Shown here piece by piece: positions 1-64,000 of a stretch of 64,000 bases of DNA. Position 1 is the stretch's first letter. Every line of letters begins with the position of its first letter. This stretch comes from Dulcicalothrix desertica PCC 7102 (GTDB lineage Bacteria; Cyanobacteriota; Cyanobacteriia; Cyanobacteriales; Nostocaceae). Below the pieces are notes generated by a model. It worked only from the letters and a program-made list of their open reading frames with translations, was not told where the DNA came from and did not search any database. Both the position numbers and the translations under genes were made by a program. The stretch lies in NCBI RefSeq assembly GCF_003991905.1, contig NZ_RSCL01000010.1, positions 1-64,000 on the forward strand, written 5' to 3'.

Positions 1-59
1 CACCCGCTCCCCCCACCCGCCTCACCCTCCCAACCATAACCTAAAATCCAAACATCATG

Positions 60-185
60 TGGCGGGTAGCTCAGAGGTAGAGCGCGTAATATCCTTGTTC
101 GACTTATTGCCCTCACGGGACGACTGAATGAGGGTTATCGATTTAGGTTCGCGAGGTCGCAAGTTCAAATCTTGCTCCGCCACCA
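60..185 (+). ncRNA. YrlA-type Y RNA with tRNA-like domain (copy 1)
   Basis: This is tRNA-like but not a normal tRNA. TGGCGGG (60-66) pairs with TCCGCCA (176-182) as an acceptor stem. A D-arm (GCTC 69-72, loop, GAGC 80-83) and a perfect T-arm (GCAAG 159-163, loop TTCAAAT, CTTGC 171-175) follow. A CCA is encoded at 183-185. The anticodon arm is replaced by about 75 nt holding the hairpin CCCTCA (110-115)/TGAGGG (129-134), and TCGA 99-102 can pair with TCGA 138-141. ACGGGACGA (115-123) and AGGGTTATCG (131-140) recur in copy 2. Bacterial Y RNAs of the YrlA class are known to carry a tRNA-like domain and to lie beside rsr genes. Position upstream of a Ro60 gene therefore makes this the best reading. 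Exact ends and the Ro-binding stem are inferred. Confidence 0.75.
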
Positions 186-195
186 TTATTCTCAC

Positions 196-317
196 TGGCA
201 GGTAGCTTAATAGTAAAGCGCCAATTTTACCCTTACGGGACGAAGATTTAGGGTTATCGCTTACTCACGAATCCCCCCTTAATCGCCGGAGACGCGAGTG
301 CAAAGCTCGTCCTGTCA
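196..317 (+). ncRNA. YrlA-type Y RNA with tRNA-like domain (copy 2)
   Basis: This second tRNA-like RNA lies 10 nt after copy 1. TGGCAGG (196-202) pairs with CCTGTCA (311-317), with one G-U pair. The D-arm is GCTT 205-208/AAGC 216-219, and the T-arm is GCGAG 294-298/CTCGT 306-310 with loop TGCAAAG. No CCA is encoded. The insert in place of the anticodon arm has ACCCT (229-233) pairing with AGGGT (250-254). It shares the blocks ACGGGACGA (235-243) and AGGGTTATCG (250-259) with copy 1 at nearly the same spacing, while the rest of the insert differs. Conserved blocks in a divergent insert point to a common protein-binding element. The Rsr start codon is only 38 nt downstream, so the RNAs and mRNA may share a transcript. 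Confidence 0.68.
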
Positions 318-355
318 ATTTTATATTTGCCCCAACGGGAGTCGCGGAGATAAAA

Positions 356-1966
356 ATGACATATAAATTTTTTCTAAATCAAAATAACAAAAATCAAAAT
401 ACTCGACAATCTCAACCAATTCCCGGACGCGAAACTGAGATGATTCAGGGACGTTCTGGTGGCTACATGTTCAAAGCTGATTTGTGGCAAGTATTACGTC
501 GTTGCTTGTTAATTGGTACATCACAAAATACTTATTATGCAGGTAAGCATGAATTAACCAATGCTTTTGTCGATACATTATTTAAAGCCATCGCCGAAAA
601 TCCAGAACGTGTAGCCTCAGAAATTATATATGCTTCTGACGGACGCTCAATTAATAACAGCGCACCAATTTTTGCTCTAGTACTATTATCAATGGGAGAA
701 ACAAACGGCGCCAAAAAAGCTTTCCAAGAAATTTTCCCCCAAGTTGTGCGTACTGGCAGCCATTTCTACGAATGGTTAAATTATACAAAATCAGTGCGTG
801 GATTTGGTAAAATTGTTCGTGAAGCAGGACAACGCTGGTTAGCGCGCGAGAACGTTAGAGACTTGGCATATCAATTGTTGAAATATCAACAAAGACAAGG
901 TTTCTCTCACCGTGACGCTTTACGTTTATTTCACGTCAAACCACCTACCGGAGACCATAACCAATTGTACCAATGGGTATTAAATGGATGGAAAGAACTA
1001 CCAGAAGCAATTCCATCTGGTGCGTTAACACAAATTTGGTGGTACGAGTGGTTAAAACGTAATCCGAGTGAAACCCATAAAGCAATTTCTGAAGGTCGCT
1101 TGACTCATGAAATGGCGGCGCCTGTCGGTAAAATGGATAAAACAGCATGGCAATTATTATTTAATGATATGCCCATCGGCGCCATGTTACGAAATCTTGG
1201 TTCCTTAACTGAATTAGGTGTATTGCGCGCAGACTCAAGAAAAAACCTTGACCATGCAGAATCTATATTAAACAGTCGTAACCATCTTCGCAAAGGACGT
1301 ATCCATCCAATAGACGTATTAAAAGCGCTAAAAACCTATAAATCTGGTGGAAGCTTAGGACGCAGCCAAAAAACTTGGCAACCTATTCCTCGTATTGTAG
1401 ATATTTTAGAGCGCGCATTAGAACTTTCTTTCGATACTGTCGAACCAACGAATAAAGTATTTATGCACGCAGTAGATATTTCTGGTTCGATGAGTTGCTA
1501 TACAGTCAGTTCAATTGGATTAACATGTTGTGAAATTGCGACAACAATGGCATTAGCAACTGCAAAAGCTGAAAAAAACTATGCCATCCGTGGTTTTTCA
1601 ACACAATTCGTTGACTTAAATATTACAGCCAAAGACTCCTTTAGTTCAGCAATGAAGAAAGCAAGTAATCAAAACTTTGGTGGTACCGATGCATCAGTTA
1701 CTTATGACTGGATGATTAAAAACAGATTTAAAGCTGACGTAATTTGTTTTTGGACAGACTGCGAAAGCTGGGCAGGACGTAAACATCCAAGTCAAGCACT
1801 TGCAGAATATCACCACAAAGTTAACCCGAAAGCCAAAGCTGTATACGTAACATTGGCGCCGAACAAAATCTCACTTGTTGATCCTCAATGTTCCATGTCT
1901 TGGGACTTAGCAGGTTTTGACCCTAGCGCACCACGCTTTATCCAAATGCTAGCAACAGATTTGTAA
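356..1966 (+). CDS. rsr: TROVE/vWA domain RNA-binding protein, Ro60 orthologue (Rsr)
   Basis: This 536-residue protein has the length and layout of Ro60/Rsr. A helical-repeat TROVE ring occupies roughly residues 25-350, followed by a von Willebrand A domain. The vWA metal site is visible as DISGS near residue 372, GGTD near 442 and WTDCE near 466. Ro60 proteins form a ring that binds misfolded RNAs in the pore and Y RNAs on the rim. In Deinococcus, Rsr with Y RNA tethers PNPase for structured-RNA decay. GGAG lies just before the ATG. Two YrlA-like RNAs sit upstream. The rtcB/rtcA genes that accompany rsr in enterobacteria are not in the window. The family call is firm; the partner nuclease here is unknown. 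Confidence 0.95.
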   Translation: MTYKFFLNQNNKNQNTRQSQPIPGRETEMIQGRSGGYMFKADLWQVLRRCLLIGTSQNTYYAGKHELTNAFVDTLFKAIAENPERVASEIIYASDGRSINNSAPIFALVLLSMGETNGAKKAFQEIFPQVVRTGSHFYEWLNYTKSVRGFGKIVREAGQRWLARENVRDLAYQLLKYQQRQGFSHRDALRLFHVKPPTGDHNQLYQWVLNGWKELPEAIPSGALTQIWWYEWLKRNPSETHKAISEGRLTHEMAAPVGKMDKTAWQLLFNDMPIGAMLRNLGSLTELGVLRADSRKNLDHAESILNSRNHLRKGRIHPIDVLKALKTYKSGGSLGRSQKTWQPIPRIVDILERALELSFDTVEPTNKVFMHAVDISGSMSCYTVSSIGLTCCEIATTMALATAKAEKNYAIRGFSTQFVDLNITAKDSFSSAMKKASNQNFGGTDASVTYDWMIKNRFKADVICFWTDCESWAGRKHPSQALAEYHHKVNPKAKAVYVTLAPNKISLVDPQCSMSWDLAGFDPSAPRFIQMLATDL

Positions 1967-1970
1967 TGTA

Positions 1971-1989
1971 TGGTGGGCAATGCCCACCA
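1971..1989 (+). terminator. Hairpin after rsr
   Basis: GGTGGGCA and TGCCCACC form a perfect short hairpin five bases after the rsr stop. No T-run follows, so it may be a small repeat or an mRNA 3' stabiliser rather than an intrinsic terminator. Confidence 0.4.
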
Positions 1990-2359
1990 AAATTTATCTA
2001 CTAATTGCAGTTCTACGGCGCCGACCTGAATTTATTATCAATTTATGCAACTTATTTAAAGTAGATGAGACAGATTTATTTGTTATTTGTGCTTGCTTGC
2101 TGTTAGAAGCCCTGAAGGCAAGCTACAAGCTGTTAGCGATATAATACACAGTAAAACAATTGCAATAGATTTTGTAATTGTGGTAGACATTGGGCTGTTT
2201 GTTAGGTTGATGATTTCTATCAAACGGCACCTGTATTTGAGTATAGACTTGAGAAATTTGTGATTCTAATTGAGTTAATTTGAGATAAATTTAGCAAAAC
2301 CTATCATCCTTATTACGTGAAGCATCTGATGCAGCAGATTACGTGTTTATACAATACAT
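1990..2359. other. Intergenic stretch with no recognised gene
   Basis: No convincing reading frame or RNA was found here. The DNA is AT-rich with one GGCGCC near 2017. The next GGCGCC lies about 2.6 kb further on, which fits inserted or decayed DNA. Confidence 0.5.
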
Positions 2360-2388
2360 GTAGAGACGCGATTAAATCGCGTCTCTAC
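2360..2388. repeat. Palindromic repeat GTAGAGACG family
   Basis: GTAGAGACGCGATT and its reverse complement sit back to back, forming a near-perfect palindrome. The same GTAGAGACG...CGTCTCTAC core occurs near 14070, 14285, 41386 and 60309, in two cases inside a larger element with TCCGGT ends. Confidence 0.8.
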
Positions 2389-2436
2389 AAGGTTGCGGGT
2401 ATTATGCAACAAAATATTTGATTGTGAGCATTCATC

Positions 2437-2770
2437 AACCTTGTTTAACAGCTATCACCTGCTCACTTTGCTGAATAAATTTATCTACCTCAGAATGGTA
2501 AGGAAACAAACGTTTAACTAATTGGAACATTCGCAAGTTTCATTGTTAGTTACCTAGAGTGTATCAAATTATATAAATACTAATTCATCTTGTAAAATAA
2601 TTCTCCCATGCGTGCAAGTGCTGCTTTATACTCATTTAACGGCATAGTTTTACTTAGTTGCCATAGCCAGTGACTCTATCACCAACCGCAGTTGCTTCCA
2701 AATATCGCGTTGCTTTGCTTCTTCGTGGAGGAAACGCAATAAACCAAAAAAGTCCTTGTAGATTTTCTAG
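2437..2770 (-). pseudogene. Decayed C-terminal remnants of an unidentified protein
   Basis: On the minus strand three short protein-like stretches appear in order but in different frames. The first begins YKDFFGLLRFLHEEAK (about 2770-2655). The second is MPLNEYKAALARMGELFYK (about 2645-2583). The third begins MFQLVKRLFPYHSEVDK (about 2535-2437). The amphipathic, lysine-rich composition is typical of coding DNA, and the breaks look like frameshifts and stops in one former gene. I do not recognise the family. No start region is visible upstream, so this is a remnant of a tail only. Confidence 0.4.
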
Positions 2771-2878
2771 CTAATGCGCTTTAGCTTGTATATATCAAGC
2801 TAGACGAAGAGCAAACATTAGTATTGTAATGATGAATCTTTTGATAAAATTGATTAAAACGTAAAAATAACATGTCAT

Positions 2879-3415
2879 TTGGAGGTTAAAATTAGCCCTG
2901 AAAGCTATATACCGTCTGAAGAACTAGGTGCTGAACTTGTAGACCATATCGCCGAAAACGATAAGGTCATTCCTTGTGTTCAAAAAGGCTTAGTCAAAGT
3001 GGCTATTGACAAAGTTAATATCTACTGTATGGGTAAAGTACCTATGTATCCCCAAGAAGAATTGCAACAATTACAAAGCTTTAAACAAAGTAATCGTAAA
3101 CAATTTGATGCAGACAAGCAGAATGAAAAAAGATTACTGTTTATACGGGATAAGCTAAAGCATAATTGGGATCGCTCCCAAGAAATGTTTAAAACAATCA
3201 AACAACTTGGATGGGAGGATTCTGTTGATGTTGTTGATAAAATCATTGCTCACTTATTAACGGTTGGTGAAGATATAACTGTTGAAAATCGAGTTAGATA
3301 TTCAAGCCGATTGGAGGCACCTCTGGGATATTTGAAAGTACAAAGTACTTGGATAATCCTTCCAAACGGAACAAAATATCTATCAACTATTAATTTTATT
3401 CCAATTCAAAAATGA
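2879..3415 (+). CDS. Hypothetical protein, possible toxin-like partner of the next gene
   Basis: This 178-residue soluble protein has no recognised domain. A central lysine- and glutamine-rich helical stretch (about residues 62-100) separates two folded-looking parts, and the C-terminus is beta-rich. The TTG start is uncertain. The only GGAGG overlaps it, and a five-codon ATG ORF runs across the same bases, so the gene may be the truncated end of a longer one. It is followed after 9 bases by a helical-repeat protein with a good ribosome site, so the two form an operon. The pairing resembles small toxin/immunity cassettes, but that is inference from context only. Confidence 0.55.
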   Translation: MEVKISPESYIPSEELGAELVDHIAENDKVIPCVQKGLVKVAIDKVNIYCMGKVPMYPQEELQQLQSFKQSNRKQFDADKQNEKRLLFIRDKLKHNWDRSQEMFKTIKQLGWEDSVDVVDKIIAHLLTVGEDITVENRVRYSSRLEAPLGYLKVQSTWIILPNGTKYLSTINFIPIQK

Positions 3416-3424
3416 GGATAAACT

Positions 3425-3916
3425 ATGAATAGCGAAAACTTGGAGATTCTGACTGATGCCGATATTGATTATGGTGATTTGTCAGAAGATGTACTAAAAA
3501 AACTCGCTTTAGATGATGAGTTATTCATTGCTACTTCTGCCCTTGTAGAATTAAGACTACGCGAAAGTCTTGTAGCTGCTATAATTGCTTATGAAATACT
3601 TTCTGAATCCAAGGGAGATAAATATTTACAGGCTACCGCGCTATCTGTTCTTTTTGAAACTAACCAAGAACAAGCGATTAATTATATGCTTAAAGAGGCA
3701 CCGTCTTGTGAGCCATATATTCTCAATAGTATCATGGAATTAATGATTGAAAATGAACCTGATTTTAAATTTGTTCCTGCTTCGTTACTTGTAACTATAG
3801 TCAGAGAGCGCCTTCGAGAATTAGAAAATTCAACAAAATTTACTACGTTAGAAGCAAGGGATAAATTTTTACATACATACGGGCACATACAAAATATTCA
3901 TACAAGCAAAGTGTAA
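3425..3916 (+). CDS. Helical-repeat protein, immunity-like
   Basis: This 163-residue acidic protein is made of alternating short helices resembling HEAT-type repeats (about residues 25-150). It has no signal peptide or membrane segment. GAGGATAAACT precedes the ATG. The first 15 or so residues (MNSENLEILTDADID) recur in slightly altered form at 4373 in a truncated copy, showing local duplication. Helical-repeat proteins of this size often neutralise a neighbouring toxin, so an immunity role for the upstream gene product is plausible but unproven. Its 3' end overlaps the DUF433 gene on the other strand by 19 bases. Confidence 0.6.
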   Translation: MNSENLEILTDADIDYGDLSEDVLKKLALDDELFIATSALVELRLRESLVAAIIAYEILSESKGDKYLQATALSVLFETNQEQAINYMLKEAPSCEPYILNSIMELMIENEPDFKFVPASLLVTIVRERLRELENSTKFTTLEARDKFLHTYGHIQNIHTSKV

Positions 3917-4293
3917 ACACTTTGATTTACACACCAGCAGTTGATGGTACGTAATGGCACTATGTTTTTCGCTTCGTTATGTTTTGCAATTGCTGCTTCA
4001 ATCTCGTTTGCGTATACTTGGGCATAAGACCAAGCATTTGCTAAGTCAACAGCTGATAAAGTAGGATAATTATCTAAGATTTTGGCTTCACTTAGACCTG
4101 AGCGTTGGTAACTTACTAATAACCAAACAGGAATACGAGTTTGTCTTATACAAGCATCACCACCCATGACACCAGGAGTTTTGTTTATTCCTTGCCAAGT
4201 GTTAGCTAGACTTTGCGATAATAGTTGAATGACCTCGGCTTTTTCTGCTGGGGTTAATGAGAGTAATTGAGATTTTAATTCTGTAAAAGTCAT
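3898..4293 (-). CDS. DUF433 family antitoxin (orphan)
   Basis: Residues about 35-108 form a DUF433 domain: VMGGDACIRQTRIPVWLLV is the classic core, followed by the ILDNYPTLS helix and the AYxNEIEAAI-type end. DUF433 proteins are usually antitoxins paired with a PIN-like DUF5615 toxin encoded directly downstream. Here the expected toxin position is occupied by the convergent 3425-3916 gene. The last 22 residues, rich in Cys and Val, look like read-through tail. The partner was therefore probably lost by rearrangement. The N-terminus (LLSLTPAEKAEVIQLL) is typical of cyanobacterial members. Confidence 0.75.
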   Translation of the reverse strand: MTFTELKSQLLSLTPAEKAEVIQLLSQSLANTWQGINKTPGVMGGDACIRQTRIPVWLLVSYQRSGLSEAKILDNYPTLSAVDLANAWSYAQVYANEIEAAIAKHNEAKNIVPLRTINCWCVNQSVYTLLV

Positions 4294-4372
4294 TTTATCT
4301 GTTTACTTAGTATTCATAACATATATTTTATCATTGATAATATTATACTTGACTCATAACCCAAAGTTAGCA

Positions 4373-4453
4373 ATGAATAGTCATAATCTAAATTTGATGA
4401 CTGATAACGATATTGATATTTATAACATTAACGGGTCACACCTTTACTTTTAA
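4373..4453 (+). pseudogene. Truncated duplicate of the 3425-3916 gene start
   Basis: ATG AAT AGT CAT AAT... reads MNSHNLNLMTDNDID and then stops after 26 codons. It aligns with MNSENLEILTDADID at the start of the gene at 3425. The match ends near codon 16 and a repeat follows. It is a broken copy left by local duplication. Confidence 0.6.
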
Positions 4454-4456
4454 AGT

Positions 4457-4640
4457 GTGTCAAAACCTTGAAGATGCTACCCTCCGGGAAAACTGCGCCC
4501 TTCGTGCGTCAGCATGACAAAAAGTTTGAATTTAACTCGTTTGTATTAAAAATATTGAAGATGCGCGCGAAAGCGGGAAAACTGCGCCCTTCGTGCGTCA
4601 GCATGACATAAGCCTGAATTTTGCGTGTTTGTATTATACG
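4457..4640. repeat. Two direct copies of a ~90-bp intergenic repeat
   Basis: Both copies contain GGGAAAACTGCGCCCTTCG followed by TGCGTCAGCATGACA, then a TGAATTT block and TCGTTTGTATTA or TGTTTGTATTA. The direct tandem arrangement suggests slippage or element insertion beside the truncated gene copy. Confidence 0.75.
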
Positions 4641-4680
4641 TATAAGATTTTTACGGCGCCTCTTTCAAAAATGAGTTCAC

Positions 4681-4697
4681 TATCCGTTACATCCGTT
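4681..4697. repeat. Partial copy of the ATCCGTTAC repeat
   Basis: TATCCGTTACATCCGTT is half of the 9-bp tandem repeat family that occurs as inverted pairs at 14.9, 24.0, 28.9, 55.1 and 58.1 kb. No inverted partner was seen here. Confidence 0.6.
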
Positions 4698-4818
4698 TAT
4701 AATTCTTTGTAAACTTTCTCTTACTTACACTGCACAGGCACCTACAGTTTTTGCCATTTTTGAAAAGCGAGGGCTAATATGGAGTAATTAACACGCTTTT
4801 TTAATTTATACAATTACA

Positions 4819-5826
4819 ATGCAAGTGACTATAAAAACGAAGCGAACAAGCCAATTTATTGATTGGTGGGCTTGGGGCGCCTTCACTAGTTTCATATTAA
4901 TTTTTGTAACGTTAATTCTGTCACCGATGTGGCAGCGAACGCTGTTAAATGAAACAGTAACGGTTGATGATGAGCCTGCAAAACTTAAGCCTATAGAATT
5001 AAAACCACATACACTCGGTGCCCTACGTGTTGATGCTGAAGCACGAATAAATGCGAATGAGTGGGTAGCGTTTGAAATTCAATTGCTTGATAAAGCTGGA
5101 AAAGTAATAGCGTCGGGTACTAAGGAAGGATGGAGTGAAACTGGGACTTGGTATGAAGAGGGAGAGTATGGAAGTTGGGCTGAACAAGATACTCTTGGTG
5201 GGCTAGATGTACGTGCGAAGCAAGATGAGACATTGACGGTTGCACTCGCACTGCTTGACTATGGAACTACGGAAGGAAAAGATTTAAATCAACCTGTATC
5301 GTTTCAAGTTACTGTCAGTGACGGGATAATAGATACTGGATATTTATGGTTAGGAATGATTCTTTCCTCTCCTTTCGCGTTGGCAACTATGTATGCTGCC
5401 CGTAAAAGTGGCAAGCGTGCGATTTTTGAGAAGATTCAGGATAGTGACCCTACTGGGCGTGGAATATTGGGAGGAGAAAAACGTTTGGTGCGTGTTCGCG
5501 TCGAAGTCGAAGCTGACGAAACGGCGCCTCGACAAGTAGAAGTTAGGCTAGTTATTAATGATGGCTATGGCGAACAAATATACTGCGAATCAACCGATGT
5601 TAACGTTGAGCGTAAAACAAAAGATGGGCAGTTTATAAAAGCTGTTGCTAAACTAGACAAATTCTTTGTAATACCTGAACGCAACTCTTACGGTTTTCAC
5701 GTAGAAGTTTATCCTGATGCACCTATAGACAGAACAAAACTAATAGTTCGCGATGGCGCCCGTACAATTCTACCTACTGATGTAATTTATTTGGAAAATC
5801 ACAAAGATTTAGCCGTTAATAATTAA
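4819..5826 (+). CDS. Membrane protein of the spermidine-synthase-like/DUF4178 cluster
   Basis: The 335-residue protein has one membrane segment near residues 18-36, a long outside domain of about 120 residues rich in beta-type sequence, and a second membrane segment near 172-192. A basic region and a C-terminal beta-rich domain then follow. The layout suggests two anchors holding an extracytoplasmic domain and a cytoplasmic tail. No named family was recognised with confidence. The stop lies 3 bases before the next gene, and a spermidine-synthase-like gene and a DUF4178 gene follow on the same strand, so it probably works with them at the membrane. Confidence 0.7.
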   Translation: MQVTIKTKRTSQFIDWWAWGAFTSFILIFVTLILSPMWQRTLLNETVTVDDEPAKLKPIELKPHTLGALRVDAEARINANEWVAFEIQLLDKAGKVIASGTKEGWSETGTWYEEGEYGSWAEQDTLGGLDVRAKQDETLTVALALLDYGTTEGKDLNQPVSFQVTVSDGIIDTGYLWLGMILSSPFALATMYAARKSGKRAIFEKIQDSDPTGRGILGGEKRLVRVRVEVEADETAPRQVEVRLVINDGYGEQIYCESTDVNVERKTKDGQFIKAVAKLDKFFVIPERNSYGFHVEVYPDAPIDRTKLIVRDGARTILPTDVIYLENHKDLAVNN

Positions 5827-5829
5827 ATT

Positions 5830-6066
5830 ATGATTACCAAAATTTTATCTGCTGGAACCGTATTAATTGCTGCCTCAACAATTTATGCCAGCGTCACCGA
5901 CTCCAGTGCCCTAGTTCTGCGTCAAGAACAGCAATCAAATTATTCACCGCGTGAAGGCACAAATCCATCAGGACGATATAATTCACAAGGTGTATGGATT
6001 TTTACATCCACAGAACGCACCAGTTACGAAAATTTCCAAGGTGGTGGACCAGGAAGCGGGAAATGA
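5830..6066 (+). CDS. Small secreted protein
   Basis: This 78-residue protein begins with a hydrophobic signal-like segment (residues about 4-22, ending near TIYA). A short polar Ser/Gly/Arg-rich mature part ends in GGGPGSGK. It starts 3 bases after the upstream stop and ends 24 bases before the next start, so it sits inside the operon. The function is unknown. Small exported proteins are seen in related DUF4178/aminopropyltransferase clusters, but the sequence alone gives no role. Confidence 0.6.
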   Translation: MITKILSAGTVLIAASTIYASVTDSSALVLRQEQQSNYSPREGTNPSGRYNSQGVWIFTSTERTSYENFQGGGPGSGK

Positions 6067-6090
6067 TTTGATTTTAAATTTTAGGAATAT

Positions 6091-7653
6091 ATGGGCGCCG
6101 AAACAGAAGAAAGTATCTTTATAAACAAAGTACAGCGAAGAACATTATTATTAGCAGCCGCAGTATCATCCGGCACAGGATTAGCGGTTGAATTATTACT
6201 GGGTAACCTAGCAAGCTATCTAATGGGCAACCAAGCACTCGCATATGGTATTGCCATAGGTGGATTCCTAGCAGCAATGGGTATCGGTTCATACTTGAGC
6301 AGATTTATCGCACCCAAAGAACAAGGACGCGCGTTACAGCGTGAAATGCTAACTGCATTTATAAAAATTGAACTACTCATAGCACCTTTAACTGCCTTAT
6401 TACCAATGGCATTATTCGCGCTGTTCGTTGCCGATAGTGCTGTAATTTGGCAAGCTTTATTTGTCGTTACTATCTTACTGGGAATTTTAGCAGGCTTAGA
6501 AGTGCCAATTCTCGCGCGCTTGCTTGAAATAGTTGACGGTGTACGCGATGCTATTTCTGGAGTACTGGCACTTGATTATTTGGGTGGTTTGTTGGGGTCG
6601 CTAGCATTTCCCCTACTTTTATTACCTTTTTTGAGCATGTTTCCCACTGCGTTTGTGTTAGGCGCCTTTCCTGCTTTAATGGTATTTGCTATTGGACAGT
6701 GTTTTCCATCAATGCGTCGTTGGGGATATGCAGGATTGATATTAGGTATAGTCTTACTTATATCGGCGCCAGCATCTATCCCACTAGGCAACAAGCTCGA
6801 AAATAATTTATATAATGCACCAATCATTAAGCGAGTTCAATCAACTTACCAACGTATTGTTTTAACACGTCAAGGTAAAGACCTGCGTTTATTTCTCGAC
6901 GGTGACTTACAATTTTCCACTGTCGATGAGTATCGCTATCATGAAGCATTAGTTCACCCAGCAATGAGCGCTGTCCCAAAGCGTAAAAAAGTACTCGTTC
7001 TAGGCGCCGGCGATGGAATGGCAGTGCGAGAAGTTTTAAAATGGCAGGGTGTAGAGCGTGTTGTTTTAATTGAACTTGACCCAACAATCGTCAAATTAGC
7101 TACTCGTTACCCGCAACTAGCTAAAGTAAACGCTAACTCACTTAAAGACCCACGAGTTCAAGTCATCAACGCCGATGCATTTGTACAGGCGCCTAAATTA
7201 CCCGATATATTCGATGTCATTATCGCCGATTTTCCTGACCCAGACCATGATAGTTTAGCTAAACTTTATTCAGATGGATTTTATCGGCGGTTAATGGGGC
7301 GCCTTGCAGAAAATGGTGTTCTTGTCACCCAAGCATCAAGCTCATTTTTCACACCCAAAGTCATAAGCTGCATAACTGCCACAATAGCCCATACAGGACT
7401 TATGGTACATCCCTATGTTGCTGATGTACCCTCGTTTGGCCCTTGGGGTTTTGTTCTCGCATCACGAAATAATATAGATACAACAAAACTGAAGCTTGAA
7501 ATTCCAACTAGATATCTCACCACCCCCTTATTACAACACATATTCGAGTTACCTAAAGATATTGAGTTTGGCAACACAGAAATCAATCGTCTTACTCATC
7601 CCGTCATTGTTCGTTACCAGTCGCAAGAATCAAGAATAAGAAATATACCGTAG
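6091..7653 (+). CDS. Membrane-fused spermidine synthase-like protein
   Basis: The N-terminal ~240 residues contain about seven hydrophobic membrane segments. The C-terminal part is a spermidine-synthase-type Rossmann domain, with VLVLGAGDGMAVREV near residue 302, VVLIELDPTIV near 325 and the acidic loop ADFPDPDHD near 378. The conserved Asp residues of aminopropyltransferases are kept, so catalysis is possible, but the substrate is unknown. Membrane-fused members commonly neighbour DUF4178 and DUF350 proteins, as here (DUF4178 follows). It belongs to an operon with the two genes upstream. A spermidine role should not be assumed. Confidence 0.85.
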   Translation: MGAETEESIFINKVQRRTLLLAAAVSSGTGLAVELLLGNLASYLMGNQALAYGIAIGGFLAAMGIGSYLSRFIAPKEQGRALQREMLTAFIKIELLIAPLTALLPMALFALFVADSAVIWQALFVVTILLGILAGLEVPILARLLEIVDGVRDAISGVLALDYLGGLLGSLAFPLLLLPFLSMFPTAFVLGAFPALMVFAIGQCFPSMRRWGYAGLILGIVLLISAPASIPLGNKLENNLYNAPIIKRVQSTYQRIVLTRQGKDLRLFLDGDLQFSTVDEYRYHEALVHPAMSAVPKRKKVLVLGAGDGMAVREVLKWQGVERVVLIELDPTIVKLATRYPQLAKVNANSLKDPRVQVINADAFVQAPKLPDIFDVIIADFPDPDHDSLAKLYSDGFYRRLMGRLAENGVLVTQASSSFFTPKVISCITATIAHTGLMVHPYVADVPSFGPWGFVLASRNNIDTTKLKLEIPTRYLTTPLLQHIFELPKDIEFGNTEINRLTHPVIVRYQSQESRIRNIP

Positions 7654-7710
7654 GGGCGGGTTTACCTATACTCTAGTAAACAATGAAAATTTAGGTGAAC
7701 CCGCCCGTAC
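7650..7710. repeat. Inverted repeat GGGGCGGGTT family
   Basis: GTAGGGGCGGGTTTA and GTGAACCCGCCCGTAC face each other across about 30 bases. The same inverted pair occurs at 20784-20841 and 27292-27352. Transcribed, it folds into a hairpin between two genes of the same operon. Confidence 0.8.
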
Positions 7711-7736
7711 AGCATTTATAATTTGAGAGTAAAACA

Positions 7737-8324
7737 ATGTTATATATTACCCTAGCCATCATCGCAGTCACAGCCATAATAATCTACACACAGCGCAAAC
7801 AAATACAAAACTTATTAAAACCAACTACTAATAAAAAACTGGCGCCAGTAAATACCACTATATTTGATTTAAAGATAGGCGATATAATCCAGCACATGGG
7901 TATTGATTGGGTAGTCGAAGGTAGATTGACTTATCAAGAAGGCGCCTACTACTGGTACGAATATTTACTACAAGACAAAGATAAAATAGCCTGGTTATCA
8001 GTCGAAGAAGATGACCGTGTTGAAATTGCATTACTAGAACCAACAAACCAACTTGATGTAAGTAAAGACCCACCACCCGAATTAAACTTTGCAGGAGAAA
8101 TATATACACGTGTAGATTATGGTAAAGCCAGAATGACACGTACTGGTATAACGATGAAACGAAAAGCAGAAAAATGTCAATATTTTGACTATGAAAGTAC
8201 GGACGGAAAAATTTTATCAATTGAAATTTGGGATGGAGATATTGAGGTTTCTGTTGGAGAAAAAATTAGTCCTCGGTCACTAACAATATTACCTGGTGAT
8301 GGTAAAACCGTGTACCGTGATTAA
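7737..8324 (+). CDS. DUF4178 domain protein
   Basis: A single N-terminal membrane segment (residues about 2-17) precedes a DUF4178 domain. Its hallmarks are IGDIIQHMGIDWVVEGRLTY near residue 47, the YYWYEYLLQ strand, WLSVEEDD, and the closing ISIEIWDGDIEVSVGE-like end (about 160-175). DUF4178 proteins cluster with membrane spermidine-synthase-like proteins in many bacteria, and their biochemical role is unknown. It lies 83 bases after the synthase gene, separated by a repeat, and ends only 2 bases from the convergent glycosyltransferase gene. Confidence 0.8.
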   Translation: MLYITLAIIAVTAIIIYTQRKQIQNLLKPTTNKKLAPVNTTIFDLKIGDIIQHMGIDWVVEGRLTYQEGAYYWYEYLLQDKDKIAWLSVEEDDRVEIALLEPTNQLDVSKDPPPELNFAGEIYTRVDYGKARMTRTGITMKRKAEKCQYFDYESTDGKILSIEIWDGDIEVSVGEKISPRSLTILPGDGKTVYRD

Positions 8325-8326
8325 AC

Positions 8327-9484
8327 CTATAATTCAACTGCTCGACAAACCTGCAACACTTGCAACCATCTTTGTTGATGAATTTTGCTGTATCGTTTCC
8401 GCAATGGCTTACGTTCGTCAGCTTTTTTCTGGATATCAGAAACATTAATCACACGATTAACACCTAAATTATTAGGCGATTTAAATTTTTTCTTAAGATA
8501 CTCATACCAGTAGTCATGCTCTAGACCCATCCAAGACATTATTGGTTTAACTGCAATTTTCAAAAGCAATTTAATCAGAAATTGATATTGAAATAAGCTA
8601 ACAATTTGGGTGTAGTCTAATTTTATACCTTTATATACCAAGACTAAAGTACTCCAATAATCTCCGCAAGACTGGCTGGCTGCTGATAAATAAAAGCAAA
8701 AACTACTGGCAGACAAATCGTAAATGTAAGTAGGAATTTCTGGATGTCTTTGTTGGAAATCTGCCATAAACAGATTGTAAGACCTTTCCATTGACCGATA
8801 GTTACAAGACATACTTCCTCTTACCCGACGGTAACCAATCAAAAATTCTTGTACTACCCTAAACTTGTAATGTTCAGCAATACGCAAATAAATATCCCAA
8901 TCCTCACAACCTTGAGCATTATCTGCTCTGAGCTTACAATTGTAACCACCAACTTTTTCAAAACAAGATCGACGTATCAGAGGCACACTAGCACAGCCTA
9001 TAAAGTTGGTGTACACCAGAAGTGGGTAAACAGTTCCCTCTGCGCTATAAAAGTCTCTATGATATTCAGTATCAGGTATTCCATAGATTATATCATCCTC
9101 GTCAATGTTGACCGACCAGGCATAAACTAGTCCTACAGATGGGTCAGCTTCTAGCAAGCATTGCACTTCTTTTTCTAGTTTTTGGGGATACCAAATATCA
9201 TCGGCATCAATCGGTGCGATATACTCACCACTAGACTTTTCAATTGCTAAATTACGAGCTGCTGCTACCCCTGCATTTGACTGTTGCAAGAGTTTGACAC
9301 GACTGTCTTTCTGAACAAAAGATTTTAAAATATCGACAGTTCCATCAAGCGATCCGTCATTAACAACTAAAACTTCAATATTTGTGTACGTCTGAGTGAG
9401 GATAGAATCCAATGTTCGTTTAATAAAAGTCTCAGCATTGTAAGCCGGTATGATAACAGAAACTAAAGGAGATTCTTTTGTCAT
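8327..9484 (-). CDS. Family 2 glycosyltransferase
   Basis: The first ~230 residues are a GT-A fold of glycosyltransferase family 2. VSVIIPAYNAETFIKRTL is at the start, VVNDGSLDGT near residue 42, and the metal-binding DADD (APIDADDIWYP) near 92. The C-terminal ~150 residues are helical and basic without clear membrane segments. Such enzymes add sugars from nucleotide-sugar donors to polysaccharides or proteins; the acceptor is unknown. It stands alone, convergent with the DUF4178 gene. No GGCGCC lies inside it, so it may have been acquired. Confidence 0.88.
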   Translation of the reverse strand: MTKESPLVSVIIPAYNAETFIKRTLDSILTQTYTNIEVLVVNDGSLDGTVDILKSFVQKDSRVKLLQQSNAGVAAARNLAIEKSSGEYIAPIDADDIWYPQKLEKEVQCLLEADPSVGLVYAWSVNIDEDDIIYGIPDTEYHRDFYSAEGTVYPLLVYTNFIGCASVPLIRRSCFEKVGGYNCKLRADNAQGCEDWDIYLRIAEHYKFRVVQEFLIGYRRVRGSMSCNYRSMERSYNLFMADFQQRHPEIPTYIYDLSASSFCFYLSAASQSCGDYWSTLVLVYKGIKLDYTQIVSLFQYQFLIKLLLKIAVKPIMSWMGLEHDYWYEYLKKKFKSPNNLGVNRVINVSDIQKKADERKPLRKRYSKIHQQRWLQVLQVCRAVEL

Positions 9485-9518
9485 AGAAGTAACCTTTTAA
9501 CTATATCTAAAATAATAA

Positions 9519-9542
9519 GCTCGGTTCAGAATTAAACCGAGC
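9519..9542 (-). terminator. Terminator of the PDH E2 gene
   Basis: GCTCGGTT and AACCGAGC form an 8-bp stem. On the minus strand it is followed by TTATTATTTT. It lies 36 bases beyond the E2 stop codon. Confidence 0.75.
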
Positions 9543-9577
9543 CTTATAAATTAAAATTAGCGCTATGTTAAGTAATA

Positions 9578-10882
9578 TTACATAGTCAATGATTGTGTAT
9601 TAGTTTCAATGCACGATGCCAAGTCTTTTAAGAAGGCAGCTGCATGGGCGCCGTATATAATACGGTGGTCACAGGTAATATTGACTTGCATTTGCTGTTT
9701 GACACCGAACATACCGTCAGGGGTTGCTACAACTTGAGGACGTGAGGCGCCGATTGCTAGTATCGAACCAGTTCCAGGTGGTAAGATAGCGTCGAATGTA
9801 TCAACACCGAACATTCCTAAATTAGAAATGGTAAAGGTACCTGTACTATACTCATCGGGTTGAAGTTGTTTCGCACGCGCACGTTCTACCAAAGACTTCC
9901 AGTTACGTGATAGCGAATATATATCTATTTGGTCGGCGTTTTGCAAGACTGGTGTAATTAACCCACCATCGTCCATTGCAACCGCAACAGCTATATTAAT
10001 GCCAGAGTGATGCACAATTCCTGAGTCAGAATAACTAGCATTTAATAAAGGATGTTTTTGTAGTGTTACCGCTACAGCTTTCGCTAGCAGCGCGCTCATT
10101 GTCACACCTTTAGATTTAAGCTGTTTGTAGAGTTTGTCGAGAGCGTCGGTGGTGATAGTGTAGCCTACACGGAAAACTGGAACTGCCAAGCTAGCAACCA
10201 TACTCCTATTAACAGCGTTTTGCAACGTGTTAAATGGTGTTGTTGTTCCTGGCACTACTGAAACAGGTGCTGGTGGTGTTGGAGTTGGTTTTGCAGCTGG
10301 TGCTGGTGTGTAAACTGGTGTTTCAACACGAGCTACAGGAGCAACCACAGGAGCTGTTGTTGGAGCTTTGCCTGCAAGAGCTTCTATATCGGCAGCAATA
10401 ATACGACCGAAAGGACCACTACCAGTAGTAATTTTATCTAACTCGACTTTTAGCTCTTTTGCTAATTTCTTAGCGCGTGGTGACGCTACAACCCTACCTT
10501 CGCGATGGTTTGAGCCGTTAGAGTTTGCTGTTGAGGTTTGTGCAGTTGCAGTTGCACTGGCGCCCGAAGTTACAGCAACTGGTTGTGCAACAGGTTGTGG
10601 GGTTGATGTTGCTTGTGCTGCCGCAGTGGCAATTTCCGCTTCGGTTTCAACAATAAAAGCAATCGCTTCCCCAACAGGCGCCGAATCACCAGCTTGAACT
10701 ATGATATGGGCAAGGTATCCTTCATAAAAGGATTCCACATCCATATCAGCTTTATCAGACTCGACAACCACCACAGTTTCGCCTTTTTCCACTTTGTCAC
10801 CGGGTGATTTTGCCCAGGAAACAATCTTGCCTTCGGTCATGGTGGAACTAAGTGCGGGCATGAATACTTCGTAAATGCTCAT
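9578..10882 (-). CDS. pdhC: Dihydrolipoamide acetyltransferase, E2 of pyruvate dehydrogenase
   Basis: This 434-residue E2 makes acetyl-CoA from acetyl-lipoamide in the pyruvate dehydrogenase complex. Domains in order are: one lipoyl domain (residues about 3-77, lipoyl Lys in ESDKADMDVES), an Ala/Pro/Thr-rich linker, a peripheral-subunit-binding domain (ASPRAKKLAKELKVELDKI, about 133-170), a second Pro-rich linker, and the catalytic acyltransferase domain (about 215-434). The active-site motif reads DHRIIYG, with Tyr where most bacterial E2s have Asp (HRxxDG). To my knowledge this is the plastid/cyanobacterial form. It is monocistronic, with a terminator downstream. Confidence 0.92.
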   Translation of the reverse strand: MSIYEVFMPALSSTMTEGKIVSWAKSPGDKVEKGETVVVVESDKADMDVESFYEGYLAHIIVQAGDSAPVGEAIAFIVETEAEIATAAAQATSTPQPVAQPVAVTSGASATATAQTSTANSNGSNHREGRVVASPRAKKLAKELKVELDKITTGSGPFGRIIAADIEALAGKAPTTAPVVAPVARVETPVYTPAPAAKPTPTPPAPVSVVPGTTTPFNTLQNAVNRSMVASLAVPVFRVGYTITTDALDKLYKQLKSKGVTMSALLAKAVAVTLQKHPLLNASYSDSGIVHHSGINIAVAVAMDDGGLITPVLQNADQIDIYSLSRNWKSLVERARAKQLQPDEYSTGTFTISNLGMFGVDTFDAILPPGTGSILAIGASRPQVVATPDGMFGVKQQMQVNITCDHRIIYGAHAAAFLKDLASCIETNTQSLTM

Positions 10883-11127
10883 CTTGTGTGGTTAGGTTAA
10901 TCGATAAATTATAAATTGTGCCAAATCGAATTGTAGCTTGCTTCTTCGCACGAGGAACCATCTTAATAATGTTTATGTCTATAAATTTTGTATAAGCGTT
11001 CTTTCCTGACCTCTCTCCCCAAAGTGTGATTTATATATAAAAGTTATAAAACGACCGGAGGAAATGCTGTATATAGACTTAGAATGCAAAGTTGATAACT
11101 AAACCTTCTCACACACACGTTTTTGTT

Positions 11128-11619
11128 ATGTCGGCAAAGTCAAAGATAGTTTTTATTTTGATACTCAGTATCTTTGCCACAATCAGCGCTAGCGTTGTTT
11201 TTAACAATTCTAATTCATCCTCACTGATTTACACCAATCAGAACGCACAAGCGCAACAACCCCCTGTGGCAATAGAAGCTGACATTGCAGCTAATCCGGA
11301 ACGCGCAAAATATAAAAAGATACCTTTAGAAAGTATCAAATCCGCGCTCCAAGGTTCAGACCCAGCATCGCTAGCAATGGAAGCATTTGATACAAATGGC
11401 ATTGAGGGTAAACCCCGAAAAGTCGAGGTCGCTTACCCACAACCCAATCAAGCTTTAGTAACAATTACTCAAAACGACCTAGTTAAAAACTCTCGTGATA
11501 CAGTTCGCTACCGCGTCGAACTCAGCACTTTTGGACGCACAATACTCGCTACCTCTCCTCCTATGTGGCAAATAGTCTGGGTGGGAAAACGAAATAGCAA
11601 CGAAAATAGTGCTGAGTAG
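11128..11619 (+). CDS. Secreted hypothetical protein
   Basis: The ATG at 11128 is preferred over an upstream TTG because it places a lysine pair directly before a hydrophobic signal or anchor segment (about residues 6-25). The 163-residue product has a polar linker and a C-terminal domain with a Tyr-Arg-Val-Glu-Leu strand and PPMWQIVWVGKR near the end. It resembles small exported proteins of unknown function found across filamentous cyanobacteria. The last codons (Ser-Ala-Glu-stop) come from the AGTGCTGAGTAG repeat that begins here, so the original C-terminus may have been replaced. Confidence 0.7.
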   Translation: MSAKSKIVFILILSIFATISASVVFNNSNSSSLIYTNQNAQAQQPPVAIEADIAANPERAKYKKIPLESIKSALQGSDPASLAMEAFDTNGIEGKPRKVEVAYPQPNQALVTITQNDLVKNSRDTVRYRVELSTFGRTILATSPPMWQIVWVGKRNSNENSAE

Positions 11620-11743
11620 AAAGTGCTGAGTGCTGAGTAAAGTGCTGAGTAGAAAGTGCTGAGTGCTGAGTAATATCCTTAATTCCTAACTCCTAACTCC
11701 TAACTCCTAACCCTACTCAGCACTCAGCACTCAGCACTTTTCA
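11607..11743. repeat. AGTGCTGAGT tandem repeat array with inverted arm
   Basis: Multiple AGTGCTGAGT units, TCCTAACTCC units, then inverted ACTCAGCACTCAGCACT units fill the gap between convergent genes. The array can fold into a long hairpin. A close relative lies at 21653-21783. The first unit supplies the stop of the upstream gene. Confidence 0.9.
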
Positions 11744-11748
11744 CTCTC

Positions 11749-12216
11749 TTAGATGTCTCCGCGAATTTCTTCAACGACTCCATCACGGATGACTACTTCG
11801 ACTTGTAACTTACTAATTAAGTTGTCTCCTGGTTCAACACGGAAGAAACCTTCCATTTGGAATTGATTTACTTCTTGGTCGAGTTCTAATAACTGAACCT
11901 GTTGGAGATTTTGCAAGCTTTGGTTCTTTTGTTCTAGCAGTTCACTTTTCTTTTCGTTGACTTGCGCTTGGATATTATCTATTTGCTGTAAGGTTTGTGG
12001 TCCGGGTGGTTGCAAACCTTGTTTTTGAATTTCTGCTATTGCCCGCTGTCCTTGAACATCGAGTTGTTGTAGCTGTTGGTCAATTTGGATTATTTGACCC
12101 TGAAGTTGCTGCTGTACTTCTTCTTTCCAAAGCGTAGTAACAATCGCTTTGACGTTGACAGCACGCTTTAATAGTAGTTGCTTGGAGACATCCATAAAGT
12201 TTTCACGTTCACTCAT
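11749..12216 (-). CDS. YlqD family protein
   Basis: The 155-residue protein matches the YlqD family: an N-terminal VSKQLLLKRAVNVKAIVT strand-helix, a long glutamine-rich coiled coil (about residues 30-115), and a C-terminal small domain (FFRVEPGDNLISKLQVEVVIRDGVV). Its function is unknown. The ATG overlaps the stop of the acyl-CoA synthetase remnant as TAATG. This shows that the two genes were once translationally coupled, the synthetase being upstream. With that gene destroyed, YlqD may now depend on another promoter. Confidence 0.82.
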   Translation of the reverse strand: MSERENFMDVSKQLLLKRAVNVKAIVTTLWKEEVQQQLQGQIIQIDQQLQQLDVQGQRAIAEIQKQGLQPPGPQTLQQIDNIQAQVNEKKSELLEQKNQSLQNLQQVQLLELDQEVNQFQMEGFFRVEPGDNLISKLQVEVVIRDGVVEEIRGDI

Positions 12217-12915
12217 TAGTTAACAGTTGTGGAGGTGAGGGCGAACATGTTGTTAATCGTATCGCCTGGGACGTTCGATTACAACTAATTGCGCCTCACC
12301 TTCAATGTTTGTGTCATTAAACCATTTTCTGTCGAAAATGGCTCTAAAATTAACCGTGCAGGCGCCTATACGGTCGTCCGGACGGAACGCCAGGACGATT
12401 TTGCACCTCTCGGTTAAGTTCTCGACGAAATAAATCCAGGATTATTTTACTCTCCAAGTTTATTTTTTGGCTGCCTGCCAGTGTAACATTGTCTTTTTGT
12501 ATACATAGCTTAAGGCGCCATTAAGAACGTAAAACTGCATCCTCAATTGGTTGTGGCTCTATTGTTCTCACGATTTGTTAATACAATAGTATCTTTTGCA
12601 CGTCCGGTTAAAATCAGGTCGTTAGCATCGCATCAACAGCACCTGCCATCATAATTCCTTGGTCAGCTATCAACCAACGCGGAGAATTATCTGCTATTAA
12701 AGCACTTTTATCACCTGGTCCCATCAAGAAAGCCTGTAAACTAGCCGCAAAACACTGAACTTTTTGATTTAATTGAGTGTAAGTTAAAACAACTTTTGGT
12801 TTCGCATGAAGGTCATTAACTGCCACCACATGCCTAACATCGCTTTGCTACTTCACGCCATATTTCGCTTAGTCTCTTAACACCTGAATAATCGAGCAAA
12901 TGCCGAGCGTTTGTC
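12216..12915 (-). pseudogene. Collapsed acyl-ACP/long-chain acyl-CoA synthetase gene
   Basis: Pieces of an AMP-binding acyl-CoA/ACP synthetase lie in order on the minus strand. First comes YSGVKRLSEIWREVAKRC (about 12895-12840). After a stop and frame change, VVLTYTQLNQKVQCFAASL and ALIADNSPRWLIADQGIMMAG follow (12829-12614). Directly joined is DLILTGRAKDTIVLTN, then IEPQPIEDAVLRS in another frame. LFRRELNREVQNRPG comes next, and finally ILEPFSTENGLMTQTLKVRR up to the YlqD start. The family is normally about 650 residues. The whole middle is deleted and at least three frameshifts are present. The recognisable motifs make the identity firm; whether the specificity was ACP or CoA is inferred. 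Confidence 0.88.
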
Positions 12916-13328
12916 AGCTCGCACAAAATACAGTTCTCCAAGAAATTTGGGATATTATATGTTTTTGCCATAACCACCTCACCCTACTATTACCTAAAAA
13001 TTTAATTAATACTGTTTCCAGCATATTCCGCATCAGAGACAGCATAACTTACTCAAAAAGACACAACTTTCTTACATTGACTTTTCCACATCAAAATAAA
13101 TTCACCTATTGATTAAACTCTATGTTGTGTTAGGCTTATATAAACAAACAGTGATGCTTCAAAACCCGCTTTCAAAAAAGAGACGGGTTTTTGCCCTCTG
13201 AACGACCGCAGCGCACATCTATTTTAAATTTTGAATTTTAGGCCTTGAGTTGTTTTTAATCCAAGGTCTAAAACCTAAAATGTAAAATTCACACAGCCTA
13301 CTACGATTCATTAAGAGGTAAACCAGAC
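12916..13328. other. Intergenic region before small membrane-protein gene
   Basis: No supported gene is present. A short plus-strand frame at 12900-13112 has no coding signature. The region holds the hairpin terminator at 13162 and an imperfect AT-rich inverted repeat (about 13218-13290, TTTTAGG...CCTAAAA). The promoter of the gene at 13329 must lie here or further upstream. Confidence 0.5.
13162..13192 (+). terminator. Rho-independent terminator
   Basis: AAACCCG (13162-13168) pairs with CGGGTTT (13184-13190) and is followed by further T residues. No gene is evident immediately upstream, so it may end a short transcript of unknown nature. Confidence 0.6.
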
Positions 13329-13586
13329 ATGAATTCAATAGATATCATATTACTAACTTTGGTCAGCACAATTACCTGCCTTGTGTTGCCGCGAATGGTT
13401 TCAATGATTTTGGCTCTTGGCAATCAATCAATAAAACAAAGTCGAGTTCTTGTTCTTCAAAAAGAAAAACAAAAGCATAAACCAAAGGTTAGTAGTTTTC
13501 CATTCTGTGCTACTTATACCTTGAAAACCACTCCATCATGTAAATTCAGCCCGCACTTCTGCGAGAGATGTTCTCCAAATTTGTAG
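13329..13586 (+). CDS. Small single-span membrane protein (paralogue 1)
   Basis: The ATG follows AAGAGGTAAACC. Residues about 5-30 (IILLTLVSTITCLVLPRMV) form a membrane helix, followed by a basic tail. The 85-residue frame ends 12 bases before a strong terminator, supporting a real short gene, although the Cys-rich last 40 residues could be frame-shifted tail. The spacing of LLTL-S-T-C-VLP matches the protein at 13785, so the two are diverged tandem paralogues. The family was not recognised. Confidence 0.55.
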   Translation: MNSIDIILLTLVSTITCLVLPRMVSMILALGNQSIKQSRVLVLQKEKQKHKPKVSSFPFCATYTLKTTPSCKFSPHFCERCSPNL

Positions 13587-13598
13587 AACAACTTGATG

Positions 13599-13634
13599 GG
13601 GAGATTGCCTACAAGGGGCAGTATCTCCCTTTTT
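13599..13634 (+). terminator. Rho-independent terminator
   Basis: GGGAGAT (13599-13605) with GCC pairs with GGC and ATCTCCC (13623-13629) and is followed by TTTTT. It ends the small gene at 13329. Confidence 0.85.
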
Positions 13635-13784
13635 AATATTATTTTGATTTATGTTTACAAAACTTTATGTTAAATCAAACTTATAGTTATCAGAAGAAAT
13701 TCCAAACATTCAATTGAATACATATTAGTCAATATGCTGCACACTTAATAAATAGAACCAATTATAAAAAAAAGGGGGAAGGCT

Positions 13785-13961
13785 TTGAATTTGACAGAGG
13801 GTTTACTCCTAACACTCTTTAGTGCAACTGTTTGCATCGTATTACCAAAGTTGCTGTCAACGCTACTCACTGACAGAGCAGAGAAAATAAAACCACCTTT
13901 AACAGAAACATTATCAGAGGCGCCTAGTCAAGAAGTACCCACCCTACTTCCTGAAAGTTAA
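13785..13961 (+). CDS. Small single-span membrane protein (paralogue 2)
   Basis: The TTG start follows AAGGGGGAAGG, a very strong ribosome site. The 58-residue product has one membrane helix (LLLTLFSATVCIVLPKLLS, residues about 7-25) and a polar, proline-rich tail ending in LLPES. The helix shares the LLTL.S.T.C.VLP pattern with the protein at 13329. A strong terminator follows 45 bases later. A small ORF bounded by ribosome site and terminator, with a paralogue next door, is very likely expressed. Its function is unknown. Confidence 0.6.
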   Translation: MNLTEGLLLTLFSATVCIVLPKLLSTLLTDRAEKIKPPLTETLSEAPSQEVPTLLPES

Positions 13962-14005
13962 ACATCTATTTCCCATAAATACACAGCTAGTTCAAATCGA
14001 TACAT

Positions 14006-14033
14006 AACCCGGTTCACATATAACCGGGTTTTT
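14006..14033 (+). terminator. Rho-independent terminator
   Basis: AACCCGGTT (14006-14014) and AACCGGGTT (14022-14030) form a 9-bp stem with a 7-base loop, followed by TTT. It ends the small gene at 13785. Confidence 0.88.
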
Positions 14034-14038
14034 ACATT

Positions 14039-14133
14039 ATGTCCGGTTACGTAACCTTAATAAAATCATCGTAGAGACGCGATTGAAAGAATGTCTCTAC
14101 ATTGTCGGTAATTATGGGTAATCAACCGGACAT
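14039..14133. mobile_element. MITE-like element, 95 bp
   Basis: The ends ATGTCCGGTT (14039) and AACCGGACAT (ending 14133) are perfect inverted repeats, and the core carries GTAGAGACG...GTCTCTAC. A second element with the same end and core lies at 60288-60370. It encodes nothing. The structure fits a miniature inverted-repeat element mobilised in trans. Confidence 0.7.
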
Positions 14134-14284
14134 GATATTACATAAGAAAATCTCCATAACCCTATCATTTATTGCCGAGCCAAGCAGTATCAAAAGTATA
14201 GAGAAAATTTTACAAGATGATAAACGGCGCCTCTATTACAGCAATTTTCACCTGTTTGAAGCACACCTGGGAATTGTCACATTT

Positions 14285-14312
14285 GTAGAAACGTTACATG
14301 TAACGTCTCTAC
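14285..14312. repeat. Palindromic repeat GTAGAGACG family
   Basis: GTAGAAACGTTACA and TGTAACGTCTCTAC form a 28-bp near-perfect palindrome. The 41386-41413 copy is identical except for one base. Confidence 0.8.
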
Positions 14313-14380
14313 ATGTGGTATTTGCTAAAAATTGAAGCATGACTCTATATCACTGCATCTGGTGACTCAATTATAAAACC

Positions 14381-14854
14381 ATGACCGTAGCTCTCGATGC
14401 ACAGGAGTGTAATCGCTTGCGGAGCAGTCAAAGTCTTTGGCTGCAACTTGGTGTTGAAAAGCGGGTATAAGCGTTACAACAATGGAAGCAAGAGATATTG
14501 GCGTTGCATGATCAACTTGTTTCGGCTTTGGTTGATGATACAGGAAGATTGTCAATTTCTAATCTAGAAGTAGATTCTTTTCTCAGTAGTATCGATAGAT
14601 GGTCTCAATTAGCACCGAAGATATTGCAAGAAACTCTCAAAGATACGTCGATTCCCTTTATTCAATTGCAACAAACAACAGTACCCTATCAACTGGTCGG
14701 GGTAATTAGTCCTTGGAATTTTCCTCTGTTACTATCCACTATTGATGCAATTCCTGCTTTATTGGCTGGTTGTGCTGTAATTATTAAACGGGCAGCTGCT
14801 TCTACAGTCATGTTATCGATACCTATTATTTTTGACATGTTAAATTTTATTTGA
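14381..14854 (+). pseudogene. Aldehyde dehydrogenase N-terminal remnant
   Basis: From the ATG at 14381 the frame reads MTVALDAQECNRLRSSQ, hits an in-frame TAA at codon 30, and continues in the same frame as ALQQWKQEILALHDQL. It runs through to VGVISPWNFPLLLSTIDAIPALLAGCAVIIK, the NAD-binding segment of the aldehyde dehydrogenase superfamily. The homology ends shortly after, at 14854. About 150 of some 450-500 residues remain and the catalytic Cys/Glu domain is missing. Neighbouring DNA is also decayed. Confidence 0.85.
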
Positions 14855-14923
14855 GTTTAAATAGTAACTAAAAAAGTGAAATGATTTGAATTATAGGTAA
14901 ATATAACATTCAAGATAAATATT

Positions 14924-15043
14924 GGCAACGGATGATAAACGGATGTAACGGATGAGTAATTGTTTATAAAAAAAACTAAAAAACTCAACTCTATACTTAT
15001 TAAATAAAATCAATCATCCGTTACATCCGTTGTATCCGTTGCC
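14924..15043. repeat. Inverted pair of 9-bp tandem repeats (ATCCGTTAC family)
   Basis: GCAACGGATGATAAACGGATG and CATCCGTTACATCCGTTG face each other, with a GCCAACG/CGTTGGC-like outer edge. The right arm extends into the 3' end of the GNAT gene and encodes its last residues. Confidence 0.85.
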
Positions 15044-15528
15044 AGCGTTTTCTCTAGTAAGGCACATGGTATTGTTACATTAGAACGCAAGCGATGTGAT
15101 GAGTATTTTATAAATTTATAACCATTTGCTTTGTAGAAAGGAAGAGCAGTTATCGATGCTGATATTTGTAGCTTTGTGAAGTTATGAGCTAGTGCTTCGT
15201 TTTCTGCTGCTTTAAGTAGCTGTTTCCCTACTCCTTGACGTGTATAGTCAGGATGAACATAAACAGCACTGATATCTCCATTTTTATCAAAAGCGGAAAA
15301 ACCTGTTATTATGCCATTTTCATCTTCTGCAACAAATTGTACTTCATATCTGGCGCCATTTATTATATATTGACGAAGTGTTTCGGGGTTTAAATGACCC
15401 ACCCAAGCTTCTATTTGCTCTTGAGTATAGTCCACTGCACAAAGTTGACGCACTGAGTTAACGTGAATATGATGCATTTTTTCTGCATCTTCGGGTCGAG
15501 CTAAACGAACTGTAATTTGAAGAACCAT
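15010..15528 (-). CDS. GNAT family N-acetyltransferase
   Basis: The 172-residue protein is a GNAT acetyltransferase. The acetyl-CoA-binding motif A is VYVHPDYTRQGVGKQLLKAAENEA (about residues 90-113), and motif B ends in LPFYKANGYKFIK. The substrate is unknown. Its ATG overlaps the recQ stop as TAATG, so the two are translationally coupled. The C-terminal ATDTTDVTDD is encoded by the intergenic ATCCGTTAC repeat, so it is an add-on rather than part of the fold. Confidence 0.9.
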   Translation of the reverse strand: MVLQITVRLARPEDAEKMHHIHVNSVRQLCAVDYTQEQIEAWVGHLNPETLRQYIINGARYEVQFVAEDENGIITGFSAFDKNGDISAVYVHPDYTRQGVGKQLLKAAENEALAHNFTKLQISASITALPFYKANGYKFIKYSSHRLRSNVTIPCALLEKTLATDTTDVTDD

Positions 15529-17687
15529 TATTTTTTAGATTTCTTTTTCCATTTACTTTTTACTAATCTAATTTCTTCAAAGCTATAATCATTACCAAGG
15601 TATTCTTTTATTGGGGTGAGTGAAATGTCACCTAGAGTATCTAATACTTTCCAAATTACCTGCTGTTTTTTTGCTGGTACTAATAAGTTAATATCTATAT
15701 CATGATTTTTATCCATTAAATCAATTAAATGACGCATTACTGTTGAAGGTTTTAAATTACGTTTTCTCGCTATCTCATTGATATTTAAACCTTCTTTATG
15801 TAATTGCAAGCTCATTATTTCTGTGCCAGTTGCTGTATTATTTACAATCGGAGTAATTTCTTGTTTTTCTGATGATAAATTATTCTCTCTACAGTATGCA
15901 CAAATTTCGTTGACGAATTGGCTACCATATTCTGCCAATTTATGACTCCCAACTCCTGAAAGTTTGCTAAATGCTTGTTTCGTTTGCGGTCGTGATTGTG
16001 CCATTAATTTTAACGTAGAATCAGCAAAGATAACATACGGCGCCACTCCTTGAGCATCTGCCAACTTTTTACGTAGCGAACGTAATCTCTGGAATAGTAA
16101 TTCTGTTTCTACATTATTTCCACTCAGTTCTTGCAAAGCGACTTTTTGCGCTGCGGGTACTACTATAAATACTGTACGCTGGCGCCGCATTATTTCCCAA
16201 CTCTGTTCATTCAGCTTTAATACAGAATATCCGTCAGTAGTTTGTTCAAGAAAACCTTGCTGTAGTAATGAACGTGCTAATGTTCGCCATTCGTTTACTG
16301 TTTTATCTTTACCAATACCGTATGTCGAAAGTTTATCATGTTCATATAACTTAATCTTCTCGGTTTTGGCGCCGCGTAATATATCTATAACATGCGTCAT
16401 GCCAAATTTTTCTTTAGAACGCGCGACACACGATAAAAACTTCATCGCTTCTAACGTCCAGTCCTGAGTTGGTTGAGGGTTACGACAGTTATCACATGCT
16501 CCACAGTTACCTGCAAAGCGTTCACCAAAATAACCAAGTTGAACTGTACGACGACAAACGTTAGTCTCAGCATAGTCTATCACTTGCCGCAACTGCTGAC
16601 GCGCGATTTTTTGTTCTTGTTCATCGGTTTTCTGTGCAATACTCCATTCAATCGTTTTTATATCACCAACGTTGAAAAATAAAGTACACCTCGATGACTC
16701 CCCATCTCTTCCCGCACGTCCAGACTCTTGATAATAACTTTCTAAGTTCCGAGGTAAGTTATAATGAACTACTAACCGTACATCCGGTTTATTAATACCC
16801 ATCCCAAAAGCTATTGTCGCGACTATTACACGCACATCATCACGAATAAAGCGAGTTTGGTTACTGCTACGTTCTTCATCAGATAAACCAGCGTGGTAAG
16901 CTAAAACAGATATTTTGCTGTGTTGCAGTTGAAAAGTTAGTTCGTCTACTTGCTTGCGAGTCAAACAGTAAATAATTGTCGAACCATCACTTTCACGAAT
17001 CATTTCCAATAATTCAGCATAAGCGTTTTTGGTTCTGGTACGAACTTCATAAAATAAGTTTTCGCGGTTGAAACTGGTAAGATGTATATTCGGCTCTTTT
17101 AATCCCAATTGCTCAATAATATCTGAACGCACTCGTTCGGTAGCTGTTGCAGTCAGTGCAACCATCGGAACATTTGGATATCTTTGACGCAGCGATTTTA
17201 ATTGACGATATTCTGGACGAAAATCATGTCCCCATTCTGATACACAGTGTGCTTCATCAATCGCAAAACTCGAAATTCCTATTTGATGCTGAACTAAATC
17301 CAAAAACGGTAAAAACCTTTCACTCATTAACCGCTCTGGCGCCACATAAAGTAATCTAATTTTACCATTGAGAATAGCTTGTTCGCGTAACCGAGCTTGA
17401 TGTGAATTTAAACTACTATTAAGAAATGTTGCGTTTATACCATTCTTTTGCAGTGCTTCCACTTGGTCTTGCATCAACGCTATTAACGGTGACACCACAA
17501 CCGTTAACCCAGGTCGAATTAGCGCAGGTAGCTGAAAGCACAGTGATTTTCCTCCACCTGTAGGCATTATTACGAGTAAATCCCGATTTTGCAAGGCGCC
17601 TTCGATAATCTGTCGCTGTCCTGGGCGAAAATTGTCGTAACCGAAGTGATGCTTCAGCGCTTGTTCTAAATTGGGATAAGTCAGCAT
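15528..17687 (-). CDS. recQ: ATP-dependent DNA helicase RecQ
   Basis: RecQ is a 3'-5' helicase in recombination and repair. The N-terminus has the family Q motif [14 protein letters not shown]. Walker A is [11 protein letters not shown] (about residue 40), [17 protein letters not shown] near 143 is motif II with the aromatic loop, and [14 protein letters not shown] near 330 is motif VI. The zinc-binding Cys cluster (CRRTVQ...CGACDNC) near 375-400, an RQC winged helix and an HRDC domain ([17 protein letters not shown], about 555-620) follow. A helix-turn-helix-like C-terminus ([19 protein letters not shown]) is added. The 719-residue length is normal. Confidence 0.96.
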
Positions 17688-17908
17688 ACTATAAAAATTT
17701 AAAAGGACTAAAGGCTTGTCATAACTTATAGAACATTAGAATAAGACATTACACAAAGCCTTGTAAATATCTATCATTCTTTATTTTGCAGCAATATGTA
17801 ATGGAAACGTTGAATAGATTTAAAGATATTGCGAAACCTCTAACTCCATAAATTACTTAAAGCTATTATTGCATACAGGTGCAGCAGTACTATACTAATT
17901 CCCAGCTA

Positions 17909-18775
17909 ATGACCAAATTTCCATACGATGAATTTTCCAAAAGTTATCTTAAAGAATTGTTACAACCTTTAGGTTAAGTTGAAACAAGTCGCAAAGTGCC
18001 AGCAGAAATCAGAGAAATAGACGTTTACTTTGCGCCTTCATCACAATCGCCACAAGGTACAATGCAAATAGGGTTACTAGGGCGCCTTGCATTACAACCC
18101 GCATTAATAGAACCGTTTAGAAACGCAGCGACTCGTTCAGAAATTCGCAGTTGCATGGGTAAATTATTTACCTTGTTTGCTGACATGCAACGACAGAGTA
18201 AAACTCGCATTCTAGAATCTGGGTTGCCTCGATTATGGATTTTAACACCAACTGCTTCAAAAGCCATATTAGGAGGATTAAATGCAAACAGCGATGAGGA
18301 CAACTGGGGTCGAGGAGTATATTTCCTTGGTGACGCACTTAAAAGTGTAGTTATCGTCATCCATCAACTACCTCGTACTCCAGATACACTATGGTTAAGA
18401 ATTTTAGGAAGAGGAAGAGTGCGGGAACAAGCAGTGAGGGAACTCGAAGCACTTCCTGAAAACAACGCACTGCGGAAAAAAGCCATTGAGCTACTATTAA
18501 GCTTAAAAACAACTTTAGAAGTTCGAGAAGATTTAAAAAAAGATAAGGACGAAAGGAAATTAATTATGCAGTTATCACCTCTTTACGAGCAAAAATTGGC
18601 TGACGTGAAACAAGCAGAACGTCGCACTATTATCGAAAACCTCTTGAAAGTTAGGTTTGGCGCCCTTGATAATGAATTAAGCTCGATTGTTCAACCCATA
18701 GCTTTGCTGTCACCTGAAGAATTTAGTCCTCTACTGCTACAGTTATCACGCGAAGACTTGTTGAGTCGATTTTAA
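17909..18775 (+). pseudogene. Rpn-family PD-(D/E)XK nuclease/transposase, nonsense-interrupted
   Basis: From the ATG at 17909 the frame reads MTKFPYDEFSKSYLKELLQPLG, a TAA at 17975-17977, then VETSRKVPAEIREIDVYF and about 250 more residues without a break. The start region with EIREIDVYF is typical of cyanobacterial Rpn/DUF4351-type recombination-promoting nucleases, where a Glu codon is expected at the stop. One G-to-T change would explain it. A GTG at 17996 could restart translation, but without the first nuclease helix. The C-terminus (LSPEEFSPLLLQLSREDL) is intact. Confidence 0.75.
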
Positions 18776-18892
18776 TAGTACAAAAAAACTAGTAAACTAT
18801 ATTTTGTGCGCCATTGGCGCACAAAATTATATGAGTATCTTAAGTTAGAAGATGTAGTAAACAGCAAAAGCGAATATTAGCACTAATCATAA

Positions 18893-19203
18893 CGACGTTG
18901 CTTTAAATTTTGGCGCCGAGTTAAATTTTGCTTTTAAAAGGCAAGATTATAGAGTTTACACAAATGAAGTAAAATTATGGATACCTAAAATGCTGATTAA
19001 TACGTATCCTGATGTGATGGTTATACCTGGAGAGCCTGAGTACTATAATCAGCGTACTGATATTGTTACCAATCCTCAAATTATTATTGAAGTGCTATCG
19101 AAATCAACTCAAGTATATAGACAAAGAGGGTAAGTTTGAGGCATACCCTGCAATTAAGACGTTTCAAGAGTACTTGTTAATTGATCCATTCCAATGGATA
19201 TAA
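18893..19203 (+). pseudogene. Uma2 family (DUF820) nuclease remnant
   Basis: YRVYTNEVKLWIPK, TYPDVMVIPGEPEYY and VTNPQIIIEVLSKST follow each other in one frame. These are the catalytic core of Uma2/DUF820 endonuclease-like proteins. A TAA and frame change follow, after which FQEYLLIDPF can be read. The N-terminus is missing. It is a decayed copy of a family that is highly expanded in filamentous cyanobacteria. Confidence 0.85.
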
Positions 19204-19301
19204 CGGTGCTTGTGATTTTAAATAATTCAATTTTGTTTGTAACGAATAATTCATCCGTTGAATTAGTTGCAAATTATACCTATTAAGCACTGAAGTGCTT
19301 A

Positions 19302-20777
19302 TTACGAACGCAGTGTGTTCGCGCATAGTATTCCGGAAGCAGCTACGGCGGGGACTCCGATACCGGGCATGGTGCTGTCACCAACGCGGTATAATCCTTT
19401 GATGGGTGTATTGGCGCCAAGAAACATTGCTTTTGTTGCTTCTATTGCTGGACCGTAAGTTCCTTGATGTCTTCTTAAATAATGTGCGTGTGTTAATGGT
19501 GTTCCGATAAGTTCTAGCACTATACGTTCTCGAATGTCGGGTATGATTCTCTCTAACGCTCTATATAGTGTTTGTGCTTTTGAGTTTTTCTTTGCTTCGT
19601 ACTCTTCGTTTCTTTCCCATCCTTTATATGATTCTAATGTGTACGCATGAACTACATGATGCTCTTCTGGCGCCAATTTAGTATCCCAGACGGTAGGAAT
19701 TGATATCATACAGGTGTTTCCTGGGACTGTTATATCAAGTTTTGAGTCGTGAACTACTACATGGTGTCCGGTTAAGTTTTCTAAACCAGAAGCTTTTATT
19801 CCCAAGTGCAAATGCATGAAGCTTTCGACGGCTGGTGTTTGTAATGCTTTTTGACGATAAGATGCTGGTAAGTCGTCTGGATTTAATAACTTTGTATAAG
19901 TATCCCAAACTGTCGCGTTCGATATAACGATAGGCGCCTTGATTATCTCATTATTTTTTAACTTGACTCCAACAGCTTTTCCTGACTCCACTAATATTTG
20001 TTCAACATGACAACCTAAACGGAGTTTACCACCCCAACGTTCCAAACCACGCACTAATGCCTGAATAATTGCTCCACTTCCACCCACAGGATATTCAACT
20101 CCTGCACGAGAACGTTCTCCCAACATAAATGCTACTTCGGGTGCAATAGTACCATGTGCTTTTAAGCCTGATAATAAAAAGCATTCTAAGTCAATTAGGC
20201 GCCGCACCCAAGGGTCTGTAACTGTTGCGTCCATTACATTACCTACTGAGCTTTGTATCAGTGGCAAATTAGGTAACATTTTCAGTAGTGAAGGTAAATA
20301 ATTTGTTATTAATATAGGTATCATCTGCCAGTCTGTACGTAAAGCTATAGTCGGAATTCCTTTCATCGCTTCATACAGTGGAAGCATTTTATCTATAAAA
20401 TGTTGAAGTTCGATAGCACCTTGTGGTGTTATTTTGGATACTTCATTGAGATAAAGAGAGTTATCGCTATAAATAGGAACAGTATTCTCTGGAAAATGAT
20501 AGTGTCCTAATGGGTCATATGCAAGAGCGTCTATAGATTCGCCTAAAATATCTAATACTTGTTTTACAGGATTCAGACTATTGGCGCCTGTAAGACCACA
20601 ATAGAAGGAGGGCCCAGAATCAAATTCAAAACCACGTCGTCTAAAACTATGTGCAGCACCACCAGCAATTGTATGACTCTCACATACAACTACACGCTTA
20701 CCGTAACGTGCAAGTAAACTACCTGCTGTTAACCCACCGATACCGCTACCAATAACTATGACATCAAAATTAAACAT
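19302..20777 (-). CDS. CrtISO-like carotenoid isomerase/phytoene desaturase family oxidoreductase
   Basis: The 491-residue FAD enzyme begins with the dinucleotide-binding VIVIGSGIGGLTAGSLLARYGKRV (residues about 6-29). The ARG-type FAD motif is AGGAAHSFRRRGFEFDSGPSF, and it closes with GLYRVGDSTMPGIGVPAVAASG, the typical C-terminal FAD motif of the carotenoid desaturase/isomerase family. The overall pattern is nearest to CrtISO-like proteins of cyanobacteria and plants. Several paralogues exist, so prolycopene isomerisation is likely but not certain. It is divergent from the MlaF-like ATPase gene across a hairpin repeat. Confidence 0.78.
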   Translation of the reverse strand: MFNFDVIVIGSGIGGLTAGSLLARYGKRVVVCESHTIAGGAAHSFRRRGFEFDSGPSFYCGLTGANSLNPVKQVLDILGESIDALAYDPLGHYHFPENTVPIYSDNSLYLNEVSKITPQGAIELQHFIDKMLPLYEAMKGIPTIALRTDWQMIPILITNYLPSLLKMLPNLPLIQSSVGNVMDATVTDPWVRRLIDLECFLLSGLKAHGTIAPEVAFMLGERSRAGVEYPVGGSGAIIQALVRGLERWGGKLRLGCHVEQILVESGKAVGVKLKNNEIIKAPIVISNATVWDTYTKLLNPDDLPASYRQKALQTPAVESFMHLHLGIKASGLENLTGHHVVVHDSKLDITVPGNTCMISIPTVWDTKLAPEEHHVVHAYTLESYKGWERNEEYEAKKNSKAQTLYRALERIIPDIRERIVLELIGTPLTHAHYLRRHQGTYGPAIEATKAMFLGANTPIKGLYRVGDSTMPGIGVPAVAASGILCANTLRS

Positions 20778-20783
20778 GTTAGA

Positions 20784-20841
20784 AGGGGCGGGTTCACTTA
20801 GGTTTTCTATTTTAACAGTATATAGATAAACCCGCCCGTAT
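20784..20841. repeat. Inverted repeat GGGGCGGGTT family
   Basis: AAGGGGCGGGTTCACTTAGG faces ATAAACCCGCCCGTATA. It lies between divergent genes, so their promoters must sit in or around it. Copies occur at 7650 and 27292. Confidence 0.8.
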
Positions 20842-20865
20842 AATAGTTAATAGTTAATTTTAATC

Positions 20866-21648
20866 ATGACTGAACCATTAATAGAACTTAAAGGTATTTC
20901 TAAGGCATTTGGTAATAATAAAGTATTAGACAATATAGATTTAACAATATATCGAGGTGAAGCACTAGGAATAATCGGCCCATCAGGAACTGGTAAATCA
21001 ACTATATTACGGGTAATTGCGGGGTTAACAGCACCCGACAGCGGAGAAATCTATATACAAGGAGTGCGACGAAAGGGTTTAATCGAGGATAGTGCTGACC
21101 CGATTGGAATTAGTATGGTGTTTCAACAAGCTGCATTGTTTGACTCGCTGTCTGTGGAAGAAAACGTGGGTTTTTTGCTGTATCAACACTCGAAGTTATC
21201 TAGAAAGCGAATTCGAGATATAGTACATGAGAAGTTAGAGATGGTTGGTTTGGGAGGAAGTGCAGATAAATATCCATCGGAACTTTCGGGAGGGATGCGG
21301 AAACGTGCGAGTTTTGCCCGTGCGATTATTTCTAACCCTGAAAGTCCCAACGAGGCGCCTGAAGTTTTGTTATATGATGAACCTACAGCTGGCTTAGACC
21401 CCATCGCTTCAACGGTTATCGAAGATTTGATACGTCAGTTGCAGTGTACCCAAGGAGTTTGTAGTACTTATGCGATTGTTACCCACCAAGATAGTACGAT
21501 ACGGCGCACAGCTGATAAACTTGTGTTTCTTTACGAAGGTCGGGTGCAATGGGAAGGACACGTAAGCGATATGGATACAACATCCAATCCTTTAATTCGA
21601 CAATTTTTGAGTGGCAGTATTGCTGGTCCAATTCATGTCGTGGGATAA
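20866..21648 (+). CDS. MlaF-like ABC transporter ATP-binding protein
   Basis: This 260-residue ATPase has Walker A GPSGTGKST (about residue 38), a Q-loop FQQAALFDSLSV, the signature LSGGMRKRASFARAI (about 138) and Walker B VLLYDEPTAGLDP (about 164). The GGMRKR signature with DSLSV is characteristic of MCE/Mla (Ttg2/TGD3) lipid-transport ATPases. The MlaD-like partner follows at 21809. The permease (MlaE) is not in the window. The complex moves phospholipids or other lipids between the membranes. Confidence 0.92.
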   Translation: MTEPLIELKGISKAFGNNKVLDNIDLTIYRGEALGIIGPSGTGKSTILRVIAGLTAPDSGEIYIQGVRRKGLIEDSADPIGISMVFQQAALFDSLSVEENVGFLLYQHSKLSRKRIRDIVHEKLEMVGLGGSADKYPSELSGGMRKRASFARAIISNPESPNEAPEVLLYDEPTAGLDPIASTVIEDLIRQLQCTQGVCSTYAIVTHQDSTIRRTADKLVFLYEGRVQWEGHVSDMDTTSNPLIRQFLSGSIAGPIHVVG

Positions 21649-21652
21649 AATT

Positions 21653-21783
21653 CAGTGCTGAGTAGAAAGTGCTGAGTGCTGAGTAAAGTTAGGAGTTAGG
21701 AGTTATAAATCAAATCTATGTAGACACTCCACACTCAGCACTCCACACTCAGCACTCCACACTCAGCACTCAGCACTCATTAC
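21653..21783. repeat. AGTGCTGAGT repeat array between mlaF-like and mlaD-like genes
   Basis: AGTGCTGAGT units and TTAGGAG units are followed by inverted CACTCAGCACTCC units. The array splits what would be an operon and can form a large hairpin in the mRNA. It is related to the array at 11607-11743. Confidence 0.9.
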
Positions 21784-21808
21784 TAAACTAAAAAGAGAGG
21801 AAATAAAA

Positions 21809-23320
21809 ATGCGTTCATTGCGTACAGTCCGAGAAGGTACCGTAGGATTACTATTCCTAGCTGGTCTTGGTGTATTTGGGCTAATTTTTTTATGGCTCAA
21901 TCGTTTTAATGCGACTCAAAGTAACTATAAAATCTTTGTTGACTTTACCAACGCTGGTGGGATGCAAAAAGGCGCCCCCGTTCGCTTTCGCGGTGTTAAA
22001 GTAGGTAGAATTGCAGCAATTCGACCGAGTCCGAATAACGTTGAGGTGGAACTAGAAATTTCTCAACGTGACTTAGTTATCCCGCGAGATGTTAAAGTTG
22101 AAGCGAATCAAAGCGGTTTAATTGCCGAAAGCCTTATTGATATTACACCTTTATCCAAGGTACCAGAAGGTGCCATTGCAGCGAAACCGTTAGAGCCAAA
22201 TTGTGACAATAAGCAAATTGTTTGTAATAATTCGCGTTTAGATGGTCAAATTGGTGTTAACGTTGATGAAGTTTTGCGCTCAACCACTGAGTTAGCAGAT
22301 AGATTTACTAACGAAAAATTTTATCAAAATCTGAATCGCACGCTCGAACAAGGGGCAATAGCTGCTGCTAATGTTTCTGAACTGAGTAAAACTTTAAACT
22401 CGTTGGGTAAAACCGCACAGTCTCAACTCAATACGACTTCTAGTGTAACAACTTCCGTACAGCGTGCAGCAAATCAAGTCACCGTTTCAACAGCACAACT
22501 TACTGCTACTGCTGATAGAACTCTCAATAAATTTGGCAACACAGCAAATCAATTAAACTCTACAGTTGGTCAATTTAGTTCTACAGCGAACGAACTCCGT
22601 ACCACAGCAGGTCAAGCAAATAAGCTACTTGGCAACCTCGATAGTCTTGTAACTACCAACCGTTCTTCTTTAGTTTCCACACTCAACAATATTTCTGCCA
22701 GCAGTAACCAACTACGTGTAGCTGCTAGTGGTCTTTCACCAGCTATTAACCGTTTGACTCAAGGTGAATTAATTAAAAACTTTGAAACTCTTTCTGCAAA
22801 CGCAGCACTAGCATCAGCAAATTTACGCGATGCTACCAAAACTCTCACCGACCCTAAAAACGCTGTCGTGCTTCAACAAACATTAGATTCAGCCAGGGTA
22901 ACATTTGAAAACACCCAAAAAATTACTTCTGACCTTGATGAGTTGACAGGAGACCCTAAATTCCGTACCAATCTTCGACAGCTTGTTAACGGTTTAAGCA
23001 GCTTAGTTTCTTCTACACAACAGATAGAACAGCAAGTTCAAGTCGCGCAAACCCTTGATATGATGAAACGTAATCAAGTAATTCAAGTACCATCTGCACC
23101 AGTATCTACACCAACCGCGACATTTAGTACCTCAACACCAGGTCAAATTTTCCCAGTTGCAGAATTTTCGCAAATTCCAGAAACAAAAGAAACAATGCAG
23201 CGTAGACAATCTATAAACCGTTTAACGCGCGTTTTAAAACGAAACACTGAGTCTGCAAAACTACCACAGAATACTAAAGATAAAAATCTTTCAGTAGATA
23301 AAAAAAAAAGAGATAGATAA
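21809..23320 (+). CDS. MlaD family (MCE domain) lipid transport protein
   Basis: The protein has an N-terminal anchor (residues about 13-31, VGLLFLAGLGVFGLIFLWL). An MCE domain follows (about 38-118, with GGMQKGAPVRFRGVKVGRI). A long Ser/Thr/Asn-rich helical region with repeated QLNSTVGQFSSTANELRTTAGQ-type segments runs to about residue 400, and a basic tail ends in KKKRDR. At 503 residues it is the long cyanobacterial form. It binds lipid in the periplasm and works with the ATPase upstream. A good AGAGAGGAAATAAAA site precedes the ATG. Confidence 0.92.
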   Translation: MRSLRTVREGTVGLLFLAGLGVFGLIFLWLNRFNATQSNYKIFVDFTNAGGMQKGAPVRFRGVKVGRIAAIRPSPNNVEVELEISQRDLVIPRDVKVEANQSGLIAESLIDITPLSKVPEGAIAAKPLEPNCDNKQIVCNNSRLDGQIGVNVDEVLRSTTELADRFTNEKFYQNLNRTLEQGAIAAANVSELSKTLNSLGKTAQSQLNTTSSVTTSVQRAANQVTVSTAQLTATADRTLNKFGNTANQLNSTVGQFSSTANELRTTAGQANKLLGNLDSLVTTNRSSLVSTLNNISASSNQLRVAASGLSPAINRLTQGELIKNFETLSANAALASANLRDATKTLTDPKNAVVLQQTLDSARVTFENTQKITSDLDELTGDPKFRTNLRQLVNGLSSLVSSTQQIEQQVQVAQTLDMMKRNQVIQVPSAPVSTPTATFSTSTPGQIFPVAEFSQIPETKETMQRRQSINRLTRVLKRNTESAKLPQNTKDKNLSVDKKKRDR

Positions 23321-23339
23321 ATAAACATCGTGCATCAAA

Positions 23340-23981
23340 ATGAACCAATTTTTGGGTGCAGTTGCATCAGCTTGTGCTGCTTTTTCGGCAACTAATCTTG
23401 ATGACATAATTATTTTAACGTTACTTTTCGCACAAGTAAACGCTAACTTTCGTAAGCGTCATATTATCATTGGACAATATTTAGGCTTTTCTATAATAAT
23501 CCTGGCTAGTTTACCTGGTTTCTTCGGTGGTTTAGTTATTAAACGTTCCTTAATTGGTTTGTTAGGATTTTTACCAATCATTATCGGTATATATCAATTA
23601 GTAAAACGTCAAAACGATGATAATGATAATGATGATGAAATCCAAGCTGTAACTGCAACTATAAATCGAGGCAATAATATATTTAATAACTTATTGGCGC
23701 CTCAAATTTACAACGTTGCCGCCGTGACCTTTGCCAACGGTGGTGATAATATCAGTATATATGTGCCTTTATTTGCAAGTAGTACTCTTCAGCAATTGCT
23801 TATAACTCTGATAGTTTTCTATATTTTGATTGCTGTATGGTGTTATTTAGGATACTTTTTCACACGACATCGTGCAATTACTAGCGTTTTTAATAAATAT
23901 GGAAGTATATTGGCGCCTATCGTTTTAATTTGCTTAGGAATATACATTTTAATAGATAGCGGCAGCTTGCAACGGATGTAA
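23340..23981 (+). CDS. CadD-like cadmium/cation resistance transporter
   Basis: The 213-residue integral membrane protein has about six hydrophobic segments. It carries the CadD-type motifs FSATNLDDIIILTLLFAQV near residue 18 and AAVTFANGGDNISIYVPLF near 127, a duplicated Asn-Asp pattern. An Asp/Asn-rich loop (DDNDNDDE) near 85-100 may bind metal. CadD proteins export Cd2+ or related ions. It starts 19 bases after the MlaD gene. The last residues QRM and the stop lie inside the ACGGATGTA repeat, so the C-terminus is repeat-derived. Confidence 0.85.
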   Translation: MNQFLGAVASACAAFSATNLDDIIILTLLFAQVNANFRKRHIIIGQYLGFSIIILASLPGFFGGLVIKRSLIGLLGFLPIIIGIYQLVKRQNDDNDNDDEIQAVTATINRGNNIFNNLLAPQIYNVAAVTFANGGDNISIYVPLFASSTLQQLLITLIVFYILIAVWCYLGYFFTRHRAITSVFNKYGSILAPIVLICLGIYILIDSGSLQRM

Positions 23982-24086
23982 CGGATGTAACGGATGATTT
24001 ATTTGTTGAAGATGAAATAATGAAATATAGATCAGAGCATAGTGATTTAAAACTACCTATCCGTTACATCCGCTGTCATCCGTTGC
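23969..24086. repeat. Inverted pair of 9-bp tandem repeats (ATCCGTTAC family)
   Basis: GCAACGGATGTAACGGATG (three 9-bp units) and CTATCCGTTACATCCGC with TCATCCGTTGC form arms separated by about 70 bases. It lies between convergent genes and supplies the stop of the CadD-like gene. Confidence 0.88.
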
Positions 24087-24374
24087 CTAATTCCAATCTT
24101 GTTCTTCGCGCTTACCGCGAGTTTTATATATACCACCTGCTTCATGTATAAGACGAGTGCGCTCAAATAGCTGTTCTTCAGTTAAATTCCATTTTTGTAA
24201 AATTGTGTCTAAATTAGCTTGAATGTCGCGGGCGCCAGGAAAACCATTATAACGCACCCGCAAACGAGCTAATTCTGCTAAGTTAAGATCAGATGGTTCG
24301 CCCTGAAGCAAACTCTCAATTATGGGGCGGTCACGATTATATTGGGGATGTTGCTGGTCTAAAGTCATAATCAA
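24087..24374 (-). CDS. DUF3288 family protein
   Basis: This 95-residue cytoplasmic protein matches the cyanobacterial DUF3288 family, with DQQHPQYNRDRPIIESLLQGEPSDLNLAELARLRVRYNGFPGARDI and TEEQLFERTRLIHE as its conserved blocks (shown here in joined halves). No function is known. The second Met (MTLDQQ) is an equally good start. Its stop directly abuts the ATCCGTTGC repeat. Confidence 0.85.
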   Translation of the reverse strand: MIMTLDQQHPQYNRDRPIIESLLQGEPSDLNLAELARLRVRYNGFPGARDIQANLDTILQKWNLTEEQLFERTRLIHEAGGIYKTRGKREEQDWN

Positions 24375-24600
24375 TACTTTTTTTTCCTAACTATACCTAG
24401 AGAAAACTACCTAATAATAAGGCTTTCAAGCACTTTGCTTAAGTAGGCGGCAAATACAACTCTAGGCATACGGCTCTCACTACTGTCACAGTGCTTAAAA
24501 TAAAGATACATTATCTTTAAGAAAGTACAAACAACTTAAACTGAGGGTGAGATTCATTATCACCCAACGTCGTACCAGCAAGGGAGGCAATAGCCCGCTT

Positions 24601-27057
24601 ATGTTTGAACACTTCACTTCCCAAGCCATTCGGGTAATCATGTTAGCTCAGGAGGAGGCACGCCGCCTGGGGCACAATTTCGTCGGCACTGAGCAAATTC
24701 TCCTCGGGCTAATTGGAGAAGGAAACGGTGTTGCCGCCAAAGTGCTTTTGGACATGGGCGTTACCCTCAAAGATGCGCGTCGCGAAGTCGAGAAGATTAT
24801 TGGTCGAGGTTCTGGGTTCGTACCACCAGAGATTCCTTTTACCCCTAAAGTTAAAAGTTTATTTGAGCAAGCTTTTAAAGAAGCACGTACACTAGGCAAC
24901 AATTACATTAGCACTGAACATTTACTCTTAGGTTTAACTGACGCAGGCGAAGGTGTTGCAGCTAAAGTACTACAAAATTTGGGTATTGACCTTAAAGAAG
25001 TTCGCACTGCTGTAATTCGCCGTTTAGGTGAAGAAGTAGCAGTGGCGCCGGGTGCTAGTAGTAGCGGTACCGGGCGTCGCAACCAGCAAAATCTTACTAT
25101 TGAAGAATTTGGTAAGAACTTGACCAAGCTAGCGCAAGAAGGCAAGCTTGACCCAGTTGTTGGTCGTGACAAAGAAATCGAGCGTACCGTTCAAATTCTC
25201 GGCCGTCGTACCAAGAACAATCCTGTATTAATAGGAGAACCTGGTGTTGGTAAAACAGCTATTGCCGAAGGTTTGGCGCAGCGTATTATCAACCAAGATG
25301 TTCCTGATATTTTGATGGGCAAGCAGGTTGTTAGCCTTGATATGGGCTTACTTGTTGCAGGTACACGCTTCCGTGGCGACTTTGAAGAGCGTCTTAAGAA
25401 AATCATGGAGGAAATCCGCACAGCCGGAAATATCATCCTCGTGATTGATGAAATTCACACTTTGGTAGGCGCCGGTGGAGTTGAAGGTGGCATGGATGCT
25501 GCCAATATTCTGAAACCAGCGTTAGCACGTGGCGAACTACAGTGTTTAGGCGCCACAACCCTCGATGAGTATCGTAAGCACATCGAGCGTGATGCAGCAT
25601 TAGAGCGAAGATTCCAGCCAATTATGGTTGGTGAACCTTCAGTCCAAGAAACCATCGAGATATTATATGGTTTGCGCTCGGTATACGAGCAGCATCACCG
25701 CGTTACTATTTCTGATGAAGCTTTACTAGCTGCCGCTACATTATCTGATAGATATATTTCCGACCGTTTCTTACCTGACAAAGCTATCGACTTAATTGAC
25801 GAAGCAGGTTCGCGCGTGCGTTTGCGGAACTCACAAAACGCTGCAAGTCGTGAAATTAAACGCGAATTATTATTAGTCAGTAAAGATAAACAACAATCTG
25901 TTCGTGTTCAAGACTTTGATAAAGCAGGAACACTGCGTGATAAAGAACTTGAGCTTGAAGAACAACTTAAAGCTGAAGAAAATGGCTTTATTAGTAACCC
26001 CACTGTTGACGAAGAAGACATTGCACAAATTGTTGCTTCGTGGACTGGTGTTCCTGTCAACAAGCTTACAGAGTCTGAATCTGAAATGCTGTTGCACCTC
26101 GAAGATACATTGCACCAGCGTTTAATTGGACAAGAGCAAGCTGTTACCGCAGTTTCTCGTGCCCTGCGACGCGCGCGCGTTGGTTTGAAAAATCCAAATC
26201 GACCAATTGCCAGCTTTATCTTCTCAGGTCCAACTGGTGTAGGTAAGACCGAGTTAGCAAAATCTTTGGCAGCATATTTCTTCGGCGCCGAAGATGCGAT
26301 GATTCGTCTTGACATGTCTGAGTACATGGAACGTCACACCGTTTCCAAACTCATCGGCTCGCCTCCAGGTTATGTAGGCTACGATGAAGGCGGACAACTT
26401 ACCGAAGCAATTCGCCGCAAACCTTATACAGTGGTGCTATTTGACGAAATCGAAAAAGCGCACCCCGATGTATTTAATATGTTGCTGCAATTGCTTGATG
26501 ACGGACAGCTTACCGATGCGAAAGGTAGAAAAGTGGACTTCAAAAACACTTTAATTATCTTGACATCGAACATTGGTTCCAAAGTCATCGAAAAAGGTGG
26601 TGGTGGTTTAGGGTTCCAGTTTGAAGATGCAGCTGAAGCGAGCTACAACCGCATCAAGAACTTGGTCAACGAAGAACTCAAAGCTTTCTTCCGTCCAGAA
26701 TTTCTCAACCGTCTTGACGACATTATTGTCTTTACTCAACTTAACAAAGACGAAGTTAAGCAAATCGCTGACATTATGCTTAAAGACGTTTCTAACCGTC
26801 TAATTGAAAAAGGTATTACCCTCGAAGTTACTGAGCGCTTCAAAGATCGCGTGGTACAAGAAGGTTATGACCCAAGCTATGGCGCCAGACCATTACGTCG
26901 AGCTATTATGCGTCTGTTAGAAGACTCATTAGCCGAAGCAATGCTCTCTGGTCAAGTTGTCGATGGAGACAAAGCAGTAGTTGATGTTGACGATGATGGT
27001 CAAGTAAGAGTCAGAAAATTAGAAAAACCTGAGTTGCTTTTAGCTAACGTTGGCTAA
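24601..27057 (+). CDS. clpC: ATP-dependent Clp protease ATP-binding subunit ClpC
   Basis: ClpC is the HSP100 unfoldase that feeds substrates to ClpP. The ATG at 24601 ([20 protein letters not shown]) is the conserved start; an upstream ATT-to-ATG extension is not conserved. Order: Clp N-domain (1-145), first AAA with GEPGVGKT near 212, the UVR-containing M-domain ([14 protein letters not shown] near 428), second AAA with GPTGVGKT near 543, and the C-terminal ClpB-D2 small domain. The 818-residue length and GFGFQ-like loop (GLGFQFE, ClpP-binding region) are typical. GGGAGG lies 13 bases upstream. It is monocistronic with a strong terminator. Confidence 0.97.
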
Positions 27058-27080
27058 ATTGTAACTTCAACTAACACTGA

Positions 27081-27107
27081 GGGTACGGCGCCGCCGTACC
27101 CTTTTTT
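27081..27107 (+). terminator. Terminator of clpC
   Basis: GGGTACGGC and GCCGTACCC form a perfect stem around GGCGCC, followed by TTTTTT, 24 bases after the clpC stop. Confidence 0.95.
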
Positions 27108-27238
27108 GTTGTTGTGGCACAGCCCGGAAAGCCTGTGGATTCACTATGTCTCTTTTTTACCACAATCTGAAGGGATACGATTATGATTTGACTATAAAGG
27201 CACCTTTGTATATTATTCTGAATTCAAATTCTTCTTGT

Positions 27239-27352
27239 GGAACAGGCATCCTTGCCTGTGATTTAAATTGTAATGTTTTATTGATTTGGGTTGGGGCGGG
27301 TTTAGTTTAATTGTAATGTGTGTTGAAGTTTGTCGATTAACCCGCCCCTACC
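27239..27352. repeat. Intergenic repeats: AGGCATCCTTGCCT hairpin and GGGGCGGGTT inverted repeat
   Basis: ACAGGCATCCTTGCCTGT (27243-27260) is a small palindrome shared with 36225-36240. Then TTGGGGCGGGTTTAG (27291) faces TTAACCCGCCCCTAC (ending 27352), the third copy of the family at 7650 and 20784. It follows the murF stop. Confidence 0.8.
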
Positions 27353-27356
27353 GTAT

Positions 27357-28712
27357 TTAACAATTACATTCGGCACGTAATTGGTTTACTACTTTTTCTA
27401 ATCCTACTGAATGCGCTGCTTTAAATAATAAACGGTCACCTGCTTGTACATATGACTTTAAGCGCGTCACCATTTCTGTATGGCATGTAAAGCACTCAGA
27501 TGGTATTCCTTCTGCACTCTTAACTATTGTTTCGGCATCTTGTCCGTCAATTAATACCATGAGCGCGTCTAAATTGAGATTTTTTACCATTTCACCAACG
27601 CGCTGATGTAATTGATGCGAACGTTCACCTAATTCTTTCATGGCGCCTAATACTGCAATATGGCGCCTACCTGGTGTTTCTGCCAGTAAATTCAATGCTG
27701 CTAACATTGCTTCTGGTGCCGCATTATATGTCTCATCCAAAATTACCACATCGTTGGGTAACATAAACTGCTGCGAACGTCCAGATGGCATGTTAACTTC
27801 TACACCTGATTGTAACGACGTAAAGCTAATATCAAGCACTTTTGCTACAGCCAAAGCAGCTAAATAGTTAGTTGCATTATGGCGCCCAGCTAAGGGTAAA
27901 GGTAATTGTATTCCGGCAACTTCGATAGTATGATTATCGATTAAACTGCCTTGAATATCACCACCCGATAATCCATAGGTAATAACTTCACCCTGCCACA
28001 CTTTTGCAGCAACTTCCATCAACAACGGGTTATCGTGGTTGAGAATAGCTACACCGTCAGTTGGCATTTCGGCTAATAACTCACACTTTGCTTGGGCAAT
28101 AGCTTCTTCAGAACCAAGTAACTCAATATGCGCGGTTCCCACATTTGTAATTACTCCAATTGTCGGACGTGCAATATGCGTTAAATCAGCAATCTGCCCC
28201 ATTCCACGCATTGCCATTTCAATCACAGCAAAATCGTGTTCTTTGCCAACTTCTAATAAAGTCTTTGGTACACCAATTTCATTATTAAAGTTCGCGTATG
28301 TTTTGTGAACCTTTCCTTGTGTCGCCAAAACCGCAGCTATTAACTCTTTAGTAGTAGTTTTACCTACAGAACCAGTTACACCAATCACTGGAATATCAAG
28401 GCTATCGCGCCACCAACGCGCAATATTTTGGTACGCTGTTAATGTATTTTTTACTTGGAGTACAGGCAACCCTTGATTCTCATACTCAAAATCAACGATT
28501 GCTGCAATGGCGCCAAATTCAATAGCCATAGACACAAACTTATGTCCATCAAACTTTTCACCGCGTAAAGCTACAAATACCTCACCAGGTTTAATTAACC
28601 TAGTGTCTGTTTGTATACCTATACTTATATTATTTAATGCTGTACTCGATACATTTAAAGGCTTGGCGCCAGTAGCTTCAATTAACTTTGTGAGGGTGGC
28701 AGAACAGGACAT
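27357..28712 (-). CDS. murF: UDP-N-acetylmuramoyl-tripeptide--D-alanyl-D-alanine ligase
   Basis: MurF adds D-Ala-D-Ala to the UDP-MurNAc tripeptide, the last cytoplasmic step of the muropeptide. The Mur ligase N-domain contains DTRLIKPGEVFVALRGEKFDGH (about 36-57). The ATP loop is GVTGSVGKTTTKEL near 110, MRGMGQI and NVGTAHIELLGS near 175-200, the D-Ala-D-Ala ligase motif DETYNAAPEAM near 325 and LGAMKELGERS near 352. The length of 451 is normal. It stands alone on the minus strand, with no other mur genes nearby. Confidence 0.96.
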   Translation of the reverse strand: MSCSATLTKLIEATGAKPLNVSSTALNNISIGIQTDTRLIKPGEVFVALRGEKFDGHKFVSMAIEFGAIAAIVDFEYENQGLPVLQVKNTLTAYQNIARWWRDSLDIPVIGVTGSVGKTTTKELIAAVLATQGKVHKTYANFNNEIGVPKTLLEVGKEHDFAVIEMAMRGMGQIADLTHIARPTIGVITNVGTAHIELLGSEEAIAQAKCELLAEMPTDGVAILNHDNPLLMEVAAKVWQGEVITYGLSGGDIQGSLIDNHTIEVAGIQLPLPLAGRHNATNYLAALAVAKVLDISFTSLQSGVEVNMPSGRSQQFMLPNDVVILDETYNAAPEAMLAALNLLAETPGRRHIAVLGAMKELGERSHQLHQRVGEMVKNLNLDALMVLIDGQDAETIVKSAEGIPSECFTCHTEMVTRLKSYVQAGDRLLFKAAHSVGLEKVVNQLRAECNC

Positions 28713-28859
28713 CTTGCTTGGATTTATTTCAGAGGTTCGTTTTTTTATATTCCAGCGTCAGTGAATAACGCAAGGATAAAAGTCCTTAAATCCTATATTC
28801 TTTTACTTAATATAGGAAGTGTAGAGGTTAACATTCTTACTTTAATTTGTCAAAGTCTT

Positions 28860-28931
28860 GGCAGCGGATGCAACGGATGTAACGGATGAAATATGAAAAA
28901 TCATCCGCTACACCCGTTCTTATCCGTTGCC
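28860..28931. repeat. Compact inverted pair of 9-bp tandem repeats (ATCCGTTAC family)
   Basis: GGCAGCGGATGCAACGGATG and ATCCGCTACACCCGTTCTTATCCGTTGCC are separated by about 20 bases, the shortest spacing in the window. It abuts the stop of the TerB-like gene. Confidence 0.85.
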
Positions 28932-28932
28932 A

Positions 28933-29376
28933 TTAGCCGCGATTTTTGATTAACATGACCTCGATAATTTGAGTTGCAACTTCGCTGTCTAAACTTAAAG
29001 CTTGGTACAAGTCGTCTAAAAATTCCTTTTCTTCTATAGCAACAACTCCATCCGCTAAAATTAAATCGGTCGCAACGGCAAACGCTGACTCCCGCATGTC
29101 GTAAGGTAAAGACTCCTTAGCAACATCGAACAAACCATTTATTCCTTCATGACGTAAAATACCCAAAAGCTTATCAAACATCCGTTGCATTACATCGTTT
29201 GAGTAGCTGCGGTATAACTTCATCCGAAACAAGGTAGCAGTTAGAGCGCGCATTTCATCTTCAGAGAGATATCCATCAGACGCAATAGCAGACAAAGTAA
29301 TAGCAGCAAAAGCTTCTGCCGGAGTCATCAATTCTTTTACCGTATTATTACCGAGTACTTTGTCAAATAAACCCAT
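28933..29376 (-). CDS. TerB-like (tellurite resistance family) protein
   Basis: The start at MGLFDKVLG (29376) is preceded by AAGGATAACACTAAA and matches the N-terminus of related proteins. The 147-residue all-helical protein has the TerB-type duplicated acidic pattern: SAIASDGYLSEDEM (about 35) and TDLILADGVVAIEEKEFL (about 108), each with Asp/Glu clusters proposed to bind metal. TerB-like proteins are often linked to stress responses; a real role in tellurite resistance is not implied. A broken paralogue lies directly upstream. Confidence 0.82.
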   Translation of the reverse strand: MGLFDKVLGNNTVKELMTPAEAFAAITLSAIASDGYLSEDEMRALTATLFRMKLYRSYSNDVMQRMFDKLLGILRHEGINGLFDVAKESLPYDMRESAFAVATDLILADGVVAIEEKEFLDDLYQALSLDSEVATQIIEVMLIKNRG

Positions 29377-29534
29377 TTTAGTGTTATCCTTTTCTTGGAA
29401 ATATTTCAAGATGACATTACACTTGTTATATGGCTGGCAAGCGTCGTAACTTGTGCAATGTCTTTTTTCTGGTAATCTCAGTATTCCCTAAATTAAGTAA
29501 AAACTAACACCATGAGTTAAGTATGAGTAAATTA

Positions 29535-30013
29535 TTAACCCCGATTCTCGATTATCATGACTTTTACAATTCGTGTAGCCGTTTTGTCTGATATATTTAG
29601 GCTTTGATATAAATCGTCTAAAAAGTCGTCTAAAAAGCTTTGTTCAAGTTCTGTAACATAACCGTCCGATAATACCAAGTCGGCAGCTACAGCAAATACT
29701 GTTTCTTGAAGAGAGTAGGGTAAAGAATTTTTGGCTGCATTGATTAATGCGGCAACACATAAAGCGTCGAAGCATTCCCAGGAGTTTATCAAACATCCTA
29801 TATATCACGTCATTGGAAAAACTTCATTTTAGATAGCGCTAACGAAATTCCGCGCGCTTCATCATCTGACAAATAACCATCACAAGCTTTTGCTGCCAAA
29901 CTTATTGCTGCAAAGGCCACCGCAGGACTAAGTGCCTCTGTAACTTTACTTTGAACGCCACCGAAAAATATCTTATCAAATAAGCCTATCGTTGCTTGCT
30001 GCGTGTAAGACAT
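29535..30013 (-). pseudogene. Broken TerB-like paralogue
   Basis: GLFDKIFFGG... and KACDGYLSDDEARGISLAL (30013-29810) match the first half of the gene at 28933. After KMKFF the frame shifts. SNDVIYRMFDKLLGMLR can be read in the next frame, then a second shift leads to NSLPYSLQETVFAVAADLVLSDGYV and ...VMIIENRG (to 29535). A 12-base in-frame duplication doubles the FLDD motif. Two frameshifts make it non-functional, though the reading is otherwise well kept, so inactivation is recent. Confidence 0.85.
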
Positions 30014-30232
30014 CGAAATAGCATTGCTTGTTTACCCAGAAGGTTTTACTAAGACCAACTGCTTTATCTGACTTTCACACCTAATATTCCCAGCACCACA
30101 GCTAGGCAAACACCAGGGAAGCAACAATTATGATACAAAAGTTAAGTGTACTTTTGTACTTATGTAGTTTTGTTAAGATAGAATCAAAGTTGGGGATGAG
30201 AATGCCCTTTTTTTTGAGTCTGCTGTTATTAC

Positions 30233-30370
30233 TTAGCGGTCGCTTGCCTTCTCTATTGATTCGATTACTGCTAAACCGATACCAGAAGCTGCCACAAGTA
30301 GTATCGCAGAAGCCAAAAAAGCATTGACAAGAATCCGGAGCGCATCATCGAAGAAAATATAGCTGTCCAT
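30233..30370 (-). CDS. Small single-span membrane protein
   Basis: The ATG at 30370 is preceded by GAGGATAAAACA. The 45-residue product has an acidic N-terminus (MDSYIFFDDAL), one membrane helix (LVNAFLASAILLVAASGIGLAVI) and a charged tail EKASDR. A clear ribosome site, hydrophobic profile and stop make it a credible small gene. The family is not recognised; possibly it joins the neighbouring TerB-like locus. Confidence 0.55.
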   Translation of the reverse strand: MDSYIFFDDALRILVNAFLASAILLVAASGIGLAVIESIEKASDR

Positions 30371-30506
30371 TGTTTTATCCTCAATTGTGTAAGTGAACTG
30401 GTAGTATTTATTCCTCCACACCCAGAGCATTCAATTCCGTTAAAAATTTGCTCTTAGGGGTATCTTAACAAAACTTCAAATAAATCATAACGCAATTTTC
30501 AGAAAA

Positions 30507-30532
30507 TCATCCTAAAGAGAGGATGACTTTTT
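30507..30532. terminator. Hairpin, possible bidirectional terminator
   Basis: TCATCCT (30507-30513) and AGGATGA (30520-30526) form the stem. A T-run follows on the plus strand and AAAA precedes it, which would give a T-run on the minus strand too. Confidence 0.55.
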
Positions 30533-30653
30533 CATGAGATTTTGTTATGTGTCATACTAGGTACACTTGTGTTTAAAAAACTATTGATGATTTTTATCAG
30601 TATTATCAATGAAGACAATGAAGTTTAAATAATTACAAAAAATCTATGTTAAA

Positions 30654-31037
30654 TTGCGTATTAATTTATTAAAAACAGAAATCATTACAAATCGACTTTT
30701 GCTCAAACCAATAGCTATGCAGTATAAGAGCGAGATTTTTAGAGAATTTACAAATGAAATAGCTATTTATATGACTCCTAGACCTGCGATTGACATATTT
30801 GAGACAGAATCGTTTATTAATGAATCTATAATTGGTCTGGCTGAAGGGTCTAATCTCCAACTCGTAATTATAAAAAAAGATACACAAGAGTTTCTAGGCT
30901 GTACTGGAATTCATAATCTTAACGCGAAGGCGCGAGAAAAACAAATAAAAGGTTGGTTACGCGAAAAAAAGATTGCTTTAATTGAGTCGATAAACCCAAC
31001 GTGGAAAGATTTAAGTGATGGTTGGTATGACAGCTAG
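30654..31037 (+). pseudogene. Chimeric remnant: GNAT N-terminus joined to GIY-YIG C-terminus
   Basis: Residues 1 to about 88 read as the first half of a ribosomal-protein-type GNAT acetyltransferase (TNRLLLKPIAMQYKSEIF, LQLVIIKKDTQEFLGCTGIHNLN). At the point where the acetyl-CoA motif should follow, the sequence changes to KAREKQIKGWLREKKIALIES and NPTWKDLSDGW. That is the conserved C-terminal end of GIY-YIG nuclease-family proteins. Neither half is complete. The ORF is open for 127 codons but is best read as a recombination scar. The start codon GTG/TTG choice is uncertain. Confidence 0.7.
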
Positions 31038-31075
31038 CTTTTCAAAGTCTGTTTTGAGTATGATTCTTAGGCGCC

Positions 31076-31178
31076 TGTCAAGTGTGATGCTGAACGTAGT
31101 GAAGCATCTTACACGTTGTCAATATATACGAATATTCTGCACTTTGCCTAGATGTTTCGCTGCGCTCAACATGACAGG
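31076..31178. repeat. Intergenic inverted repeat (GATGCTGAACG/CGCTCAACATGACA)
   Basis: GTGATGCTGAACGTAGTGAAG with CATCTTACACG faces AGATGTTTCGCTGCGCTCAA with CATGACAGGTGTG. This is a widespread bacterial intergenic hairpin element. It overlaps the end of the FAD monooxygenase gene region. Confidence 0.8.
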
Positions 31179-31184
31179 TGTGTG

Positions 31185-32282
31185 TTATTGGGTTGTTTGA
31201 AGTTTTTTGGTACGTCCTGTTTTTTGGCTCTTTTCTCGGCTGGTTCGCTGTAATTCATGTATGATTGGCAGACGGTCTTGTTCAAATGTTGCTAGTGCTT
31301 CGTCAATTGCTGTTGATGATGTTAGGTAGTTTGTGAATGCTACAGCGTCTTCGAGTCCACTACTCATTCCTTGCGCTCTTGATGGACTTTTTGCGTGTGC
31401 TGCATCTCCTAATATTATTACTCGGCCAGCAACTATGTGCTGCATGGGGTTGATGTCATAGGAGTAGCGACAAACTATGTTTTCTTGCGGTGTCATTTCA
31501 ATAGTTTGACGGATGGTGTCGGGGAGTTTTGCTAACTCTTCAGGTGGCATTTGAGTATTTTTTGGTGCGTGTAGTCCTTTTTCATCTTCTGGTTGTTCGC
31601 ATTCGGTGAAAAATCCCCAGTGACAGCGGTTTTGACCGATATTAAATGCGTTTGCGTAAATACCGTGTGCGCGCATGAATACTATAAACTCTCCTTCTGA
31701 GAAAATATGATTGTTCGGCGCAATTCCTCGCCATACAGCATCTCCGAGGTAAGATGGTTGAATATCTGGTTCTACGAAACTCCGCACTTTGGAATTTAAT
31801 CCATCTGTACCAATTAATAAGTCTCCTTCCCAAGATTGACCGTTACGAAATTTTGCTGTTACTTTACCGTTGTTTGACTCTACAGATTCTAAACTATGGT
31901 CAAAGTATAAGTTTTCGGGATTTATCCGTCTTAGTAATGCTTTTGCTATATCTTCTCGATGCACAACAACAGCAGGAAAACCATTTTCTGCTTCTGCTTC
32001 TGCTGCTGAGTTAGAAAATGCTAGTTCACCTTTGAGGTTACGAAATTCGTATGTACTAACCTTTATTCCTGCTTGAATAATTTCATTGCTGAGTTCTTTG
32101 TCATACATTGACAAAGCTTGCAATCCACTAGTAATCATCAAAATACCACATCCATCTACTCTTGGTTTCGGCGCCCGTTCAAATAAACAAACGTCAAATC
32201 CACGGCTTTTAAGTAATATGGTCAGATACAAACCAGTAGTACCACCACCGACTATTCCAATTTTTGTTTGTGTTGAAATCAT
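31185..32282 (-). CDS. FAD-dependent monooxygenase
   Basis: The 365-residue protein is a class A flavin monooxygenase of the UbiH/PHBH group. GIVGGGTTGLYLTILLKSRGFDV (residues about 9-31) is the GxGxxG FAD motif. LLIGTDGLNSKVR near 155 is the DG motif, and GRVIILGDAAHAKSPSRAQGMSSGLEDA near 290 is the GD motif. The substrate is unknown. Relatives act on aromatic compounds or, in the zeaxanthin epoxidase line, on carotenoids. It is a single gene with no obvious operon partner. Confidence 0.88.
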   Translation of the reverse strand: MISTQTKIGIVGGGTTGLYLTILLKSRGFDVCLFERAPKPRVDGCGILMITSGLQALSMYDKELSNEIIQAGIKVSTYEFRNLKGELAFSNSAAEAEAENGFPAVVVHREDIAKALLRRINPENLYFDHSLESVESNNGKVTAKFRNGQSWEGDLLIGTDGLNSKVRSFVEPDIQPSYLGDAVWRGIAPNNHIFSEGEFIVFMRAHGIYANAFNIGQNRCHWGFFTECEQPEDEKGLHAPKNTQMPPEELAKLPDTIRQTIEMTPQENIVCRYSYDINPMQHIVAGRVIILGDAAHAKSPSRAQGMSSGLEDAVAFTNYLTSSTAIDEALATFEQDRLPIIHELQRTSREKSQKTGRTKKLQTTQ

Positions 32283-32440
32283 ATAAATATTACTATTACT
32301 GCTTCAAAGATAAGCTCATCTACACGAATAAGCAGCATTATTTCGCAACTTTTTATTAATTTTTATTGACAAATTTTCCTCTGCGCTCTTATATCTTTAT
32401 TTTTTACCACGGAGACGCAGAGGACACAAAGAAAGAGTTT

Positions 32441-33229
32441 TTAAAGTGAGAATAATTCTAGTTTCACGTTAGAGAAGGCGCCGCTATCATCATAGTTAAC
32501 CACAAGTTGTTGTAGGTGCAATGCTGTCATAAAACAATTGGCAACGATAGTAAACTTGTTCTGAGAAGTTATTCGACTAGGACAGCTTACGGAAATACCG
32601 CTGGGTAAAAAGAAGTTTTTATTACCTTCGATAGGAAAATGCAACTGCGTTTTTACTGAATCAGAAACCTGTAAATCTGGTGACATTGTTATTGAAGTGC
32701 CTTGCCAATTACCTCCAAAATCCCTTTCGGCGCATAAATTCATTTCATCTGTCCATTGCTGAACCTGCGAACCATTAATGTCTTCGCGAATACATACTGT
32801 TCTAATTAAATTGCCTTCACCATCGTAGTGTGTTGTTACACTATTACGACCATTTTCTACTTTCAGCAATAATTCAACCGCGAAATTAATGCCTACTTCA
32901 AATTCCTTTTTAAACCATACAGCGGCGCCTTGGTCAAAAAACAGAGTCCGCATCGATGGAATTGCTTCGTGACATAAACCATCAGCTAAGTTATTCGATT
33001 TTTTGTTAATTTGCCATGTTTTCTCAACTATTTTACCGTCAGGGTATTTATATTCGTTGTTCTGAATCACCTGAGTTTGTTCTTGGTTGCCACAAAAACT
33101 TCTCAAACTTTCAAAATATTCAAACATTTCGCCTTGAGGTGAATACTTTGTGCAAACACCTTGCCAGTCTTGCAAATGGTGTACAAAGAAATTATTCCAG
33201 TTTTTCTCTCGTAAATCTGTAATAATCAT
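32441..33229 (-). CDS. DUF3598 family protein
   Basis: This 262-residue cytoplasmic protein belongs to the cyanobacterial DUF3598 family. [20 protein letters not shown] at the start, [13 protein letters not shown] near residue 103 and [13 protein letters not shown] near the end are typical. The family is thought to have a lipocalin-like beta-barrel fold; no enzyme activity is known. It is divergent from ureE with only 25 bases between the start codons, so the promoters of each must lie within the other's 5' coding region. Confidence 0.8.
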
Positions 33230-33254
33230 GTTTAAACCTCGAAATTTGTTAAAA

Positions 33255-33698
33255 ATGTTAACAGTTACACGGCGCCAACCACCGAACCCAGATGTGGTAG
33301 TAACTCTAACACTAGCGCTGACAGCAGAAGAACGTACTCGTAGTCGTCACCGTTTTGAGACGGAAGATGGTAAAACTGTGTTTTTACGTTTACCGCGCGG
33401 GACTGTGTTACAGGATGGTGATATTTTACTTGATGAAACTAATGAAATCAGAGTCAGAATTGTTGCGAAACCTGAAGCTGTAATTACAGTTACGGCGCAT
33501 CATGAGATAGATTTACTCCGCGCGGCTTATCATTTAGGTAATCGTCATGTGCCCGTTGAAATTACTCCTCAGTATTTACGATTGGCGCCTGATAGTGTTT
33601 TACAATCAATGCTTGAACACTTGGGATTACACGTAATACCTGAAATCTCAACATTTTATCCAGAAACTGGTGCTTATGGACACCATCATCACGAATAA
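33255..33698 (+). CDS. ureE: Urease accessory protein UreE (nickel chaperone)
   Basis: UreE delivers Ni2+ to urease. The start at 33255 (MLTVTRRQ) gives 147 residues, the family norm; further upstream codons are unlike UreE. The N-domain has [28 protein letters not shown], and the metal domain carries [13 protein letters not shown] with the conserved HLGNRH nickel His. The C-terminus ends YGHHHHE, a short His tail. ureF overlaps its 3' end by 23 bases. ureABC are not in the window. Confidence 0.95.
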
Positions 33699-34362
33699 TA
33701 ATCTTCTTTGGTTGTTACAGCTTGCTAGTCCAGCTTTACCTGTTGGTGCATATAGTTATTCGGAAGGCTTAGAAACGCTAACGGAACATGGTGTTATTAC
33801 ATGCCATGATACTCTCATGCACTGGCTAACTGCTGAATTACAGTATGGCGCCATTCGTTTAGAAGCAGCACTAATAGTACGTGTATATCAAGCTTTGCAA
33901 AATCAGGACTTTGCAGCACTGACACACTGGAATATGTGGTTAACAGCAGTGCGAGAAACTGAGGAGTTACGCAATAGTAGTTTGCAGATGGGACGGTCGT
34001 TAATTCAATTACTCGAAAAACTTCAGCCAGAAATTAAGATTATTAGTGATAAAGTTGGCACACTGTGTAATTATGCGGTAGCGTTTGGTATTGCTACAGC
34101 ATATTGGCATGTGGATATGAAAGCAGCGTTACTTGGTTATTTGCATAGCTGGGTAAGTAATTTAGTAACTGCTGGAGTTAAATTAATTCCTTTAGGACAA
34201 ACTACAGGTCAGCAACTATTATTAAATTTACAACCACTTTTAACGAGTGCGGTTGAAGAAGTATTACAGTTAGAAGACGATGACTTGAGTTGTTGCAGTT
34301 GGGGTGTATCCCTAGCTAGTATGCAGCATGAGACACTATATACAAGATTATTTAGAAGTTAG
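33676..34362 (+). CDS. ureF: Urease accessory protein UreF
   Basis: UreF is the GTPase-gating partner of UreG in nickel insertion into urease. [22 protein letters not shown] near residue 10 is the family hallmark. [17 protein letters not shown] near 100 and [22 protein letters not shown] near 160 are conserved helices. The ATG at 33676 is preferred to a GTG six bases earlier. It overlaps ureE and is followed after 12 bases by ureG, so the three are translated together. Confidence 0.95.
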
Positions 34363-34374
34363 ATTATTATAATT

Positions 34375-34971
34375 ATGACTTTTAGAGTTGGGGTTGCAGG
34401 ACCAGTTGGTTCAGGGAAAACCGCGTTAGTCGATGCGCTGTGTAAGGCAATGCGCGACGAGTATAATTTAGCTGTGGTTACAAACGATATCTATACCCAA
34501 GAAGACGCGCAGTTTTTAGTTCGCTCGCAAGCACTGTCAAAAGACCGTATTTTAGGAGTAGAAACTGGTGGATGTCCTCACACTGCTATTCGTGAAGACG
34601 CTTCAATGAATTTAGCTGCTATTGAACAGTTAGAAACACGCTTTGAAAATTTGGATTTAGTCTTTTTAGAAAGCGGTGGAGATAATTTAGCAGCTACTTT
34701 TAGTCCTGAGCTAGTAGATTTAACTATTTATGTAATTGACGTTGCCGCTGGTGACAAAATTCCCCGCAAAGGTGGACCAGGTATTACTAAATCTGATTTG
34801 TTGGTGATTAATAAAATAGATTTGGCGCCTTATGTTGGCGCCGACTTAGGTGTAATGGAGCAAGATGCTAAGAAAATGCGCGGTAATAAACCTTTTATAT
34901 TTACTAATTTAAAAACTCAAGATGGATTAAACAATGTAATTAAGTTTGTTTCAATGCATGTTGGAGGTTAA
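34375..34971 (+). CDS. ureG: Urease accessory GTPase UreG
   Basis: UreG hydrolyses GTP to load Ni2+ into urease. The P-loop is [14 protein letters not shown] (residues about 9-22). [12 protein letters not shown], the metal-binding [17 protein letters not shown] (Cys-Pro-His near 66-68), [15 protein letters not shown] and the GTP-specificity motif [13 protein letters not shown] near 148 all follow in order. The length of 198 is standard. It ends the ureEFG operon. Confidence 0.97.
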
Positions 34972-34972
34972 A

Positions 34973-35160
34973 GTAGGTTGGGTGGAGGCTTTGCGGAACC
35001 CAACATATTATATTTATTTTCCAATATATCATGTTGATTTACTAACATTTTAATTTAAAATTCACACCGTCTATGGTTGCAAACCATAGGCTAATAGTTT
35101 AAGTCCATTAAAATGGACTATCAAAACAAGTATTATTTGTCAAATACTAGACTTATGTAA
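34973..35160. repeat. Intergenic repeat and hairpins after ureG
   Basis: GTAGGTTGGGTGGAGGC...GGAACCCAAC (34973-35005) is a hairpin repeat also present at 44680-44711. Two more short hairpins follow: CTATGGTTGCAAACCATAG (about 35073-35091) and AGTCCATTAAAATGGACT (about 35102-35119). No gene lies in this 300-base gap. Any of the hairpins may end the ure transcript. Confidence 0.7.
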
Positions 35161-35278
35161 TTAATCACAAAGGACACAAAGGGCAAAAAGAAAGAAAATA
35201 AAGATTTTACCCTTTAAGGTTATTTGCCTATTAAAATAAATATAACAACTTACAGACTGGCGCCTAGCGGTATGTACT

Positions 35279-35905
35279 ATGGATACAACACATTCGCAAG
35301 AAGAAACTCAAGAAATACTCACATGGTTAAATAGAAACCGACGGATGTTACTAGATTTTTACAAAAATCAGTATATTGCCTATAACGCTAACGGTATCAT
35401 TGCCCATAGTGAAAATTTGCGAGAAGCTTTAGATATAGCGGAGGCTTCAGGACAAAGGTTTGTTATTTATTTTGTCCCTCGTTCTACAGGTTCAGTTAAA
35501 ATACTACCTATTCGCTTTCGTGCATTAGTGCGTCATGATTGGGAGCCAAATTATGAAGTACGACTCCAGCATGGTGATAAAGTAATGAATGCTGTTATGT
35601 TAGTAGATAGTGGTGCCGAACTTAGTTTAATACCTTTTAAAATAGGCGAAGAATTAGGATATAGTTTGGCAGATTCTGAGTCTAAACTAGTCGCAGAGAC
35701 TATTGGTGGAAACGTGGAGTATGTTATGCGCGATATTCAAATGACTATTAATGAGAAGCAATTTGTTGCACCTGTCGCATGGTTACAAACTGATGCAGGT
35801 GCAGCCCAACTATTACTCGGTCGTGAAATTGTATTTGATAAATTCAATATCGAATTTCGCCAATCTGAAGAAAAAATTATATTTCATGCCGTAGAGGCGC
35901 CTTAA
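35279..35905 (+). CDS. Retropepsin-like aspartyl protease with N-terminal DUF5678-like domain
   Basis: Residues about 10-60 (WLNRNRRMLLDFYKNQYIAYNANGIIAHSENLREAL) resemble the DUF5678 'yours-or-mine' type domain. After a linker a clan AA aspartyl protease fold begins: AVMLVDSGAELSLIP near residue 115, where DSG is the active-site triad position and only one per chain is present. A second hydrophobic-hydrophobic-Gly pattern occurs at LLLGREIVFDKF near 182. Retropepsins work as homodimers. The substrate is unknown. The ATG overlaps a tATGg after a repeat-rich gap; it appears monocistronic. Confidence 0.78.
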   Translation: MDTTHSQEETQEILTWLNRNRRMLLDFYKNQYIAYNANGIIAHSENLREALDIAEASGQRFVIYFVPRSTGSVKILPIRFRALVRHDWEPNYEVRLQHGDKVMNAVMLVDSGAELSLIPFKIGEELGYSLADSESKLVAETIGGNVEYVMRDIQMTINEKQFVAPVAWLQTDAGAAQLLLGREIVFDKFNIEFRQSEEKIIFHAVEAP

Positions 35906-35913
35906 CTAAAAAA

Positions 35914-36075
35914 TCAATGCGGTTCAAGTTTTCCAATTCCTATTTCTCTTAATTTTACCCGTATATCCTCAAGGTTTTCACCGCAGTAATAATATTTTTT
36001 ATCCGCGATATCGGCTAAATAGTAACCGGGCTTGCCATCGTTGATTTGCTGTAATTTTGCAGCTAGTTCTTTCAT
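35914..36075 (-). CDS. Small hypothetical protein
   Basis: The ATG at 36075 (MKELAAKLQQIN) is preceded by GGAGG at about 14 bases. The 53-residue product (GKPGYYLADIADKKYYYCGENLEDIRVKLREIGIG) is compact with a beta-beta-helix look. A longer frame to 36189 exists but its extra residues lack a ribosome site. It lies convergent to the protease gene with 8 bases between the stops. The function is unknown. Confidence 0.5.
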   Translation of the reverse strand: MKELAAKLQQINDGKPGYYLADIADKKYYYCGENLEDIRVKLREIGIGKLEPH

Positions 36076-36161
36076 ATTTAATATTTTAACCTCCGGGAAA
36101 TGCTCCTCTAAGAGGTTGCTTAGTTCAAGAGTTTTCAAATAAAAAATACTCAAAATTTTAT

Positions 36162-36251
36162 TGTGGGATGGGCGTCCTCGCCTGTCCAATCTTCAAAGTG
36201 ACTCATCTTTTTAATCTTTTAAGGCAGGCAAGGATGCCTGCTCCACAAGAT
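36162..36251. repeat. Intergenic repeat pair (GGGCGTCCTCGCCTG / CAGGCAAGGATGCCTGC)
   Basis: GTGGGATGGGCGTCCTCGCC with TGTCC and AAGGCAGGCAAGGATGCCTG with CTCCAC form an inverted pair. Related copies of the second arm lie near 27243. Confidence 0.75.
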
Positions 36252-36286
36252 GGAGAATTAATTTTTTGGGCACCTCTTGTGTCAGA

Positions 36287-37276
36287 ATGGATACAAAATT
36301 TGCTTATTATCAAATGGTTCGTCATATTTTAAAGGCTACAAAAGAAACGGTGCATCTAGGTGGTTTTTCGCATTTACTACCACCTGCGCTTAGGGTTGAT
36401 TCTGGAGATACGGTAGATGTTGAAACTTATAGTGGGTTTTATGTGTATGATAAGGCACCACCAGCGTTTCTGACTCCTGAGTTTGTTGATATTTGCCAAA
36501 ATTTGGCCCCAGAGCGTAAGGTTGCTGGTGGTCCACATTTGTTGACTGGCCCTATTTATGTAAAGGGTGCAGAACCGGGAGATGTTTTGGAAGTAGAATT
36601 ACATTCAATCTCACCGCGTTTACCTGTTGGGTTTAATGCTATTCGCAGTGGATGGGGCGCCTTGCCACAAAAGTTTACACAACCTGCACTAAGATTTATT
36701 GATTTGGATTTAGATAATAATGTTGCGGAGTTTCCGAAGGGGTCAGGTATTAAAATACCTATTACGCCTTTTTTTGGCATTTTGGGTGTGGCAACTCATG
36801 ATGAACACCGCTCTTCGATACCACCTGGATATTATGGTGGTAATATCGATAATCGGGAACTTCAAGCTGGCGCCCGTATATTTTTACCTGTGTTTGTATC
36901 TGGTGCTTTATTTTCGATAGGTGATGGTCATTCTGCACAAGGTGATGGGGAAGTTAATGTCACGGCGATTGAAACTTCGATGAATGGTACTATTAAGCTA
37001 AAAGTTCGTAAAGATTTGCATTTGAAGGCGCCAATCGCTGATACACCAACTGATATTATAACGATGGGTTTTGGGAATACCCTTGATGAGGCTTTACAAA
37101 ATGCCGTCTCAAGTATGATTGATTTTCTAGAACGCTTTGTTGGTATATCAGCCGAAGATGCTTATGTGTTGTGTAGTTTGGCTGTAAATTTTCGCATTAG
37201 CCAAGTGGTAAATAGTCCACAGAAGGGTGTACATGGGATGCTGCTTAAGTCTATTTTACCAAAGAATGTATTGTAA
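36287..37276 (+). CDS. Acetamidase/formamidase family protein
   Basis: This FmdA/AmdA-type amidase hydrolyses formamide or acetamide to ammonium and the acid. The start is set at the ATG at 36287; an upstream TTG is weaker. VHLGGFSHLLPPALRVDSGDTVDVETYSG near residue 20, GGPHLLTGPIYVKGAEPGDVLEVEL near 84 and GALFSIGDGHSAQGDGEVNVTAIET near 206 contain the conserved His, Asp and Glu of the family, and GILGVATHDEHRS near 160 is also conserved. It leads a run with a TauE/SafE permease and a BMP lipoprotein, which suggests amide-nitrogen uptake and use. Confidence 0.9.
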   Translation: MDTKFAYYQMVRHILKATKETVHLGGFSHLLPPALRVDSGDTVDVETYSGFYVYDKAPPAFLTPEFVDICQNLAPERKVAGGPHLLTGPIYVKGAEPGDVLEVELHSISPRLPVGFNAIRSGWGALPQKFTQPALRFIDLDLDNNVAEFPKGSGIKIPITPFFGILGVATHDEHRSSIPPGYYGGNIDNRELQAGARIFLPVFVSGALFSIGDGHSAQGDGEVNVTAIETSMNGTIKLKVRKDLHLKAPIADTPTDIITMGFGNTLDEALQNAVSSMIDFLERFVGISAEDAYVLCSLAVNFRISQVVNSPQKGVHGMLLKSILPKNVL

Positions 37277-37308
37277 GCTTGAATTTTGCACTTCCCTACG
37301 CTCAATAT

Positions 37309-38085
37309 ATGGATACATCAAAATTAATTTCACTAGCTGTCGGTGGTTTAGTATCTGGAATTCTCGCTGGATTTTTGGGTATTGGTGGCGGTACTGTTTT
37401 AGTACCGTTGCAGGTCGCATTAGGATATACGCCGCTTCAAGCTGTTGCTACTAGCAGTTTTTCTATAGTTATTACCGCTATTTCTGGAAGTATCCAAAAT
37501 TGGCGTATGGGCTATTTGAGTTTTAAGCGAGTTATATATTTAGGATTGCCTGCGGTTATTACTGCACAATTAGGAGCAGAACTTGCTACTCGTATCCCTT
37601 CGTATGTTTTATTAGTAGCGTTTTCATTGTTACTTTTACTTAATATCTATTTAGTACAATTACGTAAACAACTTTCTAATAGTGAAGCCGAAAAGAGTAA
37701 TAACTTCAACCCTGTTCTGGCAAGACTTTTTACAGGTGGCGCCGCTGGAGTACTAGCTGGATTATTTGGTGTTGGTGGTGGTGTAATTATGGTGCCACTG
37801 CAAATTTTGTTACTAGGTGAAACAATTAAAGTTGCAATTCAAACAAGTTTAGGGGTGATAATGATTACCGCTGTTTCTGCCACTATTGGACACGCAGCTA
37901 AAGGTAATATTTCGTGGACAGTAGGATTGATATTAGGTATAGGTGGATTGATTGGCGCCCAAATTAGTACTCGTTTTTTACCGAAGTTACCCGACCATAT
38001 CGTCAGTTTAGCATTTCGGACACTACTAGGTGTTTTATCTATATATATATTCTGGCAAGCTTGGCAAGCGTTTTCACGTATGTAA
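37309..38085 (+). CDS. TauE/SafE (UPF0721) family permease
   Basis: From the ATG at 37309 the protein has 258 residues and about eight membrane segments. The two family half-repeats are visible as GGLVSGILAGFLGIGGGTVLVPL near residue 10 and GGAAGVLAGLFGVGGGVIMVPL near 143. TauE/SafE proteins export sulfite, sulfoacetate or other organic anions. It begins 32 bases after the formamidase gene; a TTG at 37279 would shorten that gap. The substrate here cannot be told from sequence. Confidence 0.9.
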   Translation: MDTSKLISLAVGGLVSGILAGFLGIGGGTVLVPLQVALGYTPLQAVATSSFSIVITAISGSIQNWRMGYLSFKRVIYLGLPAVITAQLGAELATRIPSYVLLVAFSLLLLLNIYLVQLRKQLSNSEAEKSNNFNPVLARLFTGGAAGVLAGLFGVGGGVIMVPLQILLLGETIKVAIQTSLGVIMITAVSATIGHAAKGNISWTVGLILGIGGLIGAQISTRFLPKLPDHIVSLAFRTLLGVLSIYIFWQAWQAFSRM

Positions 38086-38148
38086 AGGTGATTGCGGACG
38101 ATAAAAGCTACAATCAAGCAAAAAACGTTATATTTTTTGCTTATTGAT

Positions 38149-39279
38149 ATGGAACGTCGAAAGTTTATTCAATATATAACTTTAACAGGTGCTGGGATGA
38201 CGTTGACTAGTTGTGGAGGTAGAAAAAGTACTCCTACAATTAAACCGACAGTTCAAGCTTCACCAGTTTCTCTTTATCAACCCTTAAAGGTTGGATTTGT
38301 TTATTCTGAACAAGTGGGGGATATGGGGTGGACTTACGCACATGATTTAGGACGTAGAGAAATGGAGGCAAATCTTAAAGAGAAAGTAAAAACAACTTTT
38401 ATCGAAAACGTCAATAATGGTGCAGATGCTGAGAAGGTGATTCGGCAATTAGCGCTTGACGGTCATGAGTTGATTTTTACAACTTCGCTTGGTTATATGA
38501 ACCCCACTATTAAAGTTGCTTCATATTTTCCTCAAGTTGCTTTTGAACACTGCACTGGTTTTCAACGTGCGGCAAATGTTGGTACTTACATCGGTCGCTT
38601 TGAAGAATCGCGATATTTAACCGGCATGATTGCTGGTAAAATGACCAAATCGAATATTATTGGTTTTATTGGCGCCTCTCCAACACCAGAAGTAATTCGG
38701 GGAATTAGTGCATTTACCCAAGGTGTAAGATTGACAAATCCAAAAGCCAAAGTACGGGTAGCGTGGGTAAAAACTTTATACGACCCAACTTTAGAACGTG
38801 AAACTGCTATATCTTTGGTAAACTCAGGCGCCGATATCTTAGCACAACATACCGACTCAGCGGCAATAGTTCAATTTGCTGAAGAAAAAGGAATTTATGC
38901 GTTTGGTTACAATACCGACATGAGCAAGTTCGCACCAAAAGCACATTTAGCATCAGCAATTAATCAATGGGGTAAATTTTACACCGAAAGAGCCATAGCA
39001 GTAATTGAAAAAACATGGAAACCAGAGGATACTTGGTATGGAATAGCACAAGGAATGGTTGATATATCACCAATGAACGCAGTAATTCCTCCAGATATAC
39101 AAAATTTAGTTAATCAAAAACGCAACGAAATAATTCAAGGAATTGCCCATCCTTTCGAGGGACTCATTAAAGACCAAAAGGGAGTCGTGCGAGTTCCAAC
39201 AGGAAAAATACTCGATGATAAAGCACAATTAGCAATGGACTGGTATGTTGAAGGTGTTGAAGGAACCATACCTAAATAA
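38149..39279 (+). CDS. BMP-family ABC transporter substrate-binding lipoprotein
   Basis: The start at 38149 gives MERRKFIQYITLTGAGMTLT with the lipobox LTSC (Cys 22), so it is an exported lipoprotein. It is a PBP1-BMP (Med/PnrA-like) binding protein: LKVGFVYSEQVGDMGWTYAHDLGRREM, YIGRFEESRYLTGMIAGKM, GFIGASPTPEVIRGISAFTQGVRLTNP and IYAFGYNTDMSKFAPKAHLAS follow the family order. Known members bind nucleosides or purines. The genes for permease and ATPase are not next to it. Its place after formamidase and TauE/SafE genes points to a small nitrogen compound. Confidence 0.88.
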   Translation: MERRKFIQYITLTGAGMTLTSCGGRKSTPTIKPTVQASPVSLYQPLKVGFVYSEQVGDMGWTYAHDLGRREMEANLKEKVKTTFIENVNNGADAEKVIRQLALDGHELIFTTSLGYMNPTIKVASYFPQVAFEHCTGFQRAANVGTYIGRFEESRYLTGMIAGKMTKSNIIGFIGASPTPEVIRGISAFTQGVRLTNPKAKVRVAWVKTLYDPTLERETAISLVNSGADILAQHTDSAAIVQFAEEKGIYAFGYNTDMSKFAPKAHLASAINQWGKFYTERAIAVIEKTWKPEDTWYGIAQGMVDISPMNAVIPPDIQNLVNQKRNEIIQGIAHPFEGLIKDQKGVVRVPTGKILDDKAQLAMDWYVEGVEGTIPK

Positions 39280-39317
39280 CTTTTAGCTTTTATATTTTCA
39301 AACTACTTTTATTTAAT

Positions 39318-40664
39318 ATGACAAAATCTATTCCTGTTGCTACACCTCCAACAACTACAAGGCGCCGCAGTCACACAAGTGCTATGAATGATGATATGCT
39401 AGGATACCTTGAACATTTAGCCCAGCAAGGTGATTTTCTTCGCATACCTTTCGGGATACTAGGTTCAGGCTATTTTCTCAATCATCCCGATTTAGCACAA
39501 CAAGTTTTACTCAAGCAAGCTAAAAAATTTCAGAAGATATTCACTGTAAAATACACAGCAAAGGGAATTTTTGGAGAAAATTTATTTACTAGTGATGGTG
39601 AGTTATGGCAGGTTTTGCGCTCTATTATTAATCCTGCATTCAATGCCCAACGGTTTAATGCATATGCAAGCATTATGACCGATTATACAAAAATAATGAT
39701 TTCGCAATGGCAACCTGGAGAAGTTATTGATATCCCTACTGCAATGATGGATTTAACTTTGGGTATTACAAGTAGAGCTTTTTTTGGTGAAGATTTGCGA
39801 GATAATCAAATTGGTCAAGCAATTATTAAATTTATTGAATTATTCTCTCAGCGGATAAGTTCTTTTCCTGTACCAATTTGGATACCAATTAAAAGTAACT
39901 TAGAGATGAAGCGGCTATTTGCCCTCATCGATAACCACGTAGGTTCTATAACAGTAAAACGGCGCCAATCAGGCGAAGATTATGGTGATATATTATCAAT
40001 GCTCATTCAAGCACAAGCAAGTGATACAACAGGTTTATTGACGAATGAGCAAATTAGAAACGAAGTACTAAATTTATTTGCTGCGGGTTATGAAGTAACT
40101 GCACACTCCATTGCGTTTACATTATATCTTATCTCTCAACACCCAGAAGTCGAAGCGCGCTTGTTAGATGAAATTAATCAAGTGGTTGGAGACAAGACTG
40201 TAACAATTTCAAATTTAAATCAAATGCCATATCTTGAAATGGTACTATTTGAATCAATGCGATTATTGCCTGTAACAGCAGTCGTTTCTAGACAAGCGAT
40301 TGAAAACGTTGTTATTGATGACTATATTATACCCAAAAATAGTTTAGTTTTAGTGGCGCCTTGGACGCTGCACCGTCGTAGTGATTACTTTCCTGAACCT
40401 TTACGCTTTGACCCAGATAGATTTAATAGTCAACATAAAGACAATATTCACAAGTTTGCCTATCTTCCTTTTTCCGGAGGACCTCGCATTTGTATAGGTA
40501 ATGCGTTTGCTACTATGCAAATGCGAATTAATATAGCTATGATTTTACAACGCTTTAAATTAACATCACTTTCTGATTATCAATTGCAACCAATATTTAA
40601 TTTTAACACCCGCCCTAAAAATGGCTTACCCATGCTCACACATGCACGCAAGGGTATAGATTAG
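39318..40664 (+). CDS. Cytochrome P450, CYP110-like
   Basis: The 448-residue protein is a soluble bacterial P450. The I-helix oxygen motif reads AAGYEVTAHS (near residue 253), with Val in place of the usual Thr. The ExxR motif is ESMR near 311. The PERF-like motif FDPDRF lies near 371. The haem loop FSGGPRICIG near 385 carries the axial Cys. Closest in style to cyanobacterial CYP110 enzymes, which hydroxylate fatty acids and hydrocarbons. It lies 38 bases after the BMP gene on the same strand. Confidence 0.9.
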   Translation: MTKSIPVATPPTTTRRRSHTSAMNDDMLGYLEHLAQQGDFLRIPFGILGSGYFLNHPDLAQQVLLKQAKKFQKIFTVKYTAKGIFGENLFTSDGELWQVLRSIINPAFNAQRFNAYASIMTDYTKIMISQWQPGEVIDIPTAMMDLTLGITSRAFFGEDLRDNQIGQAIIKFIELFSQRISSFPVPIWIPIKSNLEMKRLFALIDNHVGSITVKRRQSGEDYGDILSMLIQAQASDTTGLLTNEQIRNEVLNLFAAGYEVTAHSIAFTLYLISQHPEVEARLLDEINQVVGDKTVTISNLNQMPYLEMVLFESMRLLPVTAVVSRQAIENVVIDDYIIPKNSLVLVAPWTLHRRSDYFPEPLRFDPDRFNSQHKDNIHKFAYLPFSGGPRICIGNAFATMQMRINIAMILQRFKLTSLSDYQLQPIFNFNTRPKNGLPMLTHARKGID

Positions 40665-40852
40665 CATTATCAGCCAAAGAAAGCTTAACAATTCTTAGTT
40701 AATAAAAACTTCAGATATACAAAGGGTTTGAGACACCGAATAAGCGTAAATACTTATAAAAAATAAGCCACTTTGTAAAGGTTAATTGCCATCTGTTGTC
40801 AAAGTTACTTTGTTAGGTACAAACTAGAACTATATATACAGGCAATTATTCT

Positions 40853-41350
40853 ATGAATGCTATTTCTAACGTTGAATTCAAACGCCCAGTTTGGCACACC
40901 ATGTTAACTTTAACTCTAGGTTTCTGGTTAAGTGCTAGTTTACTTATTGACTGGGTAATTATGCCTAGCATGTACTTTTCGGGGATGATGAACCTAGATA
41001 GTTTTGCTTCCGCAGGTTATTCGATTTTTTGGAATTTTAACCGCATTGAATTATTATCTGCTGGCGCCGTCTTAACTAGCATTCTCGCTTTATCAAAAAC
41101 TCAACTACGTTGGCATGGTGGTGTAGCTGCTTTAGCTGTCACACTCTTCAGTATATCTCTGGCATTTACATATTTCTTAACACCACAAATGTGCGCCACA
41201 GGGATAGATTTAAACTTGTTTGACTCAGTGTCTGAAGTTCCAGCATCAATGAATCTGCTACACGGCTTATACTGGAGTTTTGAAGCATTTAAATTGACAG
41301 CACTTGGCTTAATATTCGGATGGTGCTGGCGCCAGAAAGGTTTAGTATAA
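40853..41350 (+). CDS. Four-helix membrane protein of unknown function (DUF4149-like)
   Basis: The 165-residue protein has about four membrane segments (residues 16-38, 60-80, 90-112 and 140-160). The first contains LGFWLSASLLIDWVIMPSMY, where an acidic residue lies in the membrane followed by a Pro, as in DUF4149/TMEM205-type proteins. The ATG is preceded by CAGGCAATTATTCT. It is monocistronic. The family assignment is tentative. Confidence 0.6.
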   Translation: MNAISNVEFKRPVWHTMLTLTLGFWLSASLLIDWVIMPSMYFSGMMNLDSFASAGYSIFWNFNRIELLSAGAVLTSILALSKTQLRWHGGVAALAVTLFSISLAFTYFLTPQMCATGIDLNLFDSVSEVPASMNLLHGLYWSFEAFKLTALGLIFGWCWRQKGLV

Positions 41351-41385
41351 ATTCAAAATCACAACGAAATTTATAATGAAATTTT

Positions 41386-41413
41386 GTAGAGACGTTACAT
41401 GTAACGTCTCTAC
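41386..41413. repeat. Palindromic repeat GTAGAGACG family
   Basis: GTAGAGACGTTACA and its exact complement TGTAACGTCTCTAC make a perfect 28-bp palindrome between convergent genes. It may serve as a transcription end for both. Confidence 0.85.
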
Positions 41414-41420
41414 AATCATA

Positions 41421-41729
41421 TTATGAAGCTGTTTCTTCTTCTGCATCATCAGCTTCTTGGTTATTGAAGAAAAGTAGACGTACTGCGAGAATTGCAAATC
41501 CAACTGCTGCAACACCTTTGAGCAATCTTGTTGGTAAAAGTTCTGCTACTGCACCTCCTGCTAAGGCGCCTAGTAAACTAGTTAATAACAATGCAGCAGC
41601 GCTACCAAAAAATACGGCACGTGGATATTGGCAACGTCCTGATAGTGCAATTGCCGCTAGCTGACTTTTGTCGCCTAACTCTGATAAAAATACTGTAATA
41701 AAGCTTATTCCTAAAAGATGCCAGTTCAT
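41421..41729 (-). CDS. GDT1/TMEM165 (UPF0016) family half-transporter B
   Basis: This 102-residue protein has three membrane helices and the family motif ELGDKSQ (residues about 17-23), the cation-binding E-x-G-D-K/R-T/S. GDT1 proteins carry two such motifs in one chain or, in some bacteria, use two short proteins that pair. A second short member lies 22 bases upstream in the operon. Family members export Mn2+ or transport Ca2+. A tail rich in Glu/Asp ends the protein. Confidence 0.9.
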   Translation of the reverse strand: MNWHLLGISFITVFLSELGDKSQLAAIALSGRCQYPRAVFFGSAAALLLTSLLGALAGGAVAELLPTRLLKGVAAVGFAILAVRLLFFNNQEADDAEEETAS

Positions 41730-41751
41730 AATTTATTAAGTAGGGGGTAAG

Positions 41752-42177
41752 TTAACCGATGAAAACATCGCAAAATAACATGACGGAAATCAGCATTAAC
41801 ATTACTCCTGCTGATTTTTCGACTGTTTTGGGTGAAAATTTGCTTGCCATCCAACTACCTAACAGTACCCCTAATAAGCTTGTAGTGATTAATGCTGCTG
41901 CTGAACCTAGAAATACTACTAGTGGTGAGTGAGACTCGGCGCTCATCAATAACGTTGATAACTGGGTTTTATCGCCTATCTCAGCTAAAAATATCGTTAC
42001 AAATGTTGTTGTGAAAGTTACCCATACCGATTCTTGCTTACAAGGCGCCTTTTCTGAAATCGATTGTATTGTTTCAATGGTGGCAATACTATTAATTGTT
42101 GAGTCAGTAACGACTGGGGTGTCGAGGTCGTTCTCTAACTGAGTTATGTAGTTGCTTGGTCTATCGTCAACTTTCAC
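41752..42177 (-). CDS. GDT1/TMEM165 (UPF0016) family half-transporter A
   Basis: The 141-residue protein has a ~45-residue polar N-terminus and three membrane helices with EIGDKTQLSTLLM (about residue 66). It is the first gene of a pair with 41421-41729. Together they give the two E-x-G-D motifs needed for a full GDT1 transporter, so a heterodimer exporting Mn2+ is likely by analogy with the fused cyanobacterial Mnx. The sequence does not show which metal is moved. Confidence 0.9.
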   Translation of the reverse strand: MKVDDRPSNYITQLENDLDTPVVTDSTINSIATIETIQSISEKAPCKQESVWVTFTTTFVTIFLAEIGDKTQLSTLLMSAESHSPLVVFLGSAAALITTSLLGVLLGSWMASKFSPKTVEKSAGVMLMLISVMLFCDVFIG

Positions 42178-42263
42178 AGGCGCCTTCTGTAATTTACTAG
42201 CTATTTTTCATATTCTTCTCATTTTTACAGATAGTGTTGACTTTTCGCAACCCTTTGGAGATT

Positions 42264-44408
42264 TTACGAGTTTCTTTTTTGAGCGTTGCCTACTATACCT
42301 AGTATATTGATACGCGACAGTTTGAGGTTATCTAACGCGCGCTTCAGTAGTGATGTGTCTGTTTTATCCATCCTAATGGCAAGTAAAATCCCGTTAGTGT
42401 AAGGCGCCAGCAAGCTTGCGTCTGCTAATTCATCTAAATGAGGAGTATCATATATTACTAAATCGAAGCTATTCTGAAATTCCGCCATCAATCGCTTTAT
42501 CTTTTCAGATGAAAGTAGTTTGATAGGGTCTGGAGGTGTTGGTCCAGAGGTAATAATAGATAATTCTTTAATTTGAGGGTATTGTCGAATTACTTCTTCG
42601 ATAGGAGAGTTTGTTGAGATTAAGTTACTTAATCCCCATAAATTATTAAGGTTGGCAAGGGTGTGAATTGCAGGTTGACGTAAATTTGCATCGACTAGTA
42701 GTACACGTTGACCCATTACTGCGGCAATTTTAGCTAAATGGAAGGCAATTGTAGATTTACCATCTGAATTCATTGCCGAACTTACTACTATTGAACGAAT
42801 TGGACGGTCGGAACCGAGGAACTGTATGTTGGTATATAGTACTCGCAGTGCCTCTAAAAATTTCTCTGAGTAATGACCGTAATCCGAGACTCGCGCAATT
42901 GAAAATTCTGGAATACTGGGATGCTGTGAGTTTATGGTTTTTATCGCAGAAATTTGCTTACTTGGACGATTTTGTTCGCTTTGAAGTTGTCTCTCAAATG
43001 GAATGGTACCTACTAATGGTAAATTGACTCCTTCTTTCAAAGCTGAAACTGTGTGGTATGTATTGTCTAACTTTTCTTGTAGAACTGCGGCGCCTACTCC
43101 TGCTACCATACTACCAAGTAATCCCATAATTAAAGCACGTTTCGTATCTGAACTTACGGGTGATTCTGGTTTACTGGGTGGTTGAATTAATTGCCAAGGT
43201 AACTCATTTTGTGATATCTGGATTTGTAGAGTTTCGCGTGTTGTTAGAAAACGATTTAAACTTTCGGTTGCAACCTGTAATTTTCGCTGTAACTCAGTAT
43301 ATTTGCGTGCTTGGACAGGTAATTGTTTACGCATTTCTTGAAGCCTTTTTTCTGAAGAAGCTAGCTCGTTACTTTGTACTTCCAACGTTTGCACTTGTGT
43401 AGCTGCTTGTGCTGTTCTCACATCCATGAACCGTTGTGCTTCTTGCGTCAATAAGGGTAATAAATTATCCCTCTTTTCTCTTAGGGTGCGAATACTAGGA
43501 CTTTCTTCTTGATAACGTGCGAGTTCAGTAGCGATTAATGCTTCTAACTGACGTACTTGTACAAGCAACTGCTGGTAAACAGTCGCATCGTTCAACACCG
43601 CGAGTTTACCATTTTCTCCACTCAATTCAGATAAATTCGAGCGCGCTTGTGCTAGCTGTTGATTAACTGCGAGTCTCTGTTGCGATAATAAACTAAGTTG
43701 ACTTGCTATTTGCTGCGCTTGAGCATCTGGGTCTACAAAATTGTTTCGCTGTCTAAAAAACTGTATATCTTTTTGAATTGCGTCAACTCGTTGTTGTGAT
43801 GCTGGCAGTTCTCTCTCAATAAACTTAATTCCTTGACGGAGTTTGGTTTGCTTCTTTTCTAAGCTGTACTTTAAATAATCTTCAGAGATTTTTTTGGCAA
43901 CATCATGAACTTGCGCTGGGTTTTCCCCTCGATACCGTACCTCAATTATCTTAGTTTCACCCAAACGCACTATAGTCAGAGAGTTAATTAGCTTGACATA
44001 ATCAACTTCTGGATAAGATTTTTGTAACATCTTAACCACATCACCTAGTAAATCAGGACTTTTGAGAACCTGAATTTGGCTTTCGTAATCTAAACTTGTT
44101 TTTGTTGCACTAGGGTCTTTAGTAATATCCAGTGCTTTGCTGTCATCATTTACTGCTTCCACCAATAATCTAAAACTACTTTCATACTCTTTTTTCTGGT
44201 TTACTATCGAGTTAGCGTTTATCCCCATCACAATGGTTGCCACCCCAACCACAACTAGCATACGGCGCCGTATAATACCCAGAAAGTCGCGAAAATTCCA
44301 ATCATCACCAGTTCCTTCAGACCAAGGTAAAGCCACTGGTTCACTATATTTTTCAGAGTTCTGACTGCGGTCACGGTCTGAAGAAGAAAACTTAGAGTAA
44401 TTCCCCAT
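42264..44408 (-). CDS. Wzc-like polysaccharide copolymerase with BY-kinase domain
   Basis: The 714-residue protein joins a Wzz chain-length domain (membrane helices near residues 47-65 and 425-445, with long coiled coil between) to a C-terminal bacterial tyrosine kinase domain. Walker A is SSAMNSDGKST near 555, Walker A' VLLVDANLRQP near 580 and Walker B FDLVIYDTPHLDE near 650. The C-terminus ends GNAQKRNS with no tyrosine cluster, unlike classic Wzc/CapB, so autophosphorylation may not occur there. It controls export and length of exopolysaccharide and lies 11 kb from the EPS cluster at 55-64 kb. Confidence 0.9.
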   Translation of the reverse strand: MGNYSKFSSSDRDRSQNSEKYSEPVALPWSEGTGDDWNFRDFLGIIRRRMLVVVGVATIVMGINANSIVNQKKEYESSFRLLVEAVNDDSKALDITKDPSATKTSLDYESQIQVLKSPDLLGDVVKMLQKSYPEVDYVKLINSLTIVRLGETKIIEVRYRGENPAQVHDVAKKISEDYLKYSLEKKQTKLRQGIKFIERELPASQQRVDAIQKDIQFFRQRNNFVDPDAQAQQIASQLSLLSQQRLAVNQQLAQARSNLSELSGENGKLAVLNDATVYQQLLVQVRQLEALIATELARYQEESPSIRTLREKRDNLLPLLTQEAQRFMDVRTAQAATQVQTLEVQSNELASSEKRLQEMRKQLPVQARKYTELQRKLQVATESLNRFLTTRETLQIQISQNELPWQLIQPPSKPESPVSSDTKRALIMGLLGSMVAGVGAAVLQEKLDNTYHTVSALKEGVNLPLVGTIPFERQLQSEQNRPSKQISAIKTINSQHPSIPEFSIARVSDYGHYSEKFLEALRVLYTNIQFLGSDRPIRSIVVSSAMNSDGKSTIAFHLAKIAAVMGQRVLLVDANLRQPAIHTLANLNNLWGLSNLISTNSPIEEVIRQYPQIKELSIITSGPTPPDPIKLLSSEKIKRLMAEFQNSFDLVIYDTPHLDELADASLLAPYTNGILLAIRMDKTDTSLLKRALDNLKLSRINILGIVGNAQKRNS

Positions 44409-44810
44409 TTTTTTTATAAATACTTAGTTACAATTTAAACTTTACTTTTACGCTTTTATAAGTATCAAATTTTACTTAAAATTAAATTTTTAGTTATAGG
44501 GATAATATTATTAAACCATTACTAAGTAAACAAAGCAATCACTTCAGTTAGAATTGATCCCCCCAACCCCCCGCGTGGAAGGGGGGCTAAAAATTTATTT
44601 ATTTTACAATTATTTTTATTAATAGGACTTACGCAGGCAAATACAAAACTTAGGGTGGCATAGCACAAACTTAAGAAATGTAGGTTGGGTGGAGGCTAAA
44701 GGAACCCAACTCATAATTTAACATTAAAAGGCTTTATTATATAGCATTATAATCTTAAGTACGTGCTAACTGGCGCCAACTGTAATCTAATAATCTAAAT
44801 AAAATTAAAA
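44409..44810. repeat. Intergenic region with two hairpin repeats
   Basis: No gene is seen in these 400 bases. GATCCCCCCAACCCCCCGCG faces TGGAAGGGGGGCTAAAAA (about 44556-44596), a common cyanobacterial intergenic repeat. GTAGGTTGGGTGGAGGC with GGAACCCAAC (44680-44711) repeats the element after ureG. Confidence 0.75.
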
Positions 44811-46046
44811 TTAGCCACCTATTTTAATACATAAATACTCAGCATAAGTTTCTGTATTATAATTTGCCTCTACAATTTCAAACCCTGCTCTGGTTAGCAT
44901 TCCCTCAATAATCCATGAAAAAGTACTATGTTCTTCACGCACATGCGTCTCAAAGTCTCTAGCTGTCCAACCTTCACCTTCTGATTTTGCGACCTGTTGA
45001 ATCCATTTGTTAATTGATGCTTCGTATTCTGCTGGTGGAAATGAGAAAATTACATCTCGCAAGTAGAGAATACCTTTTGATTTAAGCATTGCCGCAATTC
45101 TGGTAAAAGCAACCATTTTCCAAAAATCTGGCAATATATGAAGTGCATTTTTAATAATTACAAAATCTGCTAATTTATCTTGATGCTCGTAACTTAAGAA
45201 ACCAGCTTTATGAAACTTAATATTATTAGCACCTGCTTGTTGTGCTTTGGTTTGAGCATAATTAAGCATCGCTTGTGAAATATCGATAGCATGTACAGAA
45301 GCTCCAGTAAGTGAAGCTTGAATTGTAAAGTTGCCTGTACCTGCTCCCAAATCAATAACAGTATGCTCTGCATTGATTCCTAAGCGATTTACTAAAGCTT
45401 GTTCTTTTTCTTTTGTACTTACTGTTTGATTGCGGTCGTAAACTTCAACTTGTGCTGCATCTTCAAAATCAACACCTGCCATGTAGGATTCATCAAAATA
45501 CCAGGCAGGAAAAGAACTCATTCTTTGTTGTATACAGTAATAAAGAGCATCCAAATTAAATATATAAATTGGTTTTTCATATTGCAAACCAGCTTTTTCA
45601 ATTACCCTTTTTGAAGCTAGATTATCAGGTAATACCATTGCAATAATTCTATGTAATTTAGCTATATTGAAACCATATGAAACTGCTGATGATGCTGCTT
45701 GTGTTGCAATTCCTCTTCCCCAATATGCTTTACTAAGTCCATAAAGCACTTCAACTTCTGACAGTTCATCTAAATAACGAAGTCCACAATAACCAATCAT
45801 TTGAGATGAAGCATTTTCAATAATTGCCCAAATTCCATAACCTCGTTGCCAATGTTTAACGAAAGTTAAGAGCGCTTTTTCAGCTTTTTCTCTTGGAATT
45901 GCAACTCCTCGACTAGGAAGAAAACGAGTTACTTCTGGGTCTGCCCAAATTTCTGCAAGTGCATCCAAATCAGAAGATTTAATTGGCCGCATTGTGAAAC
46001 TACCAATTTTTAAAATAGCTGCATTAGTGGAATTTATCATAAGCAA
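44811..46046 (-). CDS. GNAT acetyltransferase-methyltransferase fusion protein
   Basis: Residues about 12-170 form a RimJ/RimL-type GNAT domain: FTMRPIKSSDLDALAEIWADPEV, EVEVLYGLSKAYWGRGIATQAASSAV (acetyl-CoA loop) and ASKRVIEKAGLQYE. Residues about 215-411 form a class I SAM methyltransferase: VIDLGAGTGNFTIQAS (motif I), VHAIDISQAMLNYA (motif II) and ILYLRDVIFSFPP. The linker has FDEAYMAG-like acidic residues. Both active-site loops look intact. No known pathway pairs these activities in one chain, so the substrate is unknown. No GGCGCC lies inside it. Confidence 0.85.
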   Translation of the reverse strand: MLMINSTNAAILKIGSFTMRPIKSSDLDALAEIWADPEVTRFLPSRGVAIPREKAEKALLTFVKHWQRGYGIWAIIENASSQMIGYCGLRYLDELSEVEVLYGLSKAYWGRGIATQAASSAVSYGFNIAKLHRIIAMVLPDNLASKRVIEKAGLQYEKPIYIFNLDALYYCIQQRMSSFPAWYFDESYMAGVDFEDAAQVEVYDRNQTVSTKEKEQALVNRLGINAEHTVIDLGAGTGNFTIQASLTGASVHAIDISQAMLNYAQTKAQQAGANNIKFHKAGFLSYEHQDKLADFVIIKNALHILPDFWKMVAFTRIAAMLKSKGILYLRDVIFSFPPAEYEASINKWIQQVAKSEGEGWTARDFETHVREEHSTFSWIIEGMLTRAGFEIVEANYNTETYAEYLCIKIGG

Positions 46047-46179
46047 GATCGCTATGTGACGATACTAATTTAAGGGATAGCCATAGCACGCACCATATTA
46101 ATTATACTTTCTTTCATATTCTTTGTAATGTAGATTATAATATAAATACTGAATAGGTTGTGATAAGTAGCAAATTAGT

Positions 46180-46449
46180 ATGATGTCACCGCATTTAGAT
46201 GATATAAAGCGTTCTATCGGTACTTTATCTTTGGAAGAGCAAGAATGGCTCTTAGAACGTATCTCTGAACAAGTACACCACAAAAAACAGCTACTAGATA
46301 AATTTGCTGATGCTGAATATATGGCTGAACAAATTGCCCAAATGGCTCAAGACCCAGAAATACAAGCAGAAATTGCAGCTATTAATCAAGAGTTTATTGT
46401 TACAGAAATGGATGGTTTATTAGGAAAAAAATATATTAAAATTGCATAG
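46180..46449 (+). CDS. Antitoxin-like small protein (orphan)
   Basis: This 89-residue protein is almost wholly helical and acidic, with LSLEEQEWLLERISEQVHHK (about 16-35), QMAQDPEIQAEIAAINQEF (about 53-71) and VTEMDGL. This pattern is common in cyanobacterial antitoxins encoded before a small RNase toxin. No toxin follows: its 3' end overlaps the VirB10-like gene tail by 14 bases. The last residues GKKYIKIA may be read-through. The role is inferred. Confidence 0.6.
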   Translation: MMSPHLDDIKRSIGTLSLEEQEWLLERISEQVHHKKQLLDKFADAEYMAEQIAQMAQDPEIQAEIAAINQEFIVTEMDGLLGKKYIKIA

Positions 46450-47980
46450 TTTGGTTAATATATACTTCAACTTCTTTACCAGCAGGTAAGAACCAAATAT
46501 TTCCGCGTTGAGTCATTTGTGAAATAGCTTGTTGATTACGTTGTGCGATTTGAGGTACTATAGCGCTTATACCACCATCGACAACACCCGCTAATACATT
46601 ACGTCTAGAGTTGCTATTACTAATTGTTGTTCCTGCACCGCTTGTGACGACGACTTGAGATTCTGTACGATTAGCTAATTCCGCAGCTTTGCCAATACCT
46701 CCTAATACGAATAATCCTGTGTCCATCCAAGCTATTGACCCCCCTTTATTGGGATATTGGTTTGCTATTAAGGGTCTACCTTCACGCGCACGAACTATTA
46801 TTGCATTTTCGGCTAAAGTTTTTTCTGATATGCTATTACCGTTGCGGGTAACTAGTTTGGTAACGTTGAGTTGAACTAAACCTTGTTCGGATATTGAACG
46901 AATTTCTGCTAGTAGTTCTGTGTTTACGGGTAAAGCTATTTTTTCATCTGTATATTTGAGGGGTTCTCGCAGACGCACTACAAATACTGGTTTTCCTGCT
47001 TCGTTTGTGTTGCTGTTGTTTGAACGAGTGGTTTCTCCAAATACAGCAGTTGCAAATACTGCTTTTACTGTACTACCTACTGCTACCGAAGAAGGCGCCT
47101 GTGTAGGTGTAGGTGTAGGTGTAGGTGTTGGTATGGGTGTTGCTGCGATAGTTGGTGTCGGAGTCGATATTATTGCTGGTGTGGGTGTTGGTGTTACTGG
47201 TATCACTGGTAATGGTGTGGGGGTTGGTGTGGGTGTAGGAGTGTTGCTAGCTAGTGTATCTTTTTTGTAGTAGTCGTTTAATTCTGCTAGTTTGACTAAA
47301 TCTTGAAGTGAGTCTGGTGTAATTTGTGGGGTTGGTTGAATTGTTGGTTTTGGTATAGGTTTTGCGGTTGCTTGGGGTCGTGCGGGTGGAGTTTGAGGTG
47401 CGGGTATGGTAACTATACGTATACGTTCTGGTGGTGGTTGTACGCGCGGTGGTGTATAGTTAGTTGCTATTCTAGGGGTTGGGATTAGTCGTACTCTATT
47501 TGTAACTACTGGTTGAGTTCTAACGGGTGTTTGTGGTGTTGGTTTGGGAGATATTGGTAGTGGGTTTCTCAGTTTTTGCTGTGCTGCTTTGACTGCTTGT
47601 GCTTGCTCGGTTAATGCTAGTTTTGTTTTTAAATCTTCGACTTGTGATTCGAGTTGTGGGGTGGGTTGGAGTGTTGGTTGCGGTTGTGCGGTAATGGTAT
47701 TGGCTTTTGGTTTTTGATTACCAGGGTTCATTATTTGTGATAGGAATAAACCCGCTACTAATACTACAGCGAATGTGCCGGCGCCGACTAAGCCTAGTTT
47801 TGCGAAGGGACTTGCGGATAGGGGTTGTTTGGTTTGTAGTTCTTGGGGTTCTGGTTGTGCGGTGTTTTCTGGTTGGTTGTTAGTTGGATGTTTTGTTTCT
47901 AGTCCTACTAACTTTGACATTCTTGCTTCCCAGTCGGATGTGTCTGGGGTGTTTGGTAGTTTATTCATATTCGGTTTCAA
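46436..47980 (-). CDS. VirB10/TrbI-like type IV secretion core component
   Basis: The 514-residue protein has a cytoplasmic N-terminus, one membrane helix (LGLVGAGTFAVVLVAGLFL, residues about 63-81) and a long proline-rich periplasmic spacer with PTPTPTP runs (about 245-305). A C-terminal VirB10-type beta-barrel domain (from VGSTVKAVFATAVF near 312) ends in VEVYINQTMQF. VirB10 proteins span the envelope and form the core channel with VirB7 and VirB9. It is the last gene of the eight-gene minus-strand operon (54905 to 46436). No VirB9 is seen nearby. Confidence 0.8.
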   Translation of the reverse strand: MKPNMNKLPNTPDTSDWEARMSKLVGLETKHPTNNQPENTAQPEPQELQTKQPLSASPFAKLGLVGAGTFAVVLVAGLFLSQIMNPGNQKPKANTITAQPQPTLQPTPQLESQVEDLKTKLALTEQAQAVKAAQQKLRNPLPISPKPTPQTPVRTQPVVTNRVRLIPTPRIATNYTPPRVQPPPERIRIVTIPAPQTPPARPQATAKPIPKPTIQPTPQITPDSLQDLVKLAELNDYYKKDTLASNTPTPTPTPTPLPVIPVTPTPTPAIISTPTPTIAATPIPTPTPTPTPTQAPSSVAVGSTVKAVFATAVFGETTRSNNSNTNEAGKPVFVVRLREPLKYTDEKIALPVNTELLAEIRSISEQGLVQLNVTKLVTRNGNSISEKTLAENAIIVRAREGRPLIANQYPNKGGSIAWMDTGLFVLGGIGKAAELANRTESQVVVTSGAGTTISNSNSRRNVLAGVVDGGISAIVPQIAQRNQQAISQMTQRGNIWFLPAGKEVEVYINQTMQF

Positions 47981-47989
47981 CCCTAGGAA

Positions 47990-48646
47990 TTAAGAGCAGT
48001 TTTTATCGTTGATGTCGCAGACGTTATATATTTGTAGTCTTGCTTCTCCGAGACGGGAGACTGCTACGTTTAGTGGTACTGGTAAATTTGGTAGTGAGGC
48101 AAACGGCGCCTCTACTGCTTGTACTAAAATTTGTTTATTAAAGGGGATTGTTTTTCCTAATTTATCGGAGTTGGTGAAGATGATTTGATTGGCGATTATT
48201 TCAACTTTCCATCTACCCTCACTAATTTTACTTGGTTGTCCAATGGTTTGGATGACTAAAACGTTTTCGGTACCCTGACTCAATGTTTCTGAAGGACTAA
48301 TTATTGATTCTAATTTTGGCTTTAAGTTATCATTTACTAAAACGGAACTTGTTTCCCAAACCATTCGTGGTTGTTGTTGCTGTGACCAAGTAAGCATTAA
48401 AGTCATTGTTTCACCCACAAACCGTCTTATTGTCTCCGGATACCTTTCCATATCAGGTTTTGGGTCTACACTTATGGCACGTCCATCAATTAACTGCACC
48501 AAACTTTGAGGAGTTAAGCGCTGTTGCAACTGCTGTAACAACGACCAATGAAACGTCAACAACAAAAAAGTAAACAAATGTAACCCAAACGTCGCTACAG
48601 TAAACAACGGCAAAAAACTAGCTCTCTTACTCTCTGACTTCATCAC
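47990..48646 (-). CDS. VirB8-like bitopic protein, copy 2
   Basis: One N-terminal membrane helix (FTVATFGLHLFTFLLLTF) is followed by a periplasmic domain with LVQLIDGRAISVD, YPETIRRFVGETMTLMLTWS and IPFNKQILVQAVEAP. It is clearly related to the protein at 48680-49495 along its whole length (same helix, IDG motif, ETIRxFVxxTMTLM, IPFNKxxLVxxV). The size, topology and gene position between VirB6-like and VirB10-like genes fit VirB8, but the family match is by context. An MM start and 9-base gap to the next gene are seen. Confidence 0.6.
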   Translation of the reverse strand: MMKSESKRASFLPLFTVATFGLHLFTFLLLTFHWSLLQQLQQRLTPQSLVQLIDGRAISVDPKPDMERYPETIRRFVGETMTLMLTWSQQQQPRMVWETSSVLVNDNLKPKLESIISPSETLSQGTENVLVIQTIGQPSKISEGRWKVEIIANQIIFTNSDKLGKTIPFNKQILVQAVEAPFASLPNLPVPLNVAVSRLGEARLQIYNVCDINDKNCS

Positions 48647-48679
48647 CTCTTCCTTTGCGTTATGCAGTGTTCTTTGCGG

Positions 48680-49495
48680 TTATTTAATGAAAGTCTGGTC
48701 ATTCTTCAAATTCCCACAAGACTTATCCTGACTCAAACCACTATACTCATCCACCAAACATAAATTTCTAATCTCATAAATTTCCAACTTATCAGCACGA
48801 ACACTATAAATAGCTTTTTGTAAATCGCTCTTCATACTTTGCGGATACCCAAAAGCATCAACCGAACGCACAAGCAAATCCTTATTAAAGGGAATTATCA
48901 CACTGCGGTTATCAGATTGTTTCTTCTGTATTAAATCTGCCACCATTCCAACTTGCCACTTACCAGGAGCAATTTTCTTGGGTGGATATATCCTTTTAAC
49001 TGCTAACCGTGACGAAATAGCTTGACTCGGATTATTTAAAAAAACCTCTGGTGGTGTCATTTCCGCTATTTTCGTCAAAAACCCTTTACGAAAATCCTCA
49101 GATAACGCAAACCCAGCAACCCAACTAGTAGTACTAATTTTTTGATTCCCCTTTCCTGTTGATACTGGTACACCCCCATCTGGTTTAGGTTGTGTTGCTT
49201 CATCAATAGACTGCGGTGGTAACTTTCCTGACCAGTTAAACATTAACGTCATCGTCTTATTTACGAACTGACGTATTGTCTCTGGTTCTGGTTCTAAATT
49301 CGATTTATTTATATCTACCGTTTTACCATCTATCATTTGCACGAAATTTGGAGGTTTCTGTAAACTCAACGAGCGAATGTTTAACCCCTGTAATACCAGC
49401 ATCGATAAAGCTAATAGATGTAACCCAAAAGTTGTAAACGCAAAAATCGTTAGAACGCTTGTTTTAGCTTTTTTCTTTTCGAGTAAACGAACCAT
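48680..49495 (-). CDS. VirB8-like bitopic protein, copy 1
   Basis: The 271-residue protein has a membrane helix near residues 17-35 (AFTTFGLHLLALSMLVL) and a periplasmic domain containing FVQMIDGKTVDIN, PETIRQFVNKTMTLMFNWS, a ~60-residue insert and IPFNKDLLVRSVDAF. It is a tandem paralogue of 47990-48646. Two VirB8-like proteins in one machine suggest a hetero-oligomer. The start codon ATG lies 13 bases after the VirB6-like gene's stop. Confidence 0.6.
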   Translation of the reverse strand: MVRLLEKKKAKTSVLTIFAFTTFGLHLLALSMLVLQGLNIRSLSLQKPPNFVQMIDGKTVDINKSNLEPEPETIRQFVNKTMTLMFNWSGKLPPQSIDEATQPKPDGGVPVSTGKGNQKISTTSWVAGFALSEDFRKGFLTKIAEMTPPEVFLNNPSQAISSRLAVKRIYPPKKIAPGKWQVGMVADLIQKKQSDNRSVIIPFNKDLLVRSVDAFGYPQSMKSDLQKAIYSVRADKLEIYEIRNLCLVDEYSGLSQDKSCGNLKNDQTFIK

Positions 49496-49508
49496 GTCTT
49501 ACACCTCG

Positions 49509-50537
49509 CTAAACTCTATCTCGAACTAATGCACCCGTATAGCTAATGGCATTGAATATCGCAAACCCTCCTGCACCTGCTATAACTAGAGAAACGATAG
49601 GCGCCAATAAACCAAGAAAAATCATAAACCACATCAAGTCTGGGTCGGTATTGGCATTTTGTCCTGGCCCGTTGACAATGACTGCGGCTGTTATGATAGC
49701 GATAATGTTAAAGGATATTTTAGAAATTCCTAAACATAAAAATCCTGTTAACCATGCAAAAATTGGTTTACCTGCAACTGGTAGTAATGAACCTCCTACT
49801 GCGAGTGGACCCAAAGCAGCTACTAACAACATCGTAGCTTCGATCAGGTTCTGAAATGCATACTGTAATGAAATAAAAAAGTTTTTAATAATCGTTTGCA
49901 TTGTGGAACCAAGCAATGCGTTAAAAGTGCTTTCTGATACAGCCCCCGGACTATAAGCAATTTGAGTTACTTTAGTCTCCAAGCGGTCTATCCAAATTTG
50001 ATTTCCGTATAAATTCCGATATTCTTGCCAAAGTAAGCTAGCTTTCTCACTTGCTTTGACTAGGCATTGAGTTTGCTGCTCTCCTAAAAGTGACCCACAT
50101 GGACGCAGTAAAGACCCTGCTATTTCTTCACCTGTACTCATGTTTAAAGCTTGCTGATATATTTTATTCGCGTCTGCTGTTGTGATAATTTGCTGGTTAA
50201 CTGTATTGAGTAAGTTCCTAACTCCTAGTGTCAGGTTAGATAATGCACTCCCTGTTCCTGTGTTTGTAAGTAGTAATACTATAATAAAGGGCCATATCAA
50301 TGCTGATATTGGTCGCGAATAGTCACTATATATTAAATCTTTGAGCCATTGGAACATGAAAAATAATAATGTACCAACTGCAAAAAATATACCTAGGTTT
50401 GTTAAGGCACCGTAAAAACTATTATTGCTTTGTAATAAATCTAACCATTGTTTGTCCCATGCTTCGGCGATACTCTTTGCTGTAGTGGCGCCGCTACCTA
50501 TTACATTATCTATACCAGTTTGGGCTAAATAAAACAT
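49509..50537 (-). CDS. VirB6/TrbL-like polytopic membrane protein
   Basis: The 342-residue protein has about six to seven membrane helices. The clearest are near residues 47-65 (LTNLGIFFAVGTLLFFMF), 78-95, 225-260 (LIEATMLLVAALGPLAVGG), 265-300 and 310-330. The periplasmic loop (about 110-210) holds two Cys (RPCGSLLGEQQTQCLVK). VirB6/TrbL proteins form the inner-membrane channel of type IV secretion systems and show exactly this topology. It stops two bases before the VirB5-like gene's reading region ends, so the operon is tight. Confidence 0.7.
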   Translation of the reverse strand: MFYLAQTGIDNVIGSGATTAKSIAEAWDKQWLDLLQSNNSFYGALTNLGIFFAVGTLLFFMFQWLKDLIYSDYSRPISALIWPFIIVLLLTNTGTGSALSNLTLGVRNLLNTVNQQIITTADANKIYQQALNMSTGEEIAGSLLRPCGSLLGEQQTQCLVKASEKASLLWQEYRNLYGNQIWIDRLETKVTQIAYSPGAVSESTFNALLGSTMQTIIKNFFISLQYAFQNLIEATMLLVAALGPLAVGGSLLPVAGKPIFAWLTGFLCLGISKISFNIIAIITAAVIVNGPGQNANTDPDLMWFMIFLGLLAPIVSLVIAGAGGFAIFNAISYTGALVRDRV

Positions 50538-50539
50538 AG

Positions 50540-51322
50540 TTAAGGTTTTCGACCGAATAAGTCAGTTTGAGATGTGGTACGCAAAAGTCGCGCTGCTTCG
50601 GTTGAGTTATCGACTCGACGCGCTCGGTTTGTGTCTTCTATCTGCTCTCCGATATTGGCTAGGTTTAGGTTGGAGTATTGTAAAAGTTGGTTTTCGTGAA
50701 TTGTTTGTGCAAGCGTTTCGGCAATGATTTTGGATTGGTCACGCTGTATTTTGATTTGCTGTGTTAGTAAGTTGGATTGGTTGAGGACACTTAGTAATGT
50801 TCCAATAGGTTGGCTGATACTGGCAAGTCGATTAATTTCGGTTTGAATGTCGTTGACAAAATCTTGGTTTATGTTGTCTGCTTCTTCGGCAAATGCGTCA
50901 ATACTTTTTAATTGTGTTTCGACGTTTTGGAGTTTGATTTTTGTTCGCAGTTGTCCGTTGTTGCCTAATGTTCCAGCAGCAGAACTACGAAATATTAAAC
51001 GTTTCATTTCGTTGCCAAATATTATTGAGTTCATTAAAGGGTTTGTTTCATAGTTACTAGATAATAAGTTTACATTAATGTCGTTACTGAGGGTTTCTCC
51101 GGCGCCTAGTGGGTTAGGAATGTTTAGTTCTCCTGTATTGCTTGTGATGGCGCTTTGGCTTTGAATTTGTAGGGGTTTTAGTTCGTTTAGGTTGTTTCTA
51201 AGATGGTTTTGTAGGTCTGCTGAGTACGATTGAAAGTCTGTCCATACTTGCCCTAGTTGTGCTGTGGCTGGTAAGGTGATAATAAGGGATAGAAAAGAAG
51301 TAATTATAAAGATTTTTTTCAT
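50540..51322 (-). CDS. VirB5/TrbJ-like secreted coiled-coil protein
   Basis: The 260-residue protein starts with a cleavable signal peptide (MKKIFIITSFLSLIITLPATA, cut near residue 21). The mature part is rich in Gln/Asn/Leu with long helices (VETQLKSIDAFAEEADNINQ and QPIGTLLSVLNQSNLLTQQI). TrbJ/VirB5 proteins are minor pilus or adhesion subunits with such helices, and they sit directly after virB4 in most clusters, as here. The identity is inferred from topology and position. Confidence 0.65.
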   Translation of the reverse strand: MKKIFIITSFLSLIITLPATAQLGQVWTDFQSYSADLQNHLRNNLNELKPLQIQSQSAITSNTGELNIPNPLGAGETLSNDINVNLLSSNYETNPLMNSIIFGNEMKRLIFRSSAAGTLGNNGQLRTKIKLQNVETQLKSIDAFAEEADNINQDFVNDIQTEINRLASISQPIGTLLSVLNQSNLLTQQIKIQRDQSKIIAETLAQTIHENQLLQYSNLNLANIGEQIEDTNRARRVDNSTEAARLLRTTSQTDLFGRKP

Positions 51323-51329
51323 ATAAAAA

Positions 51330-54071
51330 TTAAGACGGTTTTCTTAGGGATGTAATTAGTTGATGTGCGAATTTTGATATTGCTTCATATTTATCGGGGT
51401 ATTTTTTCATCATTATGTTTCGTGCGTTTTGTTCGTTAGGGTTATTGGCTACTACTGCTAGTTGTTCGTATCCTGGGTAGTAACGGCAAAAGGTGTAAAT
51501 ACCGTTATTATCTAATAACCATTGGCTGTATACTCCTTCTTTTCTTGGAAAAAAACTTTCTGATGCATTGCGTGAGATGATTTCGCGTGGGTATTTTAAT
51601 ATGTCTACAAAGCTATCTATCGCAACGGGTTGGATACGTCCAACTAGTCGCGTTGTTAAGTTTTGTAATATCTTGGATGCGGCTTTTGATTTGGCGATGG
51701 TGTCGGGGTCTTGGGCTGATAAAATAACTCTTATTCCAGCTTTGGCGCCGTTGGCACATATTCTACCAACAAGATTGGCGATTTGCTCGAATTCAAATAA
51801 GATTGGCGCCTCGTCGATGAAGAATATTGATGCTGGGTTACTAAGTGCGCGACGTAATGCTGCTGAGTATGCGCTCAATGATAATATTGCTGCGTCTTCA
51901 CTATCTGATAAATTTCGTAGAGCAAATACTAAGAGTTGAGCATCGGTGGGAAAGCTTGATGGTGCTGATATTGCTTGTCCGACTCGACTCGATAACCAAA
52001 ACCGCAACCGCAAACGAATTTGACTAAGTGCGTCTTCAACTCGCTGACTCATTGCGTCTAGTTGTAAATGTTCGGGGGAACAAAAGTAGAGAAAATCTTG
52101 TAAGGTTGGGGTTTTTTGCCACGCTGTAGTTCCAAACCCTCCTTCCATTGCCATTTTATATCTTTGTTTGATCCCCTCGTCGGCAAAGAATGCTGTTAAT
52201 GCTATGTTCAACAGCGAACGCACTGTTTGTGATAGCAATGGATTATCAGTTTCGGCGCCCAACACCATTGTCATGAGTGCCGATTCGAGGAAAGCTGTAT
52301 AATCTAGCTCACGGTCGCGTTGTTCTTCTGGTGATAATAAGCGTAGGTCTGGCTGTTCAAATAAGTTATTCGATTGCTTGGATATGTCAAAATAGGCGCC
52401 TCCTTCTATAAACTGTGTGTAGTCGGTAAACGTTGATGTTCCATCGGGTTTGGGAAAATCTAATGCAACTACTGGTATATTATGTGCTAAGGCTTGCGTT
52501 AATATTCCTGATACTAATACTGATTTACCTGCGCGTGTTGTCGCAAATAAAGCTAAATTCTTATGTTCGTTAAATAAATCTAAATGTATCGGTGTTCCAC
52601 CTTCTTCTGCTATTAATTCAAACCCGTAGTTATCACTGGGTTTGGTTAGTACTAGGGGCATTAAACCGGGTACTTCGCTGGTTAAATATAATTGGCGCCG
52701 ATTAAATGGTTTCGCTAATAGTTTTTCCCATACAATTGGTAAAGTTTGTAGCCATATTTTCCAAGTGTACTGAGTCTCTCTTACTACTTCTGCTGGACGT
52801 TGAAAGCAATTTTCTATATATCTCGTCGCTTCGTCTAGTTGTTCGACGGTAGAACGATGGACGAAAATCACGACTCCTGCGTAAATTGGTACGGCGCCTT
52901 CGTATAATTGTTCTTGCGCTGCTACTGATTTTCTGAGCTTTAATTGAGCATTAACGTCAATCGTTTTACTTTTTTCTTGAGCCATTAATGCGGTCATATT
53001 TGACTGCTTTAAGACTCGTTGTAAAGTTGTTTTAACCAAAGCTGGGTTTGCCGCAGTGAGTTGACAAAATACTTCTGTGTCTACAACCGTTTCACGTGCT
53101 AATAATTCCCATAAATATCGTAACTGCGCTGTTTTACTCTGCCAACTACCCGGTTTTTCTAGAAATGTTAAGGCGCCTATATAATTATCTTTAACATGAA
53201 TCCAACGACGGTCTGCACACGGTATACTTGACTTTATCAATAGTGTTGTACTATGAATATTCTCTAATAGTAATTTAGTACTTGCTAAGTCCGAATAAAC
53301 TTCTTCGTGGAGTCCATTTTCATCGAATGTAAGCAACTGCGGAATAGGGACGGGTGGATTATTATTAAAACGGTGCCAAATTTCACTCCAAAGTTGTTCT
53401 GTATTTAAAGGTTGAATATCGAGTGCCATTTTATTGGCTAATACTTGCTCCCAGCGACAAAATCCTTGAAAAGCATCGGCAATAATAGCTTCGAGTCGCT
53501 GATTTTCGACTTCTGCGACTTCTCCCTTAAATTTGAGCCAGAATAATTCAGCTTTGGCTAAAATCCGTTCTATCCAATCACTTGTATTAGTCGAATTACT
53601 TTCAACTGTATAAGTGACATAAATTCGTAGAAATTTTGGCTTGCGAACACCATTACTCGTAAGTTCTTGAATACGCGCGCGTTCTGCGAGCAGTAAATAT
53701 TTTATATCTTTTGAGGGTACATTTTTAATTAGAGACGCAAGTTCTTCTTGTCGTTGAGCATCTGAACTAAACGAACCAAGGTGAAAAGTAATTTGCTCGT
53801 TGACGGGGATATCCTTTAAACCAGCTTCGATATTACCGATGATTTGGTCGATTTGTTCTGTTCTCAAAGTCGTGTGAACACCCCGACACTCAAAACCAAA
53901 AACAAAGCATAATCTATCCTTTTGAGTTCCTTGTGTCAAAATATAGGCGCCAATATCGCGTCCACCTAGTGAGATCCGCAACATGGTAGCCAAATTGAGC
54001 GCATCCTCAAACGGAGTTAATCTTTCACTTCCTGTTCCTTCGACGCTTTGCTTTCCGATTTTTTCCTTCAT
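51330..54071 (-). CDS. VirB4/TraC-like type IV secretion ATPase
   Basis: This 913-residue ATPase has a long N-terminal domain and a C-terminal motor. Walker A is ATTRAGKSVLVSG near residue 512 (Ala replaces the first Gly), FVALDFPKP-type strand follows, Walker B is IFFIDEAPILFEF near 750, and ILSAQDPDTIAKSKAASKIL near 793 fits the VirB4 sensor region. VirB4 energises assembly and substrate passage. A VirD4 coupling protein is usually shorter and has two N-terminal membrane helices, not seen here. Its start codon lies inside the preceding gene (47-base overlap), indicating tight coupling. Confidence 0.85.
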   Translation of the reverse strand: MKEKIGKQSVEGTGSERLTPFEDALNLATMLRISLGGRDIGAYILTQGTQKDRLCFVFGFECRGVHTTLRTEQIDQIIGNIEAGLKDIPVNEQITFHLGSFSSDAQRQEELASLIKNVPSKDIKYLLLAERARIQELTSNGVRKPKFLRIYVTYTVESNSTNTSDWIERILAKAELFWLKFKGEVAEVENQRLEAIIADAFQGFCRWEQVLANKMALDIQPLNTEQLWSEIWHRFNNNPPVPIPQLLTFDENGLHEEVYSDLASTKLLLENIHSTTLLIKSSIPCADRRWIHVKDNYIGALTFLEKPGSWQSKTAQLRYLWELLARETVVDTEVFCQLTAANPALVKTTLQRVLKQSNMTALMAQEKSKTIDVNAQLKLRKSVAAQEQLYEGAVPIYAGVVIFVHRSTVEQLDEATRYIENCFQRPAEVVRETQYTWKIWLQTLPIVWEKLLAKPFNRRQLYLTSEVPGLMPLVLTKPSDNYGFELIAEEGGTPIHLDLFNEHKNLALFATTRAGKSVLVSGILTQALAHNIPVVALDFPKPDGTSTFTDYTQFIEGGAYFDISKQSNNLFEQPDLRLLSPEEQRDRELDYTAFLESALMTMVLGAETDNPLLSQTVRSLLNIALTAFFADEGIKQRYKMAMEGGFGTTAWQKTPTLQDFLYFCSPEHLQLDAMSQRVEDALSQIRLRLRFWLSSRVGQAISAPSSFPTDAQLLVFALRNLSDSEDAAILSLSAYSAALRRALSNPASIFFIDEAPILFEFEQIANLVGRICANGAKAGIRVILSAQDPDTIAKSKAASKILQNLTTRLVGRIQPVAIDSFVDILKYPREIISRNASESFFPRKEGVYSQWLLDNNGIYTFCRYYPGYEQLAVVANNPNEQNARNIMMKKYPDKYEAISKFAHQLITSLRKPS

Positions 54072-54393
54072 GATTTCTCAGGATGCTGTGATAACGGGCA
54101 AATCCTCTAGTCCAAGTCGGAACACCGATAAACTTACTTAAAAAGCGCCAACTTCTACCCCCTGTGAGTATCCACCAAGTGGCAATTCCCCATGTAGCTA
54201 ATAACGCAGTCCACAACCATTTTTGAAACTCATCTTGGAATATACCTCCAAAAATGCCGTTGACAATGAAATAAGAAGCTAGAGCAATAATCGTCCAAGG
54301 AAGAACCTGGTCGGCAGGTATGGGACCTAATGAAGGTTGACTACCGAGTATCCTATTAACTGGACGAAAATCCTTATCTTTATCTTGACTCAT
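54025..54393 (-). CDS. VirB3-like small membrane protein
   Basis: The 122-residue protein has a polar N-terminus, two adjacent membrane helices (about 30-48 and 60-80), and a basic tail GKNRKAKRRRNRK. This arrangement and its place just before the VirB4-like ATPase, overlapping it by 47 bases, fit VirB3/TraL. Its ATG overlaps the upstream stop as TAATG. In many systems VirB3 is fused to VirB4; here the overlap is a step short of fusion. Confidence 0.65.
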   Translation of the reverse strand: MSQDKDKDFRPVNRILGSQPSLGPIPADQVLPWTIIALASYFIVNGIFGGIFQDEFQKWLWTALLATWGIATWWILTGGRSWRFLSKFIGVPTWTRGFARYHSILRNHEGKNRKAKRRRNRK

Positions 54394-54905
54394 TAATTAC
54401 CAATTACAAAACCTGTAAGTACATCCGCAATTGTCACAGCAATCACAACTAGTAAAGGCGTTCTAGCGATATTCTGCCAGTCATCATCCCTACGAACTGC
54501 GTTAATTACGCCAATTAGAGCTACTGCTATATACAGTAAATACAACGCCCGTAGCACGTTAAAAATCAAACTTATAGCAGCTTGCGTACCAGCTGCATTA
54601 GTCGTATTAGAGGTACCTTGTGTTAAGTTATTTCGGAAAAAATCCTCCGCACGTTTAAAAAACTGAGCTTGAGCCGGGTCTGCAAAATAGTCTAACCAAA
54701 AACAAGCTAAAATTACACCTACTGCAACAACCTGTAAAAATATAACTTGGCGCCGAGGTAAATTGACTTGGCGCCCGATTTGATGTATAACTACTGAAAT
54801 TAAACTACCTGCGAGCAAGCAAAACAGCAGCACAGGACTTTTTAAGCTAATGGCGCCTAATAGTATTGTGCAGGCGATTAAGAAAGGTATAAATTCAAGC
54901 ATCAT
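54393..54905 (-). CDS. VirB2-like pilin or membrane protein of the T4SS operon
   Basis: The first gene of the operon encodes 170 residues with two N-terminal membrane helices (about 4-40), a basic stretch, another helix (about 55-75), a soluble segment with TQGTSNTTNAAGTQAA, and a C-terminal pair (IFNVLRALYLLYIAVALIGVI and LLVVIAVTIADVLTGFVIG). The C-terminal pair resembles the VirB2 pilin fold. It is longer than usual VirB2. The identification is from position and topology only. Upstream lies an ATCCGTTAC repeat and the promoter region. Confidence 0.55.
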   Translation of the reverse strand: MMLEFIPFLIACTILLGAISLKSPVLLFCLLAGSLISVVIHQIGRQVNLPRRQVIFLQVVAVGVILACFWLDYFADPAQAQFFKRAEDFFRNNLTQGTSNTTNAAGTQAAISLIFNVLRALYLLYIAVALIGVINAVRRDDDWQNIARTPLLVVIAVTIADVLTGFVIGN

Positions 54906-55098
54906 TAAATACCGAGATTACAGTAACCTTCTCAAAACAATAAAAAGTATATGTATAACTATTTTCGACAGGTGATTATGTTAATAATCATATAATGATA
55001 CATTAATTTTGTTCTTGAAGATACTATAAAAATTTAATCACATTTTTCATACGCATATATTTGGTTAAAATAATGACTAAGTAATATATGATGAATTT
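54906..55098. other. Upstream region of the T4SS-like operon
   Basis: This AT-rich stretch is the only room for the operon promoter before the repeat pair at 55099. No binding site was identified with confidence. Confidence 0.4.
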
Positions 55099-55203
55099 GC
55101 AACGGATGTAGCGGATGATTTATTTGATGCAAACAAGATTTCATTTTGCGGCACCTTTCTTAAACGAATCAACTATCCGTTACATCTGTTCATCATCCGT
55201 TGC
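55099..55203. repeat. Inverted pair of 9-bp tandem repeats (ATCCGTTAC family)
   Basis: GCAACGGATGTAGCGGATG and ATCCGTTACATCTGTTC with ATCATCCGTTGCC are separated by about 65 bases, between the T4SS-like operon and the EPS cluster. GGATGATTTATTTG is shared with the copy at 23.98 kb. Confidence 0.85.
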
Positions 55204-55220
55204 CAATTTATACCTGCGGT

Positions 55221-55760
55221 TCAAAATTTGCGTCGTTTAACAGCTTGTGCGGGATTACCAGAGTATATGGTCATTGATTCTAGAGAATGAGTGGTGACAC
55301 TGCCCAAAGTCAATACAGCACCTCTACCAATCGTCACACCTGGTCCAATCATTGACTTAGCGGCAATCCAACTACTTTCTTGAATATAAATAGGAGCTAC
55401 AGACAATTTGAAATTAGCGTCACTCCAATCATGATTACCAGTACATAAGTACACACCTTGAGACAAACATACATGATTCTCGATCTTTACATGAGCAAGA
55501 TTATCAATCCAGCAATTCTCACCAATCCAAACACAATTACCAACAGTTAGGCGCCAAGGAAATTTTACCCTAACACCAGGTTTAATGCGAACTAGTTGCC
55601 CAATTTGCGCTCCAAAGAAGCGAAGTATCCAGACTTTAATATTAGACATGGGCAACCAATGGCATTCTACCAAAGGAGAACCGACGAAGTACCATAGAAT
55701 TTGCTTCCATAAAGGCGCCCCTGGTGTATAAGTGCCGATAGTATATTGGTCTAAACGCAT
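55221..55760 (-). CDS. WcaF-like exopolysaccharide O-acetyltransferase
   Basis: From MRLDQYTIGTYTPGAPLWKQ (55760) the protein has 179 residues, the usual WcaF length; a longer frame to 55883 overlaps the upstream gene and lacks support. It is a left-handed beta-helix hexapeptide-repeat enzyme: IKVWILRFFGAQIGQLVRI, VWIGENCWIDNLAHVKIENHVCLSQGVYLC, and the catalytic His in TGNHDWSD (near 114), then AAKSMIGPGVTIGRGAVL. It adds acetyl groups to sugar units of the EPS cluster. Confidence 0.9.
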   Translation of the reverse strand: MRLDQYTIGTYTPGAPLWKQILWYFVGSPLVECHWLPMSNIKVWILRFFGAQIGQLVRIKPGVRVKFPWRLTVGNCVWIGENCWIDNLAHVKIENHVCLSQGVYLCTGNHDWSDANFKLSVAPIYIQESSWIAAKSMIGPGVTIGRGAVLTLGSVTTHSLESMTIYSGNPAQAVKRRKF

Positions 55761-55764
55761 AAAA

Positions 55765-56322
55765 TCATTTACCAAGCGTTTGTGCTGTAAAAATCCACAG
55801 TACCGACCGAAGCATATCTCGGATGATACGAAAATTTGACTCTTGAGGTTGATTTGAAGGAACGGAAACAGGAGTAAAAACAATACCTCGACTACCTAGA
55901 ACCAAAGTACCAATAGCTTTAGCTCTGGGCATATGATAATCGTTGGTAATTAGATACAAATGTTGAATTTTAGATTTTTGGAAATCATTTACCAGAGTAG
56001 TAAAATTAGTCACAGTATCAACTGCGCGTTGGTCAATACGTAATCGAGTAGAATTAATACCCGCAGTTTTAAAGATTTTTTTAGTTTCTACAACATTGGG
56101 AACCGAAGATAGCCATACATCTAAATTTGGGAACCAACGCGCAATTTCAGCAGTTACCTCTTCGCGTTTTGGTTCACCACCTAAGACAAAAAATGCTTGA
56201 GGTTGGGGTGCTTGATGTGACGCTATTTTAATTTTGATGGGAATGATTAGAATCAGGGTTAGAATGAGAGTAATTATAAATAGGCGCCAGTATTTTGTTA
56301 AAAAACGATAGAAAAGTTTCAT
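55765..56322 (-). CDS. YdcF/SanA-like DUF218 protein
   Basis: One N-terminal membrane helix (residues about 12-27) is followed by a DUF218 domain: AFFVLGGEPKREEVTAEIA, VVETKKIFKTAGINSTRLRIDQRAVDTVTNF and LYLITNDYHMPRA. Relatives affect envelope integrity (SanA, ElyC), and some have weak binding of SAM. The start overlaps the 2OG oxygenase stop as ATGA, and the stop is 4 bases from the next start, so three genes are translated together. Its role in EPS production is inferred. Confidence 0.85.
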   Translation of the reverse strand: MKLFYRFLTKYWRLFIITLILTLILIIPIKIKIASHQAPQPQAFFVLGGEPKREEVTAEIARWFPNLDVWLSSVPNVVETKKIFKTAGINSTRLRIDQRAVDTVTNFTTLVNDFQKSKIQHLYLITNDYHMPRAKAIGTLVLGSRGIVFTPVSVPSNQPQESNFRIIRDMLRSVLWIFTAQTLGK

Positions 56323-57152
56323 TTGCGATAATAATGAGACTTTTTAATTCCATATTTAAACACTTTACGAATACCATTACGCAGCATGGCATCTCCTTGT
56401 AATATAATATCTCGAAGCTTTTGTTCTGGGCGCCCGCGAAAAGAAGTAACGTGAAAATATGATTCACTGTCTACAGGTTGATTAGAGAAATAATAATTCG
56501 ACACACAACACCTTGACAAGTGATAATTAACTTTGTTGACAGAATGTAAAGATTTTTTATTAGTCATCATAATAACTAATCGGTTGAACTTATAGTCAAT
56601 AGTTCGACACTGATTTTTTAAACCGGAGTCCCATAGTTCTAAGTTGCCTCCATATTCAGGGCGCCAATGAGGAGTGACATAATATAATAAGTTTAAAACG
56701 CGATACTTATCTCGGTCTTTATCATGAGAGTTATCAAGGTGTGGGTTAAGAAAACAACCCTCATCCATCAAGCTAATACCACCTGCATAGAGGTATTCAT
56801 CGGGAGATAGTTGCTTAATTCCGGTAATTTCAGAAATAACCTTTACTACTTTCGGATGCTGGAAAGCATAAATTATCTCGGATATTATCGGGCTGTATTT
56901 ATCTATTTGAATACCTACGTATTTATATTCGCGCCAGTCATTCAACTGTAACATATCTTGCTTTTTAGGGAAAGCTGCGTATATACTTTTAACATCAGCT
57001 TCATCTAACAAATCATCAAGATAACAGCTAGCTACTTGGTTAGGAATGTGAAACTGTTTTTTGAGGTTTTCTTTAGCTCCTTCCAATTTATAAGCAATAA
57101 TTTCAGCACATGTATTTAGATTTAGCAAATCATCAGAAATAAAATAGTTCAT
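56319..57152 (-). CDS. 2-oxoglutarate/Fe(II)-dependent oxygenase
   Basis: The 277-residue protein has the 2OG-Fe(II) dioxygenase double-stranded beta-helix. The metal ligands are H-x-D in NPHLDNSHDKDRDKY (about residue 137) and a distal His in KSLHSVNKV (about 206), with a downstream Arg (LSRCCVSNYYF) likely binding 2-oxoglutarate. Relatives hydroxylate amino acid or sugar residues. It lies in the EPS operon ahead of YdcF and WcaF-like genes, so a modified sugar or protein in polymer assembly is a possible substrate. Confidence 0.85.
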   Translation of the reverse strand: MNYFISDDLLNLNTCAEIIAYKLEGAKENLKKQFHIPNQVASCYLDDLLDEADVKSIYAAFPKKQDMLQLNDWREYKYVGIQIDKYSPIISEIIYAFQHPKVVKVISEITGIKQLSPDEYLYAGGISLMDEGCFLNPHLDNSHDKDRDKYRVLNLLYYVTPHWRPEYGGNLELWDSGLKNQCRTIDYKFNRLVIMMTNKKSLHSVNKVNYHLSRCCVSNYYFSNQPVDSESYFHVTSFRGRPEQKLRDIILQGDAMLRNGIRKVFKYGIKKSHYYRK

Positions 57153-57175
57153 GTTTGTTTAGATAACGACAATGT

Positions 57176-58087
57176 ATGTTAAATCAATTGCTTGATTTGA
57201 AAAAACTTATATTAGTAGAAAATAATGTAGAAGCATGGGAAGATGGGATTTTAAAATGCAAAATTCCTCATATAACACCAGCGATTGAAGCAAATAGTTA
57301 TTACTTTGGGCATCCAGAATGGGGAAAAAATTATTTTGAAGCTTGTCATCGGGATGAGAAGTTTGTAGAACTTTGGCAGGCAGTTATAAATCGTTGGGAT
57401 GCGGCTATAGTAGTTGATATTGGTTGCGGTCCAGGTAATGTGTATGCATCTTTGAAAGACCAATGTGGAGAACCAAGTTTGTTAATTGGTGTAGATGTTT
57501 CACTTGGCGCCTTAAAAATGGCTCAAAAAATTGGTTATACTCCTGTATTAGCGGATGCACATCAATTACCATTTATTTCTGGGTTTGCCGATATTGTGAT
57601 GCTAAATGCTTGCCTGCACCACTGCGATGATATGGCGAAAGTTTTGGCAGAAGCTGCGCGTTTAGTGCGTCCAGGTGGACTATTAATAACCGATCATGAC
57701 CCGCAGTTAACTGCTTACCAGTTTCGGGGTTTGGGTTTACTGCTTTGGCAGATGCGTTTACCGTTTTATCGGTTAATAAAACGAGGTGGACATTCCACAT
57801 CTCAAGAGCAATTTTGGAGTATAGCAACAGAAGTGCATCATAAACCAGGTGATGGTACAACATCAGAGTTCTATCGTCATATACTTGAACCGCTTGGATT
57901 TGCAGTTCAAATATATCCCCATAGTCATATGGTGGGTGAAAAAGCTTTACAAGGAGATTATGGTAAATCTTTCGACAAATGTCGTTTTGCTCAACGGTTA
58001 TCCAGTATAGACCCAGATAAAACAGAAGCAGCACTGTCGTTGATGTGTGTTGCTAGGCAACGGATGATGAACGGATGTAACGGATAA
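57176..58087 (+). CDS. Class I SAM-dependent methyltransferase
   Basis: The 303-residue protein has the Methyltransf_11 core: VVDIGCGPGNVYASLKDQCG near residue 81, LIGVDVSLGALKMAQKIGY near 101, PVLADAHQLPFISGFADIVMLNACLHHC near 120 and EAARLVRPGGLLITDHDPQ near 160. The substrate is unknown. It is divergent from the 2OG oxygenase gene with 23 bases between the starts. Its last residues (QRMMNGCNG) are encoded by the ACGGATGTA repeat, so the native C-terminus is replaced. Confidence 0.88.
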   Translation: MLNQLLDLKKLILVENNVEAWEDGILKCKIPHITPAIEANSYYFGHPEWGKNYFEACHRDEKFVELWQAVINRWDAAIVVDIGCGPGNVYASLKDQCGEPSLLIGVDVSLGALKMAQKIGYTPVLADAHQLPFISGFADIVMLNACLHHCDDMAKVLAEAARLVRPGGLLITDHDPQLTAYQFRGLGLLLWQMRLPFYRLIKRGGHSTSQEQFWSIATEVHHKPGDGTTSEFYRHILEPLGFAVQIYPHSHMVGEKALQGDYGKSFDKCRFAQRLSSIDPDKTEAALSLMCVARQRMMNGCNG

Positions 58088-58255
58088 GTAATTATAGATA
58101 GATAGAGCAATATCTATCTATTTATTTATTTATCTATCTATTTCTCTATTTATTTATTTATCTATCTATTTCTCTATCTATCTATCTATCTATCTATATC
58201 TGTATTTGTTATTTGTGATGAATAACTTATCCGTTACATCCGTTGTATCCGTTGC
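58056..58255. repeat. Inverted ATCCGTTAC repeats around a (TCTA)n microsatellite
   Basis: GGCAACGGATGATGAACGGATG and TTATCCGTTACATCCGTTG with TATCCGTTGC frame about 110 bases of TATC/TATT units (58090-58200), including six uninterrupted CTAT units. The arms run into both flanking genes and encode the C-termini of the methyltransferase and the glycosyltransferase. Microsatellite length should vary between isolates. Confidence 0.9.
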
Positions 58256-59011
58256 ACTCTCCATTTCAATTAAACGAATTGCCAGAATAATTTCAGCCAA
58301 AACACGTTGAAATGCGTAATACCAGCCTCGCCATCCATCCAAAATGCCACCTTTGAGAATTAAGCAGTAAACTAAGACAACAAACGGCGCCACTATTTTC
58401 TGTTTGCGAATAGTATCGCTCAAACTCAGCTTACTAATTGGGGTTTGTTGTAATTTTTTAGCTTCAATTACCAAATAACGATCTTGTGCCCATAGCCAAC
58501 GACTTAAAGGTTTACGGTCGTCGTGGTAAATATAACTTAAAAGCATCCCCGACTTACCTTTAACTTCTAAAAGCTGTGTGTGTCCATCATCTATATAAAT
58601 AGATTTATCTTTACGGAAAAGCGCTTGTCGGGGAGGAAGTATTGTACCGCGCAAGGGTTTACCAAATACACAGTATTTAAATTTACAATAATACCCATCT
58701 ACTGATGTATTTTCAGGTAATGCTTTGATTTCAGCAATTAGCTCAGAACTTACTGTATAATCGGCATCTAGAGAAAGTACCCACTCAGAATTTACTTTTT
58801 GTAACCCGTAATTCCACTGCATTGCGTGAGTATCAAATGCACGTTGAAATATTTTAACTTGTGGATATGATTTTAGAATATCTAGAGTTTCATCGGTGCT
58901 ATAGCTGTCAATCACAATAATTTGCGCTGCCCAACACAACTTTTCGAGAGTCCGGTTGATGTTGGGCGCCTCATTATAGGTGAGGATAACAGGAGTTATT
59001 TTTTCTAACAT
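58190..59011 (-). CDS. Family 2 glycosyltransferase (WaaE-like)
   Basis: The 273-residue protein has ITPVILTYNEAPNINRTLEKL at the start, VIDSYSTDETLDIL near 35 and WVLSLDADYTVSSEL near 78 with the DAD metal site. A C-terminal ARGLWYYAFQRV-type region (WRGWYYAFQRVLAEII) suits the WaaE/KdtX-like group that act on lipid-linked sugars. Its C-terminus reads ATDTTDVTDK, derived from the ATCCGTTAC repeat as in the GNAT protein at 15 kb, followed by TCTA-encoded residues. It is the downstream end of a glycosyltransferase run on the minus strand. Confidence 0.9.
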   Translation of the reverse strand: MLEKITPVILTYNEAPNINRTLEKLCWAAQIIVIDSYSTDETLDILKSYPQVKIFQRAFDTHAMQWNYGLQKVNSEWVLSLDADYTVSSELIAEIKALPENTSVDGYYCKFKYCVFGKPLRGTILPPRQALFRKDKSIYIDDGHTQLLEVKGKSGMLLSYIYHDDRKPLSRWLWAQDRYLVIEAKKLQQTPISKLSLSDTIRKQKIVAPFVVLVYCLILKGGILDGWRGWYYAFQRVLAEIILAIRLIEMESATDTTDVTDKLFITNNKYRYR

Positions 59012-59014
59012 ATA

Positions 59015-60199
59015 TTAACTTATAGCCATAACTGGCTGGTGCTGGAGTAAACAAGAGTAAACTTCTTGCATTTGGCAAGCTACTTTGTCCCAGGTATATT
59101 TCTCAAACACCAATTGACGCGCGCGCTCACCCATTATTTTCGCTTGTTCTGGATTACTGAGACAATCAATTAAAGCGTTGGCAATAGCCGAGCTTTCAAT
59201 GTCAACAACCAAAGCAGCTTGATTATTTGCAGCTTCAGGGAAATTACAACCTTTAGTAATTACGCAAGGCAAACCTGAAGCCATTGCTTCTAAAACAGAC
59301 ATACTAAACCCTTCTGAATACGAAGGTGCGACATAAATACTAGCGGCAGCAAGTGCTGCATATTTCATGGCGCCTGTTAACATGCCTGTAAAGGTGACAG
59401 CATTAAGGCAACCTTCTTCAGCAAAGTAATTTTGAACTGTTGGTAAAAACCCAATACTATCGGGGCCTGCAACAATTAAATGAGCATTAGAAAATTTAGA
59501 TAATGCTTTGGCAAATGCAGGCGCCAATAAGTCAAGTCCCTTCTTAGGGTCTATACGACCTAAAAAGAGAATTAAGGCTTTGTCGCGCGTGTGGGGGAAT
59601 TGTTCATAGAAAGCTTTAGGGTTGTGTTGCAGTTGAAACTCTTGGCAATTAATACCATTTGGTACTGTAACCAAAGGGGCTTTAAGATGTAAGGGTTCGG
59701 CGTTTTGCGCTTCTGCCTGATTTAACATTTGAATTGCACTTGCATTATCAAGAGCAGCTTTCTCTATTAAGCTATAGTAAAGTTTTTTCTTCCAAGATTT
59801 ATGACTAAGCGCCCAAGGTTCTAACATTCCGTGAGGACTATTGATGTAAGGAACGCGGTTAATTTTACAAGCTAAGTGAGTAATAGAAACTGGGTAAGAA
59901 AAAACAGCAATTGTATGTACTAAATCGTAGCTAGCAACATTCTTAAAAAGCCATTTTGTCAATGAAGTACTTAATTTATAATCTCCAATATGCCAGCGTG
60001 GAAAGTATTGAAGACGGTAAAGTCCTTGATTAAGCCAAGTTCTTAATGGTACGTCTAAATCTTCTAAGCCATTGGCATTAGTAGTTACAATATCTATGTC
60101 AATACCTAGTTTACCCAAAGCTTGGGCAAATTCAATCGCTACTTTAGAAGTACCACCATAAACATCACCAATACCAGGAATAACAAGTAAAATTTTCAT
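59015..60199 (-). CDS. Family 4 glycosyltransferase
   Basis: A GT-B glycosyltransferase of 394 residues. The N-domain has LLVIPGIGDVYGGTSKVAIEFAQAL, and the C-domain holds the family 4 signature: GRIDPKKGLDLLAPAFAKAL near 222, LIVAGPDSIGF, and the E-x7-E motif in APSYSEGFSMSVLEAMASGLPCVIT near 298. It transfers sugars with retention from NDP-sugars. Its start lies 89 bases before the 60288 MITE and its end 3 bases from the next gene. Confidence 0.92.
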   Translation of the reverse strand: MKILLVIPGIGDVYGGTSKVAIEFAQALGKLGIDIDIVTTNANGLEDLDVPLRTWLNQGLYRLQYFPRWHIGDYKLSTSLTKWLFKNVASYDLVHTIAVFSYPVSITHLACKINRVPYINSPHGMLEPWALSHKSWKKKLYYSLIEKAALDNASAIQMLNQAEAQNAEPLHLKAPLVTVPNGINCQEFQLQHNPKAFYEQFPHTRDKALILFLGRIDPKKGLDLLAPAFAKALSKFSNAHLIVAGPDSIGFLPTVQNYFAEEGCLNAVTFTGMLTGAMKYAALAAASIYVAPSYSEGFSMSVLEAMASGLPCVITKGCNFPEAANNQAALVVDIESSAIANALIDCLSNPEQAKIMGERARQLVFEKYTWDKVACQMQEVYSCLLQHQPVMAIS

Positions 60200-60495
60200 A
60201 GCTATTTATTTCATTTATTATGATTTCAACAACACTTGGTAGATCAAATTAGATATTAAGCAAAATACTTTTGCAATAATTAATATCATGTCCGGTTGAT
60301 TACCCATAATGTAGAGACGTTACATATAACGTCTCTACAAGGTTTTTATTACGGTTATGCTACTGGACATCATATAAGGGGTAAAAATTCAAATTTACGT
60401 TAAAATTACCTAGTAATATTTTGCAAAATTTCAAATAAATTTCACGATTTATTAAAGGGAATAAGTATATTTTTTGACACATAATGCGCGAACTG
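60200..60495. other. Gap between glycosyltransferase genes
   Basis: Apart from the MITE at 60288-60370 nothing else was recognised. A short frame at 60360-60554 is not supported. Confidence 0.5.
60288..60370. mobile_element. MITE-like element, 83 bp
   Basis: ATGTCCGGTTGATTACCCAT starts the element and ...GCTACTGGACAT ends it, so the tips ATGTCC/GGACAT are inverted. The core GTAGAGACGTTACA and TATAACGTCTCTAC is palindromic. The first 22 bases match the end of the element at 14039-14133 in inverted orientation. It splits the EPS cluster between two glycosyltransferase genes. Confidence 0.75.
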
Positions 60496-61635
60496 CTATA
60501 TATTAATTGCTTTACGAATACCCTCAGCAAAATTTTTAGTACTGTATTTAGCAATAATTTCCTGACTCAAATCTCCCATTTTCATCCGCATTTCGGCATC
60601 TATTTGAGAAATACTTATTAAAGTACGAGTAATGTCTGAAATGTTTTCTGGCTCAAACAGCAGGCCATTTTTCCCATCTTGGACTAGTTCGCTAGCAGAC
60701 CCAACTGTATGACTGCAAATAATTGGTAATCCTGCTGCACAAGCTTCATTCACTACCAAACCCCAAGGTTCTAGAAGGGCAGGATGGACAAAAGCACCAG
60801 CTAACCCATACCAATCTCCCAAAGCTTGATAGGGAATAAATCCAGGTAAATGCACGCAGTCTGTAATGCCAAGTTTATCAATTAATTGATGAATGTTACT
60901 TTCTTCTTCACCGCTACCACATATGATTAAATCCCAAGCTTTTTCAATCCCTATTTGTTGGCGATAATTTGCATAAGCTATAACTAAGCGAGCTAAATTT
61001 TTTCGCTTTAACAGGCGTGTCAAAACTATAAAATACAGTTTTGTGGGAATTTGTGGGTGTCTTTGCCTTGCTTTTTCTGGGTTTTGCCTAGCTTTGTATG
61101 CTGTTTGGCTAAAGTGATCGTTATCAACAGTATCGTACCCATAAAAAATGCGATCCCTAGGAAAGCCTAACTTGATAAGGTAGTCACGGTGTAGTTTCCC
61201 TCCTACCAGCGCCGCATCAAACTTGTTAATACATAACCAAAATTTGAGTTTCTCCTTCCACCATTGTCGTGGTTCATCATCCCACTTTGTTTCACTCATT
61301 ACTATAGTTGGAATACGGTGGCGCCTGCACCAAGAGAGTGCTGCACGAGATACAGGAAATCCCCAACCAGGTATAGCAACCGCATCAGGTAGTAAATTAT
61401 CTAAAAAACCAGGTAGTACAGCTTCTGGTTTGTTAGATGTGCAGTCTTTTGGCAAAAGGGTTTTCAAAGGAAATGTTATTTCCTGCTCTAAATCACCCCA
61501 AGGATGCTCTAGGGTATTGTCTGTAACTTGGACTGCCGTAAAATTCCAGCCTTTTTCCTGACAAGCAGAGTAAACCGCACGAAGTCGAGCAGCGTGGTAG
61601 CTACCAATATTGATAAATATTATAACGATATGCAT
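60496..61635 (-). CDS. Family 4 glycosyltransferase
   Basis: The 379-residue GT-B enzyme begins HIVIIFINIGSYHAARLRAVYSACQEKGWNF. The donor-binding C-domain has LTRLLKRKNLARLVIAYANYRQQ, LIICGSGEEESNIHQLIDKLGI, and the E-x7-E region HPALLEPWGLVVNEACAAGLPIICS near 285. It lies 11 bases downstream of the next glycosyltransferase gene in the same direction, forming a run that adds successive sugars of the polymer repeat. The sugar specificity cannot be read. Confidence 0.92.
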   Translation of the reverse strand: MHIVIIFINIGSYHAARLRAVYSACQEKGWNFTAVQVTDNTLEHPWGDLEQEITFPLKTLLPKDCTSNKPEAVLPGFLDNLLPDAVAIPGWGFPVSRAALSWCRRHRIPTIVMSETKWDDEPRQWWKEKLKFWLCINKFDAALVGGKLHRDYLIKLGFPRDRIFYGYDTVDNDHFSQTAYKARQNPEKARQRHPQIPTKLYFIVLTRLLKRKNLARLVIAYANYRQQIGIEKAWDLIICGSGEEESNIHQLIDKLGITDCVHLPGFIPYQALGDWYGLAGAFVHPALLEPWGLVVNEACAAGLPIICSHTVGSASELVQDGKNGLLFEPENISDITRTLISISQIDAEMRMKMGDLSQEIIAKYSTKNFAEGIRKAINI

Positions 61636-61646
61636 TTTTATACCTT

Positions 61647-62756
61647 TTAAGATGCTTTTAAAACATCATTAAACACTTCTAAGTACTTCTGAACATATAA
61701 GTCATTGCTAAAGCGCTTGCGAATAGTCTCTATTGAAGCTAACTGAAATTTATTATATAAATCTTGTTCATTTATTAACTTCAAACAATACTCAGCAAGC
61801 TGTTCAATCTCGTGTTTTGGTATTAAATATCCATTCTCTTTATGAATTATAACAGAATCTGTACCACCTTCTAAAACAGATGCAACAACTGGAACCCCAT
61901 ATCCCATTGCCTCCATAACTGTGCGACCAAATGCATCAGAATTAGAGTTAAATAATACTAAATCTAAAGCTTGATAGAAAGTATGTAAAACTTCTTGCCA
62001 ACCTAGAAATTTTACTTTATCAATAATGCCTAAATCGCGAGCTAGTATCTCTAATTCTTGACGCATAGGGCCATCACCAGCGATAAGGTAAAAAACATTT
62101 GGATATGATTTGGATATTTTTGCACATACCTGTAAAAAAATATCAAAACGCTTTCGTTCGATTAGCCATCCAGCATTACCGATAATAAACTTATCAGTAG
62201 GAATATCTAAATGCTGACGGGCAGTACGCTTATCTTTTTCACTTGTTATTGAACAGTGTTGAGTTGAATATTCAACCAAATGAAATTTATCTTCAAGATA
62301 AGGAGCTATCTGTTTTGCCTCTTCTAGAATATATTGAGAATGATATATAATCGCATCATAATCTTTTCCAAAAAAATTATAAAATAATTTCCACTTTAAT
62401 CTTTCTTTAATAGAACTACCATGACAAAAATGTATTCCAAGCACTTTCTTATAAGAACTTCCTTTAATCGCTAAACAAGATGTCAAGCTAGGACCAGTCA
62501 CTAAAATAATATCACCGATAAACTCTAAAATTTTTCTCTTTAGTTCAAAGTAAGAGCGCCAGCCAAATTTTCCTATATATAAGTTATCTTTTGCTGGAAT
62601 ATTTAAGTTAGCAGCAATTTTTTTACCTACACCGCCAGGAGTAATACTTTGTACTTGCCACGTTATCATTTTTTCATGCGTTTCTCTCATTAAAATGTAT
62701 GCCGATTGTTCCATACCTCCAAGATTTAAGCACTGCATTAAATTTAATATTTTCAT
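61647..62756 (-). CDS. Family 4 glycosyltransferase
   Basis: The 369-residue enzyme (from MKILNLMQCLNLGGMEQSAYIL) is a GT-B family 4 transferase with GNAGWLIERKRFDIFLQVCAKISK near 195, YLIAGDGPMRQELEIL near 222 and NSNSDAFGRTVMEAMGYGVPVVAS near 272. An ATG 12 bases upstream overlaps the polymerase gene's stop and is also possible. No GGCGCC lies in this gene, and AT content is higher than in the housekeeping genes, which fits acquired EPS DNA. Confidence 0.92.
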   Translation of the reverse strand: MKILNLMQCLNLGGMEQSAYILMRETHEKMITWQVQSITPGGVGKKIAANLNIPAKDNLYIGKFGWRSYFELKRKILEFIGDIILVTGPSLTSCLAIKGSSYKKVLGIHFCHGSSIKERLKWKLFYNFFGKDYDAIIYHSQYILEEAKQIAPYLEDKFHLVEYSTQHCSITSEKDKRTARQHLDIPTDKFIIGNAGWLIERKRFDIFLQVCAKISKSYPNVFYLIAGDGPMRQELEILARDLGIIDKVKFLGWQEVLHTFYQALDLVLFNSNSDAFGRTVMEAMGYGVPVVASVLEGGTDSVIIHKENGYLIPKHEIEQLAEYCLKLINEQDLYNKFQLASIETIRKRFSNDLYVQKYLEVFNDVLKAS

Positions 62757-62758
62757 AT

Positions 62759-64000
62759 TTATACCCATTCAGTTGAATATTTGTGTTTAACCTTAGAATA
62801 ATATAAAGCTAAACCTATAAAAATTAATTGAAAGCTTGATTGTTGTATTGCAAATCCAACAGAATGCGTTAGAGCTATCATTGTTGGACTAACTAGCCCA
62901 AGATATAATATTCGACTACAAGTACTTTTATAATAGGTAGCTGATATCCATACATGTTTAAAAATATAGGCTATCAGCGCAAAACTAAGAAAGCCAAAGT
63001 AGCTAAATTCTACAAAAGAATCTCCAATACCAGTAAATGTTGCACCAGCAGGGTTTTTATAGCCATAAAAATCTTTTAATAAATTTAAGTATTTATCCCA
63101 CAAGTTAAATTGTAGAGACTTCTTAAAGTCAAAACCTACAATTTGTCCAGGTACCCATTGAAGTACAATACTATCCCACCATCCAGTGCCATATCCAAAT
63201 AAACCCGTCCGCTCTACTGCATCCATTACTAATGCTGCATTTCTTAGTTCTAATAAATCTCCCTTTTGTTGATTATCAAAAGCGTGTTGAGATACAGCTA
63301 AGACATCCTGCCATTTACCACTAAAAATCAAATTCCAGAAATCGCCACGTAACGTACCTAAAACTGGAATGAGAACAGCTATTGAAAGCATACCTATAAT
63401 AACTAATATTCGAGGTGGTACTAAGCGACGAACCCAGAATAATGAAAGTCCTATGGTAACGAGAAGTGTCATAGTAGGTTGCCGACGTCCGATAATAACT
63501 GCACCCAGTAGGGGCCAAGCGGAGAACACTGTACAAATAAAATTAATAATGTTAGGACGCTGTATGAATTTTAAAATAAAAATTCCCAAGGCAATTTGAG
63601 TAGTTTGAGAAAAATTAAGATATATTGTGGCTAAACCTGTCCAATTACCATTTTCTCCAGTAGCGGCAGTTGTGCGAGAAAGTAATAAAGTAAAGAACAA
63701 GCCACTAGCCATTAGGACAATTCCTGCTCTAAATAATTTACGCTCATCGATAGCAGTATTTAGTTTAGTCAACCATTTTGGGTCTGGTCTTATTTGATAG
63801 CCTATCCAACAGGCGGTAGCGCAAAGACATGAGACCAATAATACTCTTTGGAGAGCCTCTAAGCTGACTTGTTCAGGTTTACTAATTAAAGCAAAAGCTT
63901 GAGGTAGTATAAATGAAGTAAACATACTACCCATAAAAAATGGATATTGATAAATTCGCTCTATACGTATCACTCCCCAACCTAACAAACCCAGGCAAAT
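62759..64000 (-). CDS. Wzy-like O-antigen/EPS polymerase, 5' end beyond window
   Basis: A polytopic membrane protein of more than 410 residues with about ten hydrophobic helices and a large loop near residues 235-290 containing GYGTGWWDSIVLQW and FNLWDKYLNLLKDFYGYKNPAG. Polymerases of the Wzy type have this topology and link polysaccharide repeat units at the periplasmic face. The frame stays open to the window edge (upstream residues ICLG), so the true start lies outside. It is overlapped or abutted by the glycosyltransferase gene downstream. Confidence 0.78.
   Translation of the reverse strand: MCLGLLGWGVIRIERIYQYPFFMGSMFTSFILPQAFALISKPEQVSLEALQRVLLVSCLCATACWIGYQIRPDPKWLTKLNTAIDERKLFRAGIVLMASGLFFTLLLSRTTAATGENGNWTGLATIYLNFSQTTQIALGIFILKFIQRPNIINFICTVFSAWPLLGAVIIGRRQPTMTLLVTIGLSLFWVRRLVPPRILVIIGMLSIAVLIPVLGTLRGDFWNLIFSGKWQDVLAVSQHAFDNQQKGDLLELRNAALVMDAVERTGLFGYGTGWWDSIVLQWVPGQIVGFDFKKSLQFNLWDKYLNLLKDFYGYKNPAGATFTGIGDSFVEFSYFGFLSFALIAYIFKHVWISATYYKSTCSRILYLGLVSPTMIALTHSVGFAIQQSSFQLIFIGLALYYSKVKHKYSTEWV

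Follow-up and report, generated by a model that had tools for sequence, protein, structure and literature searches.

tRNA-shaped, Y-type RNA elements upstream of Ro60 in Dulcicalothrix desertica and other cyanobacteria

The Ro60 locus of Dulcicalothrix desertica PCC 7102

The 64,000-nucleotide stretch of Dulcicalothrix desertica PCC 7102 DNA that we analysed (referred to here as the window) encodes on its forward strand a Ro60/Rsr orthologue of 536 amino acids (356-1966). The gene product matches the Pfam families vWA_Ro60 (1e-36) and TROVE (1.2e-15), and its best match among PDB sequences is 2nvo, the “Ro sixty-related protein, RSR” (E 1.2e-70). A first-pass annotation had noted two tRNA-shaped elements 5' of this gene, and both are present on the same strand, at 59-183 (copy 1) and 196-317 (copy 2). 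Their acceptor stems are separated by 12 nt (183 to 196) rather than the 10 nt originally given. Downstream of copy 2 lies a putative leader hairpin of only 3 bp (CCC-CAAC-GGG, 330-339), followed by a Shine-Dalgarno-like GGAG (346-349) that would serve Ro60. The R1 family model, built on the alignment described below, recognises only these two elements in the window, the next best score being 11.7 bits. A second Ro60 gene of the same genome is accompanied by another pair of elements, and two orphan single copies are found elsewhere in the genome, on contigs without a Ro60 gene.

Copy 1 scores 113.5 bits with R1 (59-186), copy 1 itself being among the model's 34 rows, and its arms can be read out directly: an acceptor stem of 8 bp (59-66/176-183), a D-arm with GG in the loop (69-83) and a T-arm with the loop TTCAAAT (159-175). 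Copy 2 scores 40.0 bits (195-321) and has an acceptor stem of 7 bp (196-202/311-317), a D-arm (205-219) whose loop, AATAGTA, lacks GG, and a T-arm (294-310) with the loop TGCAAAG, the change to TGC accompanying that in the D-loop. As had been proposed, the anticodon arm is replaced in each copy by an insert of about 75 nt containing a hairpin (75 nt in copy 1, 84-158; 74 nt in copy 2, 220-293). The motifs ACGGGACGA and AGGGTTATCG, thought to be equally spaced in both inserts, are 7 nt apart in copy 1 and 6 nt apart in copy 2. The CCA ascribed to copy 1 proves to overlap the acceptor stem (182-184), and the 8-bp stem is followed by CATT; neither copy of the window encodes a 3' CCA in register.

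Within the insert of copy 1 we recognise a proposed Ro60 arm (91-140), comprising the strand ATCCTTGTTC (91-100), a capped hairpin (109-120), CGA (121-123), the partner strand GAATGAGGGT (126-135) and TTATCG (135-140). The helix and the hairpin covary in relatives, and this arm is the presumptive binding site for Ro60. The candidate Ro60 arm of copy 2 (230-284) is a variant, with a hairpin (230-239), CGAA (241-244), the strand GATTTAGGG (245-253), TTATCG (254-259) and the partner strand CCCTTAATC (276-284), an arrangement that puts the closure of the long helix on the 3' side. We refer to these two topologies as class A (copy 1) and class B (copy 2). Folding of each copy as a single sequence is unremarkable (z -1.74 and -1.19 respectively), and the evidence for the elements is therefore comparative.

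Linkage to Ro60 and covariation among relatives

A descriptor that specifies structure only, ignoring the inserts (score at least 17), was run on 82 cyanobacterial Ro60 loci, consisting of the two in this genome and 80 others. All 179 matches, a count that retains one probable false positive (L014:784), lie upstream of Ro60, with none inside or downstream of the gene on that strand in the 82 loci. Between one and six elements are present within approximately 3 kb upstream in 78 of the 82 loci; the descriptor gave no match at L029, L058, L076 and L078. In the genome scans with R1, strict filters were applied and no more than 12 candidates were scored for each genome. The model also matches sequences of about 76 nt, which we take to be tRNAs, with up to 58.8 bits, and all 292 genomes of the phylum match at E 0.001, so we counted a match only if it exceeded 60 bits. 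The Ro60 and R1 searches have 80 genomes of the order in common; such matches occur in 20 of the 22 with a Ro60 match and in none of the 58 without one. There was none in G094 and G246, where Ro60 is fragmentary or distant. R1 found no Y-type element in the loci L143 and L144, only one true tRNA and a match of 19.3 bits. On viral contigs, where nine stretches matched a pattern, no Ro60 relative was confirmed.

Covariation of the stems in relatives, on which the first-pass annotation had staked its reading, is strong. The model alignment (A1) holds 33 of 38 distinct class A elements plus copy 1 of the window, leaving out L003:2701, L014:937, L031:2441, L050:2460 and L077:1489. A larger alignment (A3), fitted to the model, contains the best 150 of 189 R1 matches from 52 chosen loci, including some true tRNAs (those of L118, and L060:4914-4989). 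In the 145 distinct rows of the alignment, 94.9% of the pairing cells are paired, compared with 77.3% after shuffling and 42-51% after sliding, and 29 of 33 pairs, among them all eight acceptor pairs, have changed on both sides, although these counts are not independent events because the rows share ancestry. The tRNA-like elbow is likewise conserved: a D-loop GG is accompanied by TTC in the T-loop in 116/116 distinct elements, and D-loops without GG go with TGC in 14 of 17 (Fisher 2e-16 for the association). The elements have U8-A9, as in tRNA, and an eighth acceptor pair is possible in 160 of 179 copies. A pairing-free test of the acceptor, based on motifs only, was spoiled by false T-loop matches within inserts such as GGTTCGAG. 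From 234 sites, 50 without a T-arm match and 23 without a D-arm match were removed; the remaining 161 (96 distinct) showed full 7/7 pairing in 64 distinct cases, six pairs in three and four or fewer in 29, with a mean of 5.78 (4.44 when shuffled). The descriptor and model results are used in place of this test.

In the Ro60 arm, 7 of 10 helix pairs of class A have changed on both sides. For class B, a rule selected 15 rows, of which two were dropped (L001:60, which is class A, and the probable false positive L014:784); the long helix of the remaining 13 elements is paired at a mean of 8.46 of 9 positions (6.66 shuffled). RNAalifold predicts the hairpin of this class and not the long helix, which rests on the 13-element pairing count. 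The CGA and UCG bases of the arm hardly vary, and CGA could instead pair with the UCG of UUAUCG to form a pseudoknot. Both copies in the window have GGGA-CGA, where many relatives have a GGC-CGA strand.

The arms of the elements are tRNA-like, and the Rfam tRNA model exceeds its cut-off of 29 bits on copy 2 (35.7 bits, 196-318) and on the other pair in this genome (32 bits, G000:C41:345-464), as might be seen with degenerate or intron-containing tRNA genes. The model achieves its score on copy 2 by skipping 65 nt of the insert, so that a tRNA scanner could misname this copy. Against such a reading, and in line with the initial view that these are not ordinary tRNAs, ARAGORN calls no tRNA gene at the elements, nothing of an anticodon stem is present beyond a 2-bp stub, the inserts hold many of the most conserved bases together with covarying helices, and the elements are linked to Ro60. 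The tRNA-gene reading is disfavoured, and we regard it as very improbable.

Relation to YrlA and a proposed circular permutation

Bacterial Y RNAs of the YrlA type, represented by Rfam RF02553 and PDB 6CU1, share several features with the elements: they adjoin Ro60/Rsr, possess a D-arm, a T-arm and an acceptor-like helix, and carry the Ro60 stem at the position of the anticodon arm. Their GGC-CGA strand may correspond to that of many of the cyanobacterial relatives. The chain order is different. The Rfam consensus of YrlA runs from a Ro60 strand through the T-arm, a capped acceptor and the D-arm to the second Ro60 strand, whereas the copies in the window run from acceptor through D-arm, Ro60 arm and T-arm to acceptor; the acceptor is capped in YrlA and open here, and it is the Ro60 stem that is capped in class A. 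The initial assignment to a YrlA-type Y RNA with a closed acceptor thus holds as regards tRNA mimicry, the link to Ro60 and the closed acceptor helix, and fails in that the order of YrlA is permuted and its Rfam model fits neither copy alone. The YrlA search suggested at the outset returned no match at the gathering score in the window, and across the 292 genomes of the phylum none exceeded the cut-off and 41 gave a weak match. For class A RNAs such as copy 1 the best reading is that of YrlA circularly permuted: opening YrlA at the acceptor and capping its Ro60 stem would give their order of parts. Class B has the same tRNA body, with the long helix of its Ro60 arm closing 3'; a strict permutation does not fit copy 2, in which the 5' helix strand is missing.

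The best YrlA match of the window (155-219, 22.4 bits, cut-off 69) straddles the two copies, as do, judged by coordinates, six of the 48 YrlA matches listed (G111, G240 twice, G021, G029 and G220), and one of these, when aligned, reaches 32.1 bits against the same cut-off. At L132 the full-length Infernal alignment of YrlA begins with AAGGCCGAAGAAUUGAGGG in one copy and finishes with AUCCUUAUUCACCCCUCGCC in the following one, setting these strands against the Ro60-stem strands of YrlA. The functional RNA might accordingly be an ordinary permuted YrlA derived from a long transcript across two copies, with the T-arm of copy 1, a hybrid acceptor, the D-arm of copy 2 and a Ro60 stem formed by both inserts. 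The hybrid acceptor of the window does pair at 6 of 7 positions, and neighbouring copies pair crosswise at 7/7 in 12 of 61 distinct cases. Nevertheless cognate acceptors pair better (mean 6.93 versus 5.52, in copies selected for at least six pairs), and copy 2, being class B, is without the strand that the hybrid needs. A single upstream copy is found in 13 of 78 loci by the descriptor (cut contigs may hide others), including L060 and L080, which are single also by R1, and the two orphan copies are likewise single. The YrlA score is itself not specific, which also weakens the cross-copy matches as evidence for a permutation, since tandem true tRNAs score 44-45 bits, above the cross-copy values of 22.4 and 32.1, and since a second weak match in the window (1-116, 14.5 bits) uses only the D-arm of copy 1. 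The matches at L113 and L114 were discounted because they represent adjacent true tRNAs. A strict capped-acceptor descriptor returned only two hits in the 82 loci, a cross-copy one at L077 and an implausible one at L064, although its silence is weak evidence because the permuted units of L112 and L138 escaped it as well. We consider an RNA spanning the two copies decidedly unlikely.

We know of no visible source for the permuted tRNA mimicry of YrlA, and the two-copy layout suggests how such re-wiring could arise. In a tandem array of class A copies, the stretch between the Ro60 arms of successive copies would already possess the complete YrlA order, which could then be fixed by loss of the outer halves. 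In the deeper relative L138, a single Ro60 gene within a cluster of tRNA genes is accompanied by both topologies. We tentatively propose that YrlA and the RNAs of cyanobacteria descend from a single Ro60 RNA of tRNA origin as its circular permutants, interconverted via tandem arrays with L138 as a surviving intermediate, and that Ro60 additionally controls its own translation via a mimic hairpin at the ribosome site, a scheme of which we are more doubtful than confident. The unpermuted form is widespread, usually tandem and in one genome found beside the permuted form, so that the question of how an RNA becomes permuted in nature can be put to the test. A partial literature search, covering titles and the beginnings of abstracts, returned no description of an unpermuted Y RNA; the principal publications on Y RNAs of bacteria fall outside it, and priority is uncertain.

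Proposed function and comparison with other systems

We think it probable that the elements are genes for Y-type Ro60-partner RNAs, in which an unpermuted tRNA body has exchanged its anticodon arm for a Ro60-binding arm. They would most likely be transcribed jointly with Ro60, small RNAs then being released from the transcript by tRNA-end enzymes. Ro60 may then contact the insert near CGA(A) and TTATCG, leaving the tRNA-shaped body on display to tRNA-reading enzymes or an effector, for which PNPase, described for YrlA, is an example. The different Ro60-arm topologies of copies 1 and 2 are compatible with some division of labour, as the idea of two effectors implied. With an open tRNA acceptor the RNAs could be processed, CCA-tailed and even charged like tRNAs, which the capped acceptor of YrlA would not permit.

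Of the 116 distal copies, 64 encode a CCA in register, whereas none of the 63 proximal copies, which lie no more than 80 nt from the start codon, does so; the genome's own tRNA genes encode it in 3 of 53 (from 30 of 60 tRNA matches). The absence from proximal copies, and the hairpin resembling that of the Ro60 arm that precedes the start codon in nearly all distinct leaders, would suit elements that act mainly in cis, Ro60 binding the nearest copy and the Shine-Dalgarno hairpin to repress its own translation. The nearest copies are related by descent, however, so that the CCA contrast represents few events, and the orphan copies suggest action in trans. A mainly cis-acting role seems unlikely to us. 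Published cyanobacterial studies report a TROVE-domain transcript that was strongly up after erythromycin (PMC6424891) and one that was up together with RtcB in a coculture (PMC11423583).

As putative partner RNAs of Ro60, the elements may be compared with several known systems. Ro60 RNPs are conserved to humans, in which Ro60 is an autoantigen. The chain order, acceptor, D- and T-arms, elbow loops and U8-A9 are those of tRNA (RF00005), from which the elements differ in the 74-75-nt Ro60 arm in place of the anticodon arm, the absence of an anticodon and the possible eighth acceptor pair. Partial tRNA mimicry is shared with tmRNA and with viral tRNA-like structures; to our knowledge the elements have no tag frame, and neither of these systems is linked to Ro60. 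Nematode sbRNAs and metazoan Y RNAs (RF01656) resemble the elements in the UUAUC that follows the GGG end of the upper stem, which has been published as the loop motif of both groups (PMC4450293). In L143 and L144, too, TTATC follows GGG in RNAs encoded upstream of Ro60, and those of L143 are sbRNA-like (37.4 and 31.3 bits, cut-off 38). The RNAs of animals have no tRNA body, and the two ends of their chain lie at the foot of the Ro60 stem, whereas the ends of the cyanobacterial elements pair with each other as an acceptor.

Tandem tRNA-shaped elements beside Ro60 genes

The Ro60 gene of the window (356-1966, plus strand), which carries the Pfam domains vWA_Ro60 and TROVE and matches the PDB sequences 2nvo (titled 'Ro sixty-related protein, RSR') and 1yvp, is directly preceded on the same strand by two tRNA-shaped elements. 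Copy 1 (59-183, plus strand) has an 8-bp acceptor and a 75-nt insert and copy 2 (196-317, plus strand) a 7-bp acceptor and a 74-nt insert; in both, the insert lies between the D-arm and T-arm, in the place of the anticodon arm. These copies are real, conserved and structured. They are not tRNAs, nor are they YrlA, the known bacterial Y RNA (Rfam RF02553), by the order of parts that defines it, and as far as sequence tells they would act like Y RNAs. The window begins at base 1 of its contig and the region further upstream lies outside the view.

To count such elements we used a descriptor that requires a 7-bp acceptor with at least six pairs, A9 and both D- and T-arms but ignores the insert, on 82 Ro60 loci (two of the window's genome and 80 kept from 109 relatives). 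At a score of at least 17 it gave 179 matches spread over 78 loci (one match in 13, two in 37, three in 22, four in 5 and six in 1), which reach approximately 3 kb upstream of Ro60; at this score none of the 82 loci has a match on the same strand within or downstream of the gene. A match at L014:784, counted among the 179, is probably false. Calothrix PCC 7716, a related strain whose Ro60 is 94% identical to that of the window, has just two elements adjoining the gene at this score, matching the window's pair. Four loci (L029, L058, L076 and L078) gave no descriptor match at score 17 or above; with R1, a covariance model based on 34 elements of class A (the class of copy 1, itself one of the 34), L058 yields an element at 60.2 bits and L029 a weak match at 24.2 bits.

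R1 finds both copy sites in the window and nothing above 11.7 bits elsewhere in it. This genome has a second Ro60 gene, 78% identical and Pfam-supported, with an element pair of its own. Two orphan class A copies (L136:3177-3307, 110.4 bits; L137:3168-3298, minus strand, 101.5 bits) are located elsewhere in it, on contigs that gave no Ro60 match. Within the order, R1 matches above 60 bits occur in 20 of the 22 genomes with a Ro60 match versus none of the 58 without one, absences that are soft because at most 12 candidates per genome were scored under strict filters. Of the two exceptions, G094 encodes only a Ro60 fragment and G246 a distant Ro60. Weaker R1 matches of about 40-49 bits are found just downstream of Ro60 in several loci (e.g. 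L007:4696-4809, L006:4597-4728 and L010:4609-4760), and arrays may therefore flank the gene on both sides.

Covariation, the Ro60 arm and 3' ends

In an alignment of the best 150 of 189 R1 matches, from 52 chosen loci (145 distinct rows), 94.9% of cells pair, versus 77.3% when shuffled and 42-51% when slid, and 29 of 33 pairs, including all eight acceptor pairs, show changes on both sides; these figures lean towards the model, since the alignment is fitted to R1 and its rows share ancestry, and true tRNAs make up a few of the rows. RNAalifold, run on the unfitted class A alignment, gave both-sided changes in 15 of 20 predicted pairs. The D-loop and T-loop of the tRNA elbow also co-vary: all 116 distinct elements with GG in the D-loop have TTC in the T-loop, and 14 of the 17 without GG have TGC (Fisher 2e-16 for the association, ancestry ignored). 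Copy 2 is of the GG-less, TGC type.

The insert, or proposed Ro60 arm, of class A contains in turn ATCCTTGTTC, a capped GCC-GGC-type hairpin, CGA, GAAT(T)GAGGGT and TTATCG, and ATCCTTGTTC pairs with the GAAT(T)GAGGGT strand in a long helix. Alternatively, the CGA could pair with the UCG of TTATCG, both of which hardly vary; the long helix has both-sided changes somewhere in seven of its ten pairs. Class B (copy 2 and its relatives) is without this 5' strand; here the partner of the GATTGAGGG strand is a CCCTTAATC further downstream. Among 13 class B elements a mean of 8.46 of nine positions of this helix are paired, versus 6.66 when shuffled, and one position is T-A in six, C-G in six and T-G in one; RNAalifold, given the 12 class B rows, chose a short alternative and missed the long helix. 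The members of a third, rule-defined group (23 elements) mostly possess an extra hairpin.

The CCA that the first-pass annotation had copy 1 carrying (182-184) overlaps the 8-bp acceptor stem. When N-CCA was scored after the stem, with 7- or 8-bp acceptors allowed, it was encoded in 64 of the 116 copies that lie over 80 nt away from the start of Ro60 versus none of 63 nearer copies, a contrast that represents few events because the nearer copies are related by descent. For tRNA genes of the window's own genome the figure is 3 of 53 distinct ones, which come from 30 of the 60 tRNA matches and include one with an ambiguous end.

The Ro60 leader and putative function

Nearly all Ro60 leaders contain, shortly before the start codon, a hairpin resembling that of the Ro60 arm, usually placed directly before a GGAG-like ribosome site (330-349 in the window). 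By script, 69 of 72 distinct leaders have a stem of at least four pairs, which is not always the Ro60-arm-like one; by eye, the Ro60-arm-like hairpin was read in 71 of 72, the exception being L071. Some of these hairpins, the window's among them, comprise CCC-GGG only, and two leaders (L074 and L077) are without an evident GGAG. One might guess that Ro60 represses itself through this hairpin, a possible form of autoregulation.

According to passages of PMC8394870, Rsr is held by the basal stem of YrlA, and the tRNA-like domain is both a binding site for PNPase and a target of modification by tRNA enzymes. By analogy, the insert would be the part held by Ro60, with the tRNA body turned towards PNPase or enzymes that read tRNAs, and several diverged copies per genome could serve several partners; we infer the transcription, processing, binding and partner of the elements. 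Portions of PMC6424891 describe a TROVE transcript strongly increased after erythromycin in Chlorogloeopsis, and an excerpt of PMC11423583 describes TROVE rising together with RtcB in coculture. The window's genome has RtcB matches, which lie outside the window on contigs C13 and C17.

Distant Ro60 loci and the order of parts in YrlA

Ro60 is distant in another class of the phylum, represented by 18 genomes. Two loci encode a Ro60-like gene (Pfam TROVE) with a permuted unit just downstream: L112, whose gene (2-1261) is split over two reading frames, and L115, with YrlA scores of 47.6 and 42.7 bits respectively (cut-off 69). In L138 (G324:C179:6000-17000) a Pfam-supported Ro60, which shares 38% identity with that of the window across 379 residues, is followed by 29 ARAGORN tRNA calls, one of which overlaps another on the opposite strand. 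This cluster contains a permuted RNA (6420-6521; YrlA match with a capped acceptor, 38.4 bits), two unpermuted elements of Y-element length (4295-4420, R1 70.7 bits; 5128-5256, R1 47.3 bits) and one weak partial R1 match. The assembly is flagged as 7% contaminated; the L138 Ro60 recurs at 64% identity in two other genomes of the class (L143 and L144, both Pfam-supported), one of them also flagged at 7%. Predicted permuted and unpermuted forms occur in one phylum, and in L138 both are beside Ro60.

L143 and L144 have neither R1 elements nor YrlA matches. Just upstream of Ro60 both contain sbRNA-like RNAs with UUAUC after GGG: two in L143 (9531-9596 and 9671-9736, minus strand), which score 37.4 and 31.3 bits with the nematode sbRNA family of Rfam (cut-off 38), and one, read by eye, in L144. 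These near-cut-off matches suggest that bacteria and animals may share a Ro60-stem core. Between the two sbRNA-like RNAs of L143 and Ro60 is a tiny element (9454-9505, minus strand; R1 19.3 bits) with an acceptor-like stem, a T-arm and almost no insert.

The Rfam consensus of YrlA runs Ro60 strand, T-arm, short capped acceptor, D-arm, Ro60 strand, whereas the cyanobacterial copies have the normal tRNA order, and the YrlA model consequently fits best across neighbouring copies. Its best match in the window (155-219, 22.4 bits) spans the two, and a second (1-116, 14.5 bits) draws on the D-arm of copy 1 alone. At least six of 48 listed YrlA matches span two R1 copies by coordinates (in G111, G240 twice, G021, G029 and G220). 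In locus L132 Infernal aligns the whole model over two copies (32.1 bits, cut-off 69): GGC-CGAAGAAUUGAGGG and the T-arm belong to one, the D-arm and AUCCUUAUUCACCCCUCGCC to the copy that follows. The score is not specific, because tandem true tRNAs score higher than these cross-copy matches; the informative part is the register of the Ro60 strands, from this one alignment. The likeness of YrlA to tRNA is described as a circular permutation in passages of PMC11472068. Part of the present findings may already be known in print. The surprising parts are the mixed locus L138 and the topology: in YrlA and the cyanobacterial RNAs the parts follow the same order round the circle, which is cut at the acceptor in the cyanobacterial RNAs and, for YrlA, at the Ro60-stem tip.
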